This document shows, piece by piece, positions 1 to 64,000 of a stretch of DNA of 64,000 nucleotides. Location: NCBI GenBank assembly GCA_026196575.1, contig JAPHSX010000057.1:1-64000 (forward strand). Reading direction: 5' to 3'. The DNA is from Gammaproteobacteria bacterium. Lineage in GTDB: Bacteria; Pseudomonadota; Gammaproteobacteria; Thiohalomonadales; Thiohalomonadaceae. Within the stretch, counting starts at the first letter, position 1. Every line of letters starts with the position of its first letter. The translations under genes and the position numbers were made by a program. The notes under the pieces are model-generated. The model searched no databases, was not told the DNA's origin, and saw nothing but the letters and a program-made list of their open reading frames with translations.

Positions 1-55
1 CGAGACGCCGCTCCCACAAAGGGGCTGGGGTGTGGGAGGCCCGTCCCGGGCCGAT
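1..55. repeat. REP pair, left flank of the RAYT gene
   Basis: Two REP-type units face each other. Positions 1-18 end in CTCCCACA and carry a GCG/CGC hairpin arm cut by the window edge. Positions 31-55 begin TGTGGGAG and contain the hairpin GGCCCG-TCC-CGGGCC. The GTGGGAG head followed by a short GC hairpin is the usual REP design in Pseudomonas and relatives. The unit at 31-55 is repeated base for base at 636-660, on the other side of the transposase gene, and with one change at 41523-41547. Confidence 0.8.
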
Positions 56-511
56 TCATTCAAGCCAAACCGCATCCCAATGCGGGTAGTCGCCAATGTG
101 TTGAACGAGGCCGGCACGCAAAGGGTTGGCGATGATGTAGCGGGCCGCGTCTCGAATACTCTCCTCTTTACGCAGCGCACGGTCATGGAACCCATCCTGC
201 CACACCTCCCCACCACCAAGCGTGTGAGCTGAATAGGATTTCAAGCTATGCATGACCTTTTCGAGTTCAACAGCTCTTCGCAATACGACAAGCCAGTGCA
301 GGTGATCGGGCATAACCACGAAAGCGAGGGACTCTATGCGCTGCTGTTCATGCTGGAAGCGCATGGCACATATCACCGTTCGGGCAGCTATTAACTCTCG
401 AAAGAGGGGTTTTCGCTCAACGGTTGTGGTGGTTAGTAGATAGGGACGACCGGCCTCACTATAGCGCCCTTTGCGCAACGCCCTGTAACCCGGGGTGACG
501 ATCTTTGCCAT
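56..511 (-). CDS. REP-associated tyrosine transposase (RAYT, Y1_Tnp family)
   Basis: A 151-residue single-domain HUH nuclease of the IS200/IS605-related RAYT family, which nicks single-stranded REP hairpins and is thought to spread them. The HUH motif is H70-L-H72 in the stretch VVMPDHLHWLVV. The likely nucleophile is Tyr125 in ARYIIANPLRAGLV. The ATG at 511 follows a good ribosome site (GGAGG, 7 nt away). A TTG two codons further upstream is possible but less likely. The gene stands alone, ends next to the REP unit at 31-55, and has a second REP pair upstream at 571-660, so gene and likely substrate sit together as a REPtron. Both catalytic motifs are intact, so the enzyme may be active. Confidence 0.92.
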   Translation of the reverse strand: MAKIVTPGYRALRKGRYSEAGRPYLLTTTTVERKPLFRELIAARTVICAMRFQHEQQRIESLAFVVMPDHLHWLVVLRRAVELEKVMHSLKSYSAHTLGGGEVWQDGFHDRALRKEESIRDAARYIIANPLRAGLVQHIGDYPHWDAVWLE

Positions 512-570
512 AAACAACCTCCATGTTGCCTTCGTTCAAAATTAACCACAGTGCCCCTGTCAAACATTAT

Positions 571-660
571 GTCGCGGCGTGACGCCACTCCCACAGGGTG
601 TCCCTACAAATGTAGGATTAAACCTTGGCCTAGGGTGTGGGAGGCCCGTCCCGGGCCGAT
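571..660. repeat. REP pair, right flank of the RAYT gene
   Basis: The unit at 571-595 (hairpin GGCG-TGA-CGCC followed by ACTCCCACA) faces the unit at 636-660, which is identical to 31-55. Between them lies a small palindrome, CCTACA-AA-TGTAGG, at 603-616. The whole block fills the gap between the RAYT start and the amgK stop. Confidence 0.8.
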
Positions 661-669
661 AATCAGCAC

Positions 670-1650
670 CTAAGCCATTACCGGGCGCACCCGCTCCTTG
701 ATAAAGGCGGCAAAGCGCTGCAGCTCGGGATAGCGAGCACTCACCTCCTCCACATAACCCAGGGTACGCGGAATATCCTTGAGGTAGCCCGGCTTGCCGT
801 CGCGGTGGTTGAGGCGGGCGAAGATGCCGATCGCCTTGAGGTGGCGCTGCACCCCCATCAGGTCGAACCAGCGCAGGAACTGGGCGCTCATCGGGGCGCG
901 GATGATGCCGTGATCCAGGGCGATGTCGTGGTAGCCCTGCACCCACGCCTCTACCTGCTCGCGTGGCCAGGCGATGTAGCAGTCACGCAGCAGCGAGACC
1001 AGGTCGTAGGTGATGGGGCCACGCACGGCATCCTGAAAATCGAGGATGCCGGGGTTGTGCGGGCAGACCATCAGGTTGCGCGAGTGGTAGTCGCGATGAA
1101 CGAAGGCCTGCGGCTGCGCCAGGGCGCTTTGCACCAGTAAATCGAAGGTGTCGGCCAGCAGTTGCTGCTCGGCCTCGCTCAGGTCAAGCCCCAGATGGGT
1201 GGTGAGGAACCACTCGGGGAAGAGCGCCATCTCGCGCTGCAGCAGCACCTCGTCATAGGGGGGCAGGTCGTCGGCCGGGACGCAGGCCTGCATCACCGCC
1301 AGCGCCCCCAGCGCGTCGCCGTAGAGGCGATCGACAGTGCGATCATCAAGGGCGTCAAGGTAGGGCCGGGAGCCGAGGTCGCTGAGCAGCAGGAAACCCT
1401 GCTCCAGATCGTGCGCCAGGATCTGCGGCACGTGGAGACCGCTGCGGGCCAACAGCTCACCCACCTCAACGAAGGGGCGGCTCTCCTCTTGTTGCGGGGG
1501 GGCGTCCATGGCGATGCGGCTCTCGCCGTCAAAACTGACGCGAAAGTAGCGACGGAAGCTGGCGTCGGCGGAGGCGGGGGCGAGCTCATAATCAGGCAGA
1601 CGAAGCTCGGCGGAGAGCCAATGGCGGAGTTGCTCAAGACGGTGCGGCAC
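670..1650 (-). CDS. amgK: N-acetylmuramate/N-acetylglucosamine kinase (anomeric, AmgK)
   Basis: A 326-residue aminoglycoside-phosphotransferase-fold kinase. AmgK phosphorylates the anomeric carbon of MurNAc and GlcNAc released in cell-wall recycling, feeding MurU and then UDP-MurNAc. Visible are the catalytic loop FVHRDYHSRNLM (about residues 184-195), the metal-binding ILDFQDA shortly after, and the N-terminal SADASFRRYFRV nucleotide-loop region typical of the family. In Pseudomonas amgK-murU sits next to lptD. Here amgK is about 5 kb from lptD, an RND pair and a barrel gene lie between, and no murU is adjacent. Its downstream side is the REP block. Function is assigned by family; a related phosphotransferase cannot be fully excluded. 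Confidence 0.85.
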   Translation of the reverse strand: MPHRLEQLRHWLSAELRLPDYELAPASADASFRRYFRVSFDGESRIAMDAPPQQEESRPFVEVGELLARSGLHVPQILAHDLEQGFLLLSDLGSRPYLDALDDRTVDRLYGDALGALAVMQACVPADDLPPYDEVLLQREMALFPEWFLTTHLGLDLSEAEQQLLADTFDLLVQSALAQPQAFVHRDYHSRNLMVCPHNPGILDFQDAVRGPITYDLVSLLRDCYIAWPREQVEAWVQGYHDIALDHGIIRAPMSAQFLRWFDLMGVQRHLKAIGIFARLNHRDGKPGYLKDIPRTLGYVEEVSARYPELQRFAAFIKERVRPVMA

Positions 1651-1730
1651 AGCGGGGTTCCTTCATTCTCGGGACGGCCATTATAGGACATAAGGGCGGC
1701 GCGAATAATTGTTGATGCGTCTCGTGAGAC

Positions 1731-1767
1731 AAAAAAATGCCGGTGGCCACGCTGCGGCCACCGGCAT
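1731..1767 (-). terminator. Rho-independent terminator of the outer-membrane barrel gene
   Basis: On the minus strand the perfect stem GCCGGTGGCC/GGCCACCGGC is followed directly by a run of seven T. It lies 21 nt past the stop at 1788 and separates that gene from amgK. Confidence 0.85.
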
Positions 1768-1787
1768 CGGGCAGGGGGAGGTATGGC

Positions 1788-2516
1788 CTAGAAGCGGAAG
1801 CCGACCTTGGCGCCGAGGGTCTGGGCGCCGCCGGTTTCATCCATCTCCAGGTCAAAGTTGAGGAAGCCGGTGTTGATATTCATGCCGACGAAGTACTTGG
1901 TCTGGGTAAAATCCTCGTCATCCAGACCGGTGGAGGCCGACGGTTCGCTGGTGACCCAGTTGTAACCGATACCCACGTAGGGGGTGAACATGGCGAAGCC
2001 CTTGGAGACGCTGACATCGATCCCCTTGCTCTCCAGCGAAAGGTCATCCACCCCGTCGAGCCGCGACCAGCTAAAGCGGGTGGCGACGGCGGGCATGCTG
2101 AGCCCCCCCTCGATATTGGCGTAGCGCAGCTCCACGCCGGTAAGGGTGACGTTGGTATTGGAGGTGGAGGCGTACATCAGCCCCACGTCGAAGCCCAGCG
2201 GCAGCCCCTTGTGCAGGTGCAGTTTGGGGATGACGAGGTTGTCCAGACCGCAGCCGCTACACGCCTTGTCAAACGCATCATCATACTGCAGCGAGGTGTC
2301 GGTCACCTCAAGGCCGATATCAAAACCGGTGATCCCCAGTGGCTCGGCCGGGGTCAGCCCCTTGTAGCTGGTAGCCGAGGCCAGATCCTCGGAGAGTTTT
2401 TTGAATTCGGCCTGCGTCAGTGCCGCGAGGTTATTAATATCATCCGCCGCCGATGCCGACGTAGCGGCAAACCCCATGGCAACACCCAGTACAACCGCCA
2501 GACTTCCCCGTTTCAT
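1788..2516 (-). CDS. Secreted outer-membrane beta-barrel protein, function unknown
   Basis: A 242-residue protein. The start at 2516 (MKRGSLAVVLG) is preferred over one 13 codons upstream because it gives a clean signal peptide ending at ASA-ADD and has a strong ribosome site (GAGGAGA). The mature part alternates polar and hydrophobic residues in strand-length pieces, has a CSGC pair near residue 83, and ends in ...LGAKVGFRF with a terminal aromatic residue, as outer-membrane barrels do. The strand patterning suggests roughly 10-12 strands. It resembles DUF6588-like barrels, but I am not sure of the family. It is monocistronic, with its own terminator. Confidence 0.7.
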   Translation of the reverse strand: MKRGSLAVVLGVAMGFAATSASAADDINNLAALTQAEFKKLSEDLASATSYKGLTPAEPLGITGFDIGLEVTDTSLQYDDAFDKACSGCGLDNLVIPKLHLHKGLPLGFDVGLMYASTSNTNVTLTGVELRYANIEGGLSMPAVATRFSWSRLDGVDDLSLESKGIDVSVSKGFAMFTPYVGIGYNWVTSEPSASTGLDDEDFTQTKYFVGMNINTGFLNFDLEMDETGGAQTLGAKVGFRF

Positions 2517-2614
2517 TCGCTCTTCTCCTCGGTAAACAATTAATTTAACCCACAATATGTCAAGAACCGCGATCCGGCAACCGCGAACCGCCTCACCCGT
2601 TTCACATAGGCTTA

Positions 2615-5600
2615 CTATAGCCTACGCCAGCGCGCCAGGGTCCACTCGCGCAGATCATCGGCGATGAGGTAGAAGCAGGGCAGGGTCAGCAGAATGAGGG
2701 CGGTGGCAAAGAGCAGACCAAAACCCAGACTCACCGCCATCGGCGAGAGAAAGGCGGTCTGGCCGCTGGCAAAGAAGATGAGCGGCGAGACCCCGAGAAA
2801 GGTGGTGATGCTGGTGAGCAGGATGGGGCGGGCGCGAATGCGGCCCGCCTCGATCAGCGCCGCCTCGCGCCCCATCCCCTCGGCATGGCGCCGGTTGGCA
2901 AAGTCGATGAGGATCAGCGAATCGTTGACCACAATGCCGGAGAGGGCGAGAAAGCCAACCACCGAGAGAAACTGCAGGTGGTAGTCGAAGAGAAAGTGGC
3001 CGCTCACCACGCCGATGAGGCCAAAGGGGATGGAGAACATCACCACCAGCGGATCAAGCAGTGACTTGAAGAGCGCGGCGAGGATGAAGAAGATCAGCAG
3101 CAGCGCCAGCAGCAGCGCACGGAACAGGTCGCGCATCGAATCGCTGGTCTCCTTCTTCTCGCCCAGCCAGAGCAGCTCGTAACCGGGGTAGCGCTCGGCA
3201 AAGTCGGCATACTGCTGCTGCACCTGTGCCGTCACCTCAAGCGCGGTCGTCACCTCCGGGTCGACCTCCGCCTGCACCGTCACCAGGCGGCGCTGGTCGC
3301 GCCGGTTGATGCTGCTCAGCCCGCGATCGACCTCGATCGTGGCCACCTCGCCCAGATAGACACTGCCGCCGTCCGGCAGGGTGAGGCGCAGCCGCGCCAG
3401 GCTCTGTGCATCCTCGCGCAGCGCCTCAGGATAGATCACCCGTAGCGGGATGCGCCGGTCGCCCCAGTTGAGATAGAGCAGCTCCAGCCCCTGATAGCCG
3501 GCGCGCACCACGTCGGCCAGCTGCGCCTGGCTCAGCCCCAGCAGGCGGCCGCGCTCGTTGAGGCTGTAGCGGTACTCCAGCTTCCCCTCCTCCAGGTCGT
3601 GGTTGACATCGTGGGTGCCCGGCAGGCGCTGCAGGGTGGCGCTGAGCTCCCCGGCGATCCGGTTCAGCTGTTGCAGGTCGGGGCCGCTGATGCCGATCTC
3701 GATATCGGCCCCGCCCGGCCCTCCCTGGGCACGCAGGATGGAGAGGCGCTCGATGCCGCTTAGCGCCGCCAGACGCCCGCGCAGCAGGTTGATGATCACC
3801 TCGGTGTCGCGCTCGCGGCTCCCCTCCTCACCGAACCGCAGATTGACCAGCGGCGTCACCCAGCGCTCGACAAAGCCGCGCGGCGCCTCCTGCTTGAGGT
3901 CGACGATCATCTGTATCTGATTGCTGCCAAAGCGCACCCGGTTAAAGGTGATGAAGGTGACGCCCACATTGGTGAGCAGGCTGGAGAGCTCCTCCTCCCC
4001 CAGCTCATCGAAGATCGCCTGCTCCATGCGCCCGGCCAGGCGTGCCGTCTCCTCCAGGGTATTGGTGCGCGGCGCCTCGACGTTGATGAAGAACTGCCCG
4101 GTCGAGACGTTGCCAAACAGCTCGAAGGGGAGCCGTGTCACCGCCACGGCGAAGGCCAGCATCAGCAGCAGCACGGTGGCAAGCGCCACAAAGTAGCGGT
4201 TGCGCAGCGACCAGGCGAGACCGCGGGTGTAGCGCTGCAACAGCGCCCCCCAGTCGATGCGTCCAGCAGTTGAGCTTGGCGCGGGGCGCAGCAGCTCGGT
4301 GGCGTGGGAGGGGAGCACTGCAAAGGCCTCCCACAGCGAGCCGAGCAGGGAGAAGGTGACCACCGCCGGGATCACCGCGATAAAGGCCCCCATGGTGCCG
4401 CCGATGGCATACATCGGCAAAAAGGCGGCCACCGTCGTCAGGGTGGAGGCGATAACCGGCCAGAACACCTCGCGCGCGCCGCGCAGTGCCGCCTCGCGCG
4501 GGGGCACCCCCAGCTCCATGTGACGGTAAATGTTCTCGTTCACGATGATCGCATCATCGACGATCATCCCCAGCGCGATGAGGTAGGCGAAGAGCGAGAC
4601 CATATTAATGGTGTAGCCGGACTGCTCAATGAGCACCGTGGCGATGAGAAAGGCGACCGGAATACCCAGCGCCGTCACCAGCGCCACACGGAAATTGAGG
4701 AACAGGTAGAGCGAGAGCAGCACCAGCACCAGGCCGATGAAGCCGGAGGACTTCACCGTCTCCAGACGGTTCTTGACGTAGACGGAGAGGTCGCTGAAGA
4801 GCCCCACCGAGACGCTGGGCGGCAACTCGGCGCGCAGCTCCTCGGCCAGCGCCCGCACCCGCGCCGAGAGCTCCACGGTGGAGCCGCTGGCGCTCTTGTT
4901 GACCGTCAGGTTGACCGAAGGCTGGCCGTTGAAGCGCCCCAGGGTCTGCGCCTCCTCCAGGCGGCGCTCCACCCGCGCCACCTGCCCCAGGGTGAGGCGC
5001 CCCCCACGGACGTTGGTGCGCAGGGCAATGGCGGCGATGGCCTCGGGTTCGGGGCGGGTGCCGATGCCGCGCAGCAGGATATCCCCCTCGGCGGCGCGGA
5101 TCGCCCCGCCGGGCAGGTCGCGCAGGTTGGCGAGCAGCGCCTGCTTCACCACCTCCAGCGTCACCCCGCGCAGTGCCAGGCGGTTGGGGTCGACCACCAC
5201 CCACAGCTCCCACTCGCGCTCCCCGGCGGTGCCGACGCTGGCCACATCGCCCAGCTGCAACAGGCGACGCTTCACCTGCTCGGCAATCTCGTAGAGCTCG
5301 GCCCGCGACAGCTCACCGTAGAGCGACAGGCTGATCACCGGAAAGCGCGTCTCCAGCCGCACCAGCTGCGGGCTTTCCGCCTGCGGCGGCAGGTCCTTGA
5401 TACGGTCGAGGATGGCATCGGCGTCGCGCATAAACTCATCGACATCACTGCCCGCCTTCAGCTCGATGAGGATGGCGGAACTCCCCTCGCTGCTGGTGGA
5501 GCTGATGGTCTCGATGTCGGCATGGCCGTCGAACTCCTGCTCGATGGGCAGGGTCACCTGACGCTCCACCTCCTCCGGCGAGGCCCCCTCGAACAGGGTG

Positions 5601-5743
5601 GTGATGCGCACCACATCCTGCTCCACCAGCGGAAACATCTCCTGCGGCATCTTCTGCCAGGAGAAGATCCCCAGCAGCAGCACCAGCACCAGCAGCAGGT
5701 TGACGATAAGGGGGTTGTTGATGGAGAAGCGGATCAGGAACAT
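2615..5743 (-). CDS. RND efflux permease, AcrB/HAE-1 superfamily
   Basis: A 1042-residue inner-membrane proton/drug antiporter of the RND class. The first transmembrane helix is preceded by MFLIRFSINNPL. TM4 carries the proton-relay pair in LGMIVDDAIIVNENI (about residue 393). The second half repeats the fold with IVVNDSLILIDFANRR in TM10-11. Two large periplasmic porter/docking loops separate the halves. The length is standard for the family. It starts 4 nt after the stop of the adaptor gene 5748-6920, so the two form an operon. No outer-membrane factor is encoded beside them, so a shared TolC-type channel is likely. The substrate cannot be predicted from the sequence. Confidence 0.9.
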   Translation of the reverse strand: MFLIRFSINNPLIVNLLLVLVLLLGIFSWQKMPQEMFPLVEQDVVRITTLFEGASPEEVERQVTLPIEQEFDGHADIETISSTSSEGSSAILIELKAGSDVDEFMRDADAILDRIKDLPPQAESPQLVRLETRFPVISLSLYGELSRAELYEIAEQVKRRLLQLGDVASVGTAGEREWELWVVVDPNRLALRGVTLEVVKQALLANLRDLPGGAIRAAEGDILLRGIGTRPEPEAIAAIALRTNVRGGRLTLGQVARVERRLEEAQTLGRFNGQPSVNLTVNKSASGSTVELSARVRALAEELRAELPPSVSVGLFSDLSVYVKNRLETVKSSGFIGLVLVLLSLYLFLNFRVALVTALGIPVAFLIATVLIEQSGYTINMVSLFAYLIALGMIVDDAIIVNENIYRHMELGVPPREAALRGAREVFWPVIASTLTTVAAFLPMYAIGGTMGAFIAVIPAVVTFSLLGSLWEAFAVLPSHATELLRPAPSSTAGRIDWGALLQRYTRGLAWSLRNRYFVALATVLLLMLAFAVAVTRLPFELFGNVSTGQFFINVEAPRTNTLEETARLAGRMEQAIFDELGEEELSSLLTNVGVTFITFNRVRFGSNQIQMIVDLKQEAPRGFVERWVTPLVNLRFGEEGSRERDTEVIINLLRGRLAALSGIERLSILRAQGGPGGADIEIGISGPDLQQLNRIAGELSATLQRLPGTHDVNHDLEEGKLEYRYSLNERGRLLGLSQAQLADVVRAGYQGLELLYLNWGDRRIPLRVIYPEALREDAQSLARLRLTLPDGGSVYLGEVATIEVDRGLSSINRRDQRRLVTVQAEVDPEVTTALEVTAQVQQQYADFAERYPGYELLWLGEKKETSDSMRDLFRALLLALLLIFFILAALFKSLLDPLVVMFSIPFGLIGVVSGHFLFDYHLQFLSVVGFLALSGIVVNDSLILIDFANRRHAEGMGREAALIEAGRIRARPILLTSITTFLGVSPLIFFASGQTAFLSPMAVSLGFGLLFATALILLTLPCFYLIADDLREWTLARWRRL

Positions 5744-5747
5744 GCTG

Positions 5748-6920
5748 TTATTCGCTCACCACCCGCACCTGCTGGCCTTCACTCAGCGCCGCCACGTCGC
5801 GGGCCACCACCCGCTCGCCCGCCGCCACTCCGGCACCGACGATCACGGCATCACCATCGCGTCCGCCGGTCTGCACCTCGCGGCGCGCCAGCCGCCCCCC
5901 CTGCTCCACGAACAGGTAGGCCTTGCCGTCCTCGCGCAACAGCGCCGCCACCGGCACCAGCAACACATCAGCCAGCGGGCGCAACGGCACCACCGTCGTG
6001 GCCAGGGCGGCGGGGCTCAGCCCCTCGCCCGCCAGACGGACGCGCAGCGCCAGGGTATGGGTGGTGCGCTCCGGCTCGCGCTGCAGCGACACCAGCTCGC
6101 CCATGCGCGCCACCCCGTCGATCTCGACAGCGAGTTCCTGACCCAGGGTCAAATCGCTCTGCACATCGCCAGGCAGCTCGGCATAAAAGTCCATCTCCTC
6201 CAGGTCGATCAGCGAGAGCAGCGGCTGGTTGGGCGCCAGCCGATCCCCCTCCTCCACCAGCACCGCGTTGACGGTGCCCTCAAAGGGGGCAACGATGCGA
6301 CAACGCGCCAGGTTGCGCCGGGCACTCTCCTGCTCGGCAGCACGCAGGGCAAGACGCGAGGGCGCCGTCGCCACCGCGTAGTCAAGGCGCGCCTCCTCCG
6401 CCTGCAGCTGCAACAGCTGCCGTGCCACCTCGTCACGGCGCGACACCGAGCTCAGTGACTCGCTGCCGAGGCGCTCCTGGCGCGCCAGCTCCTGCGCCTG
6501 CAGCTCACGGCCCTGGCGGGCAAGCGCCAGCAGGCGCCGGTCGCGGGCCACCGCCTCGCGCTCCTGCTCCAGCTGCGCCTCGGCGCGGGTGAGGGCGTCG
6601 CGATAGTCCCCCTCCTCCTGCTGCAACAGCAGCGTGCCGGCAACCACCCGCTGCCCCGGCTCGGCCTGGCGCGCCACCAGCCGCCCGGCCACCTCGGCGG
6701 CGAGGGTGGCGCTGCGTCGCGGTTGCAACCGCCCGTGCAGCTGCAGGGTGGGGCGCACCTCGCCCTGGCGCACCTCGACCACCACCACAGCGGGGATGAT
6801 GGGGGGGCGCAACGGGGCCACCTTTTGCGGACGGGAGATAATCACCAGGGAGATCAAGGCGGCGCCCAACGCCAGCAACAGCAGAAAATGGCGGGGCGTG
6901 AGGGTGGGCGGCAGGATCAT
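5748..6920 (-). CDS. RND periplasmic adaptor subunit (membrane fusion protein)
   Basis: A 390-residue HlyD/AcrA-type adaptor that links the RND permease 2615-5743 to an outer-membrane channel. One N-terminal membrane segment (residues 11-28, HFLLLLALGAALISLVII) has no lipobox, so it stays anchored in the inner membrane. A lipoyl half-motif follows (AEVAGRLVARQAEPGQRV), then a Gln/Glu/Arg-rich coiled-coil hairpin (about 95-200), the second lipoyl half (IVAPFEGTVNAVLVEEGD) and a beta-barrel domain. It is the first gene of a two-gene operon whose start lies 81 bp from the divergent lptD start. No dedicated regulator gene is adjacent. Confidence 0.9.
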   Translation of the reverse strand: MILPPTLTPRHFLLLLALGAALISLVIISRPQKVAPLRPPIIPAVVVVEVRQGEVRPTLQLHGRLQPRRSATLAAEVAGRLVARQAEPGQRVVAGTLLLQQEEGDYRDALTRAEAQLEQEREAVARDRRLLALARQGRELQAQELARQERLGSESLSSVSRRDEVARQLLQLQAEEARLDYAVATAPSRLALRAAEQESARRNLARCRIVAPFEGTVNAVLVEEGDRLAPNQPLLSLIDLEEMDFYAELPGDVQSDLTLGQELAVEIDGVARMGELVSLQREPERTTHTLALRVRLAGEGLSPAALATTVVPLRPLADVLLVPVAALLREDGKAYLFVEQGGRLARREVQTGGRDGDAVIVGAGVAAGERVVARDVAALSEGQQVRVVSE

Positions 6921-7001
6921 GGCTTGTCGATTATGTTTGAAGGCAGCATCATTCTATGCGATTTTAGCCCGCTTTAAACCACCACCAACCGATATCACGC
7001 C

Positions 7002-9209
7002 GTGGCCCATCCGCAACACCGACCACCCTTCGCCACCGTGCCGCTGTTGCTGGCCACGGGGCTGCTGTTCGCCCCGCTCCTTCGCGCCGGTGCGGACACG
7101 GAGTCGGGGCGCTGGGCCGTCTGTCCGCCGCCGCCTCCTCTCTACACCACCGCCCCCCCCGCCAGCAGCGCCAAACCGGGACAGACCGAACTGACCGCCG
7201 ACGAGGCCACCTCGCAGGCGGGGGGCAGCAGCGAGTTTCGTGGCCATGTGGTGGTGCAGCGCGACGGGCGCACCCTGCAGGGCGACCGCGCAACCTACGA
7301 TCAGCAGAGCCGGGAGGTGACGGTCGAGGGCCATGTGCTGTTTCACGGCGAGGGGGTGTTGATGCAGGGCGAGAGTGCCCGCATGCGTATGGAGGAGCAG
7401 AGCGGCGAGTTCAGGGAGGCCAGCTTCTACCTTCCGGCGCAGCACGCCTTCGGCAGCGCCAACCTGCTCACCCTCGATGACGCCGACCACTCGACCCTGC
7501 GCGGGGTGCGCTACACCACCTGCAACCCCGGCCAGGAGGATTGGCTGCTCAGCGCCAGCGAGCTGCGGCTGGATCAGCAGGGCAACACCGGCGAGGCCTT
7601 TCAGACGGTGCTGCGCTTCAAGGGGGTGCCAATCTTCTACAGCCCCTACCTCAACTTTCCGCTGGCCGGGCGCAAGAGCGGCCTGCTCTTTCCCCTGATC
7701 GGCACCTCCGACAGCAACGGTACCGACATCGGCCTGCCCATCTACTGGAACATCGCCCCCAACGCCGACGCCACCTTCACCCCGCGTAACCTCACCGCCC
7801 GCGGGCCGATGCTAATGAGCGAATTTCGCCACCTCAGCAAGCAGGGCGAGAGTCAGATCCACGCCGACTACCTCGGCAACGACAAGATATTCGGCGACGA
7901 TCGTCACTATCTGGCGCTCGACCACACCTCGCGCTTCGCCCAGGGTTGGAGCAGCACCCTGCTGCTGCGTGACGTCTCCGACCCGCTCTACCTTGACGAT
8001 CTCGGCGCGGATGGGGAGAGCAGCACCACCCATCTGGAGCGCCGCCTCGACCTCAACTACCGCGACGCCCACTGGAACTTTCTTGCCCGCGCCCAGAGTT
8101 ACCAGACGCTGAGCGGCGCCGAGCCCTACCAGCGTCTGCCACAGCTGCAACTCAACGGCCAAAGCACGCGCCGCCCCAACCGGCCGCAGCTCACCCTGCA
8201 GGGCGAGGCGGTCAACTTCGCCCACGAGAGCACGATCCCCACCGGCCAGCGGCTCGACCTCAAACCCGCCGTCACCCTGCCGCTACAGGGGGACGCCTGG
8301 TTCCTCACGCCGAGCGCCGCCTGGCGCCATACCGACTACACTCTGAACGACCACGCGGCGGGCGAGCACCTTAGCCGCTCACTCCCCATCCTCAGCCTCG
8401 ACAGCGGCCTCTTCTTCGAGCGCGAGACGAGCCTTGGCGGCCGGGCAATGACCCAGACCCTGGAACCGCGCCTCTTCTACCTCTCGGTCCCCTATGTCGA
8501 GCAGGACGACCTCCCGCTGTTCGACAGCGCCGATGCCGCCCCCAGCTTCAGCCAGCTGTTTCGCGACAACCGTTTCAGCGGCGCCGACCGCCAGGGCGAT
8601 GCCCGGCAACTGACCACCGCGCTGACCAGCCGCCTGCTCGACGATGAGAGCGGCAGGGAGCGGCTGCGCGTCAGCATTGGCCGCATCCACTACCTTGCCG
8701 ATCGCCAGGTTACCCTCAACGCCAGCGAACCGGACGAGACCGCCGTCTACTCCGATCTCTTCGCCGAACTGGCGCTGCAGCCCAGCGAGCGGCTGCGCAT
8801 CGGTATCGATGGGCGCCACGACACCGAGCGCGACCGCAACGAGCAGCTCAGCGCGCGCCTGCGCTACCAGCCCGATGCCAAGCGCCTGCTGAACCTCAAC
8901 TACCGCTATGATGAGAGCCCGCTGCTGCGCCAGAGCGATGCCCTGCTCTTCTGGCCCCTGGCGCGGCAATGGCAGTGGCTGGCCCGATGGCGGTATGATC
9001 TCGAACAGGGCGAGGACCTTGAGCTGCTGGCCGGTGTCGAATACGAGAGCTGCTGCTGGTCGCTGCGCCTGATGGGGCAACATCGGCGCGACACCGTCGA
9101 CGAGGCAATGCGTCGCGGCATCTATCTCACCTTCCAGTTCAAGGGGCTGGCCAGCCTCGGCAAATCCATTGAAGAGACCCTGGGCGGGGATCTTCTCACC
9201 TATCAATAG
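7002..9209 (+). CDS. lptD: LPS-assembly outer-membrane protein LptD
   Basis: A 735-residue outer-membrane barrel that, with LptE, inserts lipopolysaccharide into the outer leaflet. After a signal peptide comes an OstA/LptA-like jellyroll (about 63-155: LTADEATSQAGG, FRGHVVVQRDGRTLQGDRATYD) and then the barrel from about 190 (VPIFYSPYLNFPLAGRKSGLLFP). All four cysteines used for the interdomain disulfides are present: Cys41 and Cys174 in the N-terminal part and the adjacent pair Cys684-Cys685 near the C-terminus. The start is a GTG with no clear ribosome site; a second GTG at 7039 would also leave a signal peptide. It heads the run with surA and pdxA. Confidence 0.95.
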   Translation: MAHPQHRPPFATVPLLLATGLLFAPLLRAGADTESGRWAVCPPPPPLYTTAPPASSAKPGQTELTADEATSQAGGSSEFRGHVVVQRDGRTLQGDRATYDQQSREVTVEGHVLFHGEGVLMQGESARMRMEEQSGEFREASFYLPAQHAFGSANLLTLDDADHSTLRGVRYTTCNPGQEDWLLSASELRLDQQGNTGEAFQTVLRFKGVPIFYSPYLNFPLAGRKSGLLFPLIGTSDSNGTDIGLPIYWNIAPNADATFTPRNLTARGPMLMSEFRHLSKQGESQIHADYLGNDKIFGDDRHYLALDHTSRFAQGWSSTLLLRDVSDPLYLDDLGADGESSTTHLERRLDLNYRDAHWNFLARAQSYQTLSGAEPYQRLPQLQLNGQSTRRPNRPQLTLQGEAVNFAHESTIPTGQRLDLKPAVTLPLQGDAWFLTPSAAWRHTDYTLNDHAAGEHLSRSLPILSLDSGLFFERETSLGGRAMTQTLEPRLFYLSVPYVEQDDLPLFDSADAAPSFSQLFRDNRFSGADRQGDARQLTTALTSRLLDDESGRERLRVSIGRIHYLADRQVTLNASEPDETAVYSDLFAELALQPSERLRIGIDGRHDTERDRNEQLSARLRYQPDAKRLLNLNYRYDESPLLRQSDALLFWPLARQWQWLARWRYDLEQGEDLELLAGVEYESCCWSLRLMGQHRRDTVDEAMRRGIYLTFQFKGLASLGKSIEETLGGDLLTYQ

Positions 9210-9219
9210 ACGGTTACCC

Positions 9220-10530
9220 ATGACGATGAAAAAAGTGCACCTCCTCCCCCTGTTGCTGCTGCTGGGCCTGCTCCACGCCGCCGCTGCCGCCGCTGCCCCG
9301 CGCAACGTCACCGTCGAGGAGATTGACGGTATCGCCGCGGTGGTGGATGACGATGTCATCACCCGCGCCGAGCTGCAAGGCCGCCTGCAGACCATCACCC
9401 GACAGCTGCGCGCCAAGGGCACGCCACTGCCGCCGCTGGCAGTGCTGCAGCGCCAGATGCTGGAGCGAATGATCATCGAGCAGCTGCAGCTGGCGCAGGC
9501 CAAACAGCTGGGGATCACCGTCGATGACGAGGAGCTGAACAAGGTGATCGACCGCATCGCCGAACAGAACAAACTCACCCTGCTGCAATTTCGCGAGGCG
9601 CTGCAAGAGGAGGGAATCTCCTTTGCCACCTTCCGCGAGGAGATCCGCAAGGAGGTGATCATCACCCGCCTGCGCAGCAACCAGGTGGCCAAGCGCATCG
9701 ATGTCTCACCGCAGGAGATCGACCACCTGCTGGAGACTGAGCGGCGCGACCAGTCGCAGAACGAGGAGCTGCACCTGCAACACATCCTCATCAGCCTGCC
9801 CGCCGACGCCTCGCCGGAGCAGATCGCCGCCGGACGCGACAAGGTGACGCAACTGCTGGCAGAGCTGCGGGCCGGCGCCGACTTCGCCACCGTCGCCATC
9901 AGCCACTCCGCCGGCCCCAAGGCGCTGGAGGGGGGGGACATCGGCTGGCGGCGCCAGGCACAGTTGCCGCTCTCCTTTGCCGCGGCGCTGAAGGGGCTCA
10001 ATGCCGGAGAGATCAGCAAGCCGGTGCGCAGCACCAGCGGCTTTCACCTGCTCAAACTGCTGGAGCGGCGCGGCGAACAGCGTCACCTGGTACGCCAGGT
10101 CAATGCCCGCCACATCCTCATCAGCACCTCCGCGCTGATCTCCGATCAGGAGGCACGCCAGCGCCTGGAGCGCCTGCGCGAGCGCATCCTCGGCGGCGAG
10201 AGTTTTGCCGAGCTGGCGCGCGTCCACTCCAATGACACCGGCTCCGCGACCAAGGGCGGCGAGCTGGGGTGGGCCGACCCGGCGATCTACGTCGAGGCCT
10301 TCCGCGACGCCATCGCCCAGAGCCAACCGGGGGAGATCACCGCCCCCTTCAAGAGCCAGTTCGGCTGGCACATCCTGCAGGTCGAGGCGTGGCGCGACCA
10401 CGACAACACCGATGAGCTGGCGCGCAACCGCGCCTTCGAGGCGCTGCAGGAGCGCAAGACCGCCGATGAGACCGAAAACTGGCTGCGCAACCTGCGCGAC
10501 GAGGCCTACATCGACATCCACCTCGAATGA
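9220..10530 (+). CDS. surA: Periplasmic chaperone/peptidyl-prolyl isomerase SurA
   Basis: A 436-residue outer-membrane-protein chaperone. The start at 9220 ([16 protein letters not shown]) gives a signal peptide ending near AAAAAAAP and lies 10 nt after the lptD stop. A start inside lptD is possible but adds an unlikely leader. The N-terminal SurA domain ([18 protein letters not shown] onward) is followed by two parvulin domains, near residues 170-270 ([10 protein letters not shown]) and 280-380 ([15 protein letters not shown]), and a short C-terminal helix. It overlaps pdxA by 4 nt (ATGA), so translation is likely coupled. LptD is a known SurA client, which fits the neighbourhood. Confidence 0.95.
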
Positions 10531-11510
10531 CCGTCCTGCGCCTAGCCTACACCGCCGGAGAACCGGCGGGGATCGGCCCCGACCTGGCGATCCAGCTGGC
10601 ACAGCAGCCACGCGCTCATGAACTGGTGGTGATCGCCGACCGGGAGCTGCTGCAACAGCGCGCCGCCACCCTCGGCCTGGCGCTGCGGCTGCGCGACTAC
10701 GCGCCGGCAACCCCGCCCACCCCCGGTATCGCGGGTGAGCTGGTGGTGCTCCATCAGCCGCTGCCCGGCAGTCGCGCCCCCGGCAGGCTCGACCCGAGCA
10801 ATGCCCGCTACATCCTCGACACCCTGCGCCGCGCCACCGAGGGGTGCCTGCGCGGCGAGTTCGCCGCCCTGGTCACCGGCCCGCTGCACAAGGGCAACAT
10901 CAACGACGCCGGGATCCCCTTCACCGGCCACACCGAGTTTCTCGCCGGCCTGTGTCGCACCGAACGGGTGGTGATGATGCTTGCCACACCTGGCCTGCGC
11001 GTGGCGCTGGCCACCACCCACCTGCCGCTGCGCGCGGTGAGCGATGCCATCACCGCCGAGCGGCTGGAGTGGGTGCTGCGCATCCTGCACCGCGATCTGC
11101 ACCAGCGCTTCGCCCTCGCCAATCCACGCATCCTGGTCTGCGGCCTCAATCCCCACGCCGGTGAGGGTGGCCACCTCGGGCACGAGGAGATCGCGATCAT
11201 CGCCCCGCTGCTGGAGCGGCTGCGCACCGAGGGGATGAACCTGCTCGGCCCGCTCCCCGCCGACACCCTCTTCACCCCGCGCTACCTCAGTGAGGCCGAC
11301 GCGGTACTGGCGATGTACCACGACCAGGGGCTGCCGGTGCTCAAGCACCTGGGCTTCGGCCGCGCGGTCAACATTACCCTGGGGCTGCCGCTCATCCGCA
11401 CCTCGGTCGACCACGGCACCGCCCTGCCGCTGGCCGGCAGCGGCCGCGCCGAGACGGGGAGTCTGGAGTACGCCATCGAGGTGGCGGCAGAGATGGGGGG
11501 GAGGAGATAG
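10527..11510 (+). CDS. pdxA: 4-hydroxythreonine-4-phosphate dehydrogenase PdxA
   Basis: A 327-residue NAD-dependent dehydrogenase of pyridoxal-phosphate synthesis. Typical motifs are the N-terminal [15 protein letters not shown], the substrate-contact stretches [11 protein letters not shown] and GHTEFLAGL, the metal-binding histidine region [14 protein letters not shown], and [11 protein letters not shown] near residue 266. Its ATG overlaps the surA stop by 4 nt. The product acts in the cytoplasm as a dimer and has no functional link to SurA beyond the conserved gene order. Confidence 0.96.
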
Positions 11511-11581
11511 GAGATCAGGGTATTGGCCATCGGCCACCTGCCACCTGTTCCTTTCCCCCCCTTTTGTGTATCGTCGCGGCC

Positions 11582-12373
11582 ATGAATCATAAACCACGCA
11601 AACGCTTCGGCCAGAACTTCCTCCATGACCAGGGGGTGATCCACGGCATCGTCGCCGCCATTCGCCCGCGTGAGGGGCAACATCTGGTGGAGATCGGCCC
11701 CGGCATGGGGGCGCTAACCGAGCCGCTGCTCGATGGCTGCAAGAGGATGGATGCGGTGGAGCTGGACCGTGACCTCATCCCCGGGCTGCGGGTGCAGTTT
11801 GCGCTGCAGGGGGGGCTGACCCTGCACAACGCCGATGCCCTCAAATTCGACTTCTGCTCGCTGGCCGGCGACGGGCGGCCGCTGCGGGTGGTCGGCAACC
11901 TCCCCTACAACATCTCCACCCCGCTCATCTTCCACCTGCTGGAAGAGGCGCACTGTATTCAGGACATGCACTTCATGCTGCAGCAGGAGGTGGTAAACCG
12001 CCTCGCCGCCGTGCCCGGCGGCGGCGACTATGGCCGCCTCAGCATCATGGTGCAGTACCACTGCCGGGTGGAGAAGCTCTTCACCGTGCCGCCGGAGGCC
12101 TTCGACCCGCCGCCCAAGGTTCACTCGGCCATCGTGCGCCTCACCCCCTACGAGACACCCCCCATCCCGGCACAGGATGAGCAGTTGCTCAGGGAGCTGG
12201 TGACCCTCGCCTTTCAGCAGCGGCGCAAGACGCTGCGCAACAACCTGAAGAAACTGCTCGACGCCGAGGCCATCGCCGCGCTCGGTATCGATCCGGGGCG
12301 CCGTCCCGAGACCCTCAGCCTGGCGGAGTATGTGCAGCTCGCCGATGCGCTGCATGAGCAGCGGCGGGAATAA
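11582..12373 (+). CDS. rsmA: 16S rRNA dimethyladenosine transferase RsmA (KsgA)
   Basis: A 263-residue Rossmann-fold enzyme that dimethylates A1518 and A1519 of 16S rRNA late in small-subunit assembly. The start at 11582 (MNHKPRKRFGQNFLHD) matches the family; an in-frame ATG 18 nt upstream would only add MCIVAA. Motifs seen are the SAM loop EIGPGMGALTEPL (about 40-52), the catalytic NLPYNISTPLIF (about 107-118), and the C-terminal FDPPPKVHSAIVRL. It follows pdxA after 71 nt in the same direction. Confidence 0.96.
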   Translation: MNHKPRKRFGQNFLHDQGVIHGIVAAIRPREGQHLVEIGPGMGALTEPLLDGCKRMDAVELDRDLIPGLRVQFALQGGLTLHNADALKFDFCSLAGDGRPLRVVGNLPYNISTPLIFHLLEEAHCIQDMHFMLQQEVVNRLAAVPGGGDYGRLSIMVQYHCRVEKLFTVPPEAFDPPPKVHSAIVRLTPYETPPIPAQDEQLLRELVTLAFQQRRKTLRNNLKKLLDAEAIAALGIDPGRRPETLSLAEYVQLADALHEQRRE

Positions 12374-12495
12374 TCCGCCCTCATGCCGTCCGGACTCCCT
12401 GTCCGACACCATGCGGTTGAACAGTTGCAGCCGGCTGGCTAAGCTCAGGGACACAGGCAGGCGCACGCCGCCGCCGATAACGCCAGGGAGATGAG

Positions 12496-12765
12496 ATGAA
12501 CTTCGAGACGATACACAACTACTACGAATCACTGGTGATTGAGCATGTGATGAACACCGTCGCCAGGGAGAGGGGGAACAGCGAGGATGAACTGGAGGAT
12601 ATCGTCTGCCTCGCCCTCAACCAGCTGCCCGCCCGCTATGTGCGCCACGATGTCGACATGGCCTTCTTCCTCACCACCCGTGAGCGCGAGAAGATGCAGC
12701 GTGACATCCAGGAGGCGGTCTTGACCGCGGTGCGTACCGTGACCGAGCGTAACCGTGAACACTAG
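12496..12765 (+). CDS. ComFB-family small protein
   Basis: An 89-residue protein matching the late-competence ComFB family (NYYESLVIEHV, DELEDIVCLALNQLPARYVRHDVDMAFFLT). In cyanobacteria members of this family bind cyclic di-GMP; in most proteobacteria the role is unknown. It is preceded by GGGAGATGAG before the ATG. It sits between rsmA and apaG, a gap that is usually empty in other gammaproteobacteria, so it is a local insertion into the conserved block. Whether this copy binds a nucleotide cannot be judged here. Confidence 0.8.
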   Translation: MNFETIHNYYESLVIEHVMNTVARERGNSEDELEDIVCLALNQLPARYVRHDVDMAFFLTTREREKMQRDIQEAVLTAVRTVTERNREH

Positions 12766-12797
12766 CAGGCAGGGCGGTTTCATTACCGGAGGGCCCC

Positions 12798-13151
12798 ATG
12801 ACCATACCCATTAATAACCCCACCGACAACAGCCCTGTCGGCATTGCGATAGAAACCCGCTATATTGCCGAGGCGTCCCTGCCAGCCGAGGACCGTTTCG
12901 TCTTCGCCTATCCCCTCACCATTCACAACGACAGTAAGGTGACGGCCAAACTGCTCACCCGCCACAAGGTGATCACCGACGGCGACAACACGGTGCAGCA
13001 GGTGCATGGCGAGGGGGTGGTGGGCGAACAGCCGTACATCGGCCCCGGCGACGCCATGCAGGGAAGTGACCAAATGGTGATCGACGGTGACCGTCACTTC
13101 GACGCCCCCATCCCGCCATTCACCCTGACCCAATCGCACAGCCTGCACTGA
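12798..13151 (+). CDS. apaG: ApaG domain protein with an internal deletion
   Basis: A 117-residue member of the ApaG family, a small immunoglobulin-like beta-sandwich found beside apaH, linked in enterobacteria to Co2+/Mg2+ resistance without a known reaction. Conserved stretches are present: RFVFAYPLTIHNDS, LLTRHKVITDGD, GEGVVGEQPYIGPGDA and PIPPFTL. Compared with E. coli ApaG, about 15 residues are missing between PGDA and MQG, exactly where most members have a Tyr-Thr-Ser-Gly stretch followed by a Gly-Thr turn. The reading frame is kept. A good ribosome site (GGAGG) precedes the ATG. The stop overlaps the next start by 1 nt. Confidence 0.88.
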   Translation: MTIPINNPTDNSPVGIAIETRYIAEASLPAEDRFVFAYPLTIHNDSKVTAKLLTRHKVITDGDNTVQQVHGEGVVGEQPYIGPGDAMQGSDQMVIDGDRHFDAPIPPFTLTQSHSLH

Positions 13152-13774
13152 TGGGACTCAAACAGAGCTACACCCTGTTCGCGCCGATCTACGATCTGCT
13201 TATTGCCGCCGCCAGCGAGGCGGTGCGCGCCGAAAATCTCAAATCACTACACGACCCGGACCCGCAGGGGCTGGAGGTGCTCATCGCCGGCATCGGCAGC
13301 GGCCTCGATATCCCCCACCTGCCCGCCGGCCACCTCTACACCGGCATCGACCTCACCCCGGCGATGCTCGACCGGGCGCGCCTGCGCGCCGCCGGGCGCA
13401 ACGACATCGAACTGCACGAGGGCGACGTGATGGCCCTGCCCTACGCCGACGAACAGTTCGACATCGTGGTGATGCACCTGATCCTCGCCGTGGTGCCGCA
13501 ACCACAGCAGGCACTGCGCGAGGCAAGCCGCGTACTGCGCCCCGGCGGACGCATTCTGCTGCTCGACAAATTCCTGCGCCCCGGTGCCCGCGCACCACTG
13601 CGCCGCACCCTCAACCTCTTTAGCCGCCACATTGCCACCCGCACCGATGTGGTATTTGAAGAGGTACTGAAGTGTTGCCCCGGCCTCAACGTGCAGAGCG
13701 ACCAGGCCGCCCTGCTTGGTGGCTGGTTTCGCCGCCTGGAGCTGCGCAAGGAGGAGCCACCGGTCACGCCCTAG
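13151..13774 (+). CDS. Class I SAM-dependent methyltransferase (PmtA/UbiE-like)
   Basis: A 207-residue Rossmann methyltransferase. The SAM-binding loop is VLIAGIGSGLDIPHLP (about 44-59), the acidic residue at the end of strand 2 is in YTGIDLTPAMLDRA, and motif IV is FDIVVMHLILAVVPQP. The C-terminal half fits phospholipid N-methyltransferases and UbiE-like enzymes (LRPGGRILLLDKFL). The ATG overlaps the apaG stop (TGATG), so the two are translationally coupled. The substrate is unknown; lipid or quinone methylation is a family-level guess. Confidence 0.8.
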   Translation: MGLKQSYTLFAPIYDLLIAAASEAVRAENLKSLHDPDPQGLEVLIAGIGSGLDIPHLPAGHLYTGIDLTPAMLDRARLRAAGRNDIELHEGDVMALPYADEQFDIVVMHLILAVVPQPQQALREASRVLRPGGRILLLDKFLRPGARAPLRRTLNLFSRHIATRTDVVFEEVLKCCPGLNVQSDQAALLGGWFRRLELRKEEPPVTP

Positions 13775-13821
13775 TCGTAGCCAGCTGTTACAATGGCGGG
13801 CAAAAAACGGAACCACCCATC

Positions 13822-14646
13822 ATGAGCACCTACGCCATCGGCGACATTCAGGGCTGTTACGACGAGCTGCAACAACTACTGCAACAGCTCCACTTCGACC
13901 CAGCCAGGGACACCCTCTGGTTCACCGGCGACCTGGTGAACCGCGGCCCCAAATCACTGGAGACACTGCGCTTCGTCAAGGGGCTGGGGGAGCGCGCCAT
14001 CACCGTGCTCGGCAACCACGACCTGCACCTGCTGGCGGTGTGGCAACACCAGCAGAAACACATCAAGGCCGATGACACCCTGGCGGCGATCTTCGCGGCC
14101 GCCGACGGCGAGGAGCTGTTGCAGTGGCTGCGTCAACGGCCGCTGATGCACTACGACGCCGCGCTCGACTACGCCATGCTGCACGCCGGTCTGCCGCCGC
14201 AATGGAGCAGGGATGAGGCGCTGGCCCGCGCCGCCGAGGTGGAGGCGGTGTTGCGCGGCGAGCGTTTTCACGAGTTTCTCGGCCACATGTACGGCAACAA
14301 GCCGGCGCGCTGGTCTGACCGGCTGACTGGATGGGATCGCCTGCGCTTTATCGTCAACTGCTTCACCCGCCTGCGCCTCTGCAGCGAGGATGGCCAGCTG
14401 GAATTCAAATACAAGGGGGAACTCGACAATGCCCCCGCCGGCTACCGGCCGTGGTTCGAGCTGGCGCAGCGCCAGAGCCGCCAGCAGCGCCTGGTGGTCG
14501 GTCACTGGTCGGCCCTGGGGCTCTACCGCCAGCACAACGTCAACGCCATCGATACCGGCTGCCTGTGGGGTGGCACGCTCACCGCGCTACAGCTGGAGAG
14601 CGGCGAGGTCACCGCGCTCGACTGCCAAGGCGTGCTGCGCCCTTGA
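13822..14646 (+). CDS. apaH: Symmetrical bis(5'-nucleosyl)-tetraphosphatase ApaH
   Basis: A 274-residue metallophosphatase that splits Ap4A into two ADP and also decaps Np4-capped RNA in E. coli. The start at 13822 (MSTYAIGDIQGCYDELQ) places the first metal motif GDIQG at residues 7-11, as in the family. The other metallophosphoesterase motifs follow: WFTGDLVNRGP, VLGNHDLHLL, and late histidines in MLHAGLPPQW and VVGHWSALG. It is in the same direction as apaG, with the methyltransferase gene inserted between them. Confidence 0.95.
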   Translation: MSTYAIGDIQGCYDELQQLLQQLHFDPARDTLWFTGDLVNRGPKSLETLRFVKGLGERAITVLGNHDLHLLAVWQHQQKHIKADDTLAAIFAAADGEELLQWLRQRPLMHYDAALDYAMLHAGLPPQWSRDEALARAAEVEAVLRGERFHEFLGHMYGNKPARWSDRLTGWDRLRFIVNCFTRLRLCSEDGQLEFKYKGELDNAPAGYRPWFELAQRQSRQQRLVVGHWSALGLYRQHNVNAIDTGCLWGGTLTALQLESGEVTALDCQGVLRP

Positions 14647-14670
14647 CATAGGCCGCCACCACCCCCATAG

Positions 14671-14686
14671 TTCGAAACATGTCGAA
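14671..14686. promoter_or_regulatory. Candidate ArsR operator overlapping the arsR start
   Basis: The dyad TTCGA-N6-TCGAA sits across the arsR ATG (14679), and a further TCGAAA follows at 14691. A site here would let ArsR block its own transcription or initiation. It is inferred from symmetry and position only. Confidence 0.45.
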
Positions 14687-15005
14687 TTATCGAAACACTA
14701 TCGAGCGTAACGCCGAGCGCTTCAAGGCCCTGAGCAACCCCCACCGCCTGGCGCTGTTTCAGCGTCTCACCCACTGCTGCGCCCCCGGCACCGCCTGCGC
14801 CATTACCGAGGCCTCGCGGCTGAGTGTCGGTGAGTTGGGGGCGGGGCTGGAGATCGCCCCCTCCACCCTCTCGCACCACCTCAAGGAGCTCAACCGCGCC
14901 GGGCTGGTGCAGATGGAGCGGCGCGGCAAGCAGGTGATCTGCTGGGTCGAGCCCGCCACCCTCGGCGAGCTGGCCGGCCTCTTCACCCCCACCACCACCG
15001 AATAA
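14679..15005 (+). CDS. arsR: ArsR-family metalloregulator (putative arsenite sensor)
   Basis: A 108-residue winged-helix repressor. The recognition region is IAPSTLSHHLKELNRAGLV (about residues 59-77), followed by a beta wing (MERRGKQVICWV). The usual ELCVCDL metal site is absent (ELGAGLEI instead). The cysteines are Cys33, Cys34 and Cys40, a CC-x5-C pattern near the end of the first helices, which could hold As(III). arsM starts 29 nt downstream, so the pair looks like an arsenite-induced arsRM unit. No Shine-Dalgarno is visible ahead of the ATG, so the start is less certain than the gene. Confidence 0.85.
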   Translation: MSNYRNTIERNAERFKALSNPHRLALFQRLTHCCAPGTACAITEASRLSVGELGAGLEIAPSTLSHHLKELNRAGLVQMERRGKQVICWVEPATLGELAGLFTPTTTE

Positions 15006-15034
15006 CCCCGAACACATTTCCACAGGAGAGAACC

Positions 15035-15925
15035 ATGAGCGACTGTTGCCCCCCCGCCTCCGGCTGTTGCGCCCCCGAAGAGCAAACGGCGAAGAACCCC
15101 AGCCACGCCGACCACGACCAGCACCGTCAGAGTGTGCGCTCGGCCTATGCCCAGGTGGCCCAGGCCAACAACGCCGGCGAGGGGTGCGGCATCGGCGCCA
15201 GCTGCTGCGGCACCTCGGATGACGGGGCCATCAACACCCTCATCTCCACCCGCCTCGGCTACAGCAAGGCGGAGCTCGACCTCGTTCCCTCCGGGGCCGA
15301 CATGGGCCTCGGCTGTGGCAACCCCAAGGCGATCGCCGCGTTGCAGCCCGGCGAGATGGTGGTGGACCTGGGGGCCGGCGGCGGCTTCGACTGCTTCCTC
15401 GCCGCCCACGAGGTGGGCCATACGGGACATGTGATCGGCGTCGACATGACCCCCGACATGCTCTCCAAGGCGCGCGCCAACGCGCTGAAGGGGATGTTCG
15501 AGAACGTGGAGTTTCGCCTCGGCGAGATTGAGCACCTGCCGATCGCCGACGAGAGCGCCGACGTCATCATCTCCAACTGCGTCATCAACCTCTCGCCCAA
15601 CAAGCCGCAGGTGTTCCGCGACGCCTTCCGCGTGCTCAAGGCCGGTGGGCGTCTCGCCATCTCCGATGTGGTCGCCACCGTCGAGCTGCCCGAGGCGATG
15701 CGCAACGACGCCGGACTCATCGCCGGTTGCATGGGTAATGCCTCGCTCATCGAGGAGCTGGAAGTGATGATGGCCGATGCGGGATTCGAGCAGATCCGTA
15801 TCCAGCCCAAGGATGAGTCGCGGGAGTTCATCAAGGAGTGGGCACCGGGGACCAACATCACCGACTACGTGGTCTCCGCCACCATCGAGGCGGTGAAACC
15901 CGGCGGTGGCACCGGCTGCTGCTAA
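15035..15925 (+). CDS. arsM: Arsenite S-adenosylmethionine methyltransferase ArsM
   Basis: A 296-residue enzyme that methylates As(III) to mono-, di- and trimethyl forms, some volatile. The SAM loop is DLGAGGGFD (111-119). The As-binding cysteines expected from the family are present: Cys182 in SNCVINLSP and Cys232 in AGCMGNAS, 50 residues apart as in characterised ArsM, plus an N-terminal cluster (C51, C57, C58). Extra CC pairs sit at residues 4-5 and 11-12 and at the extreme C-terminus. A clear ribosome site (AGGAGAG) precedes the ATG. It is co-directional with arsR. Confidence 0.95.
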   Translation: MSDCCPPASGCCAPEEQTAKNPSHADHDQHRQSVRSAYAQVAQANNAGEGCGIGASCCGTSDDGAINTLISTRLGYSKAELDLVPSGADMGLGCGNPKAIAALQPGEMVVDLGAGGGFDCFLAAHEVGHTGHVIGVDMTPDMLSKARANALKGMFENVEFRLGEIEHLPIADESADVIISNCVINLSPNKPQVFRDAFRVLKAGGRLAISDVVATVELPEAMRNDAGLIAGCMGNASLIEELEVMMADAGFEQIRIQPKDESREFIKEWAPGTNITDYVVSATIEAVKPGGGTGCC

Positions 15926-15930
15926 TCAAA

Positions 15931-15967
15931 TCCCCTCTCCCCCAGGGAGAGGGTTAGGGTGAGGGGA
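15931..15967. repeat. Extragenic palindromic repeat (CCCTCTCCC type)
   Basis: CCCTCTCCC and GGGAGAGGG form a 9-bp hairpin with a 2-3 nt loop, followed by TTAGGGTGAGGGGA. This is a widespread bacterial repeat type. It lies 6 nt after the arsM stop and could act as its transcript end. Confidence 0.7.
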
Positions 15968-16023
15968 TATTCTCCCACCCGCTCAATTGTTGCCTCTCCT
16001 CACCACTGCTACACTGCGCCGCC

Positions 16024-17910
<1,887 letters not shown>

Positions 17911-17913
<3 letters not shown>

Positions 17914-17975
17914 GGTGGGCACCGCCCACCACAACGGTAGCGGCTAAGCAGAACCGGTGGGCCGTGCCCACCCTA
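17911..17975. repeat. Composite inverted repeat overlapping the YheS-like stop
   Basis: TAGGGTGGGCAC at 17911-17922 is matched exactly by GTGCCCACCCTA at 17964-17975, with a nested CCGCCCACC / GGTGGGC pair inside. The TAG of the left arm is the stop codon of the preceding gene. The type (GTAGGGTGGGC) is a common intergenic repeat in proteobacteria. It may end the transcript, although no T-run follows. Confidence 0.75.
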
Positions 17976-18046
17976 CTTTACTGCGATACGCGAATGACGC
18001 CTGGAGGTCTCCATAAACAGGCGATGCCTCACACCGGGCGCAACCC

Positions 18047-19354
18047 CTACTGCCCCCCCTCATACAACACCCGCCACTGGGTATCACCCTTCACCAGATA
18101 GAGACGCTTTTTCATCTCGCCCTGATAGTTGTTGGAGTCATACTGCTGTTGCAGGTTGACCACCATCATCTCGCGCCCCTCACCGGCGGCACGCGGATAG
18201 GCGAAGAGGGAGAGTCCGCTCAGCGCCACCCGCTGCCACTGCTTGCCCTGGGCAACCTGGCGCTTGCGCTGCTGCCAACTCTGTTTATTGTGGCCGCCGC
18301 TCCAGAACTGCTCATCGTAGTGAGAGAGGTAGCGCTCCACATCACCGCTCTGCCAGTCGGCACGCCACGCCTCAAGCGCCCCCTGCACCTCCTCGCGCAG
18401 GGCAAGATAGGCCTCACGCTCCAACCACTCCACCCTGTCGCTGACGATGATGGGGGTGACGCCAGGGTGTAGATACCCGGCCACCGCATCAAGGTCGATA
18501 TTGGGTAACACCACGCACCCCTCGCTGTCGAGCGGCGGGCGGCTGTAGTAGGCCGCCTCGGTGCCGTGCAGCCAGATGCCGTGGCCGGTCTTTGCAAGGC
18601 GGCGATCCCACTCGTTGGGGTAGTTCATGGGGTAGGCGCCAGTACCGTAGAGATCGGGCAGCTCCTCACCGGGGATATGGCGGGTGATGAAGTAGACCCC
18701 CTCGGGGGTGCGCAGGTCGCCGCTCAGTTTTTTATTGCCATCAGCCTTGCCGGTGCTGACATAGAAATCCTGCACCAGACGCGGGGTACCGTCGGCCTCG
18801 CGCGTGTAGAGATAGAGGCGGTGGCTGCGCTTATCCACCAGCAGTGCGCTCTTCACCCCCGCGTCCAGCGCGAGCAGGGCGCGCGGCAGGCGACCCTGCG
18901 GCAGGGTCTCCAGATAGCCATTGAGGCGCGCCTCCGCCTCCTGGCGCAGCAGTGCCAGCTCCTGCTGTTGCGCCGGATCGGCAAGCGGCGGATTGGCGCC
19001 GATATCACTAATCACCCGTGTCTGTGCCAGCAGCAGATCGCCCTGAATCAGATGAGCCAGGTGAAACTTGGGCTCACGCTGCAGCAGCGCGCCGATCTCG
19101 TCCAGCGCCTCATCAAAGAGACCCGACTTGAACTCAAGCAACGCCAACAGCAGGCTCGCCTCGTGATCCTGCGGATAGCGCTGCAGGCGCTGGCGCAGCC
19201 GCTGCCGGGCCTGCCGATAGAGCTCGCCACGCGCCACGATGGTAGTGAGCGGTGTCGTCCCAACCGGCTCCGTACCGCTTTGCGGCAGGGCCGAGATCAC
19301 CAGCGGTAGCGCCAGCAGCAGCACGGGCAGAATAACCAGGAGTCGCCACCTCAT
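18047..19354 (-). CDS. Secreted TPR/L,D-transpeptidase (YkuD fold) with NTF2-like C-terminal domain
   Basis: A 435-residue exported protein. Residues 4-23 are a signal anchor. About 40-110 form TPR-like helices (YRQARQRLRQRLQRYPQDHEASLLLALLEFKSG). The YkuD domain runs from about 165 to 310 with catalytic His263 in WLHGTEA and Cys280 in SEGCVVLPN; the usual SHGC is SEGC here. Family members make or cut 3-3 peptidoglycan links or attach and release proteins. The C-terminal 110 residues are an NTF2/SnoaL-like domain (WRADWQSGDVERYLSHYD) also found in the gene just upstream. The start abuts that gene's stop, so they form one operon. Confidence 0.85.
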   Translation of the reverse strand: MRWRLLVILPVLLLALPLVISALPQSGTEPVGTTPLTTIVARGELYRQARQRLRQRLQRYPQDHEASLLLALLEFKSGLFDEALDEIGALLQREPKFHLAHLIQGDLLLAQTRVISDIGANPPLADPAQQQELALLRQEAEARLNGYLETLPQGRLPRALLALDAGVKSALLVDKRSHRLYLYTREADGTPRLVQDFYVSTGKADGNKKLSGDLRTPEGVYFITRHIPGEELPDLYGTGAYPMNYPNEWDRRLAKTGHGIWLHGTEAAYYSRPPLDSEGCVVLPNIDLDAVAGYLHPGVTPIIVSDRVEWLEREAYLALREEVQGALEAWRADWQSGDVERYLSHYDEQFWSGGHNKQSWQQRKRQVAQGKQWQRVALSGLSLFAYPRAAGEGREMMVVNLQQQYDSNNYQGEMKKRLYLVKGDTQWRVLYEGGQ

Positions 19355-20212
19355 CTACTCAAGCACCTCAATGGTGTATTCATCACCAATCTTCCACGCG
19401 CCATCACGCGACAGCAATACAAAGCCCTTGCGCGTGAGGTCGCGATAGTGGTCGGAGTGATAGCGTTGCACCGCCTTCACCAGCAGTGCGCCACCGTCGC
19501 CACTGCTCACCTCGAACCCCTCCAGTGCCACCTCGATCACGCCCGGCTTGCGCAACCGCAACCGCCGCTGCGCCTGCCACTGCGCCAGGGTCAGGCCGCG
19601 CGGCGGCCGATAGGTGGCATCGTAGGCCGCCAGGTAGCCCTCCACATCCTGTGCCGACCAGGCCGCGGCCCACTGCTTCAGCGCGGCAATCGCCTCGTCA
19701 CCGGAGGGGGAGCGCGGCGGTGGCGACGGCGTCGCGGGCGCCTCGTGATAATCAAGGGGGAGCAGTTGCAGCCCCTGCTGCTGCTCGCTCATGCGTAACG
19801 CCCTGGCGTAGGAGTTGCTGGACATCTCCACGTAGACGCGGCTCAGATTTTTGTAGATGGCGGCATAACGGGGGTCACTCTTCATCGCCCGGGTCAGCAG
19901 CTCGCTCGCCTCCTGCAACCGCCCGTCGGCGGCGTAGAGGGCGGCAAGATTGTTGTAAGGGGCGGGATCCCGCGGCAACTCCTCAATCAGTTGCAGGTAG
20001 AGTACCTCCGCCTCATCGTCGCGCCGCAGCCCGGCCAGCGCAGTGGCGCGCAGCAGGCGCGCGCGCGCCGATGCGGGGCCGTCGGCCAGCCGCTCCAGCG
20101 CCGCCTGATGGCTGCCCGCCGCGATCAGCACCGCCGCCTCATCGAGGGTAGCGGCCAGCGACCCGCTTGACAGCAGCATGACGGCCAGCACCTTAACGGT
20201 CAATTTGCACAT
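19355..20212 (-). CDS. Secreted TPR protein with NTF2-like domain, partner of the L,D-transpeptidase
   Basis: A 285-residue protein. The start at 20212 (MCKLTVKVLAVMLLSSGSLAA) gives a signal peptide and has AGGAG upstream. A longer frame reaching 20365 has no such support. TPR repeats run from about 22 to 150 (AALERLADGPASARARLLRATALAGL, DPAPYNNLAALYAADGRLQEASELL, AAIYKNLSRVY). A Pro/Ser linker follows, then an NTF2-like domain from about 175 whose start, WAAAWSAQDVEGYLAAYD, lines up with WRADWQSGDVERYLSHYD in the next gene. It abuts that gene and probably works with it in the periplasm. Confidence 0.82.
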   Translation of the reverse strand: MCKLTVKVLAVMLLSSGSLAATLDEAAVLIAAGSHQAALERLADGPASARARLLRATALAGLRRDDEAEVLYLQLIEELPRDPAPYNNLAALYAADGRLQEASELLTRAMKSDPRYAAIYKNLSRVYVEMSSNSYARALRMSEQQQGLQLLPLDYHEAPATPSPPPRSPSGDEAIAALKQWAAAWSAQDVEGYLAAYDATYRPPRGLTLAQWQAQRRLRLRKPGVIEVALEGFEVSSGDGGALLVKAVQRYHSDHYRDLTRKGFVLLSRDGAWKIGDEYTIEVLE

Positions 20213-20455
20213 AACTCTCCTTATGATAACTCTCCCCCATCGAGGCCCCCCTGCCGCAAAGGTGGTGCCCGTTATGGCCTCTTCCCTCCATAAAAATATC
20301 GCGCCTCTCCCGCGCGCGCCGTTCACCGGGGCTTGCGGGATTATATCCAGTGTCCCGCCCCGCATAAACCCGCAACGGGCGCGGCGGCCAAGTGAGGGTA
20401 CCGGGCATTACCGGTTCGATCTACAATCAACCATTCCTCTTCAGACAGAAAGAAG

Positions 20456-22057
20456 ATGTCGCACTCCCGCCACTTGCTTGAGCAGATAGAGAAACTGACC
20501 GAGATCGGTACCGCCCTCTCGGCGGAGCGCGATACCGAGCGGTTGCTGGAGACCATCCTGCTCGGCGCCAAGCGGCTGACCCATGCCGACGGCGGCACCC
20601 TCTACTCGGTGCAGGAGGATGGCACGGTGAAGATGGAGATCGTGCGCACCGATTCGCTCAACTTTGCCATGGGCGGCACCACCGGCAAGGCCATCCCCTT
20701 CGCCCCGATCCCGCTGTACGATGCCGCGGGCCAACCCAACCACCACATGGTGGTGACCCATGCGGTGCTCAATGACCGCACCATCAATATCCCCGATGCC
20801 TACGATGCGGACGGTTTCGACTTCTCCGGCACCAAGAGCTTTGATGCCAGCACCGGCTACCGCTCCACCTCCTTCCTCACCGTGCCGATGAAGGATCACG
20901 AGGGGGAGATCATCGGCGTACTGCAACTGCTCAACGCCCAGGAGGAGAATGGCGGCATCATCCCCTTTGACGATGCCGCACAGAAGCTGGCCGAATCGCT
21001 CGCCTCGCAGGCGGCCATCGCGCTGACCAACCGCCGCCTGATCGACGACCTGAAGAACCTGCTGGAGTCCCTGATCCAGCTCATCGCCACCGCCATCGAC
21101 GAAAAATCCCCCTACACCGGCGGCCACTGCAAGCGGGTACCGGAGCTGACCATGGCGCTGGCCGAGGCGGCACATCACGCGGAGGGGCAGTTCAAGGCCT
21201 TCCGCATGAGCGAGGATGACCGTTATGAGCTGCGCATGGCCGCCTGGCTGCACGACTGCGGCAAGATCACCACCCCCGAGGCGGTGGTCGATAAGGCGAC
21301 CAAACTGGAGACCATCTACGATCGCATCGAGGTCGTCGCCACCCGCTTCGAGCTTCTCAAGCGCGACGCCGAGATCACCCTGCTGCGCCGGCAGCTGGAG
21401 TGCGCCGACGAGGCGCAACGGCTCACCGCCCGCCAGCAGTACGAACGACACGCCGATGAACTCGAGGCGGAGCTCGACTTTCTGCGCCGCTGCAACAGTG
21501 GCGGCGAGTTCATGTCGGAGGCAGAGCAGGAGCGGGTACGGCAGATTGGCCGGCGCTGCTGGCAGCAGGGCGGCCAGCAGCGGCCACTGCTCAGCGACGA
21601 TGAGCTCTACAACCTCACCATTCAGAAGGGCACCCTCACCCCCGAGGAGCGTGAGGTGATCAACAACCACATCGTCGCCACCATCAAGATGCTGGAGGCC
21701 CTCCCCTTCCCGAAAAATCTGCGCCATGTACCGGAGTTTGCCGGCGGTCACCACGAAAAGATGGATGGCAGCGGCTACCCGCGCGGCCTCACCGGCGAAC
21801 AGATGTCACTGCAGGCGCGCATCATGGCCATCGCCGACATCTTCGAGGCCCTCACTGCCAAGGATCGCCCCTACAAGGAGGGAAAAAAGCTCTCCGAGGC
21901 GCTGCGCATCCTCGGCCTGATGAGCGAGGAGCACCACATCGACCCCGACCTGTTCCGCCTCTTCATCCAGGCCCGGATTTATCAACAGTACGCCGACAGT
22001 TATCTCGCACCCGAGCAGATCGACCCCATCGACATCAACACACTCCCCGGTATCTAG
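20456..22057 (+). CDS. GAF/HD-GYP domain phosphodiesterase with a large insert
   Basis: A 533-residue cytoplasmic signalling protein. GAF sensor at about 5-195. HD-GYP domain from about 200, with HD at 266-267 in WLHDCGKI and the GYP signature at 440-442 in HHEKMDGSGYP. HD-GYP enzymes hydrolyse cyclic di-GMP, and the metal-binding residues look intact. Between the HD and GYP motifs there are about 174 residues instead of the usual 60 or so. The extra stretch, about 283-390, is charged and helical (LLRRQLECADEAQRL, YERHADELEAELDFLRR) with a Gln/Gly-rich segment. The gene stands alone and is divergent from the TPR gene across 243 bp. Confidence 0.88.
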   Translation: MSHSRHLLEQIEKLTEIGTALSAERDTERLLETILLGAKRLTHADGGTLYSVQEDGTVKMEIVRTDSLNFAMGGTTGKAIPFAPIPLYDAAGQPNHHMVVTHAVLNDRTINIPDAYDADGFDFSGTKSFDASTGYRSTSFLTVPMKDHEGEIIGVLQLLNAQEENGGIIPFDDAAQKLAESLASQAAIALTNRRLIDDLKNLLESLIQLIATAIDEKSPYTGGHCKRVPELTMALAEAAHHAEGQFKAFRMSEDDRYELRMAAWLHDCGKITTPEAVVDKATKLETIYDRIEVVATRFELLKRDAEITLLRRQLECADEAQRLTARQQYERHADELEAELDFLRRCNSGGEFMSEAEQERVRQIGRRCWQQGGQQRPLLSDDELYNLTIQKGTLTPEEREVINNHIVATIKMLEALPFPKNLRHVPEFAGGHHEKMDGSGYPRGLTGEQMSLQARIMAIADIFEALTAKDRPYKEGKKLSEALRILGLMSEEHHIDPDLFRLFIQARIYQQYADSYLAPEQIDPIDINTLPGI

Positions 22058-22099
22058 CGCCGTGCTACACTAATCGCCTTTTTTCGTACCACGACCTGG

Positions 22100-22260
22100 C
22101 CCGGATGTTTCATGAAGACGCATGATGATCGCGCCGTATATTGATTGCAGAGTGGATTTTTGGAAGGAGCGGTGTAGTTATTCATACACCCGACTGAGGA
22201 AAATTCGCTGTGCAATCAAGAGACAAGCGAGGGCATGCGTGATTTGTGAAACATTCGGGC
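22100..22260. mobile_element. 161-bp MITE-like imperfect palindrome
   Basis: The ends CCCGGATGTTTCA (22100-22112) and TGAAACATTCGGG (22247-22259) are inverted with one mismatch. Further in, ACGCATG (22118-22124) pairs with CATGCGT (22234-22240). TTGATTGCA-AG-G-ATTTT (from 22141) pairs with the stretch ending TGCAATCAA (to 22219). GGTGTA (22171-22176) pairs with TACACC (22185-22190). The palindrome therefore runs to the middle at about 22180. It codes for nothing and ends 11 bp before the next start codon. This is the shape of a MITE or large extragenic palindrome. No target duplication is obvious. Confidence 0.7.
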
Positions 22261-22270
22261 TAGGCCCTCC

Positions 22271-25200
22271 ATGAGCGACATGAGCAGCATGAGCAGCGAC
22301 TCCCCGGTCCGCATTCGCGAGATCCCCTACAACTACACCTCCTTTTCTGACCGCGAGATCGTGATCCGTTTCCTCGGCGAGGAGATGTGGCGGGTGCTTG
22401 ATCTGCTGCGCGGCGAGCGGGTCACCGGTCGTTCGGCGCGCATGCTGTTTGAGGTGCTGGGAGATATGTGGGTCATCAGCCGCAACCCCTTCATTCAGGA
22501 CGACCTGATTGAAAACCGCAAGCGCTGGGAGTCGCTGGTACACGCCCTCTATCACCGCCTCGACCAGATCGAACAGCGGGCCGATGAGAATCCCCAGGCG
22601 CTGGCGTTGGCCGCCGCCACGCGTCAGGCGGTGAAGAAATTCGAGCAGTGGCTCCCCTGCGTCAGGGAGAAGCGCATTGAGGTGCGCCGCCGCCTGCTGA
22701 AGGTGACGCGCAGAGACAATATCCAGTTCGACGGGCTGGCCCGCGTGAGCCACGTGACCGACGCCTCCGACTGGCGGGTGGAGTACCCGCTGGTGGTGCT
22801 CACCCCGGAGAACGAGGCCGAGGTGGCCGCGGTGGTGCGTGCCTGCATCGAGCTGGAGCTGACCATCATCCCGCGCGGCGGCGGCACCGGTTACACCGGC
22901 GGGGCGGTGCCGCTGCACGCCGACAGCGCGGTGATTAACACCGAAAAGCTGGAGCACCTCTCGGCGGTAACGCTGCGCCGCCTGCCCGGGGTGGCGGCGG
23001 AGGTGGCGACCATCGAGGTCGGCGTCGGGGTGGTGACCCGCCGCGTCTCGGAGCGGGCGGAGGCGGCGGGCTATGTCTTTGCCGTCGACCCCACCTCGCA
23101 GGATGCCTCCTGCATCGGCGGCAATATCGCGATGAATGCCGGTGGCAAGAAGGCGGTGATGTGGGGCACCACGCTCGACAATCTGGTCTCCTGGCGCATG
23201 GTGATGCCGGACGGCGAGTGGCTGGAGGTGGAGCGGCTCGACCACAATCTGGGGAAGATCCACGAGGTGGCGCAGGCACGGTTTCGTATCAGCCGCTACG
23301 GCCTCGATGGGAAAACCTTAAAGGGCGAGCCGGAGCTGCTGGCGATCCCCGGCGAGCAGCTGCGCAAGCGCGGTCTCGGCAAGGATGTGACCAACAAGTT
23401 TCTCGGTGGCCTGCCCGGCATCCAGAAGGAGGGGTGTGACGGCATCATCACCTCGGCGGTCTTCATCCTGCACCGCATGCCCCGCTTTACCCGCACCGTC
23501 TGCCTGGAGTTTTTCGGCAGCGAGCTGCGCCGCTCGGTGCTTGCCATCGTCGAGACCAAGGACTATCTGGATGCCCTGGAGGGGGTGATGCTGGCGGGGC
23601 TGGAGCACCTGGACGACCGCTATATCAAGGCGGTCAACTACAGCACCAAGGCGCCGCGCGCCGACCTGCCGAAGATGGTACTGCTGGCCGATATCGTGGG
23701 TGAGGATGAGGCGCGGGTGGCCGAGGCCGCCTCGATGGTGGTGCGCATGGCCAACGCCCGCGAGGCGGAGGGCTTTATCGCCACCAGTCCCGAGGCGCGC
23801 CACCGTTTCTGGGCCGATCGCGCACGCACCGCAGCCATCGCCGCCCACACCAACGCCTTCAAGATCAACGAGGATGTGGTGATCCCGCTGGAACGCCTGG
23901 CCGATTACGCCGAGGGGATCGAGCGTATTAACATCGAGCAGTCGATTCAGAACAAGCTGCAGATCATCGGCCGGGTGGCCGCCTGTCTGCGTGGCGGCCT
24001 GCCCGAGCGCGGCAGCGATCTCGACTATCAGGAGAGCGCGGAGAATACCGCCATCATTGCCGCCAAACTGGCGGCGGCCGAGGCCCATCTGGCCGCCACT
24101 GCCGAGCGCTGGCGTGCACTGCTGCAGGGGCTGGATCGACCGCTGGCGGACGCGGCGGATGAGCCGGCGGGCGGCGAGACGGTGTTTGCCCTGCTGCTAC
24201 GCCGGGAGCTGCGGATCTCCTGGCGTGACGAGGTAGAGCGGCCGCTCAAGGAGATCTTCTCCGGGCGCGAGCTGCAGGGGGTACGCGACCGCTTTGATGC
24301 GATCCATGCCGAACTGCGCCCGCGCCGCCTCTTCGTCGCCACCCACATGCACGCGGGCGACGGCAACGTACACACCAATATCCCGGTCTTCTCCAACGAC
24401 TATGAGATGCTGCACGAGGCCGAGCGGGTAGTGGAGCGCATCATGCACCTGGCCGAGGCGCTGGGCGGGGTGATCTCGGGCGAGCACGGCATCGGTCTGA
24501 CCAAGATGCAGTTCCTCGCCCCCGAGGCGGTGGCGGCCTTTGCCGAGTACAAGCAGCAGGTGGATCCGGCGCACCACTTCAATCGCGGCAAGCTGCTGGC
24601 CGGATCGGGGCTGGAGAACGCCTACACCCCGTCGCTGCGCCTGCTGCAACAGGAGGCACTGATCCTCGAGGCGAGCGAGCTCGGTGAGCTCAACGACATG
24701 GTCAAGGACTGTCTGCGCTGCGGCAAGTGCAAACCGGTCTGCACCACCCATGTGCCGCGCGCCAACCTGCTCTACTCGCCGCGCAACAAGATCCTCGCCA
24801 CCGGCCTCATCGTCGAGGCCTTTCTCTACGAGGAGCAGACCCGGCGCGGCATCTCGGTGCGCCACTTCGACGAGATGAACGACGTGGCCGACCACTGCAC
24901 CGTCTGCCACCGCTGCGTCAAACCCTGTCCGGTGAATATCGACTTTGGCGATGTCTCGGTGCGAATGCGCAACGTGCTGCGACGGCACGGGCAGAAGCGC
25001 TCGCGCCTCGGCACCCGCATGGCGATGCTGTTCCTCAACATTACCGATCCGTCGACCATCAAGCTGATGCGCACCGCGATGATCCGCTGGGGCTACGCCG
25101 GGCAGCGTCTGGGTTACACCCTGGCCAGGCGCCTGGGGCTGCTGCGTGACAAACGCCGCCCGCGGGGAACCACCGGCAAGATGCACCTCAAGGAGCAGGT

Positions 25201-26119
25201 AATCAACTTTGTGAAGCGGCCACTGCCGGGCGGTCTGCCGAGCCAGACCACGCGCGCCATGCTGGGGCTGGAGGACAACAAGGTGATCCCGATCCTGCGC
25301 GACCCGCGTGCCAGCGCCGAGGAGCAGGAGGCGGTCTTCTACTTCCCCGGTTGCGGCTCCGAGCGCCTCTTCAGCGAGGTGGGGCTGGCTACCCTGGCGA
25401 TGCTCTATAAAACCGGGGCACAGACGGTGCTGCCGCCCGGCTATCTTTGCTGTGGCTACCCGCAGAGCGCCGGCGGCGACGACCCCACCGGCAAGCGCAT
25501 CTCGACCGACAATCAGGTGCTGTTCCACCGTGTCGCCAACACCCTCAACTACATGGACATCAAGACGGTGATCGTCTCTTGCGGCACCTGCATGGATCAG
25601 CTGCTGAAATACCGCTTCGAGGCGATCTTTCCCGGCTGCCGACTGCTCGATATCCATGAGTACCTGATGGAGAAAGGGGTGCAGCTTGAGGGCGTGCCGG
25701 GGCAGCGCTACCTCTACCACGACCCCTGCCACTCCCCGATAAAGCGCCACAATCCACTAAAGGTGGCCGCCACCCTGATGGGGCAGGAGGTGCCGCTCTC
25801 GGATCGTTGCTGCGGCGAGTCGGGCACCTTCGCCGTCTCCCGCCCCGATATCGCCACCCAGGTGCGTTTTCGCAAGGAGGAGGAACTGCGCAAGGGGATC
25901 GCCGCCCTGCCTCCTGGCGCGCCAGGAGGCAGCGCGCCCGTCAAGGTTCTCACCTCCTGCCCCGCCTGCCAGCAGGGGCTGGCGCGCTACCGTGATACCA
26001 CCGGTGTCGATACCGGCTACATCGTGGTCGAACTGGCGCGCCAGTTGCACGGCGAGCAGTGGCAACGGGAATTTATCGATGAGGTGAAACAGGGCGGGAT
26101 CGAGCGGGTGCTGCTGTAA
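22271..26119 (+). CDS. Giant FAD-linked oxidase/4Fe-4S/CCG-domain fusion (DUF3683 type)
   Basis: A 1282-residue fusion. The N-terminal 150 residues match DUF3683 ([22 protein letters not shown]). A VAO-type FAD-binding domain follows ([17 protein letters not shown], about 197-213; [22 protein letters not shown]), then the FAD-oxidase C domain ([28 protein letters not shown]). Next come two 4Fe-4S sites, [11 protein letters not shown] and [12 protein letters not shown]. Two CCG domains close the protein ([21 protein letters not shown]). This is the D-lactate/glycolate dehydrogenase plus GlpC/HdrD plan on one chain. The 2-hydroxyacid substrate is inferred, not shown. A palindrome at 25907-25932 adds PPGAPGG near the C-terminus. 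No good ribosome site precedes the ATG. Confidence 0.88.
25907..25932. repeat. Perfect 26-bp palindrome inside the DUF3683 gene
   Basis: CTGCCTCCTGGCG is followed at once by its exact reverse complement. It is in frame and encodes the run LPPGAPGG just before [10 protein letters not shown]. This position is expected to be a surface loop. Confidence 0.8.
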
Positions 26120-26123
26120 CCTC

Positions 26124-26696
26124 TCAGGTATCACGCCGGCGGCGCAGCGCCGCCGACTGCGTCTCCAGCAAATGACGGATGAGGGCCTCGCGCTCGATCT
26201 CGTCCATCTGGCCGAACTCCAGCTCCACCCGATAGCCCGCCCCCTTCGCCTCGCAACTGAGCACCTTTGCCTGCAGATGCAGGCAAAGGTGTGAGGGGAA
26301 GAGCACCAGCTTGAGGGCCAGCGCACTCTGCGGCGCCAGTGCCGTAGTGCTGTCGAAACTCATCCCCTGCACCCCCAGGCTAACCCGGTGGGTGGGGGTG
26401 ATCTCACCGCCCAGCCCGACCGTACCCACCAGTTGTGCCAGGATATCGATCTTCTTGTCGAGCAGCGCCAGGTAGTTGCCGATATCGGGGTGGTGCTTGC
26501 GGATGGCGGCAAGGATGTGGCCGGACTGCAGGCCGATCTCGCGCAGCCGGATCAGGCCGTCACAAAAGCCGGAGGTGTCGTGACGCCAGGCCAGCGCCTC
26601 GTCCCCCTCCTCCACCCCCAGCGGCTGGACGTCGAGATAGAGCTCGTCATCGATGCGAAAGGTGACGGCACTCGGCTCTTGCGGGGTAGACGGCAT
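26124..26696 (-). CDS. PilZ-like domain protein
   Basis: A 190-residue cytoplasmic protein, convergent with the DUF3683 gene (4 nt between stops). The C-terminal half, from about 100, has a PilZ-like strand pattern: HRVSLGVQGMSFDS stands where PilZ proteins have (D/N)xSxxG, and the strands LKLVLFPS and YRVELEFGQM follow. The classical RxxxR element is not clear, so cyclic di-GMP binding is doubtful. The N-terminal half is helical (LIRLREIGLQSGHILAAIRKHHPDIGNYLALLDKKIDIL) and resembles the leading domain of many PilZ proteins. AGAGGAG precedes the ATG. A 30-bp palindrome lies within the gene (26262-26291). Confidence 0.7.
   Translation of the reverse strand: MPSTPQEPSAVTFRIDDELYLDVQPLGVEEGDEALAWRHDTSGFCDGLIRLREIGLQSGHILAAIRKHHPDIGNYLALLDKKIDILAQLVGTVGLGGEITPTHRVSLGVQGMSFDSTTALAPQSALALKLVLFPSHLCLHLQAKVLSCEAKGAGYRVELEFGQMDEIEREALIRHLLETQSAALRRRRDT
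26262..26291. repeat. 30-bp palindrome (14-bp perfect arms) inside the PilZ-like gene
   Basis: CACCTTTGCCTGCA and TGCAGGCAAAGGTG are exact reverse complements separated by GA. In the protein this is HLCLHLQAKV. No T-run follows, so it is not an evident terminator. Confidence 0.8.
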
Positions 26697-26720
26697 GCCT
26701 GCTCCTCTGCGCGAACCGGG

Positions 26721-27380
26721 TTAGAGGGTGGTCACACCCGCGGCGCTGCCCACCAGCACCACGTCGGCGGGACGCAGGGCAAACAGGCCATTGGTAACCA
26801 CGCCGGTGATGTTGTTGAGCTTCTGCTCCAGCTCCACCGGGTTCATGATCTGCAGCGTGTGCACGTCAAGGATGACGTTGCCGTTGTCGGTGACAAACCC
26901 CTCGCGGTAGACCGGCTCGCCTCCCAGCTTCACCAGCTCGCGGGCGACGTAGCTGCGCGCCATCGGGATCACCTCCACCGGCAGCGGGAAGGCGCCCAGT
27001 ACCTCCACCACCTTGCTCTCATCGACGATGCAGACGAACTTCTTCGCCACCGCCGCCACGATCTTCTCGCGGGTCAGCGCGCCGCCGCCACCCTTTACCA
27101 GGTGGGCGTAACGGTTGGTCTCGTCGGCGCCGTCGATATAGACCGACATCTCGTCGACCGAGTTGAGGTCGAACACCGGGATACCGTGACCACGCAGGCG
27201 CGCGGCGCTCGCCTCTGAGCTGGCCACCGTGCCCTTGATCTGGCCCTTGATCCCGGCCAGCGCGTCGATAAAGAAGTTGGCGGTGGAGCCGGTGCCGATC
27301 CCGATAATGGTGTCGGTGACCACATGTTCGAGCGCCGCCCGAGCTACCGCCTGTTTCATTTCGTCCTGAGTCATGCCCAT
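26721..27380 (-). CDS. rpiA: Ribose-5-phosphate isomerase A
   Basis: A 219-residue enzyme interconverting ribose-5-phosphate and ribulose-5-phosphate in the pentose-phosphate and Calvin cycles. Typical motifs are [15 protein letters not shown] (26-40), [10 protein letters not shown], the active-site DGADE region [21 protein letters not shown] and [11 protein letters not shown]. Two ATGs (27380, 27374) are possible; the second matches E. coli MTQDE. The start region is 121 bp from divergent ilvA. In an autotroph the enzyme would also serve carbon fixation. Confidence 0.96.
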
Positions 27381-27501
27381 GGAAGCTCTATCCTCTGTTT
27401 TTTTTAGATTGCGATGAGTTGATTCTAGCAGTTTGCGGCGGGTGGGCGCGATAGTGACCGAACCGCTTGTAACTTTTTGGCGACCTGCTTAATGTAGGCC
27501 C

Positions 27502-29028
27502 ATGCTGAATGACTATCTGAAACGTATCCTTACGGCCCGCGTCTACGACGTGGCGATCGAGACCCCGCTGGAGCCGGCCCCGGCCCTCTCCCTGCGCCTG
27601 CGCAACCAGGTGTGGCTGAAGCGCGAGGACCTGCAGCCGGTCTTCTCTTTCAAGTTGCGCGGTGCCTACAACAAAATGGCCAGCCTCACCCCGACGGAGC
27701 GCGCGCGCGGGGTCTGTGCCGCCTCGGCGGGCAACCACGCCCAGGGGGTGGCGATGTCGGCGCGCAAGCTCGGCATCGATGCCACCATCGTGATGCCGAT
27801 GACCACCCCCGAGATCAAGGTGCGCGCCGTCGCCGCGCGCGGCGCGCGGGTGGAGCTGGCGGGCAACACCTATGACGAGGCCTATCAGCACGCCCGCAAG
27901 CTGGCCGATGAGCGCGGCCTGACCTTTGTCCACCCCTACGATGACCCGGTGGTGATCGCCGGGCAGGGGACCGTGGCGATGGAGATGATGCGCCAGCATC
28001 CGCAGCCGGAACAGCTGGAGGCGGTCTTTGTGCCGGTCGGCGGCGGCGGCCTGATCGCCGGGGTGGCCGCCTACATCAAGGCGCTCTATCCGCAGGTGAA
28101 GGTGATCGGCGTCGAGCCGGAGGATGCCCCCTGTTTTCACGCGGCGCTCAAGGCGGGGGAACGGGTGGTGCTCGATCAGGTCGGCATCTTTGCCGACGGT
28201 GTGGCGGTAAGGCAGGTGGGCGAGGAGCCGTTTCGCGTGGCCCGCGACCTGGTGGAGGAGGTGATCCTGGTCACCACCGACGAGATCTGCGCCGCGATTA
28301 AGGATATCTTCGAGGAGACCCGCTCCATCGCCGAGCCGGCGGGCGCCCTGGCCGTTGCCGGGCTGAAGAAATATATCGCCCGTGAGGGGGTGGAGGAGAA
28401 ACTCTTCTGCGCCATCGACTCCGGCGCCAACATGAACTTCGACCGCCTGCGCCACGTCGCCGAGCGGGCCGAGCTGGGGGAGCTGCGCGAGGGACTGTTT
28501 GCCGTCACCATCCCCGAGCGCCCCGGCAGCTTCCTCAGCTTCTGCGAGACCCTCGGCACGCGCAACATCACCGAATTCAACTACCGCTACGCCGATAGCG
28601 CCAATGCCCACATCTTTGTCGGTGTGCAGTTGAGCGGCGGGCGCGAGGAGAAGGATCAGCTACTCGATGCACTGGCGCAAAAGGCACTGCCGGTGCAGGA
28701 CCTCAGCGAAAACGAAATGGCCAAACTGCACATCCGCTATATGGTCGGCGGGCGGGCCAATGCTGCGAACGAGCGGCTGCTGCGCTTCGAGTTCCCCGAG
28801 CGCCCGGGGGCGCTGCTGCGTTTTCTTACCACCCTGGGCGGACGCTGGAACATCTCCCTGTTTCACTACCGTAACCACGGCGCCGCCTACGGCCGCGTGC
28901 TGTGCGGCATTCAGGTGCCCGATGCAGATCTGCAGAAGTTCCACGCCTTTCTGGAGCAGCTTGGCTACCCCTGGTGGCAGGAGGATGGGAATCCCGCCTA
29001 CGCGCGCTTTTTGCGCTTTGAAGAGTGA
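27502..29028 (+). CDS. ilvA: Threonine ammonia-lyase, biosynthetic (IlvA)
   Basis: A 508-residue PLP enzyme making 2-oxobutanoate for isoleucine. The PLP lysine is Lys51 in FSFKLRGAYNKM. The phosphate-binding glycine loop is VGGGGLIAGVAAYIK. Two regulatory ACT-like domains follow, near residues 330-410 (FAVTIPERPGSFLSFCETLG) and 420-505 (LRFEFPERPGALLRFLTTLG), as in the isoleucine-inhibited form. The length equals the E. coli enzyme. It is divergent from rpiA and followed by the hairpin repeat 29041-29066. Confidence 0.96.
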   Translation: MLNDYLKRILTARVYDVAIETPLEPAPALSLRLRNQVWLKREDLQPVFSFKLRGAYNKMASLTPTERARGVCAASAGNHAQGVAMSARKLGIDATIVMPMTTPEIKVRAVAARGARVELAGNTYDEAYQHARKLADERGLTFVHPYDDPVVIAGQGTVAMEMMRQHPQPEQLEAVFVPVGGGGLIAGVAAYIKALYPQVKVIGVEPEDAPCFHAALKAGERVVLDQVGIFADGVAVRQVGEEPFRVARDLVEEVILVTTDEICAAIKDIFEETRSIAEPAGALAVAGLKKYIAREGVEEKLFCAIDSGANMNFDRLRHVAERAELGELREGLFAVTIPERPGSFLSFCETLGTRNITEFNYRYADSANAHIFVGVQLSGGREEKDQLLDALAQKALPVQDLSENEMAKLHIRYMVGGRANAANERLLRFEFPERPGALLRFLTTLGGRWNISLFHYRNHGAAYGRVLCGIQVPDADLQKFHAFLEQLGYPWWQEDGNPAYARFLRFEE

Positions 29029-29040
29029 AGAGCACACCGG

Positions 29041-29066
29041 CGTTCCCACGCCCCTGCGTGGGAACG
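29041..29066. repeat. Hairpin repeat after ilvA
   Basis: CGTTCCCACGC and GCGTGGGAACG are perfect 11-bp arms around a 4-nt loop, 12 nt past the ilvA stop. It has the look of a dispersed extragenic palindrome (a GTTCCCACGC type occurs in many proteobacteria). It may protect or end the ilvA transcript. Confidence 0.7.
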
Positions 29067-29090
29067 CGCGCGCATAAAGATAGTTGTGGC

Positions 29091-29242
29091 TTTACATGGA
29101 ATATTGGCCTATAGTGCCCCGCAGCTACAGATATTGTTTTAAGGCAGTTCCAGCAGTTCCTTTCGGTTACTTCTAGATTCACCTCCTCATTACCTGTATG
29201 CACAACCCTACTATTTGCTTCATTTTTAAAAGGTAACAGATC
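29091..29242 (+). promoter_or_regulatory. AT-rich promoter/5' leader of the cold-shock gene
   Basis: The stretch between the hairpin and the csp start is clearly AT-richer than its surroundings. It contains TTTACA (29091) and TATAGT (29110), though their spacing is short for a sigma-70 pair. About 125 nt of U-rich leader follow before AAAGGTAACAGATC-ATG. Long leaders of this kind give cspA-type mRNAs temperature-dependent structure. The exact start is not fixed by the sequence. Confidence 0.45.
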
Positions 29243-29446
29243 ATGGCTACAGGTACAGTTAAGTGGTTTAACGAGTCGAAAGGCTTTGGTTTCATCTCCC
29301 AGGACGATGGCGGCGCGGACGTGTTTGTACACTTCAGCACCATCCAGGGCTCGGGTTTCAAAACCCTGGCCGAAGGTCAGGCCGTTAGCTTCGACGTTGA
29401 GAATGGCCCCAAGGGTCCGCAGGCAAGCAACGTCGTTGCGAAGTAA
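29243..29446 (+). CDS. Cold-shock protein, CspA family
   Basis: A 67-residue single cold-shock domain that binds single-stranded RNA and DNA as a five-stranded barrel. RNP1 is KGFGFISQ (13-20) and RNP2 is VFVHFSTI. The length is standard. The ribosome site is AAAGGT. The gene is monocistronic, with a long AT-rich leader before it and a strong bidirectional terminator after it. Whether it is cold-induced or constitutive cannot be told. Confidence 0.95.
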
Positions 29447-29501
29447 CGCCACTGAGGAGCTGATGGCGTAGACGCTTCCCGGCGTCACACCATTACCCTC
29501 G

Positions 29502-29557
29502 AAAAAAACCGGGTCGGGGCTCTGCATTTGTGCAGGCAAGCCCCGGCCCGGTTTTTT
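29502..29557. terminator. Strong bidirectional terminator after the cold-shock gene
   Basis: A-run, then CCGGG-T-CGGGGCT-CTGCA, loop TTTG, TGCAG-GCA-AGCCCCG-G-CCCGG, then T-run. The stem is about 17 bp with small mismatches and is flanked by A7 on the left and T6 on the right, so it can work in both directions. Confidence 0.9.
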
Positions 29558-29617
29558 ATTTATTATCCAGGGCCGCGCCGTTCTCGGCGTTGCATCCATA
29601 CAGACAAGGATACGAAC

Positions 29618-29884
29618 ATGAAGACTCTGTTCATTGGCAATCTCCCCCCCGAAGCAACTGAAGAGGAGGTCCTAGAATTGTTTTCGCAGTATGGCGTCGT
29701 GCGCAAGATTGAACTCCCGCGAGATATCTTTAGCGGCCGCAATAAAGGTTTTGCCTTTATCGGTATGGAGGGGCACGAGGCACGCGCCGCGATGAGTGCG
29801 CTGGATGGCAAGCTGTACAAGGACAAGTTGCTCAAGGTGCGCGACGAGAAGCCCAAACCCAAGGGTCGTGGTGGTCGGCGCTAG
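29618..29884 (+). CDS. Small RRM-domain RNA-binding protein
   Basis: An 88-residue protein that is almost one RNA-recognition motif. RNP2 is LFIGNL (residues 4-9) and RNP1 is NKGFAFIGM (about 43-51), with the usual beta-alpha-beta-beta-alpha-beta spacing. A basic Gly/Arg/Lys tail ends it (KPKPKGRGGRR). The start at 29618 is preferred because the domain begins immediately and AAGGA lies upstream; a frame reaching further upstream runs through the terminator. Such proteins resemble cyanobacterial Rbp and are often cold- or stress-linked, which fits its place behind csp. Confidence 0.9.
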   Translation: MKTLFIGNLPPEATEEEVLELFSQYGVVRKIELPRDIFSGRNKGFAFIGMEGHEARAAMSALDGKLYKDKLLKVRDEKPKPKGRGGRR

Positions 29885-30042
29885 CCACCCGCCAGCGCGG
29901 GGCGCTTAACCCCGCCGCCGCCACGCTATGCGATACCATGCGGCCTGAGTGGCCGACACCGCGTCATCCCTATCCCGGTATCGTTACCGGGTGTGCACGC
30001 CATACTGTTTTTTTAGTTACCCATTTTTTTCCGGAATAGATT

Positions 30043-31644
<1,602 letters not shown>

Positions 31645-31666
31645 TCCTGTTCTATACGGTAAGTGA

Positions 31667-31693
31667 GGCGGGCCGACTGGCCCGCCATTTTTT
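31667..31693 (+). terminator. Rho-independent terminator of ybiT
   Basis: GGCGGGCC-GACT-GGCCCGCC, a perfect 8-bp stem, is followed by ATTTTTT. It starts 22 nt after the ybiT stop. Confidence 0.9.
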
Positions 31694-31714
31694 GTGTGGA
31701 ATTCCCCCGGTGCG

Positions 31715-32644
31715 CTAACGGTGCGCCGTTCGTCCCGTGGCGTTGAGGTAGCTGGGAACCACCTCCTCGATGCGGCGCGGCGTGATACCGAAGAGGGCTG
31801 GAAACTCGCCGTGGCAGACGTTGTCGCGTTGCAGTGAGCGATAGTTGTCACGGGAGAAGGGCTTGCCTGGCACCCACTCCAGCAGATTTGCCTGCAGCCG
31901 GGCGGCCCAGTCGGGCAGCGGCACTACCCGACGGCGCAGGCCAAGCTCTCGGGCGGTGTATTCGACCAGCTGTTGCAGGGTGTAGCTCTGCGGCCCGCAC
32001 AACTCGTAGTGCTGATGGTAGGTGAGCGGATTGTCGATGGCGCGGGCAAAACACTCGGCCACATCCCCCACATAGACCGGGGCGAAGCGGCTCTGGGCGC
32101 AGGCCAGCGGAAAGAGGAACGGGGTGAGCCGCAGCAGCCGGGCAAAGCGGTTGAGGAAGGAGTCGCCGGGGCCGAAGATCACCGAAGGGCGAAAACTGGT
32201 CACCTGCAGGTCATCGCAGCTGTGCATCAGCTCCTCCGCCTCGGCCTTGCTCTGCTGGTAGAGGCTGGCACCCTCGTCGAGGCTGGCCCCCAGGGCGCTC
32301 ATGTGCAACACGCGCTGAATGGTATTGGCGCGGCAGGCGGCGATCACCCCTTGCGCCAGCCCCACATGGGCGCGGCGAAACCCCTCGCCGTGATGGCCGC
32401 GCTCATTCAGGATACCGACCAGGTTGATCACCACGTCGCAGCCGGCGAGCGCCTGCCGTAGCGCCTCCCCCTCCTCCATCTGGCACTCGACCAGCTCCAG
32501 CTCGGGTTGCTGCGACAGCCACGGATACGCCCGGGCACCGCGGCTCACCACCCTTACCCGCTGCCCCTGCGCCAGGAGCGTGGTACTGAGCCGCTGGCCG
32601 ACAAAGCCGCTGCCGCCGAGGATCGCGATGTGATGCTGTGCCAT
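31715..32644 (-). CDS. NAD(P)-binding NDUFA9-like atypical short-chain dehydrogenase
   Basis: A 309-residue Rossmann protein of the complex-I NDUFA9 family. The nucleotide loop is ILGGSGFVGQRL (8-19). DVVINLVGIL and YQQSKAEAEELM (the YxxxK pattern) follow, then FRPSVIFGPGDSFLNRFARLL, which is typical of the family. Bacterial members are stand-alone enzymes or quinone-related factors of unsettled role. GGGAGGG precedes the ATG. It is convergent with ybiT and lies 81 bp downstream of the RND pump genes. Confidence 0.85.
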   Translation of the reverse strand: MAQHHIAILGGSGFVGQRLSTTLLAQGQRVRVVSRGARAYPWLSQQPELELVECQMEEGEALRQALAGCDVVINLVGILNERGHHGEGFRRAHVGLAQGVIAACRANTIQRVLHMSALGASLDEGASLYQQSKAEAEELMHSCDDLQVTSFRPSVIFGPGDSFLNRFARLLRLTPFLFPLACAQSRFAPVYVGDVAECFARAIDNPLTYHQHYELCGPQSYTLQQLVEYTARELGLRRRVVPLPDWAARLQANLLEWVPGKPFSRDNYRSLQRDNVCHGEFPALFGITPRRIEEVVPSYLNATGRTAHR

Positions 32645-32725
32645 GAGCTGCCCTCCCTGTTTGCTGACAGGTTAAAGCAATAGGCTGCCCGGCTGCCATT
32701 TGCAAGGCGACGATCTGGCATGGCG

Positions 32726-35700
32726 CTATGTTTTATCGTCCCCCACCGGCGCCGCCTGCCCGCCGCGCTCCAGCCATTTGAAGAAGAGCGGTACGAACAG
32801 TGGCGCGATAAAGGTTGCCGCCAGCATGCCGCCAAGTACCCCGCTGCCCATCGATTGGCGCGCCGCCGCCCCCGCGCCGCTGGAGAAGGCGAGCGGGGCG
32901 ACGCCGAACATAAAGGCCAGCGAGGTCATGATGATGGGGCGAAAGCGCAGTCGCGCCGCCTCAATCGCCGCCTCGCTGGCGCTCATCCCCGCGGCCATCT
33001 TCTGCGCCGCAAATTCGACGATCAGGATGGCGTTTTTCGCCGCCAGCCCGAGCAGTACCACCAGCCCGATCTGGAAGTAGATGTCGTTGGGCATGCCGCG
33101 GGAGAAGACCAACGCCAGCGCCCCCGCCATGGCGAACGGTACCGAGAGGATCACCGCCAGCGGCAGCGACCACTTTTCGTACTGCGCGGCGAGGATCAGA
33201 AAGACCATCACCACCCCGAACAGCAGTGCCGGCACCGAGGAGCCCGCATTACGCAACTGCTGGAATGCCTCGCCCGACCAGGCCAGCTGGTATCCGGCAG
33301 GCAGCACACCGGCGGCCACCTCCTCGACGATGCGAATGGCATCGCCCGAGCTGACCCCCGGCACCGAGGCCCCCATCAGCTTGGCGGAGACGAAGCCGTT
33401 GAAGCGCTCCAGCTGCTCCGGGCCGATCACATCCTTGAGCGTAATCACCGCCGCCAGCGGGATCATCTTGCCGCTGCTGCTACGCACATAGACCTTGCCG
33501 ATATCGGCAGGCTGCATGCGATAGTCGGGCTCGGCCTGCAGCTGCACCCGGTAGGCACGCCCGGTCATGTTGAAGTCGTTGACGTAGAGCGCCCCCATGG
33601 TGCTCTGCAGCGTCTCGTAGATGCTGCCGAGCGGGATGCCGAGTGATATCGCCTTGGCCTCGTCCACCTCGACGAAGAGCTGCGGTGAGGTGGGGCGGAA
33701 GAAGGTGCTGACACGGGTAAACTCCTTGTGCTCGGTCAGCGCGGCAATCAGCTTCTGGGTCACCTCGTGCAGCTTCAGCGGGTCACCGTCGGCACGGTTC
33801 TGCACATAGACCTCAAAGCCGCCGGCGGCACCGAGCCCGCGAATAGGCGGCGGGTTGAAGGTCAGCGCCATGCCGTCACTCAGCCCCATCCCCATCCCCA
33901 TGAACTGGCCGGCCAACGCCTCGGCACCGACGCTGCGCTCCTCCCACGGTTTGAAGGTGGTGAAGACAGTACCGCCGTTGGGTTTGTTGCTGCCGCCGAT
34001 AATATCGCGCCCGCTGATGACAAAGACATGGTTGGTGGCCGGGTTACTGGCAAACATCTGGCTCAGCTGCGCGCCGCTGGCGCTGGTGCGTTGCAGCGAG
34101 GCGTTGTCCGGCAGCATCAGGGCGGAGATCACCACCCCCTGGTCCTCTGAGGGGACGAAGCCGCCGGGCACCAGACGAAAGAGCACCACCAGCAGGGCGA
34201 TCACCGCCAGCAACACCGCGCCGCCGAGATAACCGCGGCGCACAATCCCCCGCACCGCACCGGTATAGCCGCGGGTGAAGGCGGCGAAGCCACGGTTGAA
34301 GGGGCGGAATAAATGCGGCTCCCCGTCCCCCGGCTTGAGGATGAGGGCACAGAGCGCCGGAGTGAGGGTGAGGGCGACAACGCCGGAGATCACCACCGCC
34401 ACCGCCACCGTGGCGGCGAACTGCTGGTAGAGGACACCGGCGATACCGCCGAGGAAGGCGACCGGCACGAACACCGCACAGAGCACCAGCACGATGGCGA
34501 CCACCGCGCCCGATACCTCATGCATCGCCGCCACCGCCGCCTGGTAGGGCGACATCTTCTGCTCCGCCATATGCCGTTCGACGTTTTCCAGCACGATGAT
34601 CGCATCGTCCACCACGATACCGATGGCCAGCACCATGGCAAAGAGGGTGAGGGTGTTGATGGAGAAGCCGAACAGCCACAGCCCGGCGAAGGTGCCGATG
34701 AGGGAGACCGGCACCGCCACCATCGGGATGAGGGTGGCGCGCCAGCTCTGCAGAAAGAGGAAGACCACGGCCACCACCAGCAGGGCGGCCTCCATCAGCG
34801 TCGTCACCACCGCATCGATGGAGGCGGCGACGAAGCGCGTGGTGTCGTAGGGGATCATGTAGTCGACCCCGCTGGGGAAGCGCCCCTTCAGCTCTTCGAG
34901 TTTGGCGCGGGTGCGCTCGGCGGTATCCAGGGCATTGGCACCGCTCTGCAGGAAGATGCCCAGCGCCACCGTGGGTTTGCCGTCGGCGGTGGCGCTCTGG
35001 TCATAGCTGTAGGCCGCCAGCTCCACCCGTGCCACGTCCTTCAGGCGCAGCACCCCCTCGGCACCGCCGGCGCGGATAATGATGTCGCCAAACTCCTCGG
35101 GGGTCAGCAGCCGCCCCCTGGCGGTGACGGTGTAAACCAGTTGCTGCCCTGCCGGTGCCGGCTCCTCGCCGATCTTGCCGGCGGCATTCTGCGCATTCTG
35201 GCTGCGTACCGCGGCGGCGATGTCGCTGGTGGTCACCCCCAGCTGCGCCATGCGGTCGGGCTTGAGCCAGATGCGCATCGAGTAGTCCTGGGCGCCGAAG
35301 ATCATCACATCACCGACCCCGGAGAGGCGCTTCAACTCATCGACCACGTTGAGACTGGAGTAGTTGGAGATAAAGAGGCGGTCCTGGCTGCCGTCGGGCG
35401 AGAAGAGGGCGGCCACCATCAGGATATCGGTGTTGCGCTTCATCACCACCACGCCGTTGCGCCGCACCTCTTCGGGCAGGCGCGCCTCGGCGCTCTTCAC
35501 CCGGTTGTTCACATCCTGCGTCGCCTTGTCCACATCGGTGCCGACCTCAAAGGTGGCGGTGATGGTGATGGCGCCGCTGGAGGCGGAGGTGGAGCTGAAA
35601 TAGGAGAGCCCCTCCACGCCGTTCAGCTGCTCCTCGATGGGGGCGGCGACGGTGCGTGCCAGGGTCTCGGCCGAGGCGCCCGGATAGTTGGCCGAGATCA

Positions 35701-35833
35701 TCACCGTGGGCGGGGCGATCTGCGGGTACTGGGCAATGGGCAGTGACTGCGCGGCCACCAGCCCGGCGATCACGATGACGATCGAGATCACCGAGGAGAA
35801 GATGGGACGCGAGATGAAAAATTTCGAGGTCAT
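32726..35833 (-). CDS. RND multidrug efflux permease, HAE-1 (AcrB/MexB-like)
   Basis: A 1035-residue trimeric inner-membrane antiporter of the AcrB type. The N-terminal MTSKFFISRPIFSSVISIVIVIAGLVA is close to AcrB-like pumps. The proton-relay Asp pair is in AIGIVVDDAIIVLENVERHM (about 400), and the later lysine helix is in LLGLAAKNAILIVEFA. FGFSINTLTLFAMVLA also fits. It starts 14 nt downstream of the adaptor stop, so the pair is an operon. A TetR gene is divergent from the adaptor. No outer-membrane channel gene is present. Confidence 0.94.
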   Translation of the reverse strand: MTSKFFISRPIFSSVISIVIVIAGLVAAQSLPIAQYPQIAPPTVMISANYPGASAETLARTVAAPIEEQLNGVEGLSYFSSTSASSGAITITATFEVGTDVDKATQDVNNRVKSAEARLPEEVRRNGVVVMKRNTDILMVAALFSPDGSQDRLFISNYSSLNVVDELKRLSGVGDVMIFGAQDYSMRIWLKPDRMAQLGVTTSDIAAAVRSQNAQNAAGKIGEEPAPAGQQLVYTVTARGRLLTPEEFGDIIIRAGGAEGVLRLKDVARVELAAYSYDQSATADGKPTVALGIFLQSGANALDTAERTRAKLEELKGRFPSGVDYMIPYDTTRFVAASIDAVVTTLMEAALLVVAVVFLFLQSWRATLIPMVAVPVSLIGTFAGLWLFGFSINTLTLFAMVLAIGIVVDDAIIVLENVERHMAEQKMSPYQAAVAAMHEVSGAVVAIVLVLCAVFVPVAFLGGIAGVLYQQFAATVAVAVVISGVVALTLTPALCALILKPGDGEPHLFRPFNRGFAAFTRGYTGAVRGIVRRGYLGGAVLLAVIALLVVLFRLVPGGFVPSEDQGVVISALMLPDNASLQRTSASGAQLSQMFASNPATNHVFVISGRDIIGGSNKPNGGTVFTTFKPWEERSVGAEALAGQFMGMGMGLSDGMALTFNPPPIRGLGAAGGFEVYVQNRADGDPLKLHEVTQKLIAALTEHKEFTRVSTFFRPTSPQLFVEVDEAKAISLGIPLGSIYETLQSTMGALYVNDFNMTGRAYRVQLQAEPDYRMQPADIGKVYVRSSSGKMIPLAAVITLKDVIGPEQLERFNGFVSAKLMGASVPGVSSGDAIRIVEEVAAGVLPAGYQLAWSGEAFQQLRNAGSSVPALLFGVVMVFLILAAQYEKWSLPLAVILSVPFAMAGALALVFSRGMPNDIYFQIGLVVLLGLAAKNAILIVEFAAQKMAAGMSASEAAIEAARLRFRPIIMTSLAFMFGVAPLAFSSGAGAAARQSMGSGVLGGMLAATFIAPLFVPLFFKWLERGGQAAPVGDDKT

Positions 35834-35847
35834 GATGGCGGCCCCTC

Positions 35848-37008
35848 TCAGTGGCTGGCGCTGGGGGCCGGTGGCTCACCCGCCCCCTTGGGGGCGACCA
35901 CCATGCCGGGGCGCAGCTTGATCAGGTTGTCGATGATCACCTGATCGCCCGCCTTCAGGCCGGAGGTGATGACCCACTCCTTGCCGTGCCACTCGGCGGT
36001 CTCGACCGGACGCGGCGTGACCTTGTTCCCCTCGCCCAGCACCATCACCGAGCGCCCCTTGTCGGACTGCAACACCGCGCTCTGCGGCACCAGAAAGAGC
36101 CCCGTCCGCTCCGCCAGCAGCAGGCGTACCCGCACAAACTGCCCCGGCACCAGCTGCCGCGTCTCGTTGGGGAAGCGGGCGCGCAGCTCGCGGGTACCGA
36201 GCAGCGGGGTGACAGTGGCGGCGATATAGTCGATCTCGCCACGCGCCGGATAGGTCGAGCCATCGGCGAGCAGCAGCTCCACGCCATGGATCGCGGCGGC
36301 CTCCAGGCGCCCCTGCGGCAGGGCTGCCAGCTCGCTCGGGGCGAGGGCGAAGCGCACCCGGATCGGGTCGGACTGGATGATCGAGGTCAGCAGCTGGGGA
36401 TCCCCCTGCGAGAGCAGACTCCCCTCGGCGAGCAGGGCACGCCCGGCGACCCCGGCAATGGGGGCGGTGACGGTGGTCCAGGAGAGGTTGAGCTCGGCCT
36501 GGCTCAGCGCCGCCTCGGCGACCGCCTGGGCCGAGATGGCGTTGTCGTAGTCGCGGCGGCTCGCCACCTTCTGCACCAGCAGCTCCTTCAGCCGCTTCAC
36601 CTCGCTGGCCGCCAGCGCCGCCTGGGCCCTGGCCGCGGCCAGGGCGATCTCATGGGTGGTGCGATCGATCTGGAAGAGTGGCTGCCCCGCCTGCACCACC
36701 TCCCCTTCGCGATAGAGCTGTTGCAGCAGGATCCCCCCCACCCGGCCACGCACCTCGGCCTCGCGCAGCCCCTCGGTCTCGGCCACCGCCTCGATGGTTG
36801 CCGGCAGGCTCTGCGGCGCCATCGCCAGTACCGTCACCGTCATCGGGGGACGTGCCTGGGCAGCGTTGGCAGCGGGCTTGCCCCCCTCCGAACAGCCAGC
36901 CACTCCCAGCAGCAGGCCCAACAACAGTCCCGGCAACAGGCCCGGCAGTGGAACGGCAAGCAGGGGCAGCGGATGGGCAGGGTGGCCCGGCAGTGGTGAG
37001 CGTGACAT
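35848..37008 (-). CDS. RND adaptor lipoprotein (AcrA/MexA-like)
   Basis: A 386-residue adaptor. The signal peptide ends in the lipobox GVAG-C39, so the mature protein is a lipoprotein of the inner-membrane outer face. Lipoyl halves are VRGRVGGILLQQLYREGEVV and WTTVTAPIAGVAGRALLAEG. The helical hairpin lies between (about 105-165), and the barrel domain has GTRELRARFPN and LVPGQFVRVRL. It leads the operon with the permease 32726-35833 and faces the TetR gene across 115 bp that contain a palindromic operator. Confidence 0.92.
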   Translation of the reverse strand: MSRSPLPGHPAHPLPLLAVPLPGLLPGLLLGLLLGVAGCSEGGKPAANAAQARPPMTVTVLAMAPQSLPATIEAVAETEGLREAEVRGRVGGILLQQLYREGEVVQAGQPLFQIDRTTHEIALAAARAQAALAASEVKRLKELLVQKVASRRDYDNAISAQAVAEAALSQAELNLSWTTVTAPIAGVAGRALLAEGSLLSQGDPQLLTSIIQSDPIRVRFALAPSELAALPQGRLEAAAIHGVELLLADGSTYPARGEIDYIAATVTPLLGTRELRARFPNETRQLVPGQFVRVRLLLAERTGLFLVPQSAVLQSDKGRSVMVLGEGNKVTPRPVETAEWHGKEWVITSGLKAGDQVIIDNLIKLRPGMVVAPKGAGEPPAPSASH

Positions 37009-37038
37009 GAAGGGACTCCGTTGGCAGGGGTGGCGGGT

Positions 37039-37064
37039 TTATACATTCAGACGTGTATGTATAA
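37039..37064. promoter_or_regulatory. Candidate TetR operator in the divergent pump/regulator promoter
   Basis: TTATACAT-N10-ATGTATAA is a perfect inverted repeat, close in look to the E. coli AcrR site (TACATACAT type). Its right arm contains TATAAT (37060-37065), a -10 for the TetR gene, with TTTATA 16 nt upstream. The left arm read backwards gives TATAAA, a possible -10 for the pump. One site could therefore control both directions. Confidence 0.75.
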
Positions 37065-37123
37065 TAGCGCAGCGGTTCGCGGGACAAAAGCGGTCAAACA
37101 GAAATCTTCAGGTGTGAGGGGCG

Positions 37124-37759
37124 ATGGCCAGAAAGAGCAAGAAGGAGGCAGAGCAGACGCGCCAGCAGATCATCGAGGCGGCGCGCACGGTGTTCCAGCG
37201 CCATGGCGTGGCGCAATCGACCCTGGAGCAGGTGGCGAACGTCGCCGGGCTGAGCCGCGGCGCCGTCTACTGGCACTTTCGCAACAAGAGCGAGCTGTTT
37301 CACGCGATGCGGGCCGATGTGCTCGAACCGATGATCGGCCGGGTTGATGCCGTGCTGTTTGATGAGGGGTATGCCGATCCGCTCGATGCCATCGAGGCCG
37401 CGCTGCGGGAGCTGTTCCTCGTGCTCGACGAGTCGGCGACCCTGCGCCAGGTGCTGGAAATCATGGTGCTGCGCTGTGAACAGGTCGATGAGCTGGTCGC
37501 GCTGCAGGCGGAGGTGGAGCGCCCCGGCGATGCCTTTCTACAGAAGGTGGAGCGGGTCTACCACCGCGCCGCGCTACACGGCTCGCTCGCTGCCGGGCTG
37601 CAACCGGCGGCGCTGGCGCTCGATACCTGGATCTTCGTCAGCGGCCTGCTGCACAAGCTGATCGCGCGGGGCTTCGATGCCTACCTTAGTGGAGAGGTCG
37701 GCGGCATGATCGAGCTCCACATGCGGCTGCGGCGCCGGGTGAATCTATCCGGCTGTTAA
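37124..37759 (+). CDS. TetR-family repressor (AcrR/TtgR-like)
   Basis: A 211-residue regulator. The DNA-binding domain occupies residues 8-58, with TLEQVANVAGLSRGAVYWHFRNKSELF as the helix-turn-helix. The C-terminal ligand domain matches the TetR_C_2 (AcrR) type (DPLDAIEAALRELFLVL, ATLRQVLEIMVLRCEQVDEL). GAGGGG precedes the ATG. It is divergent from the RND pump and probably represses both pump and itself, with release by pump substrates. It is convergent with nirD, 13 nt between stops. Confidence 0.92.
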   Translation: MARKSKKEAEQTRQQIIEAARTVFQRHGVAQSTLEQVANVAGLSRGAVYWHFRNKSELFHAMRADVLEPMIGRVDAVLFDEGYADPLDAIEAALRELFLVLDESATLRQVLEIMVLRCEQVDELVALQAEVERPGDAFLQKVERVYHRAALHGSLAAGLQPAALALDTWIFVSGLLHKLIARGFDAYLSGEVGGMIELHMRLRRRVNLSGC

Positions 37760-37772
37760 CCGGCGGCCAGGC

Positions 37773-38087
37773 TCACCCCACGCCGCCCAGCAGCACACGC
37801 CCCTGCTCCAGCTTTACCTCGTAGCGGCGCGTGCACCCCTTGTCGGGGGCGACCGCCTCGCCACTCTCCAGATCGATGTTCCAGTTGTGCAGCGGGCAGG
37901 CAACGCGCTCGCCATGCACCAGCCCCTCGGAGAGCGGCCCGCCCTTGTGCGGGCAGGCGTTGCGCAGGGCGAAGAGGCGATCGTCCGCGGTGCGAAAGAT
38001 GGCGATCTCCTCACCGCCGGTTTTGACCACGCGCGAACCGAGGCGCGGGATGTCGTCAAGGTTTCCAACTTCAAGCCACTGTGACAT
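37773..38087 (-). CDS. nirD: Nitrite reductase (NADH) small subunit NirD
   Basis: A 104-residue Rieske protein. The [2Fe-2S] ligands are C45-P-H47 and C64-P-L-H67. It pairs with NirB to reduce nitrite to ammonium in the cytoplasm. GAGGAGAAG lies ahead of the ATG. It is the last gene of the nrtA-nrtB-nrtD-nirB-nirD run, 82 nt after nirB. That spacer carries a CTTGGCG direct repeat (about 38127-38160). All ligands are present. Confidence 0.93.
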   Translation of the reverse strand: MSQWLEVGNLDDIPRLGSRVVKTGGEEIAIFRTADDRLFALRNACPHKGGPLSEGLVHGERVACPLHNWNIDLESGEAVAPDKGCTRRYEVKLEQGRVLLGGVG

Positions 38088-38169
38088 GGGACTTCTCCTC
38101 TATAGTGTTAGCTACCAGGCTGTTTAGCCTTGGCGTCTTTACCCTTGGCGCCTTGGCGCGAAAACGGAA

Positions 38170-40632
38170 TCAACCGTTGGCGACGACCTTGTCGTCGTCA
38201 GTGTTAAAGGTCTTCATCGGCACAAACTGCAGGCGATGCTCCTCCTTGCTCAGCTCCTGCCACGGGTCGTGTTGCGCGCGCTGCTGCGAGAGCAGGAAAC
38301 GGGCATGCAGCGCCTGACGATTCGCGCCATCCTCCACCACGCGCTGCTTCACATAGCTGAGGCCGACCCGCTCGATCCACGGGGCGGTGCGTTCCAGGTA
38401 ACGCGCCTCCTCGCGGTAGAGCTGCATGAAGGCACCGGCGTACTCCAACACCTCGCCATCGGTCTCGACCCGTGTCAGCAGATCGGTAACGCGTACCTTG
38501 ATACCGCCGTTGCCGCCGATGTACAGCTCGTAGCCGGAGTCAACCGCCACCACGCCGAAGTCCTTGATCGTCGCCTCGGCACAGTTGCGCGGACAACCGG
38601 AGACCGCCATCTTGAATTTGTGTGGGGTCCACGAGCCCCAGCTCAGCTTCTCCAGTGCCACGCCGAGGCCGACCGAATCCTGGGTGCCAAAGCGGCAGAA
38701 TTGCGAACCGATGCAGGTCTTCACCGTGCGCAGCGCCTTGCCGTAGGCGTGGCCGGAGACCATGCCGGCGGCGTTGAGGTCGCGCCACATGGCGGGCAGC
38801 TGCTCCTTCTGCACCCCCACCAGGTCGATGCGCTGGCCGCCGGTCACCTTCACCATCGGCACGTTGTATTTCTCCGCCGCATCGGCAATGGCGCGCAACT
38901 CTTTGGGGGTGGTGACGCCGCCCCACATGCGCGGCACCACGGTGTAGGTGCGGTCCTTCTGGATGTTGCCGTGTAGCCGCTCGTTGATGAAACGCGCCTG
39001 CGGGTCATCCTCGGCCTGTTCGGGCCAGGATGAGAGGAGGTAGTAGTTGAGTGCCGGACGGCAGCTGGGGCAGCCGTCGGGGGTGCGCCAGTCGAGCTTG
39101 CTGAAGACCGCCCGCAGGGTGGTGAGCGCCTCGTTGCGGATCGCCGCGCGCACCTGGTCATGGCTGTGGTCGGTGCAGGGGCACATCGGTTTGATCTTGG
39201 GATGGGAGAGGTCGGAGCCGACGGTAGCGGCGAGGATCTGCTCCACCAGGCCGCTGCAGCCGCCGCACGAGGCGGAGGCCTTGGTGTGCGCCTTCACCTC
39301 ATCCAGGGTGAAGAGCCCCTCGGTCTGGATTGCCCTGACGATATCGCCCTTGGTGACGCCGTTACAGCCGCACACCTCGGCATCATCGGCCATCTGCATC
39401 ACGCTGGTGGCGCCACCGTGGCCGGAGTCGGCGAGGTGCCCCTGCCCAAACAGCAGGGTGTCACGGAAGGCGCCAACATCGGAGCCGTCGCGCATCAGCT
39501 GGAAGTACCAGGGGCCGTCCTGGGTGGCGCCGTAGAGCACCGCCCCCTGGATGCGGTTCTCCTTCAGCACCACCTTTTTGTAGACGCCGCGCGCGGGGTC
39601 GCGGTAGAGAATGAGCTCGCACTGCGCATCGCCATGAAAGTCGCCGGCGGAGAAGAGATCGATGCCGCTCACCTTGAGTTTGGTGGAGGTGACGGAGCCC
39701 TCATAGCGGCCGTAACCGAGGCGTGCCAGATGGTTGGCCGCCACCTTGGCCATCTCGAACAGCGGCGCCACCAGGCCGTAGCACTGGTTGCGGTGCTGCA
39801 CGCACTCGCCCACCGCGTAGACGCGCGGGTCGTAGCTCTGCATGGTGTCGTTGACCACGATGCCGCGACCGCAGTAGATCCCCGCCTTTTCGGCCAGCGC
39901 GATATTGGGGCGAATGCCGACCGCCATCACCACCAGGTCAGCGGTGACCTCGCGCCCATCCTCAAAGCTCACCGCCTGCACCCGCCGCTTGCCGATGATC
40001 TCTTTGGTGCTGGCGCCCATCAGAAACTCCACGCCGCGCGCCTCCAGTGACTGACGCAACAGTGTCCCCGCCTCGGCGTCGAGCTGCTGGTTCATCAGGG
40101 TGTCGCCCAGATGGACGACCCGCACCTTCATCCCCTGTTTCTGCAGGCCGTCGGCCGCCTCTAGTCCAAGCAGGCCGCCGCCGATCACCACCGCGTGTTT
40201 GTATTTTTTGGCGGTGGCAAGCATGGTCTCGACATCCTTGACGTCGCGAAAGCCGACCACCCCCTCCAGCTGATGGCCGGGCACCGGCAGGATAAAGGGA
40301 GTGGAGCCGGTGGCGAGCAGCAGGCGATCATAGCCAGCCTCGGTGCCATCGGCGGCGGTGACGATACGCCGCTTGCGATCGATGCGGATAATCTCCTTGC
40401 CACGATGCAGGGTGATATTGTGTTTGGCGTACCACTCGGGGGTGTTGAGCATGATCGCATCGAGGGTGGTCTCGCCGCTGAGCATCGGCGAGAGCATGAT
40501 GCGATTATAGTTGCCGTGGGGTTCGGCACCGAAGACGGTAATGTCGTAACTGTCGGCGCTGAGTTTCAGCAGCTCTTCGAGCGTGCGCACCCCGGCCATG
40601 CCGTTGCCAATCAGGATCAGTCTCTCTTTCAT
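38170..40632 (-). CDS. nirB: Nitrite reductase (NADH) large subunit NirB
   Basis: An 820-residue flavo-sirohaem enzyme. The start at 40632 (MKERLILIGNGMAGVRTLEEL) has AGGAGG 9 nt upstream; the frame extends further but without support. The N-terminal FAD/NAD domains show GNGMAGVRTL and VVIGGGLLGLEAA. The BFD-like [2Fe-2S] part has CGCNGVTKGDIV and CGGCSGLVEQIL. The sirohaem/4Fe-4S ligands are in CIGSQFCRFG and CPRNCAEA. The clustering with a nitrate transporter points to assimilation. The gene starts 19 nt after the nrtD stop. Confidence 0.95.
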   Translation of the reverse strand: MKERLILIGNGMAGVRTLEELLKLSADSYDITVFGAEPHGNYNRIMLSPMLSGETTLDAIMLNTPEWYAKHNITLHRGKEIIRIDRKRRIVTAADGTEAGYDRLLLATGSTPFILPVPGHQLEGVVGFRDVKDVETMLATAKKYKHAVVIGGGLLGLEAADGLQKQGMKVRVVHLGDTLMNQQLDAEAGTLLRQSLEARGVEFLMGASTKEIIGKRRVQAVSFEDGREVTADLVVMAVGIRPNIALAEKAGIYCGRGIVVNDTMQSYDPRVYAVGECVQHRNQCYGLVAPLFEMAKVAANHLARLGYGRYEGSVTSTKLKVSGIDLFSAGDFHGDAQCELILYRDPARGVYKKVVLKENRIQGAVLYGATQDGPWYFQLMRDGSDVGAFRDTLLFGQGHLADSGHGGATSVMQMADDAEVCGCNGVTKGDIVRAIQTEGLFTLDEVKAHTKASASCGGCSGLVEQILAATVGSDLSHPKIKPMCPCTDHSHDQVRAAIRNEALTTLRAVFSKLDWRTPDGCPSCRPALNYYLLSSWPEQAEDDPQARFINERLHGNIQKDRTYTVVPRMWGGVTTPKELRAIADAAEKYNVPMVKVTGGQRIDLVGVQKEQLPAMWRDLNAAGMVSGHAYGKALRTVKTCIGSQFCRFGTQDSVGLGVALEKLSWGSWTPHKFKMAVSGCPRNCAEATIKDFGVVAVDSGYELYIGGNGGIKVRVTDLLTRVETDGEVLEYAGAFMQLYREEARYLERTAPWIERVGLSYVKQRVVEDGANRQALHARFLLSQQRAQHDPWQELSKEEHRLQFVPMKTFNTDDDKVVANG

Positions 40633-40651
40633 CACACTATTCCTCCTCGCC

Positions 40652-41497
40652 CTAAATGGTGGCCAGCTTGAGCCGCGGCGCGCTGACCGGTTTGCTGCGA
40701 CTATGCGGCACATCGGGTTGCGCGTGGCGCTCGTGCAGAAAGCGCAACACCTCGGCCCGGTAGTGGTTGTAGGCGGGGGCCGCGGCCAGCTCCAAACGGT
40801 GACGCGGTCGCTCCAGTTTGATAGCGAGCACCTCGCCGATGGTGGCCGCTGGGCCGTTGCTCATCATCACGATCCGGTCCGAAAGCAACACCGCCTCATC
40901 CACATCGTGGGTGATCATGATCACCGTGTTGTTGAGGTCCTGCTGGATCTCCATCAGCGAGTCCTGCATGTGGGTGCGGGTGAGCGAGTCGAGCGCGCCG
41001 AAGGGCTCGTCCATCAGCAGCACCTTGGGTTCCATTGATAATGCCCTGGCGATGCCGACGCGCTGTTTCATGCCACCGGAGATCTCGCTGGGGCGACGCC
41101 CCAGGGCATGGCTCATGTGCACCAGCTCCAGGTTGTGCAGGGTCCACTCGTGGCACTGTTGTTTGCTCTTTGACTTGGCAAATACCCGATCCACCGCGAG
41201 GCGCACATTGTCATAGACCGAGAGCCACGGCAGCAGCGAGTGGTTCTGGAAGACAACCGCGCGATCCGGCCCCGGCTCATCCACCTCCTTGTTCTCCAGC
41301 AGCACCCCGCCCTGGGTTGCATTGAGCAGACCGGCGACGATATTGAGCACCGTCGACTTGCCGCAGCCGGAGTGGCCGATGAGGGAGATGAACTCACCCT
41401 GATTGATCCGCAGTGAGACATCGTTCAGGACATTGAGCGGGCCGTTGTCGGTATCGAAGGTGATGCCGAGGTTTTCCAGACTTAAATAACTGTTCAT
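40652..41497 (-). CDS. nrtD: Nitrate/nitrite ABC transporter ATPase (NrtD-like)
   Basis: A 281-residue ATPase. The start at 41497 (MNSYLSLENLGITF) has AGGAGAG upstream; a longer frame would run back through a REP element. Walker A GHSGCGKST (about 43-51), signature ISGGMKQR, Walker B LLMDEPFGALD and switch ITHDVDEA are all standard. The C-terminal tail is short, so this is NrtD-like and not the longer NrtC fusion. It energises the permease 41589-42611. Confidence 0.93.
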   Translation of the reverse strand: MNSYLSLENLGITFDTDNGPLNVLNDVSLRINQGEFISLIGHSGCGKSTVLNIVAGLLNATQGGVLLENKEVDEPGPDRAVVFQNHSLLPWLSVYDNVRLAVDRVFAKSKSKQQCHEWTLHNLELVHMSHALGRRPSEISGGMKQRVGIARALSMEPKVLLMDEPFGALDSLTRTHMQDSLMEIQQDLNNTVIMITHDVDEAVLLSDRIVMMSNGPAATIGEVLAIKLERPRHRLELAAAPAYNHYRAEVLRFLHERHAQPDVPHSRSKPVSAPRLKLATI

Positions 41498-41520
41498 TTT
41501 CCCTCTCCTAAAATCATTTT

Positions 41521-41575
41521 TCTGTGGGAGGCCCGTCTCGGGCCGATGTTCGCGGCGAGACGCCGCTCCCACAGA
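41521..41575. repeat. REP pair inside the nrt operon
   Basis: TCTGTGGGAG (41521-41530) and CTCCCACAGA (41566-41575) are perfect arms. The first unit has GGCCCG-TCT-CGGGCC; the second has GCGGCG-AGA-CGCCGC. The first unit differs by one base from those beside the RAYT gene. It fills the space between nrtB and nrtD. Confidence 0.88.
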
Positions 41576-41588
41576 TATTCTCTTTCCC

Positions 41589-42611
41589 CTAGCGCAGCAC
41601 CGCGCTCTTGTCCCAGCTCAATTTGCGCTGCAGCAGCAACATGCCGCGATCGAGCAGAAAGCCGATGATGCCAATGACGAAAATTGCCACCATGATGCGC
41701 GCCAGCGAGTTGGAACTGCCGTTCTGGAACTCATCCCAGACAAACTTGCCGAGGCCGGGGTTCTGCGCCAGCATCTCGGCGGCAATCAGCACCATCCAGC
41801 CGATGCTGAGCGAGAGGCGCAGGCCGGTGAACATCATCGGCAGCGAAGAGGGGATGACGATCTTCACGGTCTTGGTCAGCCAGCCGAGACGCAGCACGCG
41901 ACTGACGTTAAGCAGATCCCTGTCCACCGAGGAGACGCCGACCGTGGTGTTGATGATGGTCGGCCAGAGGCAGCAGAGGGTGACGGTGATGGCCGAGTTG
42001 AGAAATGCCTTGTCGAACATCGGCTCGTCGCTGACGTAGACCGCGCTCACCACCATGGTGACCAGCGGCAACCAGGCGAGCGGCGAAACCGGTTTGAAGA
42101 CCTGAATGATCGGGTTCAGTGCACGATAGAGTGAGGCACTCATACCAGTAAGGATGCCGATGGGGATGGCGATGAGCGAGGCGAAGAGAAAACCGACGCC
42201 CACGGTCATCAGGCTGGTGAGGATCTGATCGATAAAGGTGGGCTTGCCGGTGTAGGGGCGAATCTTCACCTCGGCATCAGGATCATTCGTCAGCTTCTCC
42301 GCGTTGCGCCTCTCCTGGCGCTCGTAGAAGGCGACCGCCTTCTGCCGCTCGGCCTGGTGTTCGTGCCACAGCGAGACGCTCTGCTCCCACACCTGCGCGG
42401 GGCCGGGCAGCAGCCCGAGCGAGGTCTCGATATTTTTTGCCGCGGTGCCCCAGGCACCGAGGAAGATGAGGAGCGCAAACAGCGGGATGAAGAGATGCCT
42501 GCTCATCCCGGCGGTCAGCTTGAGAAATTTGTCCCCCTGAATTGCCGCCTGAAACCGGTCCAGCCGGGCGACGGAAAAACTCTTGCGGGGATTGATGATG
42601 GTTGCGTTCAT
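41589..42611 (-). CDS. nrtB: Nitrate ABC transporter permease NrtB
   Basis: A 340-residue inner-membrane permease. The start at 42611 (MNATIINPRKSFSVARLDRF) is chosen for GAGG 7 nt upstream and the normal N-terminus. Transmembrane segments begin at about 43 (LFIPLFALLIFLGAW). The EAA loop with its conserved Gly is near SVDRDLLNVSRVLRLG. The stretch LPMMFTGLRLSLSIGWMVLIAAEM is typical of the nitrate/taurine permease family. A charged segment of about 60 residues (HEHQAERQKAVAFYERQERRN region) precedes the second helix, as in the nitrate-type permeases. It follows nrtA after 60 nt containing a stable hairpin. Confidence 0.93.
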   Translation of the reverse strand: MNATIINPRKSFSVARLDRFQAAIQGDKFLKLTAGMSRHLFIPLFALLIFLGAWGTAAKNIETSLGLLPGPAQVWEQSVSLWHEHQAERQKAVAFYERQERRNAEKLTNDPDAEVKIRPYTGKPTFIDQILTSLMTVGVGFLFASLIAIPIGILTGMSASLYRALNPIIQVFKPVSPLAWLPLVTMVVSAVYVSDEPMFDKAFLNSAITVTLCCLWPTIINTTVGVSSVDRDLLNVSRVLRLGWLTKTVKIVIPSSLPMMFTGLRLSLSIGWMVLIAAEMLAQNPGLGKFVWDEFQNGSSNSLARIMVAIFVIGIIGFLLDRGMLLLQRKLSWDKSAVLR

Positions 42612-42635
42612 GGTAAGCCTCATGTTGGTTAAGTT

Positions 42636-42658
42636 GCCCCGGGAGATCGCCCCGGGGC
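42636..42658 (-). promoter_or_regulatory. Intercistronic hairpin between nrtA and nrtB
   Basis: GCCCCGGG-N7-CCCGGGGC forms an all-GC 8-bp stem, 13 nt after the nrtA stop, with no T-run. Hairpins here commonly keep the binding-protein mRNA in excess over the permease mRNA. Confidence 0.6.
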
Positions 42659-42671
42659 GTTCCTTCAACAA

Positions 42672-44093
42672 CTAGATCTTCTCCTTGCCCTTGAGACCAA
42701 TCCTGAACTTGTTCAGATAGTCGTTGGGCTTCCTGCCGTCGTAGGTAATGCCGTCGATAAAGTGGGGCTGCGGTGCACGAAAGCCCTCCTCTTTACTGAA
42801 ATCGGGAAACTCGCTGGCGGCGATCTTACCCTCGGCGATCAGCGCCTGCGCGGCCTGGGCATAGATGTCGGGACGGTAGACCCTCTTCGCCACCTCCATG
42901 TACCAGGAGTCGGGCTTCTGCTCGCTCACCTGGCCCCAGCGGCGCATCTGGGTGAGGTACCAGATGGCGTCGGAGTAGTAGGGGTAAGTGGCGTTGTAGC
43001 GGAAGAAGACGTTGAAGTCGGGCACCTCGCGCTTGTCGCCCTTTTCGTACTCGAAGGTACCGGTCATGGAGTTGGCAATGACCTCGTAGTCGGCCCCGAC
43101 ATAGTTCGGTTTGGCGAGGATCTTCACCGCCTCGGGGCGGTTGGCGTTGTGGTTCTCATCCAGCCACCTGGCGGCACGAATCATCGCCTTCACCACGCGA
43201 ATGTGGGTGTTGGGGTTTTCATCGGCCCACTTCCTGGAGACCCCGAACACCTTCTCCGGATTGTCTTTCCAGATTTCGTAGTCGGTGACCACCGGCACAC
43301 CGATCCCCTTGAATACCGCCTGCTGGTTCCACGGCTCACCGACGCAGTAACCGTCGATGGTGCCGGCCTCCATGGTGGCCGGCATCTGCGGCGGCGGGGT
43401 GACGCTGAGCAGGGCATCGGCCTTGAGAGTGCCGCTGCTGTCGCCCTTGTGCGGCGCGTAGTAACCGGGGTGGATGCCGCCGGCGGCGAGCCAGTAGCGC
43501 AGCTCATAGTTGTGGGTGGAGACCGGGAATACCATCCCCATCTTGAACGGCTTGCCCTTGTCCTTGTAGGACTCGATCACCGGCTTCAGCGCATCGGCCT
43601 TGATCGGGTGGAGCGGTTTGCCATCCTGGTGCGGAATGTGGGGCTTCATCGCCTCCCACACACTGTTGGAGACGGTGATGGCGTTGCCGTTAAGGTCCAT
43701 GGAGAAGGCGGTGATGATCTCGGCCTGGGTGCCAAAGCCGATGGTCGCGCCCAGAGGCTGACCGGCCAGCATGTGCGCCCCGTCCAGCTCGCCGTCGATG
43801 ACACGGTCCAGCAGCACCTTCCAGTTGGCCTGCGCCTCCAGGGTGACGTAGAGCCCCTCATCCTCGAAGTAACCCTTCTCATAGGCGATGGCCAGCGGCG
43901 CCATGTCGGTGAGCTTGATGAAGCCGAACCTCAGCTCATCCTTTTCCGCAGCACCGACCGCAGCGGCGGCACTGCCACTGAGAAGCCCCTGAGTGCCGAG
44001 CAGCACGCCTGCCATCACTATCGCCAGTGCGCCCCGTTGCAGAGAGGAGCGACGCCGTGTCTCTCCGGTAAATACGCTTACCCTGTTTGTCAT
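42672..44093 (-). CDS. nrtA: Nitrate/nitrite substrate-binding protein NrtA
   Basis: A 473-residue periplasmic binding protein. The start at 44093 ([19 protein letters not shown]) has GAGGT 7 nt upstream. The N-terminal Arg cluster RRRSSLQ before a hydrophobic stretch looks like a Tat-type signal, with cleavage near GSAAAA. The mature protein matches NrtA ([69 protein letters not shown]). It is the first gene of the nrt-nir operon, with a sigma-54 promoter candidate about 55 nt upstream. Confidence 0.95.
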
Positions 44094-44146
44094 CGCCCGT
44101 ACCTCATCGTGAATCAAAAAAGCGCTCTTCCTGCTGTCTCTGTTAG

Positions 44147-44163
44147 AGCACGGGGTGTGCCAA
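44147..44163 (-). promoter_or_regulatory. Sigma-54 (RpoN) promoter of nrtA
   Basis: Read on the minus strand: TTGGCAC-ACCCC-GTGCT. The GG and GC dinucleotides are exactly 10 nt apart, as the -24/-12 class demands, and TTGGCAC is a full match to the -24 box. The predicted start point, near 44136, leaves a leader of about 43 nt. Confidence 0.75.
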
Positions 44164-44281
44164 CTCACGCTACAAATAATTTCATCAGTTTTTTCAACGT
44201 GTTGGACGTAGCGAGGCGAGGGGAAATGGCAATCCCGCAAGAGGACGCACGATACAGATGGGTGCAAGGGTTGCGGGCAAT

Positions 44282-44298
44282 CGCACCATGTTGGGGCG
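44282..44298. promoter_or_regulatory. Candidate NtrC enhancer site
   Basis: CGCACC-ATGTT-GGGGCG matches the NtrC consensus TGCACC-N5-GGTGCA at 9 of 12 positions. It sits about 150 bp upstream of the predicted nrtA start point, a normal enhancer distance. Confidence 0.5.
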
Positions 44299-44427
44299 CA
44301 ACAGCGTGCTGCGCGATACACCACACGCTATTGTTCAGGCATGATCGAGTCACGCCGTCACAGGTGACTGAAACGGTTCTACTCGACTGGAGTAAGCAAT
44401 GATGGAGGTGACAACGGGGTTCCTCTC

Positions 44428-45747
44428 TCAGCCCCCCGCCTCCGGTGTTGCTGAGGGTTCCGGCCACTGCGTGGCCAGTACCTGATCGACGCGGTTGCGA
44501 TCCACGTCCACCACCTCGAAGTCCCAGCCCGACCAGGAGAAGCGCTCGGTCTTGCGCGGAATGCGTCCCAGTGAGGCAAGCACAAAACCGCCGACGGTGT
44601 GAAAACTGCCCAGCTCCTCGTGCGGCACGCTGCTGATCTCCAGCTTGTCCTTCATATCCTCGATCGCCAGCAGCCCGTCGAGCAGCCACGAGCCGTCGGC
44701 GCGACGCACGGCGAGGGCATCATCCGGATCGTCGCCCAACGGCATCATCTCACCGACCAGCGACAGCATCAGGTCATCGACGGTGACGATCCCCTCGGTG
44801 TGGCCGAACTCGCTCACCACCAGGGCGATGGTAGATTTCTGCTGGCGAAAGGTGCGCAGCAAATCGATAAGGGTCAGCGTGGTGGGCACAAACAGCGGTT
44901 GGGCCAGTGGGATTTCGGCAAAGTCGATGGCGCCGGCAAGGGCAGACTGTAAAATGTCGTGGCTCTCGGCGATGCCGATCACATGCTGCAGATCGCCCTT
45001 GCATACTGGCAGTTGCGAGTGCGGTGCCTCACGCAGGATGCGCAGGTTGTCGTCTCGCGGAGCAATGAGGTTGAGCCAGGCCACATCGCCGATGGGTGTC
45101 ATGATAGAGGCCAGACGGCGATCATCGAGGCGCAGCACATTGCCGACCAGGTGACTCTCCTCCGGGGCCAGCGTACCGCAGCGCTCACCCTCATCGACAA
45201 AGGCGAGGATATCCTCAATGCTGGTGACCGCCGGCGCATGGTCAATCGGCAGCAGGGCCAGGATGCGATCCGCCAGCCAGGAGAGTAGGTGGATAGCGGG
45301 CGAGAGCAGGCGAATAAAGATCAACATGGATGGTGCGCAGAAGGCGGCAACACGCTCTGGGTGGGCGATAGCAATGCGCTTGGGCACAATCTCACCCAGC
45401 ACAATAGAGAGCGCCGTGACGAGGAGAATGGTGATGGCAAAGGCGAGCCCCTCGCCCCAGGGCGCAAGCAGCGGCACCGTGCCGACCAACAGGCGTTCAA
45501 ATACGGTGGAGAGTGCCGATTCACCATAAACCCCCATCAGCAGGGCCGCGGCGGTGATCCCGGTCTGTGTGGCCGCCAACAGGCGGCTGGGGTGATCCTT
45601 GATGGCGATGGCAAGGGTGGCGCGCTGGTCACCCTCTTCGGCCATCTGCGCCAGGCGCGAGCGGCGGGCCGAGGCCAGCGCCATTTCAGCCAAGGCAAAA
45701 AAGGCGGAGAGCACGATAAGAAAGGCGAGAACCCACAGTGCATTCAT
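44428..45747 (-). CDS. CNNM/CBS-domain membrane protein (CorC/HlyC family)
   Basis: A 439-residue membrane protein. An N-terminal CNNM (DUF21) domain has about four hydrophobic segments (ALWVLAFLIVLSAFFALAEMALASARR; LAFAITILLVTALSIVLGEIVPKRIA). A CBS pair follows at about 195-330 (IMTPIGDVAWLN; EGIVTVDDLMLSLVGE). The C-terminal CorC_HlyC domain has RADGSWLLDGLLAIEDM and FHTVGGFVLASLGRIPRKTERFSWSGWDFEVVDVDRNRVDQVL. Family members are linked to Mg2+/Co2+ transport or membrane repair. It is monocistronic and unrelated to the nitrogen genes downstream. Confidence 0.9.
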   Translation of the reverse strand: MNALWVLAFLIVLSAFFALAEMALASARRSRLAQMAEEGDQRATLAIAIKDHPSRLLAATQTGITAAALLMGVYGESALSTVFERLLVGTVPLLAPWGEGLAFAITILLVTALSIVLGEIVPKRIAIAHPERVAAFCAPSMLIFIRLLSPAIHLLSWLADRILALLPIDHAPAVTSIEDILAFVDEGERCGTLAPEESHLVGNVLRLDDRRLASIMTPIGDVAWLNLIAPRDDNLRILREAPHSQLPVCKGDLQHVIGIAESHDILQSALAGAIDFAEIPLAQPLFVPTTLTLIDLLRTFRQQKSTIALVVSEFGHTEGIVTVDDLMLSLVGEMMPLGDDPDDALAVRRADGSWLLDGLLAIEDMKDKLEISSVPHEELGSFHTVGGFVLASLGRIPRKTERFSWSGWDFEVVDVDRNRVDQVLATQWPEPSATPEAGG

Positions 45748-45967
45748 GGTAGTGGTTCCATGGTGAATAGTGAGGGCTATTCTAGCAAAGCCACGCTGGG
45801 GCGGTGAGAGCGTTTGCCGATTATAGAAAAATCACGTTATGCTGACCCCAGAGCTTCACTCCGTGACGTATGCGAAGCAATGGGATCAGAATAAGTTACT
45901 TTCAGCCACCCCCACCGTGACCGCAACAGCGCCCGTCAAGGCGCTGCGCGCCATGCCTGGCACACGC

Positions 45968-45993
45968 AAAAAAAAGCCCCGCTCCGCGGGGCT
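45968..45993 (-). terminator. Rho-independent terminator of the qmo-hdr operon
   Basis: On the minus strand AGCCCCGC-GGA-GCGGGGCT is followed by a run of eight T. It lies 26 nt after the hdrB stop. Confidence 0.92.
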
Positions 45994-46018
45994 CTGATTT
46001 TTCTGTTGGAGTTGTTAA

Positions 46019-46924
46019 CTACTTGTTCGCCAACTCTTCCAGCTGCTTGGCACGAATGATCTGGCCACCGAGAGCGGCCTCTTGGCTCGACTTGCCGTAG
46101 GCCACCGCGATGAGCTGCGAGTAGTAGACCACCGGAATGTTGAACTTGGTGCCAAAACTCTTGTTGATGTTGCTCTGATAGGACTCGACATTCATCTGGC
46201 ACAGCTGGCAGGGGGTGACGATCATGTCGGCACCGCCGTCGTAGGCTGCCTCGATAATGTCCTTGACCAGTGCCTGGCCCTTCTCGGGCTCCGAGAACAT
46301 CAGCGCGCCCGAACAGCAGGAGACCTTCTTCTCGTAGCGGTTGACCGCCTTGGCACCGCACGCCTCGATCATTTGATCGAGGTATTGCGGGTTCTCGAAC
46401 GATTCGCCGGCAATGCCGAAGGGGCGGTTGGTCTGACAGCCAACGTAGCCGGCAATGGTGATACCCTCCAGCGGCTTCTGCACGCCTCTGGCGATGGTGT
46501 CGATGCCGATATCCTCCATCAGCACCTCGACCATATGGCGGGTCTTGGGCATCTGCTGTGGCTCGACCTTGAGGCCGATCTCGCCGAGGGCGACGTTGAT
46601 CCCCTCGCGGACATGGGCGTTCTCGTTGACCCGATCTTCGGCCTCGCGGGTGGCGATCCAGCAGGCGGCGCAGGGGGCGACGATATCCTTGTCGCCCTGC
46701 TGCTCTTTGGAGAGGGCGATGTTGCGTGCCGAGAGGGAGAGGCGCGGGATCTCGCTGCCGCCGGCATAACCGATAGAGGCACCGCAGCAGTTCCAGTCAT
46801 CGATCTCGTTGAGTTGGATCTCCAGCGCGTCGCACATGGCGTTGGCGGAGTGCATAAAGTTGTCCGCCGATGCCTTGCTCTGCGACGAGCAACCGGGGTA
46901 GAAGGAATACTCTTTCTTGGCCAT
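46019..46924 (-). CDS. hdrB: HdrB-like subunit with two CCG domains (Qmo/Apr-associated)
   Basis: A 301-residue protein of the heterodisulfide-reductase B type. Both cysteine-rich CCG motifs are complete: C12, C46-C47 and C85-x2-C88 in the first; YVGC, SCCSGAL and PCQLC in the second. In methanogen HdrB these hold noncubane 4Fe-4S clusters. Here the protein most likely takes the place of part of QmoC, passing electrons from AprBA/QmoAB. It has no membrane segment. It is the last gene of the qmoA-qmoB-hdrC-hdrB operon, 11 nt after hdrC, with AGGAGAG before the ATG. Confidence 0.9.
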   Translation of the reverse strand: MAKKEYSFYPGCSSQSKASADNFMHSANAMCDALEIQLNEIDDWNCCGASIGYAGGSEIPRLSLSARNIALSKEQQGDKDIVAPCAACWIATREAEDRVNENAHVREGINVALGEIGLKVEPQQMPKTRHMVEVLMEDIGIDTIARGVQKPLEGITIAGYVGCQTNRPFGIAGESFENPQYLDQMIEACGAKAVNRYEKKVSCCSGALMFSEPEKGQALVKDIIEAAYDGGADMIVTPCQLCQMNVESYQSNINKSFGTKFNIPVVYYSQLIAVAYGKSSQEAALGGQIIRAKQLEELANK

Positions 46925-46935
46925 TTATCTCTCTC

Positions 46936-47562
46936 CTACTTGCCGTATTTGGCAACGTGTTCAGCTTCGAACGCTTCGGCCCTGGCCAGCATCTTGGCAA
47001 TGCCGGAACGGTCTTTGCACTTGTGGCCGCCGAAATACTCCATCGGGTTCATGCGCTTGGTCTTTATCATCGCCAGGCCGAGCTCCTTGCCGGCCAAGGC
47101 GTTCTTGATCCCTTGCGAGAAACCATCCTTGAAGTAAAGACCAAGACCAACCTTCAGCTCGTTGACGCGGCCATTCTGGACGATCGACTTCCAGAAGATG
47201 TCGCCGAACTTGACGGTCGGCTGCTCCTTCGGTGCCAGCCCCAGGCGCTTACCGTAGCTGGCCAGGCCGTGCATGATGTGGGTGATCGGCAGCCCACGCG
47301 GGCAGCGGGCGATACAGTTGTAGCAGGAGGTACACATCCACATGGAGGTGCTGCTCAGAACCTCTTCGCGCTTGTTGGCGCGAATCATCATGAAGAGCTC
47401 CTGCGGCGGGTGCTCCCAGTGGTTCTGCATCGGGCAGGAGCCGGAGCAGACGCCGCACTGCATGCACATCTTGACCCAGTGCCCCTCCTCGACGTTGGCC
47501 TCGACCTCTTTGAGGAAGTTGCTGCGATATTTTTCGATCATCGCCTGATTCATTTCGCTCAT
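46936..47562 (-). CDS. hdrC: HdrC-like ferredoxin subunit (Qmo/Apr-associated)
   Basis: A 208-residue iron-sulfur protein. Two 4Fe-4S sites are complete: C33, C36, C39, C43 and C77, C80, C83, C87. It matches the soluble front part of QmoC and HdrC. The C-terminal 100 residues lack the cytochrome-b-like helices that QmoC has (LGLYFKDGFSQGIKNALAGKELGLAMIKTKRMNPMEYFGG is polar). With HdrB it should accept electrons from QmoAB. AGGAGA precedes the ATG, and qmoB ends 12 nt upstream. Confidence 0.92.
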   Translation of the reverse strand: MSEMNQAMIEKYRSNFLKEVEANVEEGHWVKMCMQCGVCSGSCPMQNHWEHPPQELFMMIRANKREEVLSSTSMWMCTSCYNCIARCPRGLPITHIMHGLASYGKRLGLAPKEQPTVKFGDIFWKSIVQNGRVNELKVGLGLYFKDGFSQGIKNALAGKELGLAMIKTKRMNPMEYFGGHKCKDRSGIAKMLARAEAFEAEHVAKYGK

Positions 47563-47574
47563 GGTGATGTCTCC

Positions 47575-49797
47575 TTAGAACTTGAATGGGCTCATGCCGA
47601 TTTGCTCGATAGTCTTCTCCATATCGTTGATGATCTGGGGAATCTTGTCGACATCGGTGATGGACACTTCGTAGGTTCCTACGCGCTCTTTTTCGAGGTT
47701 GAGGGTCTTCAGGGTTTCGTCGACCTTGCTCATACGAATATGGGCCATCTCGGAGCCCTTGACGAAGTGGCACTGGTAGTTGTCACCCTTCTGGCAACCC
47801 AGCAGGATGATGCCGTCGTAACCGCTGTTCAGCGCATCGGTGATCCAGATGACGTTGACCGAGCCAAGGCAGCGCACCGGAATGATACGGGCAAACGAGC
47901 TGTACTCGGTGCGATTCATGCCGGCCATATCGAGTGCCGGGTAGGCATCGTTCTCGCAAGCCAGCACCAGGATGCGCGGCTTCTCGGAGAACTCATCAGG
48001 GATATCGACCGCCTTGAGCTGCTGACCGACGCTATCGATGGAGTAGTTCTCGAAGGAGATGACACGCACCGGACAGGCACCCATACAGGTACCACAGCGG
48101 CGGCAGCGCCCCTCGTTGTACTGCGGGTAACCCTGCTCGTCCTCGTTGATCGCGCCGAAGGGGCACTCCACGGTGCAACGCTTGCACTGGGTACAGCCAT
48201 CCTTGCGGAAACTGGGGAAGCTAAGGTCACCGGAACGCGGGTGGGCGGCGCGACCGAGGGCCGAGTTTTCACACGCCTGGATCGCCTTGAGTACGGCACC
48301 GGTGGCATCCTCCACCGCCTGCTGATCATCCATCGGACGGCGCACCGGACCGGCGGCGTAGATGCCGGTACGACGGGTCTCGTAGGGGAAGCAGATAAAG
48401 TGGCTGTCGTTAAAGCCGTGCTTCAGGTGCGGTAGGTCGGTACCCTGACGGTAGTTGAGGTTGAGGATCGGCTGCGGCTGCACCGCCAGCTCGGCCTCGA
48501 TCTTGGCCACCAGCTCGTCGTTCTTCGCCTCCTTGGCCGCGCCCAGTTCCAGGGCGAGGTAGGGGTTGGGCCCGGAGTTGGGGATCTGACCGGTGGCCAG
48601 CACCACGATGTCGGCGTTGATAGTGGAATCTTCGGCCAGAATCTTGTCGTTATAGCTCACCGCAAGACCATTCCCCGCAGCAGCGACCTTGGCCACCTCG
48701 CCCTTGGAGAAGGTGACGCCCGCCTCCTGACCGGAGCGGTAAAAGTCCTCACCGGTGGCGCCGGGGGTGCGCAGTTCATCGAAGATCACCGTGGCATCAC
48801 CACCGGCCGCCTTTACATAGTGGGCCTGCTTGATGGAGGTCATGCAGCAGTGACCGGAGCAGTAGGGCAGGTGGCCCGGCTTCTCGCTACGCTGCCCGGC
48901 GCACTGGACGAAGACGACGTTTTTGGCCTCGGAACCGTCGGACTTTTTGATGGCACCGTTGTTGGCCTTGACCATCGCCTCGAACTGGGACTGGTCCATC
49001 ACATCCGGGTTCTCGGGGGAGAACTCGGGCAGATTGCCCATGTCGTAGGGCTTGGAACCGGTTGCCTGGACAATGGCGCCGACGGTGATGGTCTTCCCGT
49101 CGGAGAGCTCAACGCTGAAGCGGCCCGGTGCACCATCGGTCTTGTTGATGGTGGTGTTTAGATGCACAGTGATCCTGGCGTCATCATTGACGGCCGCGAT
49201 CAACTGGCCGATATCATTCTCGACCGGCCCCTGCAGGCCGTTTTTATGCGGAATGCGCTTGTACTCACGAATGGCACTGCCGCCCAATTCGCCGCTGGCG
49301 TTGACCAGCTCCACGGCGTAACCGGTCCTGGCACCCTCAATGGCGGCGGTAAGGCCGGCCAGACCGCCGCCCACCACCAGCAGGGAGCGGGTCAGACCCT
49401 GCTCGCCGGAGGCGGCAGGAACCTTCATGAACTTCGCCTCGGCACAGGCCATGCGCACGTAGTCGTCGGCCATCTCCTGGGTGGTCTCGCGCGCCTCGTC
49501 GGTATCGGGACGAACCCAGATAACCCCCTCGCGGATGTTGGCGCGGGAGAGGGTAACCCCCTCAAAGGAGAAGGCCTCGGTCTTGGCGCGGCGTGAGCAA
49601 CCGACGATAACGACGCGGTTCACGCCCTCGTTGGTAATATCGTCCTGGATCATCTTCACGCCATCGGCATTACAGAGAAACTCGTGATCCTTGGCAATGG
49701 CCGCCTTGCCGTCACGCTTGGCGGTGTTGACGAGCTGACCGGCGTCGAGGCGCTCCTCGATGCCGCAGCCCTTGCAGATATACGCTCCGATCTTCAT
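47575..49797 (-). CDS. qmoB: QmoB: HdrA-like flavoprotein with MvhD-type C-terminus
   Basis: A 740-residue subunit of quinone-interacting membrane-bound oxidoreductase. The ATG at 49797 (MKIGAYICKGCGIEERLD) is preferred over a GTG 9 nt upstream because AAGAGGT lies 7 nt away and homologues begin this way. An FAD domain starts at about 140 (LLVVGGGLAGLTAAIEGARTGY). Two ferredoxin sites follow (CTQCKRCTVECP, CRRCGTCMGACP). The C-terminal MvhD/FlpD-like domain has cysteines in ILVLACENDA, IPVRCLG and LLGCQKGDNYQCHF. The protein joins AprBA electron flow to quinone. qmoA ends 12 nt upstream. Confidence 0.95.
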   Translation of the reverse strand: MKIGAYICKGCGIEERLDAGQLVNTAKRDGKAAIAKDHEFLCNADGVKMIQDDITNEGVNRVVIVGCSRRAKTEAFSFEGVTLSRANIREGVIWVRPDTDEARETTQEMADDYVRMACAEAKFMKVPAASGEQGLTRSLLVVGGGLAGLTAAIEGARTGYAVELVNASGELGGSAIREYKRIPHKNGLQGPVENDIGQLIAAVNDDARITVHLNTTINKTDGAPGRFSVELSDGKTITVGAIVQATGSKPYDMGNLPEFSPENPDVMDQSQFEAMVKANNGAIKKSDGSEAKNVVFVQCAGQRSEKPGHLPYCSGHCCMTSIKQAHYVKAAGGDATVIFDELRTPGATGEDFYRSGQEAGVTFSKGEVAKVAAAGNGLAVSYNDKILAEDSTINADIVVLATGQIPNSGPNPYLALELGAAKEAKNDELVAKIEAELAVQPQPILNLNYRQGTDLPHLKHGFNDSHFICFPYETRRTGIYAAGPVRRPMDDQQAVEDATGAVLKAIQACENSALGRAAHPRSGDLSFPSFRKDGCTQCKRCTVECPFGAINEDEQGYPQYNEGRCRRCGTCMGACPVRVISFENYSIDSVGQQLKAVDIPDEFSEKPRILVLACENDAYPALDMAGMNRTEYSSFARIIPVRCLGSVNVIWITDALNSGYDGIILLGCQKGDNYQCHFVKGSEMAHIRMSKVDETLKTLNLEKERVGTYEVSITDVDKIPQIINDMEKTIEQIGMSPFKF

Positions 49798-49809
49798 CTC
49801 AGCCACCTC

Positions 49810-51090
49810 TTAACCCTCCGTTCCTGCAACCTGATTGACCACCTGAATGGCGCGAAGGGCGGCCGCGGTGGCGTTCTGTGCTGCGCGGTTTACGTCCAGC
49901 GCATCGGACGAGCAGCCGGCACCAAAGATGGCGCCGTTGGACTCATCGGCATCGATGAAGCCGTGCTCGTTGATGACGGTACCCTCGGGGAAGATACCGG
50001 CGGGAACGGTGGATTCCATACCGGTGGCCAGTACCACCAGGTCATGCTCGTTGGCGTAGCGGTGGTAGCCCTCGGTGTCGACACCGTTAAGGATGACGTT
50101 GCCGTTGCTGCCACCGATGATATTGGCCACCTTGGACTTGACGAAGGTGACGTTGGGGTCCTGCTTCACCTTCTGGTGGAAATCGTCAATCCGGTCAATG
50201 GCACGAATGTCGATGTAGTAAATGGTCGACTTGCAGCCATCGCCCAGCTGTTCGGCCACATAGGTGGTCTGTTTCAGCGAGGCCATGCAGCAGATGCGCG
50301 AGCAGTGCTTCAGGTGGTTGCGGTCACGCGAACCGGCACACTGGATGAAGGCGATATTGCTCGGGGTCGAGCCGTCGGCGCGCTGAATCTTGCCGCCGGT
50401 TGGCCCATTGGGGTCCATCATGCGCTCGAATTCGACGTTGGAGATGACGTTGTCATAGCGATCGTAACCGTAGGGCTGGATCTTCGCCGCATCGTAGGGC
50501 TTCCAGCCGGTGGACCAGATGATGGCGCCAACCGTTACCGAGAGACTCTCCTCCTGCATATCGAGATCCACGGCATTGACCTTGCACGCCGCCTTCGCCT
50601 TCTCGGCCTCGGCGGTGCCGATGATGCTCGGGTCGATGACATAGCGCTGCGGATAGGCCATGTTGTGGGGCAGATAGGCCGCCTTGCGCTTCATCATGTT
50701 GTAATTGTGGCTATCATCAACCTCAGCCTCGACGGCACGACCACAGTCACCACAGGCGGTGCAGTTCTCATTGACGTAGCGCGGGGCAACCTTCAGCTCG
50801 ACAGTGTAGTTGCCCGCCGCACCGCTGATCCCGGCCACCTCGGTCATGGTCATCAGGCGAATATTTTTGTTCGCCTTGAGACGCCGGTACTGGATCTCCA
50901 GCCCGCAGGTGGGGAAGCAGAGCTTCGGAAAGTACTTGTAGAGCTGGCCTACACGGCCGCCGACGGTGGGGGCTTTTTCGATCAGCAGAACCTGCTTACC
51001 GCACTCGGCTGCTTCCAGCGCCGCGGTAAGGCCGCTGATACCGCCACCCACGACCAGAATGGTCTCATTGGTTGCGACTACCTCAGACAT
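49810..51090 (-). CDS. qmoA: QmoA: HdrA-like flavoprotein
   Basis: A 426-residue FAD protein. The dinucleotide loop is ILVVGGGISGLTAALEAAECGKQVLLIEKA (11-40), followed by GGRVGQLYKYFPKLCFPTCGLEIQYRRL. A ferredoxin-like start, CTACGDC, is not followed by the usual fourth Cys-Pro (it reads GRAVEAEVDD), so a full 4Fe-4S site is unlikely there. QmoA and QmoB form the FAD core that takes electrons from, or gives them to, AprBA. GGAGGT precedes the ATG. It is the first gene of the qmo-hdr operon, behind a 217-bp promoter region. Confidence 0.95.
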   Translation of the reverse strand: MSEVVATNETILVVGGGISGLTAALEAAECGKQVLLIEKAPTVGGRVGQLYKYFPKLCFPTCGLEIQYRRLKANKNIRLMTMTEVAGISGAAGNYTVELKVAPRYVNENCTACGDCGRAVEAEVDDSHNYNMMKRKAAYLPHNMAYPQRYVIDPSIIGTAEAEKAKAACKVNAVDLDMQEESLSVTVGAIIWSTGWKPYDAAKIQPYGYDRYDNVISNVEFERMMDPNGPTGGKIQRADGSTPSNIAFIQCAGSRDRNHLKHCSRICCMASLKQTTYVAEQLGDGCKSTIYYIDIRAIDRIDDFHQKVKQDPNVTFVKSKVANIIGGSNGNVILNGVDTEGYHRYANEHDLVVLATGMESTVPAGIFPEGTVINEHGFIDADESNGAIFGAGCSSDALDVNRAAQNATAAALRAIQVVNQVAGTEG

Positions 51091-51180
51091 TGATTACCTC
51101 CATCAAGGTTAATCCCTTCTGTGAAATTCTTGCTCGATTTCCGAGATAAAGAGGTGCATTTCTCACCAGTTTACTGCGGA

Positions 51181-51192
51181 ATTAGCGCTAAT
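51181..51192. promoter_or_regulatory. Palindrome ATTAGCGCTAAT upstream of qmoA
   Basis: A perfect 12-bp palindrome in an AT-rich stretch, about 95 bp before the qmoA start. It could be an operator. No regulator can be named. Confidence 0.35.
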
Positions 51193-51307
51193 ATGAAAAA
51201 TTGAGGGCACACGATACCCGCTCTGGCGCAGAAAGCCCACTAGATCCTCCATCGAATTTTCCGATGCGCAAATAGAATGTATATATGTTTTAGGACCCTT
51301 TGCCGCA

Positions 51308-52393
51308 TTATTCGGGACCGGGCAGCTCCTTGATATAGAGATCCTGCTTGTTGTACGGGATCTCGATCCCCTCACTCATAAAGCGTTTATAGATCGCCGT
51401 CAGCAGGGCATCCACCACACGTCCGCGCAGTGAGGGCTCCTCAATCCAGCCCAGTAGTTCAAAATCGACACTGGAGTTGCCAAAACGGCGCAACCGCACC
51501 CGTGGCTCCGGCGTGTCGCACACCGCCGCCTCGGCCAGCACCACCTCCAGCAACACCGCCCGCACCCGATCGATGTCGCTGCCGTAGGCCACCCCGACCG
51601 GGACACCGATGCGATACTTGGTGTGCGGCCCGCCCGACTCGTTGAGGATCTTGGTGTTGCCCATGATGCTATTGGGAACGGTCACCTCGACATCACCACG
51701 GGTGAGGATGCGGGTACTGCGGATGCCGATATGGGTTACCTCTCCGCGCTCCCCCGAGTCGAGCACGATGTAGTCGCCGATCTTGTAGGGGGCATCCGCA
51801 AGGATGAACACCCCGGAGAAGAGATTCGCCAGGGTATCCTTGGCGGCGAAACCCACCGCAATACCGATGATTCCGGCAGAGGCGAGCCAGGCGGTCATGT
51901 CGACATGCCAGGCACTGAAGATGAGGTAAAGCGCCAGGCCGATAATCAGCAACAGGGCAACATTCTCAAACAGCGGCAGGGTCTGGTTGCGCACCAGAGC
52001 AAAACGCCCCGGCTGTTGCGCCATATTGCGCAGCAGCATGCGCGCCAGTCGCGTCACAAACAGCGACCACAACAGCACCGCATAGCTCTGCATCAGCGAA
52101 AAGGCGAGCGCCTCCACCCTGGCGGCAGGCTTGAGCACGGTGATCGCCACCGCCAGACCGAGCAGCATGATGCTCTGAAAGAGGGGCTGGCCGAGAGAGC
52201 CGAGGATCTGATCGTCCAGCCCGCTTGAGGTGCGGGCAGTGAGGTGGCGGAGCAGACGCATCACCAGACGGTCGATAATCAGCGCCGCCAATAGCGCCAG
52301 CAGCACCACGGCCACCGCGCGCACCACCAGGTGCTCGCCAACAAAGTCGAGTAGCGGCGCAATAAAGGCGAAGAGCGCCTCCAGTGATCCCAT
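51308..52393 (-). CDS. MscS-type mechanosensitive ion channel
   Basis: A 361-residue channel. Four or five membrane segments precede the pore-lining helix near 165-195 (WLASAGIIGIAVGFAAKDTLANLFSGVFI, the Ala/Gly-rich TM3 pattern). The beta domain follows (DYIVLDSGERGEVTHIGIRSTRILTRGDVEVTVPNSIM) and a C-terminal alpha/beta domain. It releases solutes on osmotic downshift. GAGGAGG lies before the ATG, and it is 37 nt downstream of the cytochrome b561 gene, so the two may be cotranscribed. Its stop is 217 bp before qmoA. Confidence 0.92.
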   Translation of the reverse strand: MGSLEALFAFIAPLLDFVGEHLVVRAVAVVLLALLAALIIDRLVMRLLRHLTARTSSGLDDQILGSLGQPLFQSIMLLGLAVAITVLKPAARVEALAFSLMQSYAVLLWSLFVTRLARMLLRNMAQQPGRFALVRNQTLPLFENVALLLIIGLALYLIFSAWHVDMTAWLASAGIIGIAVGFAAKDTLANLFSGVFILADAPYKIGDYIVLDSGERGEVTHIGIRSTRILTRGDVEVTVPNSIMGNTKILNESGGPHTKYRIGVPVGVAYGSDIDRVRAVLLEVVLAEAAVCDTPEPRVRLRRFGNSSVDFELLGWIEEPSLRGRVVDALLTAIYKRFMSEGIEIPYNKQDLYIKELPGPE

Positions 52394-52430
52394 GGTGCGG
52401 CCCTCCTCGCCCCGCTCCCTTGTGCCGTGG

Positions 52431-52991
52431 TTACAACATCCGCTTCAGGATATCGCTTTCGCCGCCCTTGTCCTTGAGACGATGTTTCACCGCACCGGCC
52501 GCATGCAAGACGATGAGCAGCAGCATGGCAATCCCCATCACCTCGTGCGCCTCGTGGGCGATCTCGCCAAACTCCTTGCTCTTGCCGATGAGCGCCGGCA
52601 ACTCACCCAGCCCGAAAAAGTGGATTGGATAGCCGCCGGCATTGGACATCAGATAGCCACTCAGCGGCAGCAGTAACATCAGCACATAGAGAATGGCGTG
52701 CAGACCCTTCACCATCTTGCGCTCACCGGCCGCAAACACCGCCGGCAGGGCCGGGGCGGGCGAGACGCGCAACCAGAGCAGGCGCGTTACAACCAGCAAC
52801 ATCACCAGCACGCCGAACGATTTATGCAGGCCGTAGAACTGGAAGGCATATGCCTTCTGCTCCTCGGTGTCCCGAGGCAACTCGGCCATATAGATGCCAA
52901 CACCAATGAGGGTAATGATTATCAGCGCCATCAGCCAGTGCAGGATTTTGGAGAGAAGCCCATATTCGGTGGAGCTGTTTTGCAAAGCCAT
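52431..52991 (-). CDS. Cytochrome b561 (CybB-like)
   Basis: A 186-residue four-helix di-haem membrane protein. Helices lie at about 17-33, 54-73, 98-115 and 150-168. Histidines suited as haem ligands are His18, His56, His146 or His149, and His163. Members move electrons between quinones and other carriers and some oxidise superoxide. AGAGGA lies 7 nt before the ATG. It sits 1.3 kb upstream of the qmo-hdr operon, on the same strand, with mscS between. A role as quinone partner of that operon is speculative. Confidence 0.9.
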   Translation of the reverse strand: MALQNSSTEYGLLSKILHWLMALIIITLIGVGIYMAELPRDTEEQKAYAFQFYGLHKSFGVLVMLLVVTRLLWLRVSPAPALPAVFAAGERKMVKGLHAILYVLMLLLPLSGYLMSNAGGYPIHFFGLGELPALIGKSKEFGEIAHEAHEVMGIAMLLLIVLHAAGAVKHRLKDKGGESDILKRML

Positions 52992-53154
52992 GTCTCTGTC
53001 CTCTTGTCTCTTGTTGGGTGTCTGTTCGAGGCCGCTAGCTTACCGCACACCCCGATAAAAGCAATTATGTCGCCACAGCGTCGAGAACCGCGGCCGCGTG
53101 ATAAAATAGCCTCACCGCGCCACCAGCGGCACGGGCCACAAAACGGAGATCCCG

Positions 53155-53556
53155 ATGAAGAGAGTTGCGCTGCTCCTGCTGCTGATAGGGCTAACCGCCT
53201 GCAGCACAAAACCGAACGACGAGGTAATTGCCCAGCAGGTCACGGCAGCGCTGTTGCAACGTCACAGCGCCGCCATTTTCGAGGTGGTCAATCTCAAAAA
53301 GGTGAATGGCATCGTCCGTGACAACCATCACTACGAGGCCGAGATGGCGTATGAGCTGCGCTTTCTGGTCGATCTGCAGGGGGCGGCCGCACGGCTACAG
53401 CAGCAGAGCGGCAGTATCTTCGCCGCCGGTCTGGAGGCCTCTGCCCTGGGACTCGCCTACGGCAACTTTAAAAAGGGCGATACCCTGCCAAGGAGGGAGT
53501 GGATAAAGTTTGTCCGCTCGGAGCAAGGCTGGCTCATCGACCAGACCCAGCCCTGA
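53155..53556 (+). CDS. Small lipoprotein of unknown function
   Basis: A 133-residue exported protein with a lipobox LTAC (Cys16) after MKRVALLLLLIGL. The mature part has an alpha/beta look (VIAQQVTAALLQRHSAAIFEVVNLKKVNGIV; HYEAEMAYELRFLVDL), like small single-domain periplasmic lipoproteins. GGAG lies 8 nt before the ATG. The barrel gene follows after 97 nt in the same direction. I do not recognise a named family. Confidence 0.75.
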   Translation: MKRVALLLLLIGLTACSTKPNDEVIAQQVTAALLQRHSAAIFEVVNLKKVNGIVRDNHHYEAEMAYELRFLVDLQGAAARLQQQSGSIFAAGLEASALGLAYGNFKKGDTLPRREWIKFVRSEQGWLIDQTQP

Positions 53557-53653
53557 GGCCGATCGCCCCCCGCCAACTTGTCCTTCGTTCCGCGCTGGGC
53601 TATCTCTTAAAAGGTGGGGCCATCTCGCCCTGTCCAACTACTGGGTGATCCTG

Positions 53654-54262
53654 ATGAAAACGCGACTCCTTGCCCCATGGCTATTATTGCCGCTGCTCCT
53701 GGGCGGCGTTGTGGGCGGCGCGGCCCATGCCGACTCCGACTGGGGTGGCAATGTCAATCTGCTGCTCGGTGGCAAATCCCTGGATGACGGCGACTGGCTC
53801 GCCCACCAACAGGGCGAGGCGGGGATCCTGCTCGACTTCGGCCGCCGCGACTGGCCGCTACATATCGCCGTCGACCTGCTGCGCTCACGCGGTGACTTTG
53901 ACGGCCTGGTCTATTACCTCCCCAGCACAACCCTCTATCACGTGGAGGAGGAGGTGACCACCCGCGAGCTGAACTTCGGGGTGCGCCACTACTTCGACAC
54001 CGCCTCCACCATGCGCCCCTATATCGGCGGCGGCATGGCCCTGGTCAGCCTGGAGAGCGACTGGCGCATCGACTCCGGTGCCTGGCAGCACGACAAGGGA
54101 GAGGGCACCGGGATCTGGCTCAATGGTGGCATCCTCTGGGGCTTTGGCGCCTTTAACCTCGGCTTTGACGTGCGCCTCTCGGTGGCCGATGTGGAGATGG
54201 ATCTGGGCACCTATAAGGGCGGCGGCGGTCACACCGGGCTACTGCTTGGCTACCACTGGTAA
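53654..54262 (+). CDS. Outer-membrane beta-barrel protein (YfaZ-like)
   Basis: A 202-residue protein. The start at 53654 (MKTRLLAPWLLLPLLLGGVVGGAAHA) gives a signal peptide; the frame runs further upstream but only into the lipoprotein gene. The mature part is a small barrel (WGGNVNLLLGGKSLDD, MRPYIGGGMALVSLES, GIWLNGGILWGFGAFNLGFDVRLSVADV) ending in LLGYHW with a terminal aromatic. The glycine-rich hairpins resemble YfaZ/OprF-N barrels. It is convergent with degQ (18 nt between stops). Confidence 0.72.
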   Translation: MKTRLLAPWLLLPLLLGGVVGGAAHADSDWGGNVNLLLGGKSLDDGDWLAHQQGEAGILLDFGRRDWPLHIAVDLLRSRGDFDGLVYYLPSTTLYHVEEEVTTRELNFGVRHYFDTASTMRPYIGGGMALVSLESDWRIDSGAWQHDKGEGTGIWLNGGILWGFGAFNLGFDVRLSVADVEMDLGTYKGGGGHTGLLLGYHW

Positions 54263-54280
54263 CCGCCACCCCGCTCCTCG

Positions 54281-55630
54281 CTATTGCAGCAGCAGATAGA
54301 GCGCGCCGTCACGGCGCTGGATATTCAGCAGCAGCGCACTGTCTGCCGACACCGCCGCCTGCAGCTCCTCCAGGTTTTTCACCTCGCGCCGGTTGGCCTG
54401 GGCGATGAGATCCCCCTTGCGCAAGCCGGCCAACATGGCGGCGCTGCCGGGGGCGACCGCCGCCACCACTACCCCCTCGACACGACCACGCACCGTCTCC
54501 TCCACTACGTTGGCAAGCACTGCGCCACCCAGACGCGGGTGGAGCTGCTCCCCCTCCAGCGCCACCACCTCGGGCTCCTCGACCAGGGCGTGCAGGGTGA
54601 GCGCCTTGCCGTCGCGCAGAATGCGCAGTGCCACCCGCTCACCAATGCGCAACAGACCGATGCGGTTGCGCACATCGGCTGCATCCCTCACCGGCCGATC
54701 GTTGATGTGGGTGATCACATCACCCGTTTTAAGGCCCGCCTTGGCGGCCGGCGAACCACCGCTCACCTGGGTGACCACGGCCCCCTGGTGGCGTTCAAGA
54801 TTGAAGGCGGCGGCCAGCTCCGGGGTGAGGTCCTGCGCCTGGGCCCCCATCGAACCGCGCTTGACCTCGCCGTGCTCGATGAGCTGCCCCATGATCTCGC
54901 GCACCATGTTGATCGGGATGGCAAAACCAATGCCTACATTACCGCCGCTCTTGGAGAGGATGGCAGTATTGATACCGACCAGCTCGCCGCGCAGATTGAC
55001 CAGCGCGCCACCGGAGTTGCCGGGATTGATCGAGGCGTCGGTCTGAATAAAATCTTCAAAACCCTCGATACCGAGACCGGAGCGCCCCAGCGCCGAGACG
55101 ATGCCGGAGGTGACGGTCTGTCCGAGGCCGAAGGGGTTACCGATCGCCACCACGAAGTCCCCCACCCGCAACCGCTCCGAATCGCTCATCGGTAGCGCCG
55201 CCAGTTCGCCATTTTCCACCTTTAGCACCGCAATATCGGTCTCCGGATCGGAGCCCACCAGGGTCGCCTTGAGGGTGCGGCCATCGTGCAGGTTGACCGC
55301 GATCTCGTCGGCCCGATCAATCACATGGTGGTTGGTGACGATGTAACCGCGCCCCCCATCAATCACTACGCCAGAGCCAAGACTCTGCTGGGTGCGCTCG
55401 CGCGGCTGCGCCTCGGGCAGGCTGAAGAATCGGCGAAAGAAGGGGTCGGCAAGCAGTGGACTCTGCTGCACCGCCACCCGCGTGCGGGTAAAGATATTGA
55501 CCACTGAGGGGATGGTCCGGTCGAGCATCGGCGCCAGCGACGGTAATGCCTCGCCCTGCGAGTCGTGAGTGGGGAGCGCCGCCTGAACGCCAAGGCTGCA
55601 AAGCAGTAGCAGTGAGAAGAGATAACGCAT
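54281..55630 (-). CDS. degQ: Periplasmic serine protease, DegQ/DegP family
   Basis: A 449-residue HtrA protease/chaperone. The start at 55630 (MRYLFSLLLLCSLGVQA) gives the signal peptide. The triad is His102 (TNHHVID), Asp132 (TDIAVLKV) and Ser206 (NPGNSGGAL). Two PDZ domains follow, about 260-345 and 365-445 (LKTGDVITHINDRPV; LRKGDLIAQANRREV). The Q-linker is short, so DegQ is favoured over DegP. It degrades misfolded envelope proteins. It lies 109 bp from the OmpA-family gene upstream on the same strand. Confidence 0.93.
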   Translation of the reverse strand: MRYLFSLLLLCSLGVQAALPTHDSQGEALPSLAPMLDRTIPSVVNIFTRTRVAVQQSPLLADPFFRRFFSLPEAQPRERTQQSLGSGVVIDGGRGYIVTNHHVIDRADEIAVNLHDGRTLKATLVGSDPETDIAVLKVENGELAALPMSDSERLRVGDFVVAIGNPFGLGQTVTSGIVSALGRSGLGIEGFEDFIQTDASINPGNSGGALVNLRGELVGINTAILSKSGGNVGIGFAIPINMVREIMGQLIEHGEVKRGSMGAQAQDLTPELAAAFNLERHQGAVVTQVSGGSPAAKAGLKTGDVITHINDRPVRDAADVRNRIGLLRIGERVALRILRDGKALTLHALVEEPEVVALEGEQLHPRLGGAVLANVVEETVRGRVEGVVVAAVAPGSAAMLAGLRKGDLIAQANRREVKNLEELQAAVSADSALLLNIQRRDGALYLLLQ

Positions 55631-55739
55631 AGTCGTTCCTGTTCGGTTCGTCTTATGGGATAAAGGTCGGTGCCTTCGCACGGGTGTAAAGACCACGCCG
55701 GGCGCAAAGAGTTCAGCCATCACCGGAAGGGCAAGGCGT

Positions 55740-56765
55740 CTACCTCGACTCGACGATCTCCAGCTCGATGCGACGGTTCATCGCGCGCCCCTGGCTGGTG
55801 CTGTTCTCGGCGCGCGGGCGATAGGGGCCGAAGGCCTGTGACTGCAGCCGTCCCCCCCCGAAACCGCTCTTCATCATCTCGTGTACCACGGCAAGGGAGC
55901 GGGCGGAGGAGAGCTCCCAGTTGGTCAGGTATCTCTTCCGCAGGGCACTCTTGATCGGTGAATCATCAGTGTGACCGCTGACGATCACCGAGACCCCGGG
56001 ACGGCGCTTCAGTCCGCGGGCGATACGTGCCAGCACCTGCCTCCCGCGTTCCGATAATTCACTGCTGCCCACAGGGAAGAGCAGGGTCTCCGCCAGTGTC
56101 ACCCTTACACCCGACTGCTGCTGTTCCAGTTGCACCTCACTGTCCTGCCCCTGTAAAGACTCCTGCACCGCGGTAAAGGTGGCGTGCGAGCGCGGGCGGT
56201 AGGCGATGTCAAAGATGAGGTCATTCACCCCCTTGCCGTAGAAGGCGAGGGTGTTGTGACGCTGCACCCAGTCCCCCTTGCGATTGGCCTGGTAAGAGAG
56301 GATCTCGAAGTTGGCGGGAACCACCCAGACATAGACGAACTGGGCAAAGTTGCCCGGTTTGGTCCAGTAACCGAAATGGCCGTCATCGCGTTTCTCGTTG
56401 CTGGCACTGCGAAAACGGTAGACCCCGTTCTGGTCCTGCCTCACCTCATCGCTCCAGCTACCGGGCTGGATCAGGGCATAGTCGGACTGGGCAAAGCGCA
56501 GGATGTTCGCCCCGGGGTCGCTGCTGGTGTCGTAGCGGTAGTCGTTGGGGTAGATGTAGAGAAAATCCTCCAGGCTGCGCTCCTTCTGCAGATAGAGGTC
56601 ATAGCTCGGCCAGTCGGTGCGTGCGGTGGTGTAGGAGAAGTAGTGGCGTCCGTCCTCCTGCAGAAAGATCACCGTCTCCTTGACCACCTCGGCGGCGCTG
56701 GTAACACCACTGCAGAGGCACATCACGGTAGCGAGGCAAATACCCTTTAGCTGTGCGCGCAACAT
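55740..56765 (-). CDS. OmpA/MotB-domain envelope protein
   Basis: A 341-residue exported protein with a signal peptide ending at VTSAAE. The N-terminal 200 residues (VIFLQEDGRHYFSYTTARTDWPSYDLYLQK) are an unrecognised beta-rich domain. The C-terminal peptidoglycan-binding OmpA domain covers about 225-340 (LLFPVGSSELSERGRQVLARIARGL; SGHTDDSPI; LTNWELSSARSLAVVHEM; MNRRIELEIV). It starts 4 nt after the trmO stop, so the two are coupled. Its N-terminal part gives no function. Confidence 0.85.
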   Translation of the reverse strand: MLRAQLKGICLATVMCLCSGVTSAAEVVKETVIFLQEDGRHYFSYTTARTDWPSYDLYLQKERSLEDFLYIYPNDYRYDTSSDPGANILRFAQSDYALIQPGSWSDEVRQDQNGVYRFRSASNEKRDDGHFGYWTKPGNFAQFVYVWVVPANFEILSYQANRKGDWVQRHNTLAFYGKGVNDLIFDIAYRPRSHATFTAVQESLQGQDSEVQLEQQQSGVRVTLAETLLFPVGSSELSERGRQVLARIARGLKRRPGVSVIVSGHTDDSPIKSALRKRYLTNWELSSARSLAVVHEMMKSGFGGGRLQSQAFGPYRPRAENSTSQGRAMNRRIELEIVESR

Positions 56766-56769
56766 CCTC

Positions 56770-57516
56770 TCACTCCCTAGCCAGCAGACGATTCATCTTA
56801 TCCCACTCATCGGCTAGTGGCACGATTGCCGTCACCATCAAGCGTGTACCCGTGATCGCGTAGCGCACATCAAAATCGAAGAGTCGCACCCCGCCACTCC
56901 CTGCGGCACCGGCCTTGTAGGCGGGGCGCGGGTCGTAGGCCAGGCTCTCGCTGATCACCTGCTGCAGTTGCGGCAGGCGCTCACGCTCACGCTCCAGACG
57001 CTCTTGCGCGGCAGCGGCAAACTCCACCTGCATGCGCGCCACGGGGGCCGCTGGCGCAAAACCGGCGCGGGCATCCGGGATGCTGTCGACGTAGGGGATG
57101 TAGGGCTTGATATCGACCACCGGGGTACCATCGAGGAGATCGGCGCCGATAAGGTGCAGAAGCACCCCGTCAGCACTACTCTCGATGGCCGCCAGTTCCA
57201 CCACCGAGAGGCCGAGTGGATTGGGGCGATGGGTGGAACGGCTGGCGAAGACCCCGACCCGCTCGTTGCCGCCAAGGCGCGGCGGGCGCACCAGCGCCGA
57301 CCACTTGCCCGGCGCCACGGCGTGAAAGATGAAGCTGACCCAGATGTGGGAGAACCCCTCCAGCCCCTTCACCGCCTCGGCGCGATTATAGGGCGGCAAC
57401 AGCTCCAGGGTCGCGGTCTGTGCGGCGACCAGGCCGGGCTGGCGCGGGATAGCGAACTTCTCCTTGTAGCAGGAGTGGATAACACCGATCTGCACAAACT
57501 CGAATGGTCCGGCCAT
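56770..57516 (-). CDS. trmO: tRNA (N6-threonylcarbamoyladenosine37-N6)-methyltransferase TrmO
   Basis: A 248-residue member of the TsaA/TrmO family, which methylates t6A37 in threonine tRNAs with SAM. Typical parts are IGVIHSCYKEKFAIPRQPGL (10-29), the barrel stretch VGVFASRSTHRPNPLGLSVVEL and DGTPVVDIKPYIPYVDS. The C-terminal extension of about 90 residues is normal for the longer bacterial form. GAGGGGGG precedes the ATG. It lies just downstream of the nested palindrome 57534-57692. Confidence 0.92.
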   Translation of the reverse strand: MAGPFEFVQIGVIHSCYKEKFAIPRQPGLVAAQTATLELLPPYNRAEAVKGLEGFSHIWVSFIFHAVAPGKWSALVRPPRLGGNERVGVFASRSTHRPNPLGLSVVELAAIESSADGVLLHLIGADLLDGTPVVDIKPYIPYVDSIPDARAGFAPAAPVARMQVEFAAAAQERLERERERLPQLQQVISESLAYDPRPAYKAGAAGSGGVRLFDFDVRYAITGTRLMVTAIVPLADEWDKMNRLLARE

Positions 57517-57533
57517 GCCCCCCCCTCTGGATA

Positions 57534-57692
57534 AAAAATGGCCCGGTAAGGTAATGCCGATCAGTTAAGGAAGAGAAGAGTTGCGGGAGCGGCTTCCAGC
57601 CGCGATTTTTTGCACCCTTCGCGGCAAGATGCCGCTCCCACAAAGAGACGTGACGCTTAACTGATCGGCATTACCCGGTGAGGGCCATTTTT
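57534..57692. mobile_element. 159-bp nested palindrome with a REP pair at its core
   Basis: Outer arms: AAAAATGGCCC (57534-57544) matches GGGCCATTTTT (57682-57692), and a 20-bp perfect pair follows at 57550-57569 and 57656-57675 (core TGCCGATCAGTTAAG / CTTAACTGATCGGCA). Inside lies a REP pair, 57583-57604 (GCGGGAGCGGCT...) facing 57619-57642 (...GCCGCTCCCACA). The whole gap between the YkgJ stop and the trmO start is this element. It codes for nothing. Confidence 0.75.
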
Positions 57693-57711
57693 CTGCTTCA
57701 GCTCCAATCTG

Positions 57712-58608
57712 TCAGGCGATATCGACTGGCTCGAAATCGGGGTCATCCTTCAGCTTCTGCTGCTCGGTCTGCAGCTCCTGCAGCGTCTTTTCGGTACGGT
57801 TGACGCGTGCCTCCAGCGCCCCCTCCCGGAACGGGATGGTTTCCTCGGCGAACAGGGTCTGCTTGAGGAAGCGATAGCTGAACTCCAGTAGCGCGACATC
57901 GTCGGCGTTGAGGGTGGTGTACTCCTCCTCGCTCACATCGAAACTCTGCTTGAAGCCGTCACTGTTGATGAAGATGCGGAAACGATCAATGTCGTAACAG
58001 GCCATGAAGAAGAGCTGCAGACTGCGCTTGGAGGGCTTACCCACCGCCGGCCCGGTAGACTTCTTTTTCAGCACCAGCTGGCGCCAGCCGTGGCCATGCT
58101 TGTCGTACTCCTCCAGCCCCTGCTCCTTGCGGTACTCATCAATGGTGATCGGGCGATCCTCATTGTGGCCCAGGCAATGCGGCTCGCGCACCACAGCATA
58201 GGCGCTGGTATCGAAATACTCATCCTGCTTGCGCCGTGAAACCAGACCGATGGGGTAGTAGCGGCAGGCGGTGGGGCGATCCTCATAGACGCTGCACCCC
58301 TCCTCCTCCATGAACTGGCAGGCGGTGCCCCCTTCCACCGGCTTGAACTTGACCCCGGCGATGCCGCCCTGCTCCATCTCAAAGGGGAAGGAGTACTGCA
58401 ACAGGAACTCGTCCGACTTCATGTTCAGGCGGTTCTTCAGGCGAATGATGTCGTAGGGGGTGAGGGAGATGTCGATGTTGCTGCAGCAGGCGTTAAAGCA
58501 CTTGATCCCCTTGTGACAACGGAAGGAGAACTCCTTGCTGCCATCAAAGAGTTCTGGCACCACCGGACTGCCGGCGAAGGGGGACTGCTTGATATCGATA
58601 TCGACCAT
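57712..58608 (-). CDS. YkgJ-family cysteine-cluster protein
   Basis: A 298-residue protein with the YkgJ/zinc-iron chelating cysteine pattern: CHKGIKCFNACCSN (about 31-44), CQFMEEEGCSVYEDRPTACRYYP and PHCLG. The family probably holds an Fe-S cluster or zinc and its role is not established. The C-terminal third is helical and charged. GAGGT lies 7 nt before the ATG. It is the next gene downstream of aprA on the same strand, with a hairpin and terminator between, so it likely has its own promoter. A part in maturation of the sulfur enzymes is only a guess. Confidence 0.82.
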   Translation of the reverse strand: MVDIDIKQSPFAGSPVVPELFDGSKEFSFRCHKGIKCFNACCSNIDISLTPYDIIRLKNRLNMKSDEFLLQYSFPFEMEQGGIAGVKFKPVEGGTACQFMEEEGCSVYEDRPTACRYYPIGLVSRRKQDEYFDTSAYAVVREPHCLGHNEDRPITIDEYRKEQGLEEYDKHGHGWRQLVLKKKSTGPAVGKPSKRSLQLFFMACYDIDRFRIFINSDGFKQSFDVSEEEYTTLNADDVALLEFSYRFLKQTLFAEETIPFREGALEARVNRTEKTLQELQTEQQKLKDDPDFEPVDIA

Positions 58609-58701
58609 CGGACTACCTCAATAATTCTTCAATATACACAATAGTGCGCAATATATAGTGTCTGCGCGCCGGCTTCTACCCTGTGCGGGGCGAGGGCTTT
58701 G

Positions 58702-58733
58702 CGCTTAACCCGGTCGGCGACGGGGGTTAAGCG
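58702..58733. repeat. Hairpin in the aprA-YkgJ spacer
   Basis: CGCTTAACCC and GGGTTAAGCG form 10-bp perfect arms around a 12-nt loop. It is separate from the aprA terminator and shares the CTTAAC motif with the outer arm of 57534-57692. Confidence 0.6.
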
Positions 58734-58763
58734 TAAGGTCCTTACCCGGAAAAATCCTGTGAA

Positions 58764-58794
58764 GGAAAAGAAACCGGGCGCACGAGGCGCCCGG
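58764..58794 (-). terminator. Rho-independent terminator of aprBA
   Basis: On the minus strand CCGGGCGC-N5-GCGCCCGG is followed by TTTCTTTT. It lies 28 nt after the aprA stop. Confidence 0.85.
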
Positions 58795-58822
58795 AATCCT
58801 GAAGCACTGTAGAGCTCGCTAC

Positions 58823-60814
58823 TTAGTGGGCAGCAGCCTTGAACAGCTTGGACTTGTCGACCAGATCGACGTGGGCGCGCTTGAACACGGTCCACTTCTT
58901 GGTGGTCTTGTCATAGATGGAGTTAACGAAGCAGTGCCAGTTCTCCTCATCGACAAAGTTCTTGTCCATGCGGTAGTAGAAGCCGGGGTAACGGCTCTCC
59001 TCGCGGAACTGAATGTGCTTCATGTGCGCTTCAGCAGTCAGGATGCGGTGATAGTTCTCCCACGCGCGCAGCAGCTCGTGGAGGTCCTTGGCACGCATCT
59101 TCTCGGCGTCTTCCTTCAGCATCTCCAGCTTCTCTTCCGCAACCTTGAGCATGTGCTCGTTGGTCTTGTAGTAGGTGGCGACACCAGCAACATACTCGTC
59201 CATGATCTTCTGCAGACGGAACTGCAGCATCTTGGGGGTGATGTAGTTGGGGTTAACGTCGATAGCGGTTGAGTAGTCCTTGAACTCCAGGTAGGTACGA
59301 ACCGGCTGGTAGATTGCATTAACCAGGTCTTCAACAGAGGTGTCGAGTTCCGGTTTGTAATCCTTGTTATCCAGGCAGTACTTGACCATCGCCTTGGCGG
59401 CCAGACGGCCTTCGGCGTGTGAACCTGAGGAGAACTTGTGGCCAGATGCGCCCACGCCGTCACCGGCGGTGAACAGACCCTTGACGGTGGTCATGCCACG
59501 GTAGCCCCAGTTCCAACCTGACGGCAGGTGAGCAGGTACGCCCTCGGCGGTCTCTTCGGTGGGGGCACCCACGTCGGTCGGACCAGAGGTCCAGATACCG
59601 CAACAGCCGGAGTGTGAACCCAGCAGGTAGGGCTCGGTAGGCATCAGCTCGGAGTTCTTCTTCTCGGGCTCAATGTTCTCACCAACCCAGATACCACACT
59701 GGCCAACACACATGTCGAGGAAGTCTTCCCAGGCTTCCGCTTCCAGGTGTTTAACTTCGCGCGGAGAGAGGGTCTCCTTCAGCTTGCCAAGGGCGGTAAC
59801 GGTGTCCATCCAAATCGGGCCGCGGCCTTCCTGCATCTCTTTGAGCATCAGGTGGTTACGCAGACAGGAGGCCGGAACGGCAGCCTGACCGTAGGGCGGA
59901 TAGTCGTCCAGCAGCTCCTTGTTCTTCACCATGTAGACTTCGCCAACGGCGTTGGTGGCCTGGGATTTGAACAGCAGGAACCAGGCGCCTACCGGGCCGT
60001 AACCGTCCTTGAAGCGGGCGGGAACGAAGCGGTTTTCCATCAGGGTCAGCTCGGCACCGGCCTCGGCGGCCATGGTGTAGGTGGAACCAGCGTTCCATAC
60101 CGGGTACCAGGCGCGGCCGGTACCTTCACCAACAGAGCGGGGACGGAAGATGTTTACACAACCACCGGCGGCCAGCAGGATGGCCTTCGCCTTGTAGACA
60201 TAGATCTTGTGCTCGCGTACGGAGAAACCGATGGCACCGGCAACGCGGCTCGGGTCGTTCTTGTCGTTGATCAGCTTAACGATGAAGACGCGCTCCTGGA
60301 TGCGATCGGTACCGATCGCCTTCTTGGCGGCCTCGGCAACGATCCACTTGTAGGATTCGCCGTTGATCATGATCTGCCACTTGCCGGAACGTACCGGCTT
60401 GCCGCCGTCCTTCAGAGAAGCCATGCCCTTGGAGCCGTCGTGACGCTCGCCGCTCTCGTCGGTCTTCCAGATCGGCAGGCCCCACTCTTCGAACAGGTGC
60501 ACGGATTCGTCAACATGACGGCCCAGGTCGTAGGCGAGGTCATCACGGGTGATACCCATCAGGTCGTTGGAGACCATGCGGGCGTAATCAGCCGGATCCT
60601 GCTCGGGACCGATGTAGGTGTTGATGGCGGAGAGACCCTGAGCCACGGCGCCGGAGCGGTCCATGGCGGCCTTGTCTACCAGTTTGATACGCAGATCGGT
60701 GCCCTTGGCCCACTGCATGATTTCGTAAGCGGCACCGCAGTTTGCCATGCCGCCGCCGATCATAAGGACGTCTACTTCTTCTTCGATGACGTCCGGATTT
60801 CCAAATTCAGCCAT
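58823..60814 (-). CDS. aprA: Adenylylsulfate reductase alpha subunit AprA
   Basis: A 663-residue FAD subunit interconverting sulfite plus AMP with APS in the cytoplasm. The FAD-binding start is VDVLMIGGGMANCGAAYEI (13-31). The active-site regions SCLRNHLMLKEM and LLGSHSGCCGIWTSGP are conserved, as is TAGDGVGASGHKFSSGSHAEG. In sulfur oxidisers the enzyme runs toward APS, and Sat or a similar enzyme then releases sulfate. It follows aprB after 34 nt with AGAGGAA before the ATG. The Qmo-type partners nearby suggest the lineage that pairs with Qmo rather than AprM. Confidence 0.97.
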   Translation of the reverse strand: MAEFGNPDVIEEEVDVLMIGGGMANCGAAYEIMQWAKGTDLRIKLVDKAAMDRSGAVAQGLSAINTYIGPEQDPADYARMVSNDLMGITRDDLAYDLGRHVDESVHLFEEWGLPIWKTDESGERHDGSKGMASLKDGGKPVRSGKWQIMINGESYKWIVAEAAKKAIGTDRIQERVFIVKLINDKNDPSRVAGAIGFSVREHKIYVYKAKAILLAAGGCVNIFRPRSVGEGTGRAWYPVWNAGSTYTMAAEAGAELTLMENRFVPARFKDGYGPVGAWFLLFKSQATNAVGEVYMVKNKELLDDYPPYGQAAVPASCLRNHLMLKEMQEGRGPIWMDTVTALGKLKETLSPREVKHLEAEAWEDFLDMCVGQCGIWVGENIEPEKKNSELMPTEPYLLGSHSGCCGIWTSGPTDVGAPTEETAEGVPAHLPSGWNWGYRGMTTVKGLFTAGDGVGASGHKFSSGSHAEGRLAAKAMVKYCLDNKDYKPELDTSVEDLVNAIYQPVRTYLEFKDYSTAIDVNPNYITPKMLQFRLQKIMDEYVAGVATYYKTNEHMLKVAEEKLEMLKEDAEKMRAKDLHELLRAWENYHRILTAEAHMKHIQFREESRYPGFYYRMDKNFVDEENWHCFVNSIYDKTTKKWTVFKRAHVDLVDKSKLFKAAAH

Positions 60815-60848
60815 TTCAAAATTCCTCTAGTAAATTAATGCGGCGCGC

Positions 60849-61322
60849 TTACTTGCGGATCAGCTCGGCAGGGTTGCCTGCACGGTAGCCGTTCTGCTCG
60901 TTGTGATTGAAGAAGCCAGGCTCCTCAATCTTCGACATATCGGCCTCGGGCTTGCCCGCATAGGGATCGATGGAACCTTCCGGAGTGGTACGGATCGGGA
61001 ACTTGAAACGCTTCAGGGTGCCGTTGCGGAACTTGATGGTCCACATGATGGAGTCGGTACCGCGCAGGGGCTGTACAGAACCACCAAGGGGCACAACGTC
61101 AGCATAGTGGCGACACTCGATCGCCTGCTGCGGGCAGATTTTAACGCAGGAGTAACACTCCCAGCACTGCTCGGGCTCCTGGTTGAAGGCACGCATGGCA
61201 TGGCCGGTTTCAGAACCGTCCTTGTCCAGCTTCATCAGGTCATGGGGGCAGATGTACATGCAAGCGGTCCGATCTTGACCCTTGCAGCCATCGCATTTGT
61301 CGGTACGTACAAATGTCGGCAT
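60849..61322 (-). CDS. aprB: Adenylylsulfate reductase beta subunit AprB
   Basis: A 157-residue ferredoxin-like subunit with two 4Fe-4S clusters: C10, C13, C21, C25 and C53, C56, C59, C63. It carries electrons between AprA FAD and the Qmo/Hdr module. The C-terminal tail that wraps AprA is present (IEEPGFFNHNEQNGYRAGNPAELIRK). AAGGAGC lies before the ATG. It is the first gene of aprBA and faces soeA across 492 bp. A TTTTAAC-TACA-GTTAAAA dyad lies at 61341-61358, just upstream of the start. Confidence 0.96.
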   Translation of the reverse strand: MPTFVRTDKCDGCKGQDRTACMYICPHDLMKLDKDGSETGHAMRAFNQEPEQCWECYSCVKICPQQAIECRHYADVVPLGGSVQPLRGTDSIMWTIKFRNGTLKRFKFPIRTTPEGSIDPYAGKPEADMSKIEEPGFFNHNEQNGYRAGNPAELIRK

Positions 61323-61814
61323 TGTTAGTGCTCCTTATGGTTTTAACTACAGTTAAAAACTCGAATTACCACCGCCAGGCGGTTGTGTAACCAGTTTGTT
61401 GGTTATAATCCCCTGCCCCACCACCGTTTTTCACTGCCAACGGCGCCACGGAACAGACCCTAAGTTTTTTTGGAGGGCCTACCTTAGCCACTTACGTATA
61501 CAAGGCCAAACAGAACTATCTTCTGCGTCCATAGAATGGCCTTATATCAGAACTTGTGGGGCTATCTCCCTCTATCTTGCTAAACTATTATGCAACCGTG
61601 GATTACGGTATAAGGGCGCATGGATTGCCTGCTGGCGCGCCAAGCGTAGACCCTGCGCCCCCCATACACCACCAAATATGGCAACAATCTACCACTATCG
61701 GTATATTATTATATTCTTTGGTAGTAATACGAAATAGCCAGGGAGGGGGAGAGTCCCATCCCGCCGCCCTGGCCGTTGCGCTACCGCGGAGTCCAAGTCA
61801 AAGAGCGAAAACCT
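61323..61814. promoter_or_regulatory. Divergent aprB/soeA control region
   Basis: An AT-rich stretch of 492 bp without a credible gene. Symmetric elements near aprB: TTTTAAC-N4-GTTAAAA (61341-61358), CCGCC-A-GGCGG (61373-61383) and GGTT-GTGT-AACC (61381-61392). TATAAT at 61404-61409 with TTGTGT 15 nt upstream is a weak plus-strand promoter. The half nearer soeA is rich in A/T runs (61686-61740), and the soeA ribosome site (AAAGAGCGA) is weak. No regulator can be assigned. Confidence 0.5.
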
Positions 61815-64000
61815 ATGCATGAAGCCGCCAAGGCCCTGGCCGAGGGGAGAACCGAGGTCAAGAACACGACCTGTTATATGTGCGCCTGCCGCTGCGGGAT
61901 TCGCGTTCACCTGCGTAATGGCGAGGTCCGTTATATACAGGGGAACCCGGAGCACCCCCTGAACAAGGGGGTGATCTGCGCCAAGGGCTCCTCGGGCATT
62001 ATGAAGCAGTACTCCCCCGCCCGCCTCACCCGCCCCCTCAGGCGCAAGGAGGGCAGTGAGCGGGGGGAGGCCCAGTATGAGGCGATCTCCTGGGATGAGG
62101 CGTTCAACATCCTCGAAGAGCGGCTTGGGCGGATCCGCGCCACCGATCCGAAGAGGTTCGCCCTCTTTACCGGTCGCGACCAGATGCAGGCGCTGACCGG
62201 CCTCTTCGCCAAGAACTTCGGCACCCCCAACTACGCGGCCCATGGCGGCTTCTGCTCGGTCAATATGGCCGCCGGCATGATCTACACCATCGGCGGCTCC
62301 TTCTGGGAGTTCGGTGGCCCCGATCTGGAGCGCTCCCGGCTCTTCGTCATGATCGGCACCGCCGAGGATCACCACTCCAACCCGATGAAGATTGAGCTCA
62401 GCAAGTTCAAACGCAACGGCGGTCGCTTCATCTCCATCAATCCGGTGCGCACCGGCTACTCGGCGATTGCCGATGAGTGGATCCCGATCAAACCCGGTAC
62501 CGATGGCGCCCTGCTGCTGGCGCTGATCCACGAGATCATCAAGACCGGTCTCTACGACCGGGACTTTCTCACCCAGTACTCCAACTCCGCCGAACTGGTA
62601 AACATGGACCCCAACTCCAGCGAATTCGGCATGTTCGTGCGCACCGAGGTGCCAGAGGAGGAGGGGTGCTTCGACCCGCAAAACAAACTGTGGTGGGATC
62701 GCAACGGCAACAAGCCGGTGATCTGCCGCGCCAAGGGGGCCGATCCGCGCCTGCTCGGTGAGTTCGCGCTCTCCGACGGCACCCCGGTTAAACCAGCCTT
62801 TCAGCTGCTGCTGGAGCGGGTCGAGGACTACACCCCGGAGTGGGCCGCCGACATCACCGGCATCCCCGCCGTCACCATCAGGCGGCTGGCCCACGAGATG
62901 GGCATCGTCGCCCGTGACGAGAGGATCGAGCTACCCATCGCCTGGACCGATGTCTGGGACCAGGAGCACCAGTCGGTCACCGGTAACCCGGTCTCGTTCC
63001 ACGCGATGCGCGGCCTGGCGGCCCACTCCAACGGCTTCCAGACCATTCGCGCCCTGTCGATTTTGATGTCGATCCTCGGCACCATCGATCGCCCCGGCGG
63101 CTTTCGCCACAAGGCGCCGTTCCCACGCCCCATTCCCCCCTGCACCAAGACCGGTACCGGGCCGCAAGATGTACAACCCAACACCCCGCTCAACGGCATG
63201 CCGCTGGGCTGGCCGGCCGACCCCGACGACCTCTTCGTCGACGATGACGGCAACCCCATCCGTATCGACAAGGGCTTCTCCTGGGAGTATCCGCTCTCGG
63301 TGCACGGCCTGATGCACAACGCCATCACCAACGCCTGGCGCCAGGACCCCTACGCCATCGACACCCTCTTCATCTTCATGGCCAACATGGCGTGGAACTC
63401 CAGCATGAACACCGACGAGGTGCGCAAGATGCTGAACGACAAGGACGAGAGTGGCGAGTACAAGATCCCCTTCCTGGTGGTGGCCGACGCCTTCCAGTCG
63501 GAGATGACCGCCTTTGCCGACCTCATCCTGCCCGACACCACCTACCTGGAGCGTCACGACGTGATGTCGATGCTGGACCGCCCGATCTCCGAATTCGACG
63601 GCCCGGTCGACTCGGTGCGCATCCCGGTGGTACCGCCCAAGGGCGAGTGCAAGCCGTTCCAGGAGGTGCTGATCGAGCTGGGTAGCCGCCTCAAGCTGCC
63701 GCCCTTCGTCAACGCCGACGGCACGCGCAAGTACCAAAACTACCCCGACTTCATCACCAACTTCGAGACCGCCCCCGGCTCCGGCATCGGCTTTCTCGCC
63801 GGCTGGCGCGGCAAATCGGGCGAAAAGAGCATGAAGGGTGAGCCCAACCCGAACCAGTGGAAGATGTACGAAAAGAACAACTGCGTCTACCACTACCACC
63901 TGCCCAGGTCCTACCAGTACATGCGCAACTGGAATCAGGGCTATCTGCAGTGGGCGCAGGAGCACTCCCTCACCCGTTACGATGAGCCGATCAACATCCA
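61815..64000 (+). CDS. soeA: SoeA-type sulfite dehydrogenase, molybdopterin subunit (partial)
   Basis: 728 codons are visible and the frame runs off the window; the family has roughly 950-1000 residues. It is a DMSO-reductase-family Mo-bisPGD enzyme. The N-terminal 4Fe-4S site is C20-x2-C23-x3-C27-x27-C55, and the likely Mo ligand is Cys147 in AHGGFCSVNMAAG. There is no Tat signal, so it works in the cytoplasm, as SoeABC does. The best match in mind is SoeA, which oxidises sulfite to sulfate with electrons to quinone. Polysulfide or thiosulfate reductase catalytic chains are near relatives. Divergence from aprB supports sulfite. Confidence 0.87.
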   Translation, partial: MHEAAKALAEGRTEVKNTTCYMCACRCGIRVHLRNGEVRYIQGNPEHPLNKGVICAKGSSGIMKQYSPARLTRPLRRKEGSERGEAQYEAISWDEAFNILEERLGRIRATDPKRFALFTGRDQMQALTGLFAKNFGTPNYAAHGGFCSVNMAAGMIYTIGGSFWEFGGPDLERSRLFVMIGTAEDHHSNPMKIELSKFKRNGGRFISINPVRTGYSAIADEWIPIKPGTDGALLLALIHEIIKTGLYDRDFLTQYSNSAELVNMDPNSSEFGMFVRTEVPEEEGCFDPQNKLWWDRNGNKPVICRAKGADPRLLGEFALSDGTPVKPAFQLLLERVEDYTPEWAADITGIPAVTIRRLAHEMGIVARDERIELPIAWTDVWDQEHQSVTGNPVSFHAMRGLAAHSNGFQTIRALSILMSILGTIDRPGGFRHKAPFPRPIPPCTKTGTGPQDVQPNTPLNGMPLGWPADPDDLFVDDDGNPIRIDKGFSWEYPLSVHGLMHNAITNAWRQDPYAIDTLFIFMANMAWNSSMNTDEVRKMLNDKDESGEYKIPFLVVADAFQSEMTAFADLILPDTTYLERHDVMSMLDRPISEFDGPVDSVRIPVVPPKGECKPFQEVLIELGSRLKLPPFVNADGTRKYQNYPDFITNFETAPGSGIGFLAGWRGKSGEKSMKGEPNPNQWKMYEKNNCVYHYHLPRSYQYMRNWNQGYLQWAQEHSLTRYDEPINI

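Follow-up and report, generated by a model that had tools for sequence, protein, structure and literature searches.

The window, i.e., the whole 64,000-nucleotide stretch of DNA that was analyzed, contains two convergent genes whose stop codons are 4 bp apart (26119 and 26124). The gene on the forward strand (22271..26119) codes for a 1282-residue DUF3683-FAD oxidase-4Fe4S-CCG-DUF3400 protein, hereafter the DUF3683 protein. Its convergent neighbor on the reverse strand (26124..26696) codes for a 190-residue PilZ-domain protein (Pfam PF07238, E 2.5e-5), whose score of 25.0 bits passed the gathering cut-off of 22.5. A perfect inverted repeat, CACCTTTGCCTGCA-GA-TGCAGGCAAAGGTG, is located entirely within the PilZ gene at 26262-26291. 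Its 14-bp arms, its 2-bp centre, the encoded peptide HLCLHLQAKV and the coordinates were all confirmed as given in the original prediction; the peptide corresponds to residues 136-145 of the protein (minus strand), and the palindrome stops where G at 26261 and T at 26292 fail to pair. It is the strongest perfect palindrome of the window. The other member of what we call the pair, CTGCCTCCTGGCG/CGCCAGGAGGCAG, has perfect 13-bp arms and no centre, occupies exactly 25907-25932 and falls in the C-terminal part of the DUF3683 protein, in a variable linker before TSCPAC.

Several other detected palindromes in the window were shorter or weaker. A hairpin, CGGCGGCGC-A-GCGCCGCCG (26137-26155), follows closely on the DUF3683 stop and falls within the 3'-terminal part of the PilZ gene; the segment 26120-26165 folded with -20.2 kcal/mol (z -1.96), and 8 of 200 shuffles were equally strong. 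A short palindrome, AACTGGCGCGCCAGTT, near the end of the DUF3683 gene (26032-26047) folded no better than shuffles (z -0.21). Two palindromes with 12-bp arms were found elsewhere. One, GCGTTCCCACGC-CCCT-GCGTGGGAACGC at 29040-29067, is in a spacer 11 bp past the stop of the gene at 27502-29028 and looks like a terminator or a REP-like element. The other (ATGCCGGTGGCC...GGCCACCGGCAT, 1737-1767) starts exactly at the ATG of ORF 1737-2543 and could be a start-codon hairpin, if the start of this ORF is real.

A repeat such as 26262-26291 is a fair surprise for a single window: for arms of 14 bp or more and centres of up to 20, an order-3 Markov model of the window predicted 0.03 palindromes (1 seen), and for arms of 13 bp or more 0.07 (2 seen). 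The genome comprises 2,736,237 bases in 74 contigs and, judging by the best named relatives of the DUF3683 protein, is probably gammaproteobacterial. To place the repeat in it, we counted palindromes in 60 stretches plus the window, 1,181,152 bases in total (43%), in which a simple and crude hexamer-score caller assigned 1,046,529 bases (1.05 Mb) to genes. As a null, synonymous codons were shuffled within each gene 60 times, which keeps both the protein and the codons. With centres of at most 20, coding palindromes whose arms measured 10 bp or more were seen 66 times versus 50.3 expected, those of at least 11 bp 25 times versus 16.1 (a number reached in 1 of 60 shuffles), those of at least 12 bp 9 times versus 5.15 and those of at least 13 bp 3 times versus 1.47. 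The only case with arms of at least 14 bp was 26262-26291 (0.55 expected; 23 of 60 shuffles reached it). When centres were restricted to at most 4, there were 2 cases with arms of at least 13 bp versus 0.43 expected (2 of 60 shuffles) and 1 with arms of at least 14 bp versus 0.15 expected. Earlier runs on 785 kb led to the same conclusion. Coding palindromes are mildly in excess when their arms measure 10-12 bp, whereas about one with 14-bp arms is expected per genome. Since the shuffles predicted 0.55 where 1 was seen, 26262-26291 is rare per window and ordinary per genome. The original view that such arms are very unlikely in 64 kb therefore holds for the window but does not carry over to the genome; a genome-wide count no higher than expected had been named as evidence against it, and this is largely what the 43% sample yielded.

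The same counts in 400 kb of each of three other genomes were heterogeneous. In G008, 15 coding palindromes with arms of at least 11 bp were seen versus 5.7 expected, and 5 versus 1.57 with arms of at least 12 bp; both counts include a miscalled spacer case. This case, with 14-bp arms and apparently at a convergent junction, had seemed to support a role at such junctions but was dropped as support: it is a spacer terminator located 16 bp behind a stop, and the gene called on the opposite side is spurious. In G009, the corresponding values were 6 versus 1.7 and 3 versus 0.32, including one palindrome (L261) that resembles a spacer repeat wrongly assigned to a gene. No excess was observed in G053 (0 versus 2.07 and 0 versus 0.77). 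Because G053 lacks an excess and the 14-bp case in G008 is spurious, the excess across these genomes is uneven and stems in part from gene-calling errors. Outside genes, long palindromes in the 785-kb sample were commoner for their length and mostly terminator-like (AAAAAGGC...GCCTTTTT). The longest palindrome in that sample, at L172:7495-7549 (genome C64), has perfect 24-bp arms with a 7-bp loop and is outside predicted genes.

Homologs of the PilZ protein were detected in 31 of 95 genomes, including the window's own (30 of 94 others). Among 29 aligned homologs, 28 cover the ten columns of the palindrome and the remaining one ends before them; no gap or indel was found at these columns in the 28, so 26262-26291 is not an insertion. 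In 12 family homologs compared at the DNA level, the site formed 3-8 of 14 pairs, where random codon-aligned 30-mers had a mean of 4.0 and 7.6% of them reached 7. The near homologs L004 and L006 had 7 and 8. In the homolog of the same genus (G001, 47% protein identity), the peptide is HLCLQLQSSV, which keeps HLCL.LQ..V, with 7 of 14 pairs and no symmetry. Homologs with the same protein sequence and no DNA symmetry had also been named as evidence against a special origin; the G001 homolog goes part of the way, although its peptide is not identical. As far as these comparisons reach, the symmetry appears private to its genome.

Nor does the repeat have further copies in the genome: the surrounding 101 bp matched only themselves genome-wide, and the best site elsewhere for its 22-bp core (20 specified bases) had 3 mismatches. 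This uniqueness led us to reject a repeated operator or recombination site for 26262-26291, the latter having been one of the causes originally suggested. Neither of the properties of a REP-like or dispersed element, i.e., several copies and an in-frame insertion relative to homologs, was found at 26262-26291. Palindrome insertion, another suggested cause, did not stand either: besides the ungapped alignment of the 28 homologs, the linker that carries 25907-25932 has 25 residues, which is the modal length (59 of 88 measured sequences, a set that includes the window's own, counts two loci twice and leaves out sequences not fitting the length pattern). With 26262-26291 unique and neither site showing an indel, an inserted palindromic element was rejected.

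The neighboring palindrome has a different relationship to the rest of the genome. It shares 23 exact bp (GGCGCGCTGCCTCCTGGCGCGCC, minus strand; 25916-25941) with two dispersed repeats, C62:8307-8332 and C63:30749-30774 (L156 and L155). Both represent a longer composite repeat (GAGCGACTTCAGTCGCGAACACCGGCGCGCTGCCTCCTGGCGCGCCGG...), and the outer portions of that repeat turn up elsewhere as a REP-like family with 24 matches, among them the query itself and two sites in the window. Since the shared bases are GC-rich and words similar to GGCGCGCC are abundant in this genome, descent and coincidence are indistinguishable here.

Arms of 13 bp or more together with a centre no longer than 4 bp were found in only two coding palindromes of the sample, those of the pair, which are 357 bp apart, one in each convergent gene. 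Under random placement within the sampled coding DNA, the probability that two palindrome centres fall no more than 357 bp apart is 0.00055 when only those two are counted. It rises to 0.0024 with all 3 palindromes whose arms reach 13 bp, to 0.024 with the 9 whose arms reach 12 bp and to 0.18 with the 25 whose arms reach 11 bp. These values are post hoc, because the closeness itself prompted the finding. The original prediction took this closeness as a hint of a common cause; it is indeed nominally unusual (post hoc P 0.0006-0.024, depending on threshold), but insertion and a repeated recombination site, two of the causes offered, are unsupported. The nearness of the two palindromes remains mildly odd.

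Both palindromes folded well as RNA. The 56 nt around 26262-26291 (26250-26305) gave -32.9 kcal/mol on the plus strand and -25.7 on the minus strand (z -5.9 and -4.7), and the 51 nt around 25907-25932 (25895-25945) gave -31.3 and -35.0, respectively. The first hairpin would lie 142 nt beyond the opposing stop in the plus-strand transcript, and the second 191 nt beyond it in the minus-strand transcript. Among the 116 sides of 58 tight convergent junctions, the hairpins of the pair ranked 1 and 2 (-33.7 and -29.9 kcal/mol), ranks that are post hoc; folds as strong occurred in 0.2% and 1.1%, respectively, of 453 gene interiors. As a class, tight convergent junctions showed no hairpin enrichment (mean best 45-nt fold -20.4 kcal/mol versus -21.0 in the 453 gene interiors) and no clear excess of nearby coding palindromes with 10-bp or longer arms (3 versus 1.8 expected, with this pair supplying two of the three), so that a general hairpin role at such junctions is unsupported. 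An intrinsic (Rho-independent) terminator was also rejected: the stable hairpin is present, but no T-run follows the stem directly (TGAGGGG follows 26291). A scan for T-run terminators found none at the DUF3683/PilZ junction or at either palindrome; its sole match, at 26789, is elsewhere and at chance level. A transcription roadblock for the convergent genes, the third cause originally suggested, may exist: the location of both hairpins beyond the opposing stops would allow it, but the missing T-runs and the lack of enrichment across convergent junctions lend it no help.

Taken with the counts, these data make it probable, at roughly 0.6, that 26262-26291 is an ordinary short inverted repeat that arose by chance in coding sequence. 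With mostly common codons, the DNA for HLCLHLQAKV would already come close to self-complementarity, since complementary partners occur among these codons (CTG with CAG, CAC with GTG); by our reading of the codon computation, 12 of the 14 positions pair when every codon is a common one. The 14-bp match would then be completed by two synonymous codons of lower frequency: CTT, which makes up 5.7% of Leu codons and pairs with AAG, and GCA, which makes up 8.3% of Ala codons and pairs with TGC. We infer that these two reflect drift rather than selection or templated mutation. Given this peptide and the codon usage, perfect 14-bp arms have a probability of 3.4e-4, and the many peptides of a proteome would supply about one such case per genome. 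Protein constraint and the codon table would then suffice, and a dedicated function would be unnecessary. What speaks against chance is the closeness of the two palindromes of the pair and the fact that the two rarer codons are exactly those completing the pairing. In addition, the overall excess of coding palindromes may reflect a process beyond chance that adds to them.

A process of this kind is template switching during replication between the arms of an earlier quasi-palindrome, which could have perfected 26262-26291 and could also raise the number of coding palindromes in the group. The mechanism is known in E. coli, as described in PMC7202029, the near homologs exceed the background in pairs (7 and 8 versus 4.0), and coding palindromes with arms of at least 11 bp are in excess here and in G008 and G009. 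A single switch, however, copies one whole arm, and a common-codon ancestor (CACCTGTGCCTGCA/TGCAGGCCAAGGTG) would then carry GGC (Gly) in one arm or else CAG (Gln) in the opposite one. Since, by our reasoning, these single-switch products are absent, two short events, or one plus drift, would be needed. By eye, moreover, both arms resemble homologs (the left arm L004, the right arm L007), G053 has no excess, and the counts come from a crude gene caller, with one G008 case being a spacer terminator. We consider this origin unlikely. A mobile palindrome, or a recombination or operator site, is far less probable still: the 23 bp that 25907-25932 shares with dispersed repeats would fit it, but 26262-26291 has no such match (its best other site has 3 mismatches in 20 specified bases) and neither protein carries an insertion at its site.

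A functional reading starts from the junction itself. With only 4 bp separating the stops and no terminator found in that gap, each mRNA would have to run into the opposite gene before ending. The pair might therefore set the 3' ends of the two overlapping convergent transcripts, with Rho stopping transcription and the 3' end being trimmed back to, and protected by, the hairpin. The absence of a T-run terminator-like site at the junction and the top ranks of the two hairpins agree with this, as does the C-rich run-up on the plus strand (C/G 1.59, median 1.08). In G001, other genes, two by our reading, separate the PilZ and DUF3683 genes, and the spacers there contain terminator-like sequence, read by eye. 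The first of these intervening genes, which we take to be of the OmpA/MotB kind, has a best match of only 30% identity in the window's genome. Against this role, neither hairpin is followed by T, the minus-strand run-up is average (1.08), the hairpin ranks are post hoc, and convergent junctions as a class show neither hairpin enrichment nor a clear excess of coding palindromes. We regard a role in 3'-end formation as doubtful, if somewhat less so than template switching. Its stronger form, in which each convergent gene would carry, in its own coding sequence, the hairpin that ends or protects the mRNA of the other, i.e., reciprocal 3'-end signals, is a more speculative proposal than either.

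Overlapping 3' UTRs of convergent genes lacking a terminator form an excludon-type overlap that is an RNase III substrate, according to the accounts in PMC7154746 and PMC7821165, and the locus resembles these in its convergent genes, the 4 bp between their stops and the absence of a detected terminator between them. Such cases are defined by transcript mapping, and perfect palindromes in coding sequence do not enter into their definition; here the overlap is predicted from sequence. E. coli arfA likewise has a strong stem-loop within its ORF, described in PMC10107115 as both terminator and RNase III site; that stem-loop terminates, whereas here there is no T-run and termination would truncate the sense gene within its PilZ domain. 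Quasipalindrome-associated template-switch mutation, as presented in PMC7202029 and PMC8794818, could perfect an imperfect inverted repeat, but at 26262-26291 the two arms are not explained by a single event and the nearest homolog to hand for comparison has 47% protein identity. Nematomorpha mitochondrial genes, as reported in PMC6649704, also have perfect inverted repeats inside protein-coding genes with both arms translated; theirs are numerous and reach 284 bp, whereas 26262-26291 is 30 bp long and near chance.

If 26262-26291 arose by chance, it serves as calibration only: a palindrome that is astonishing in one window is expected about once per genome from codon complementarity. If instead the reciprocal-hairpin proposal were true, it would illustrate how convergent genes that are tightly packed and lack spacer terminators can set the ends of their mRNAs within the coding sequence of the partner.
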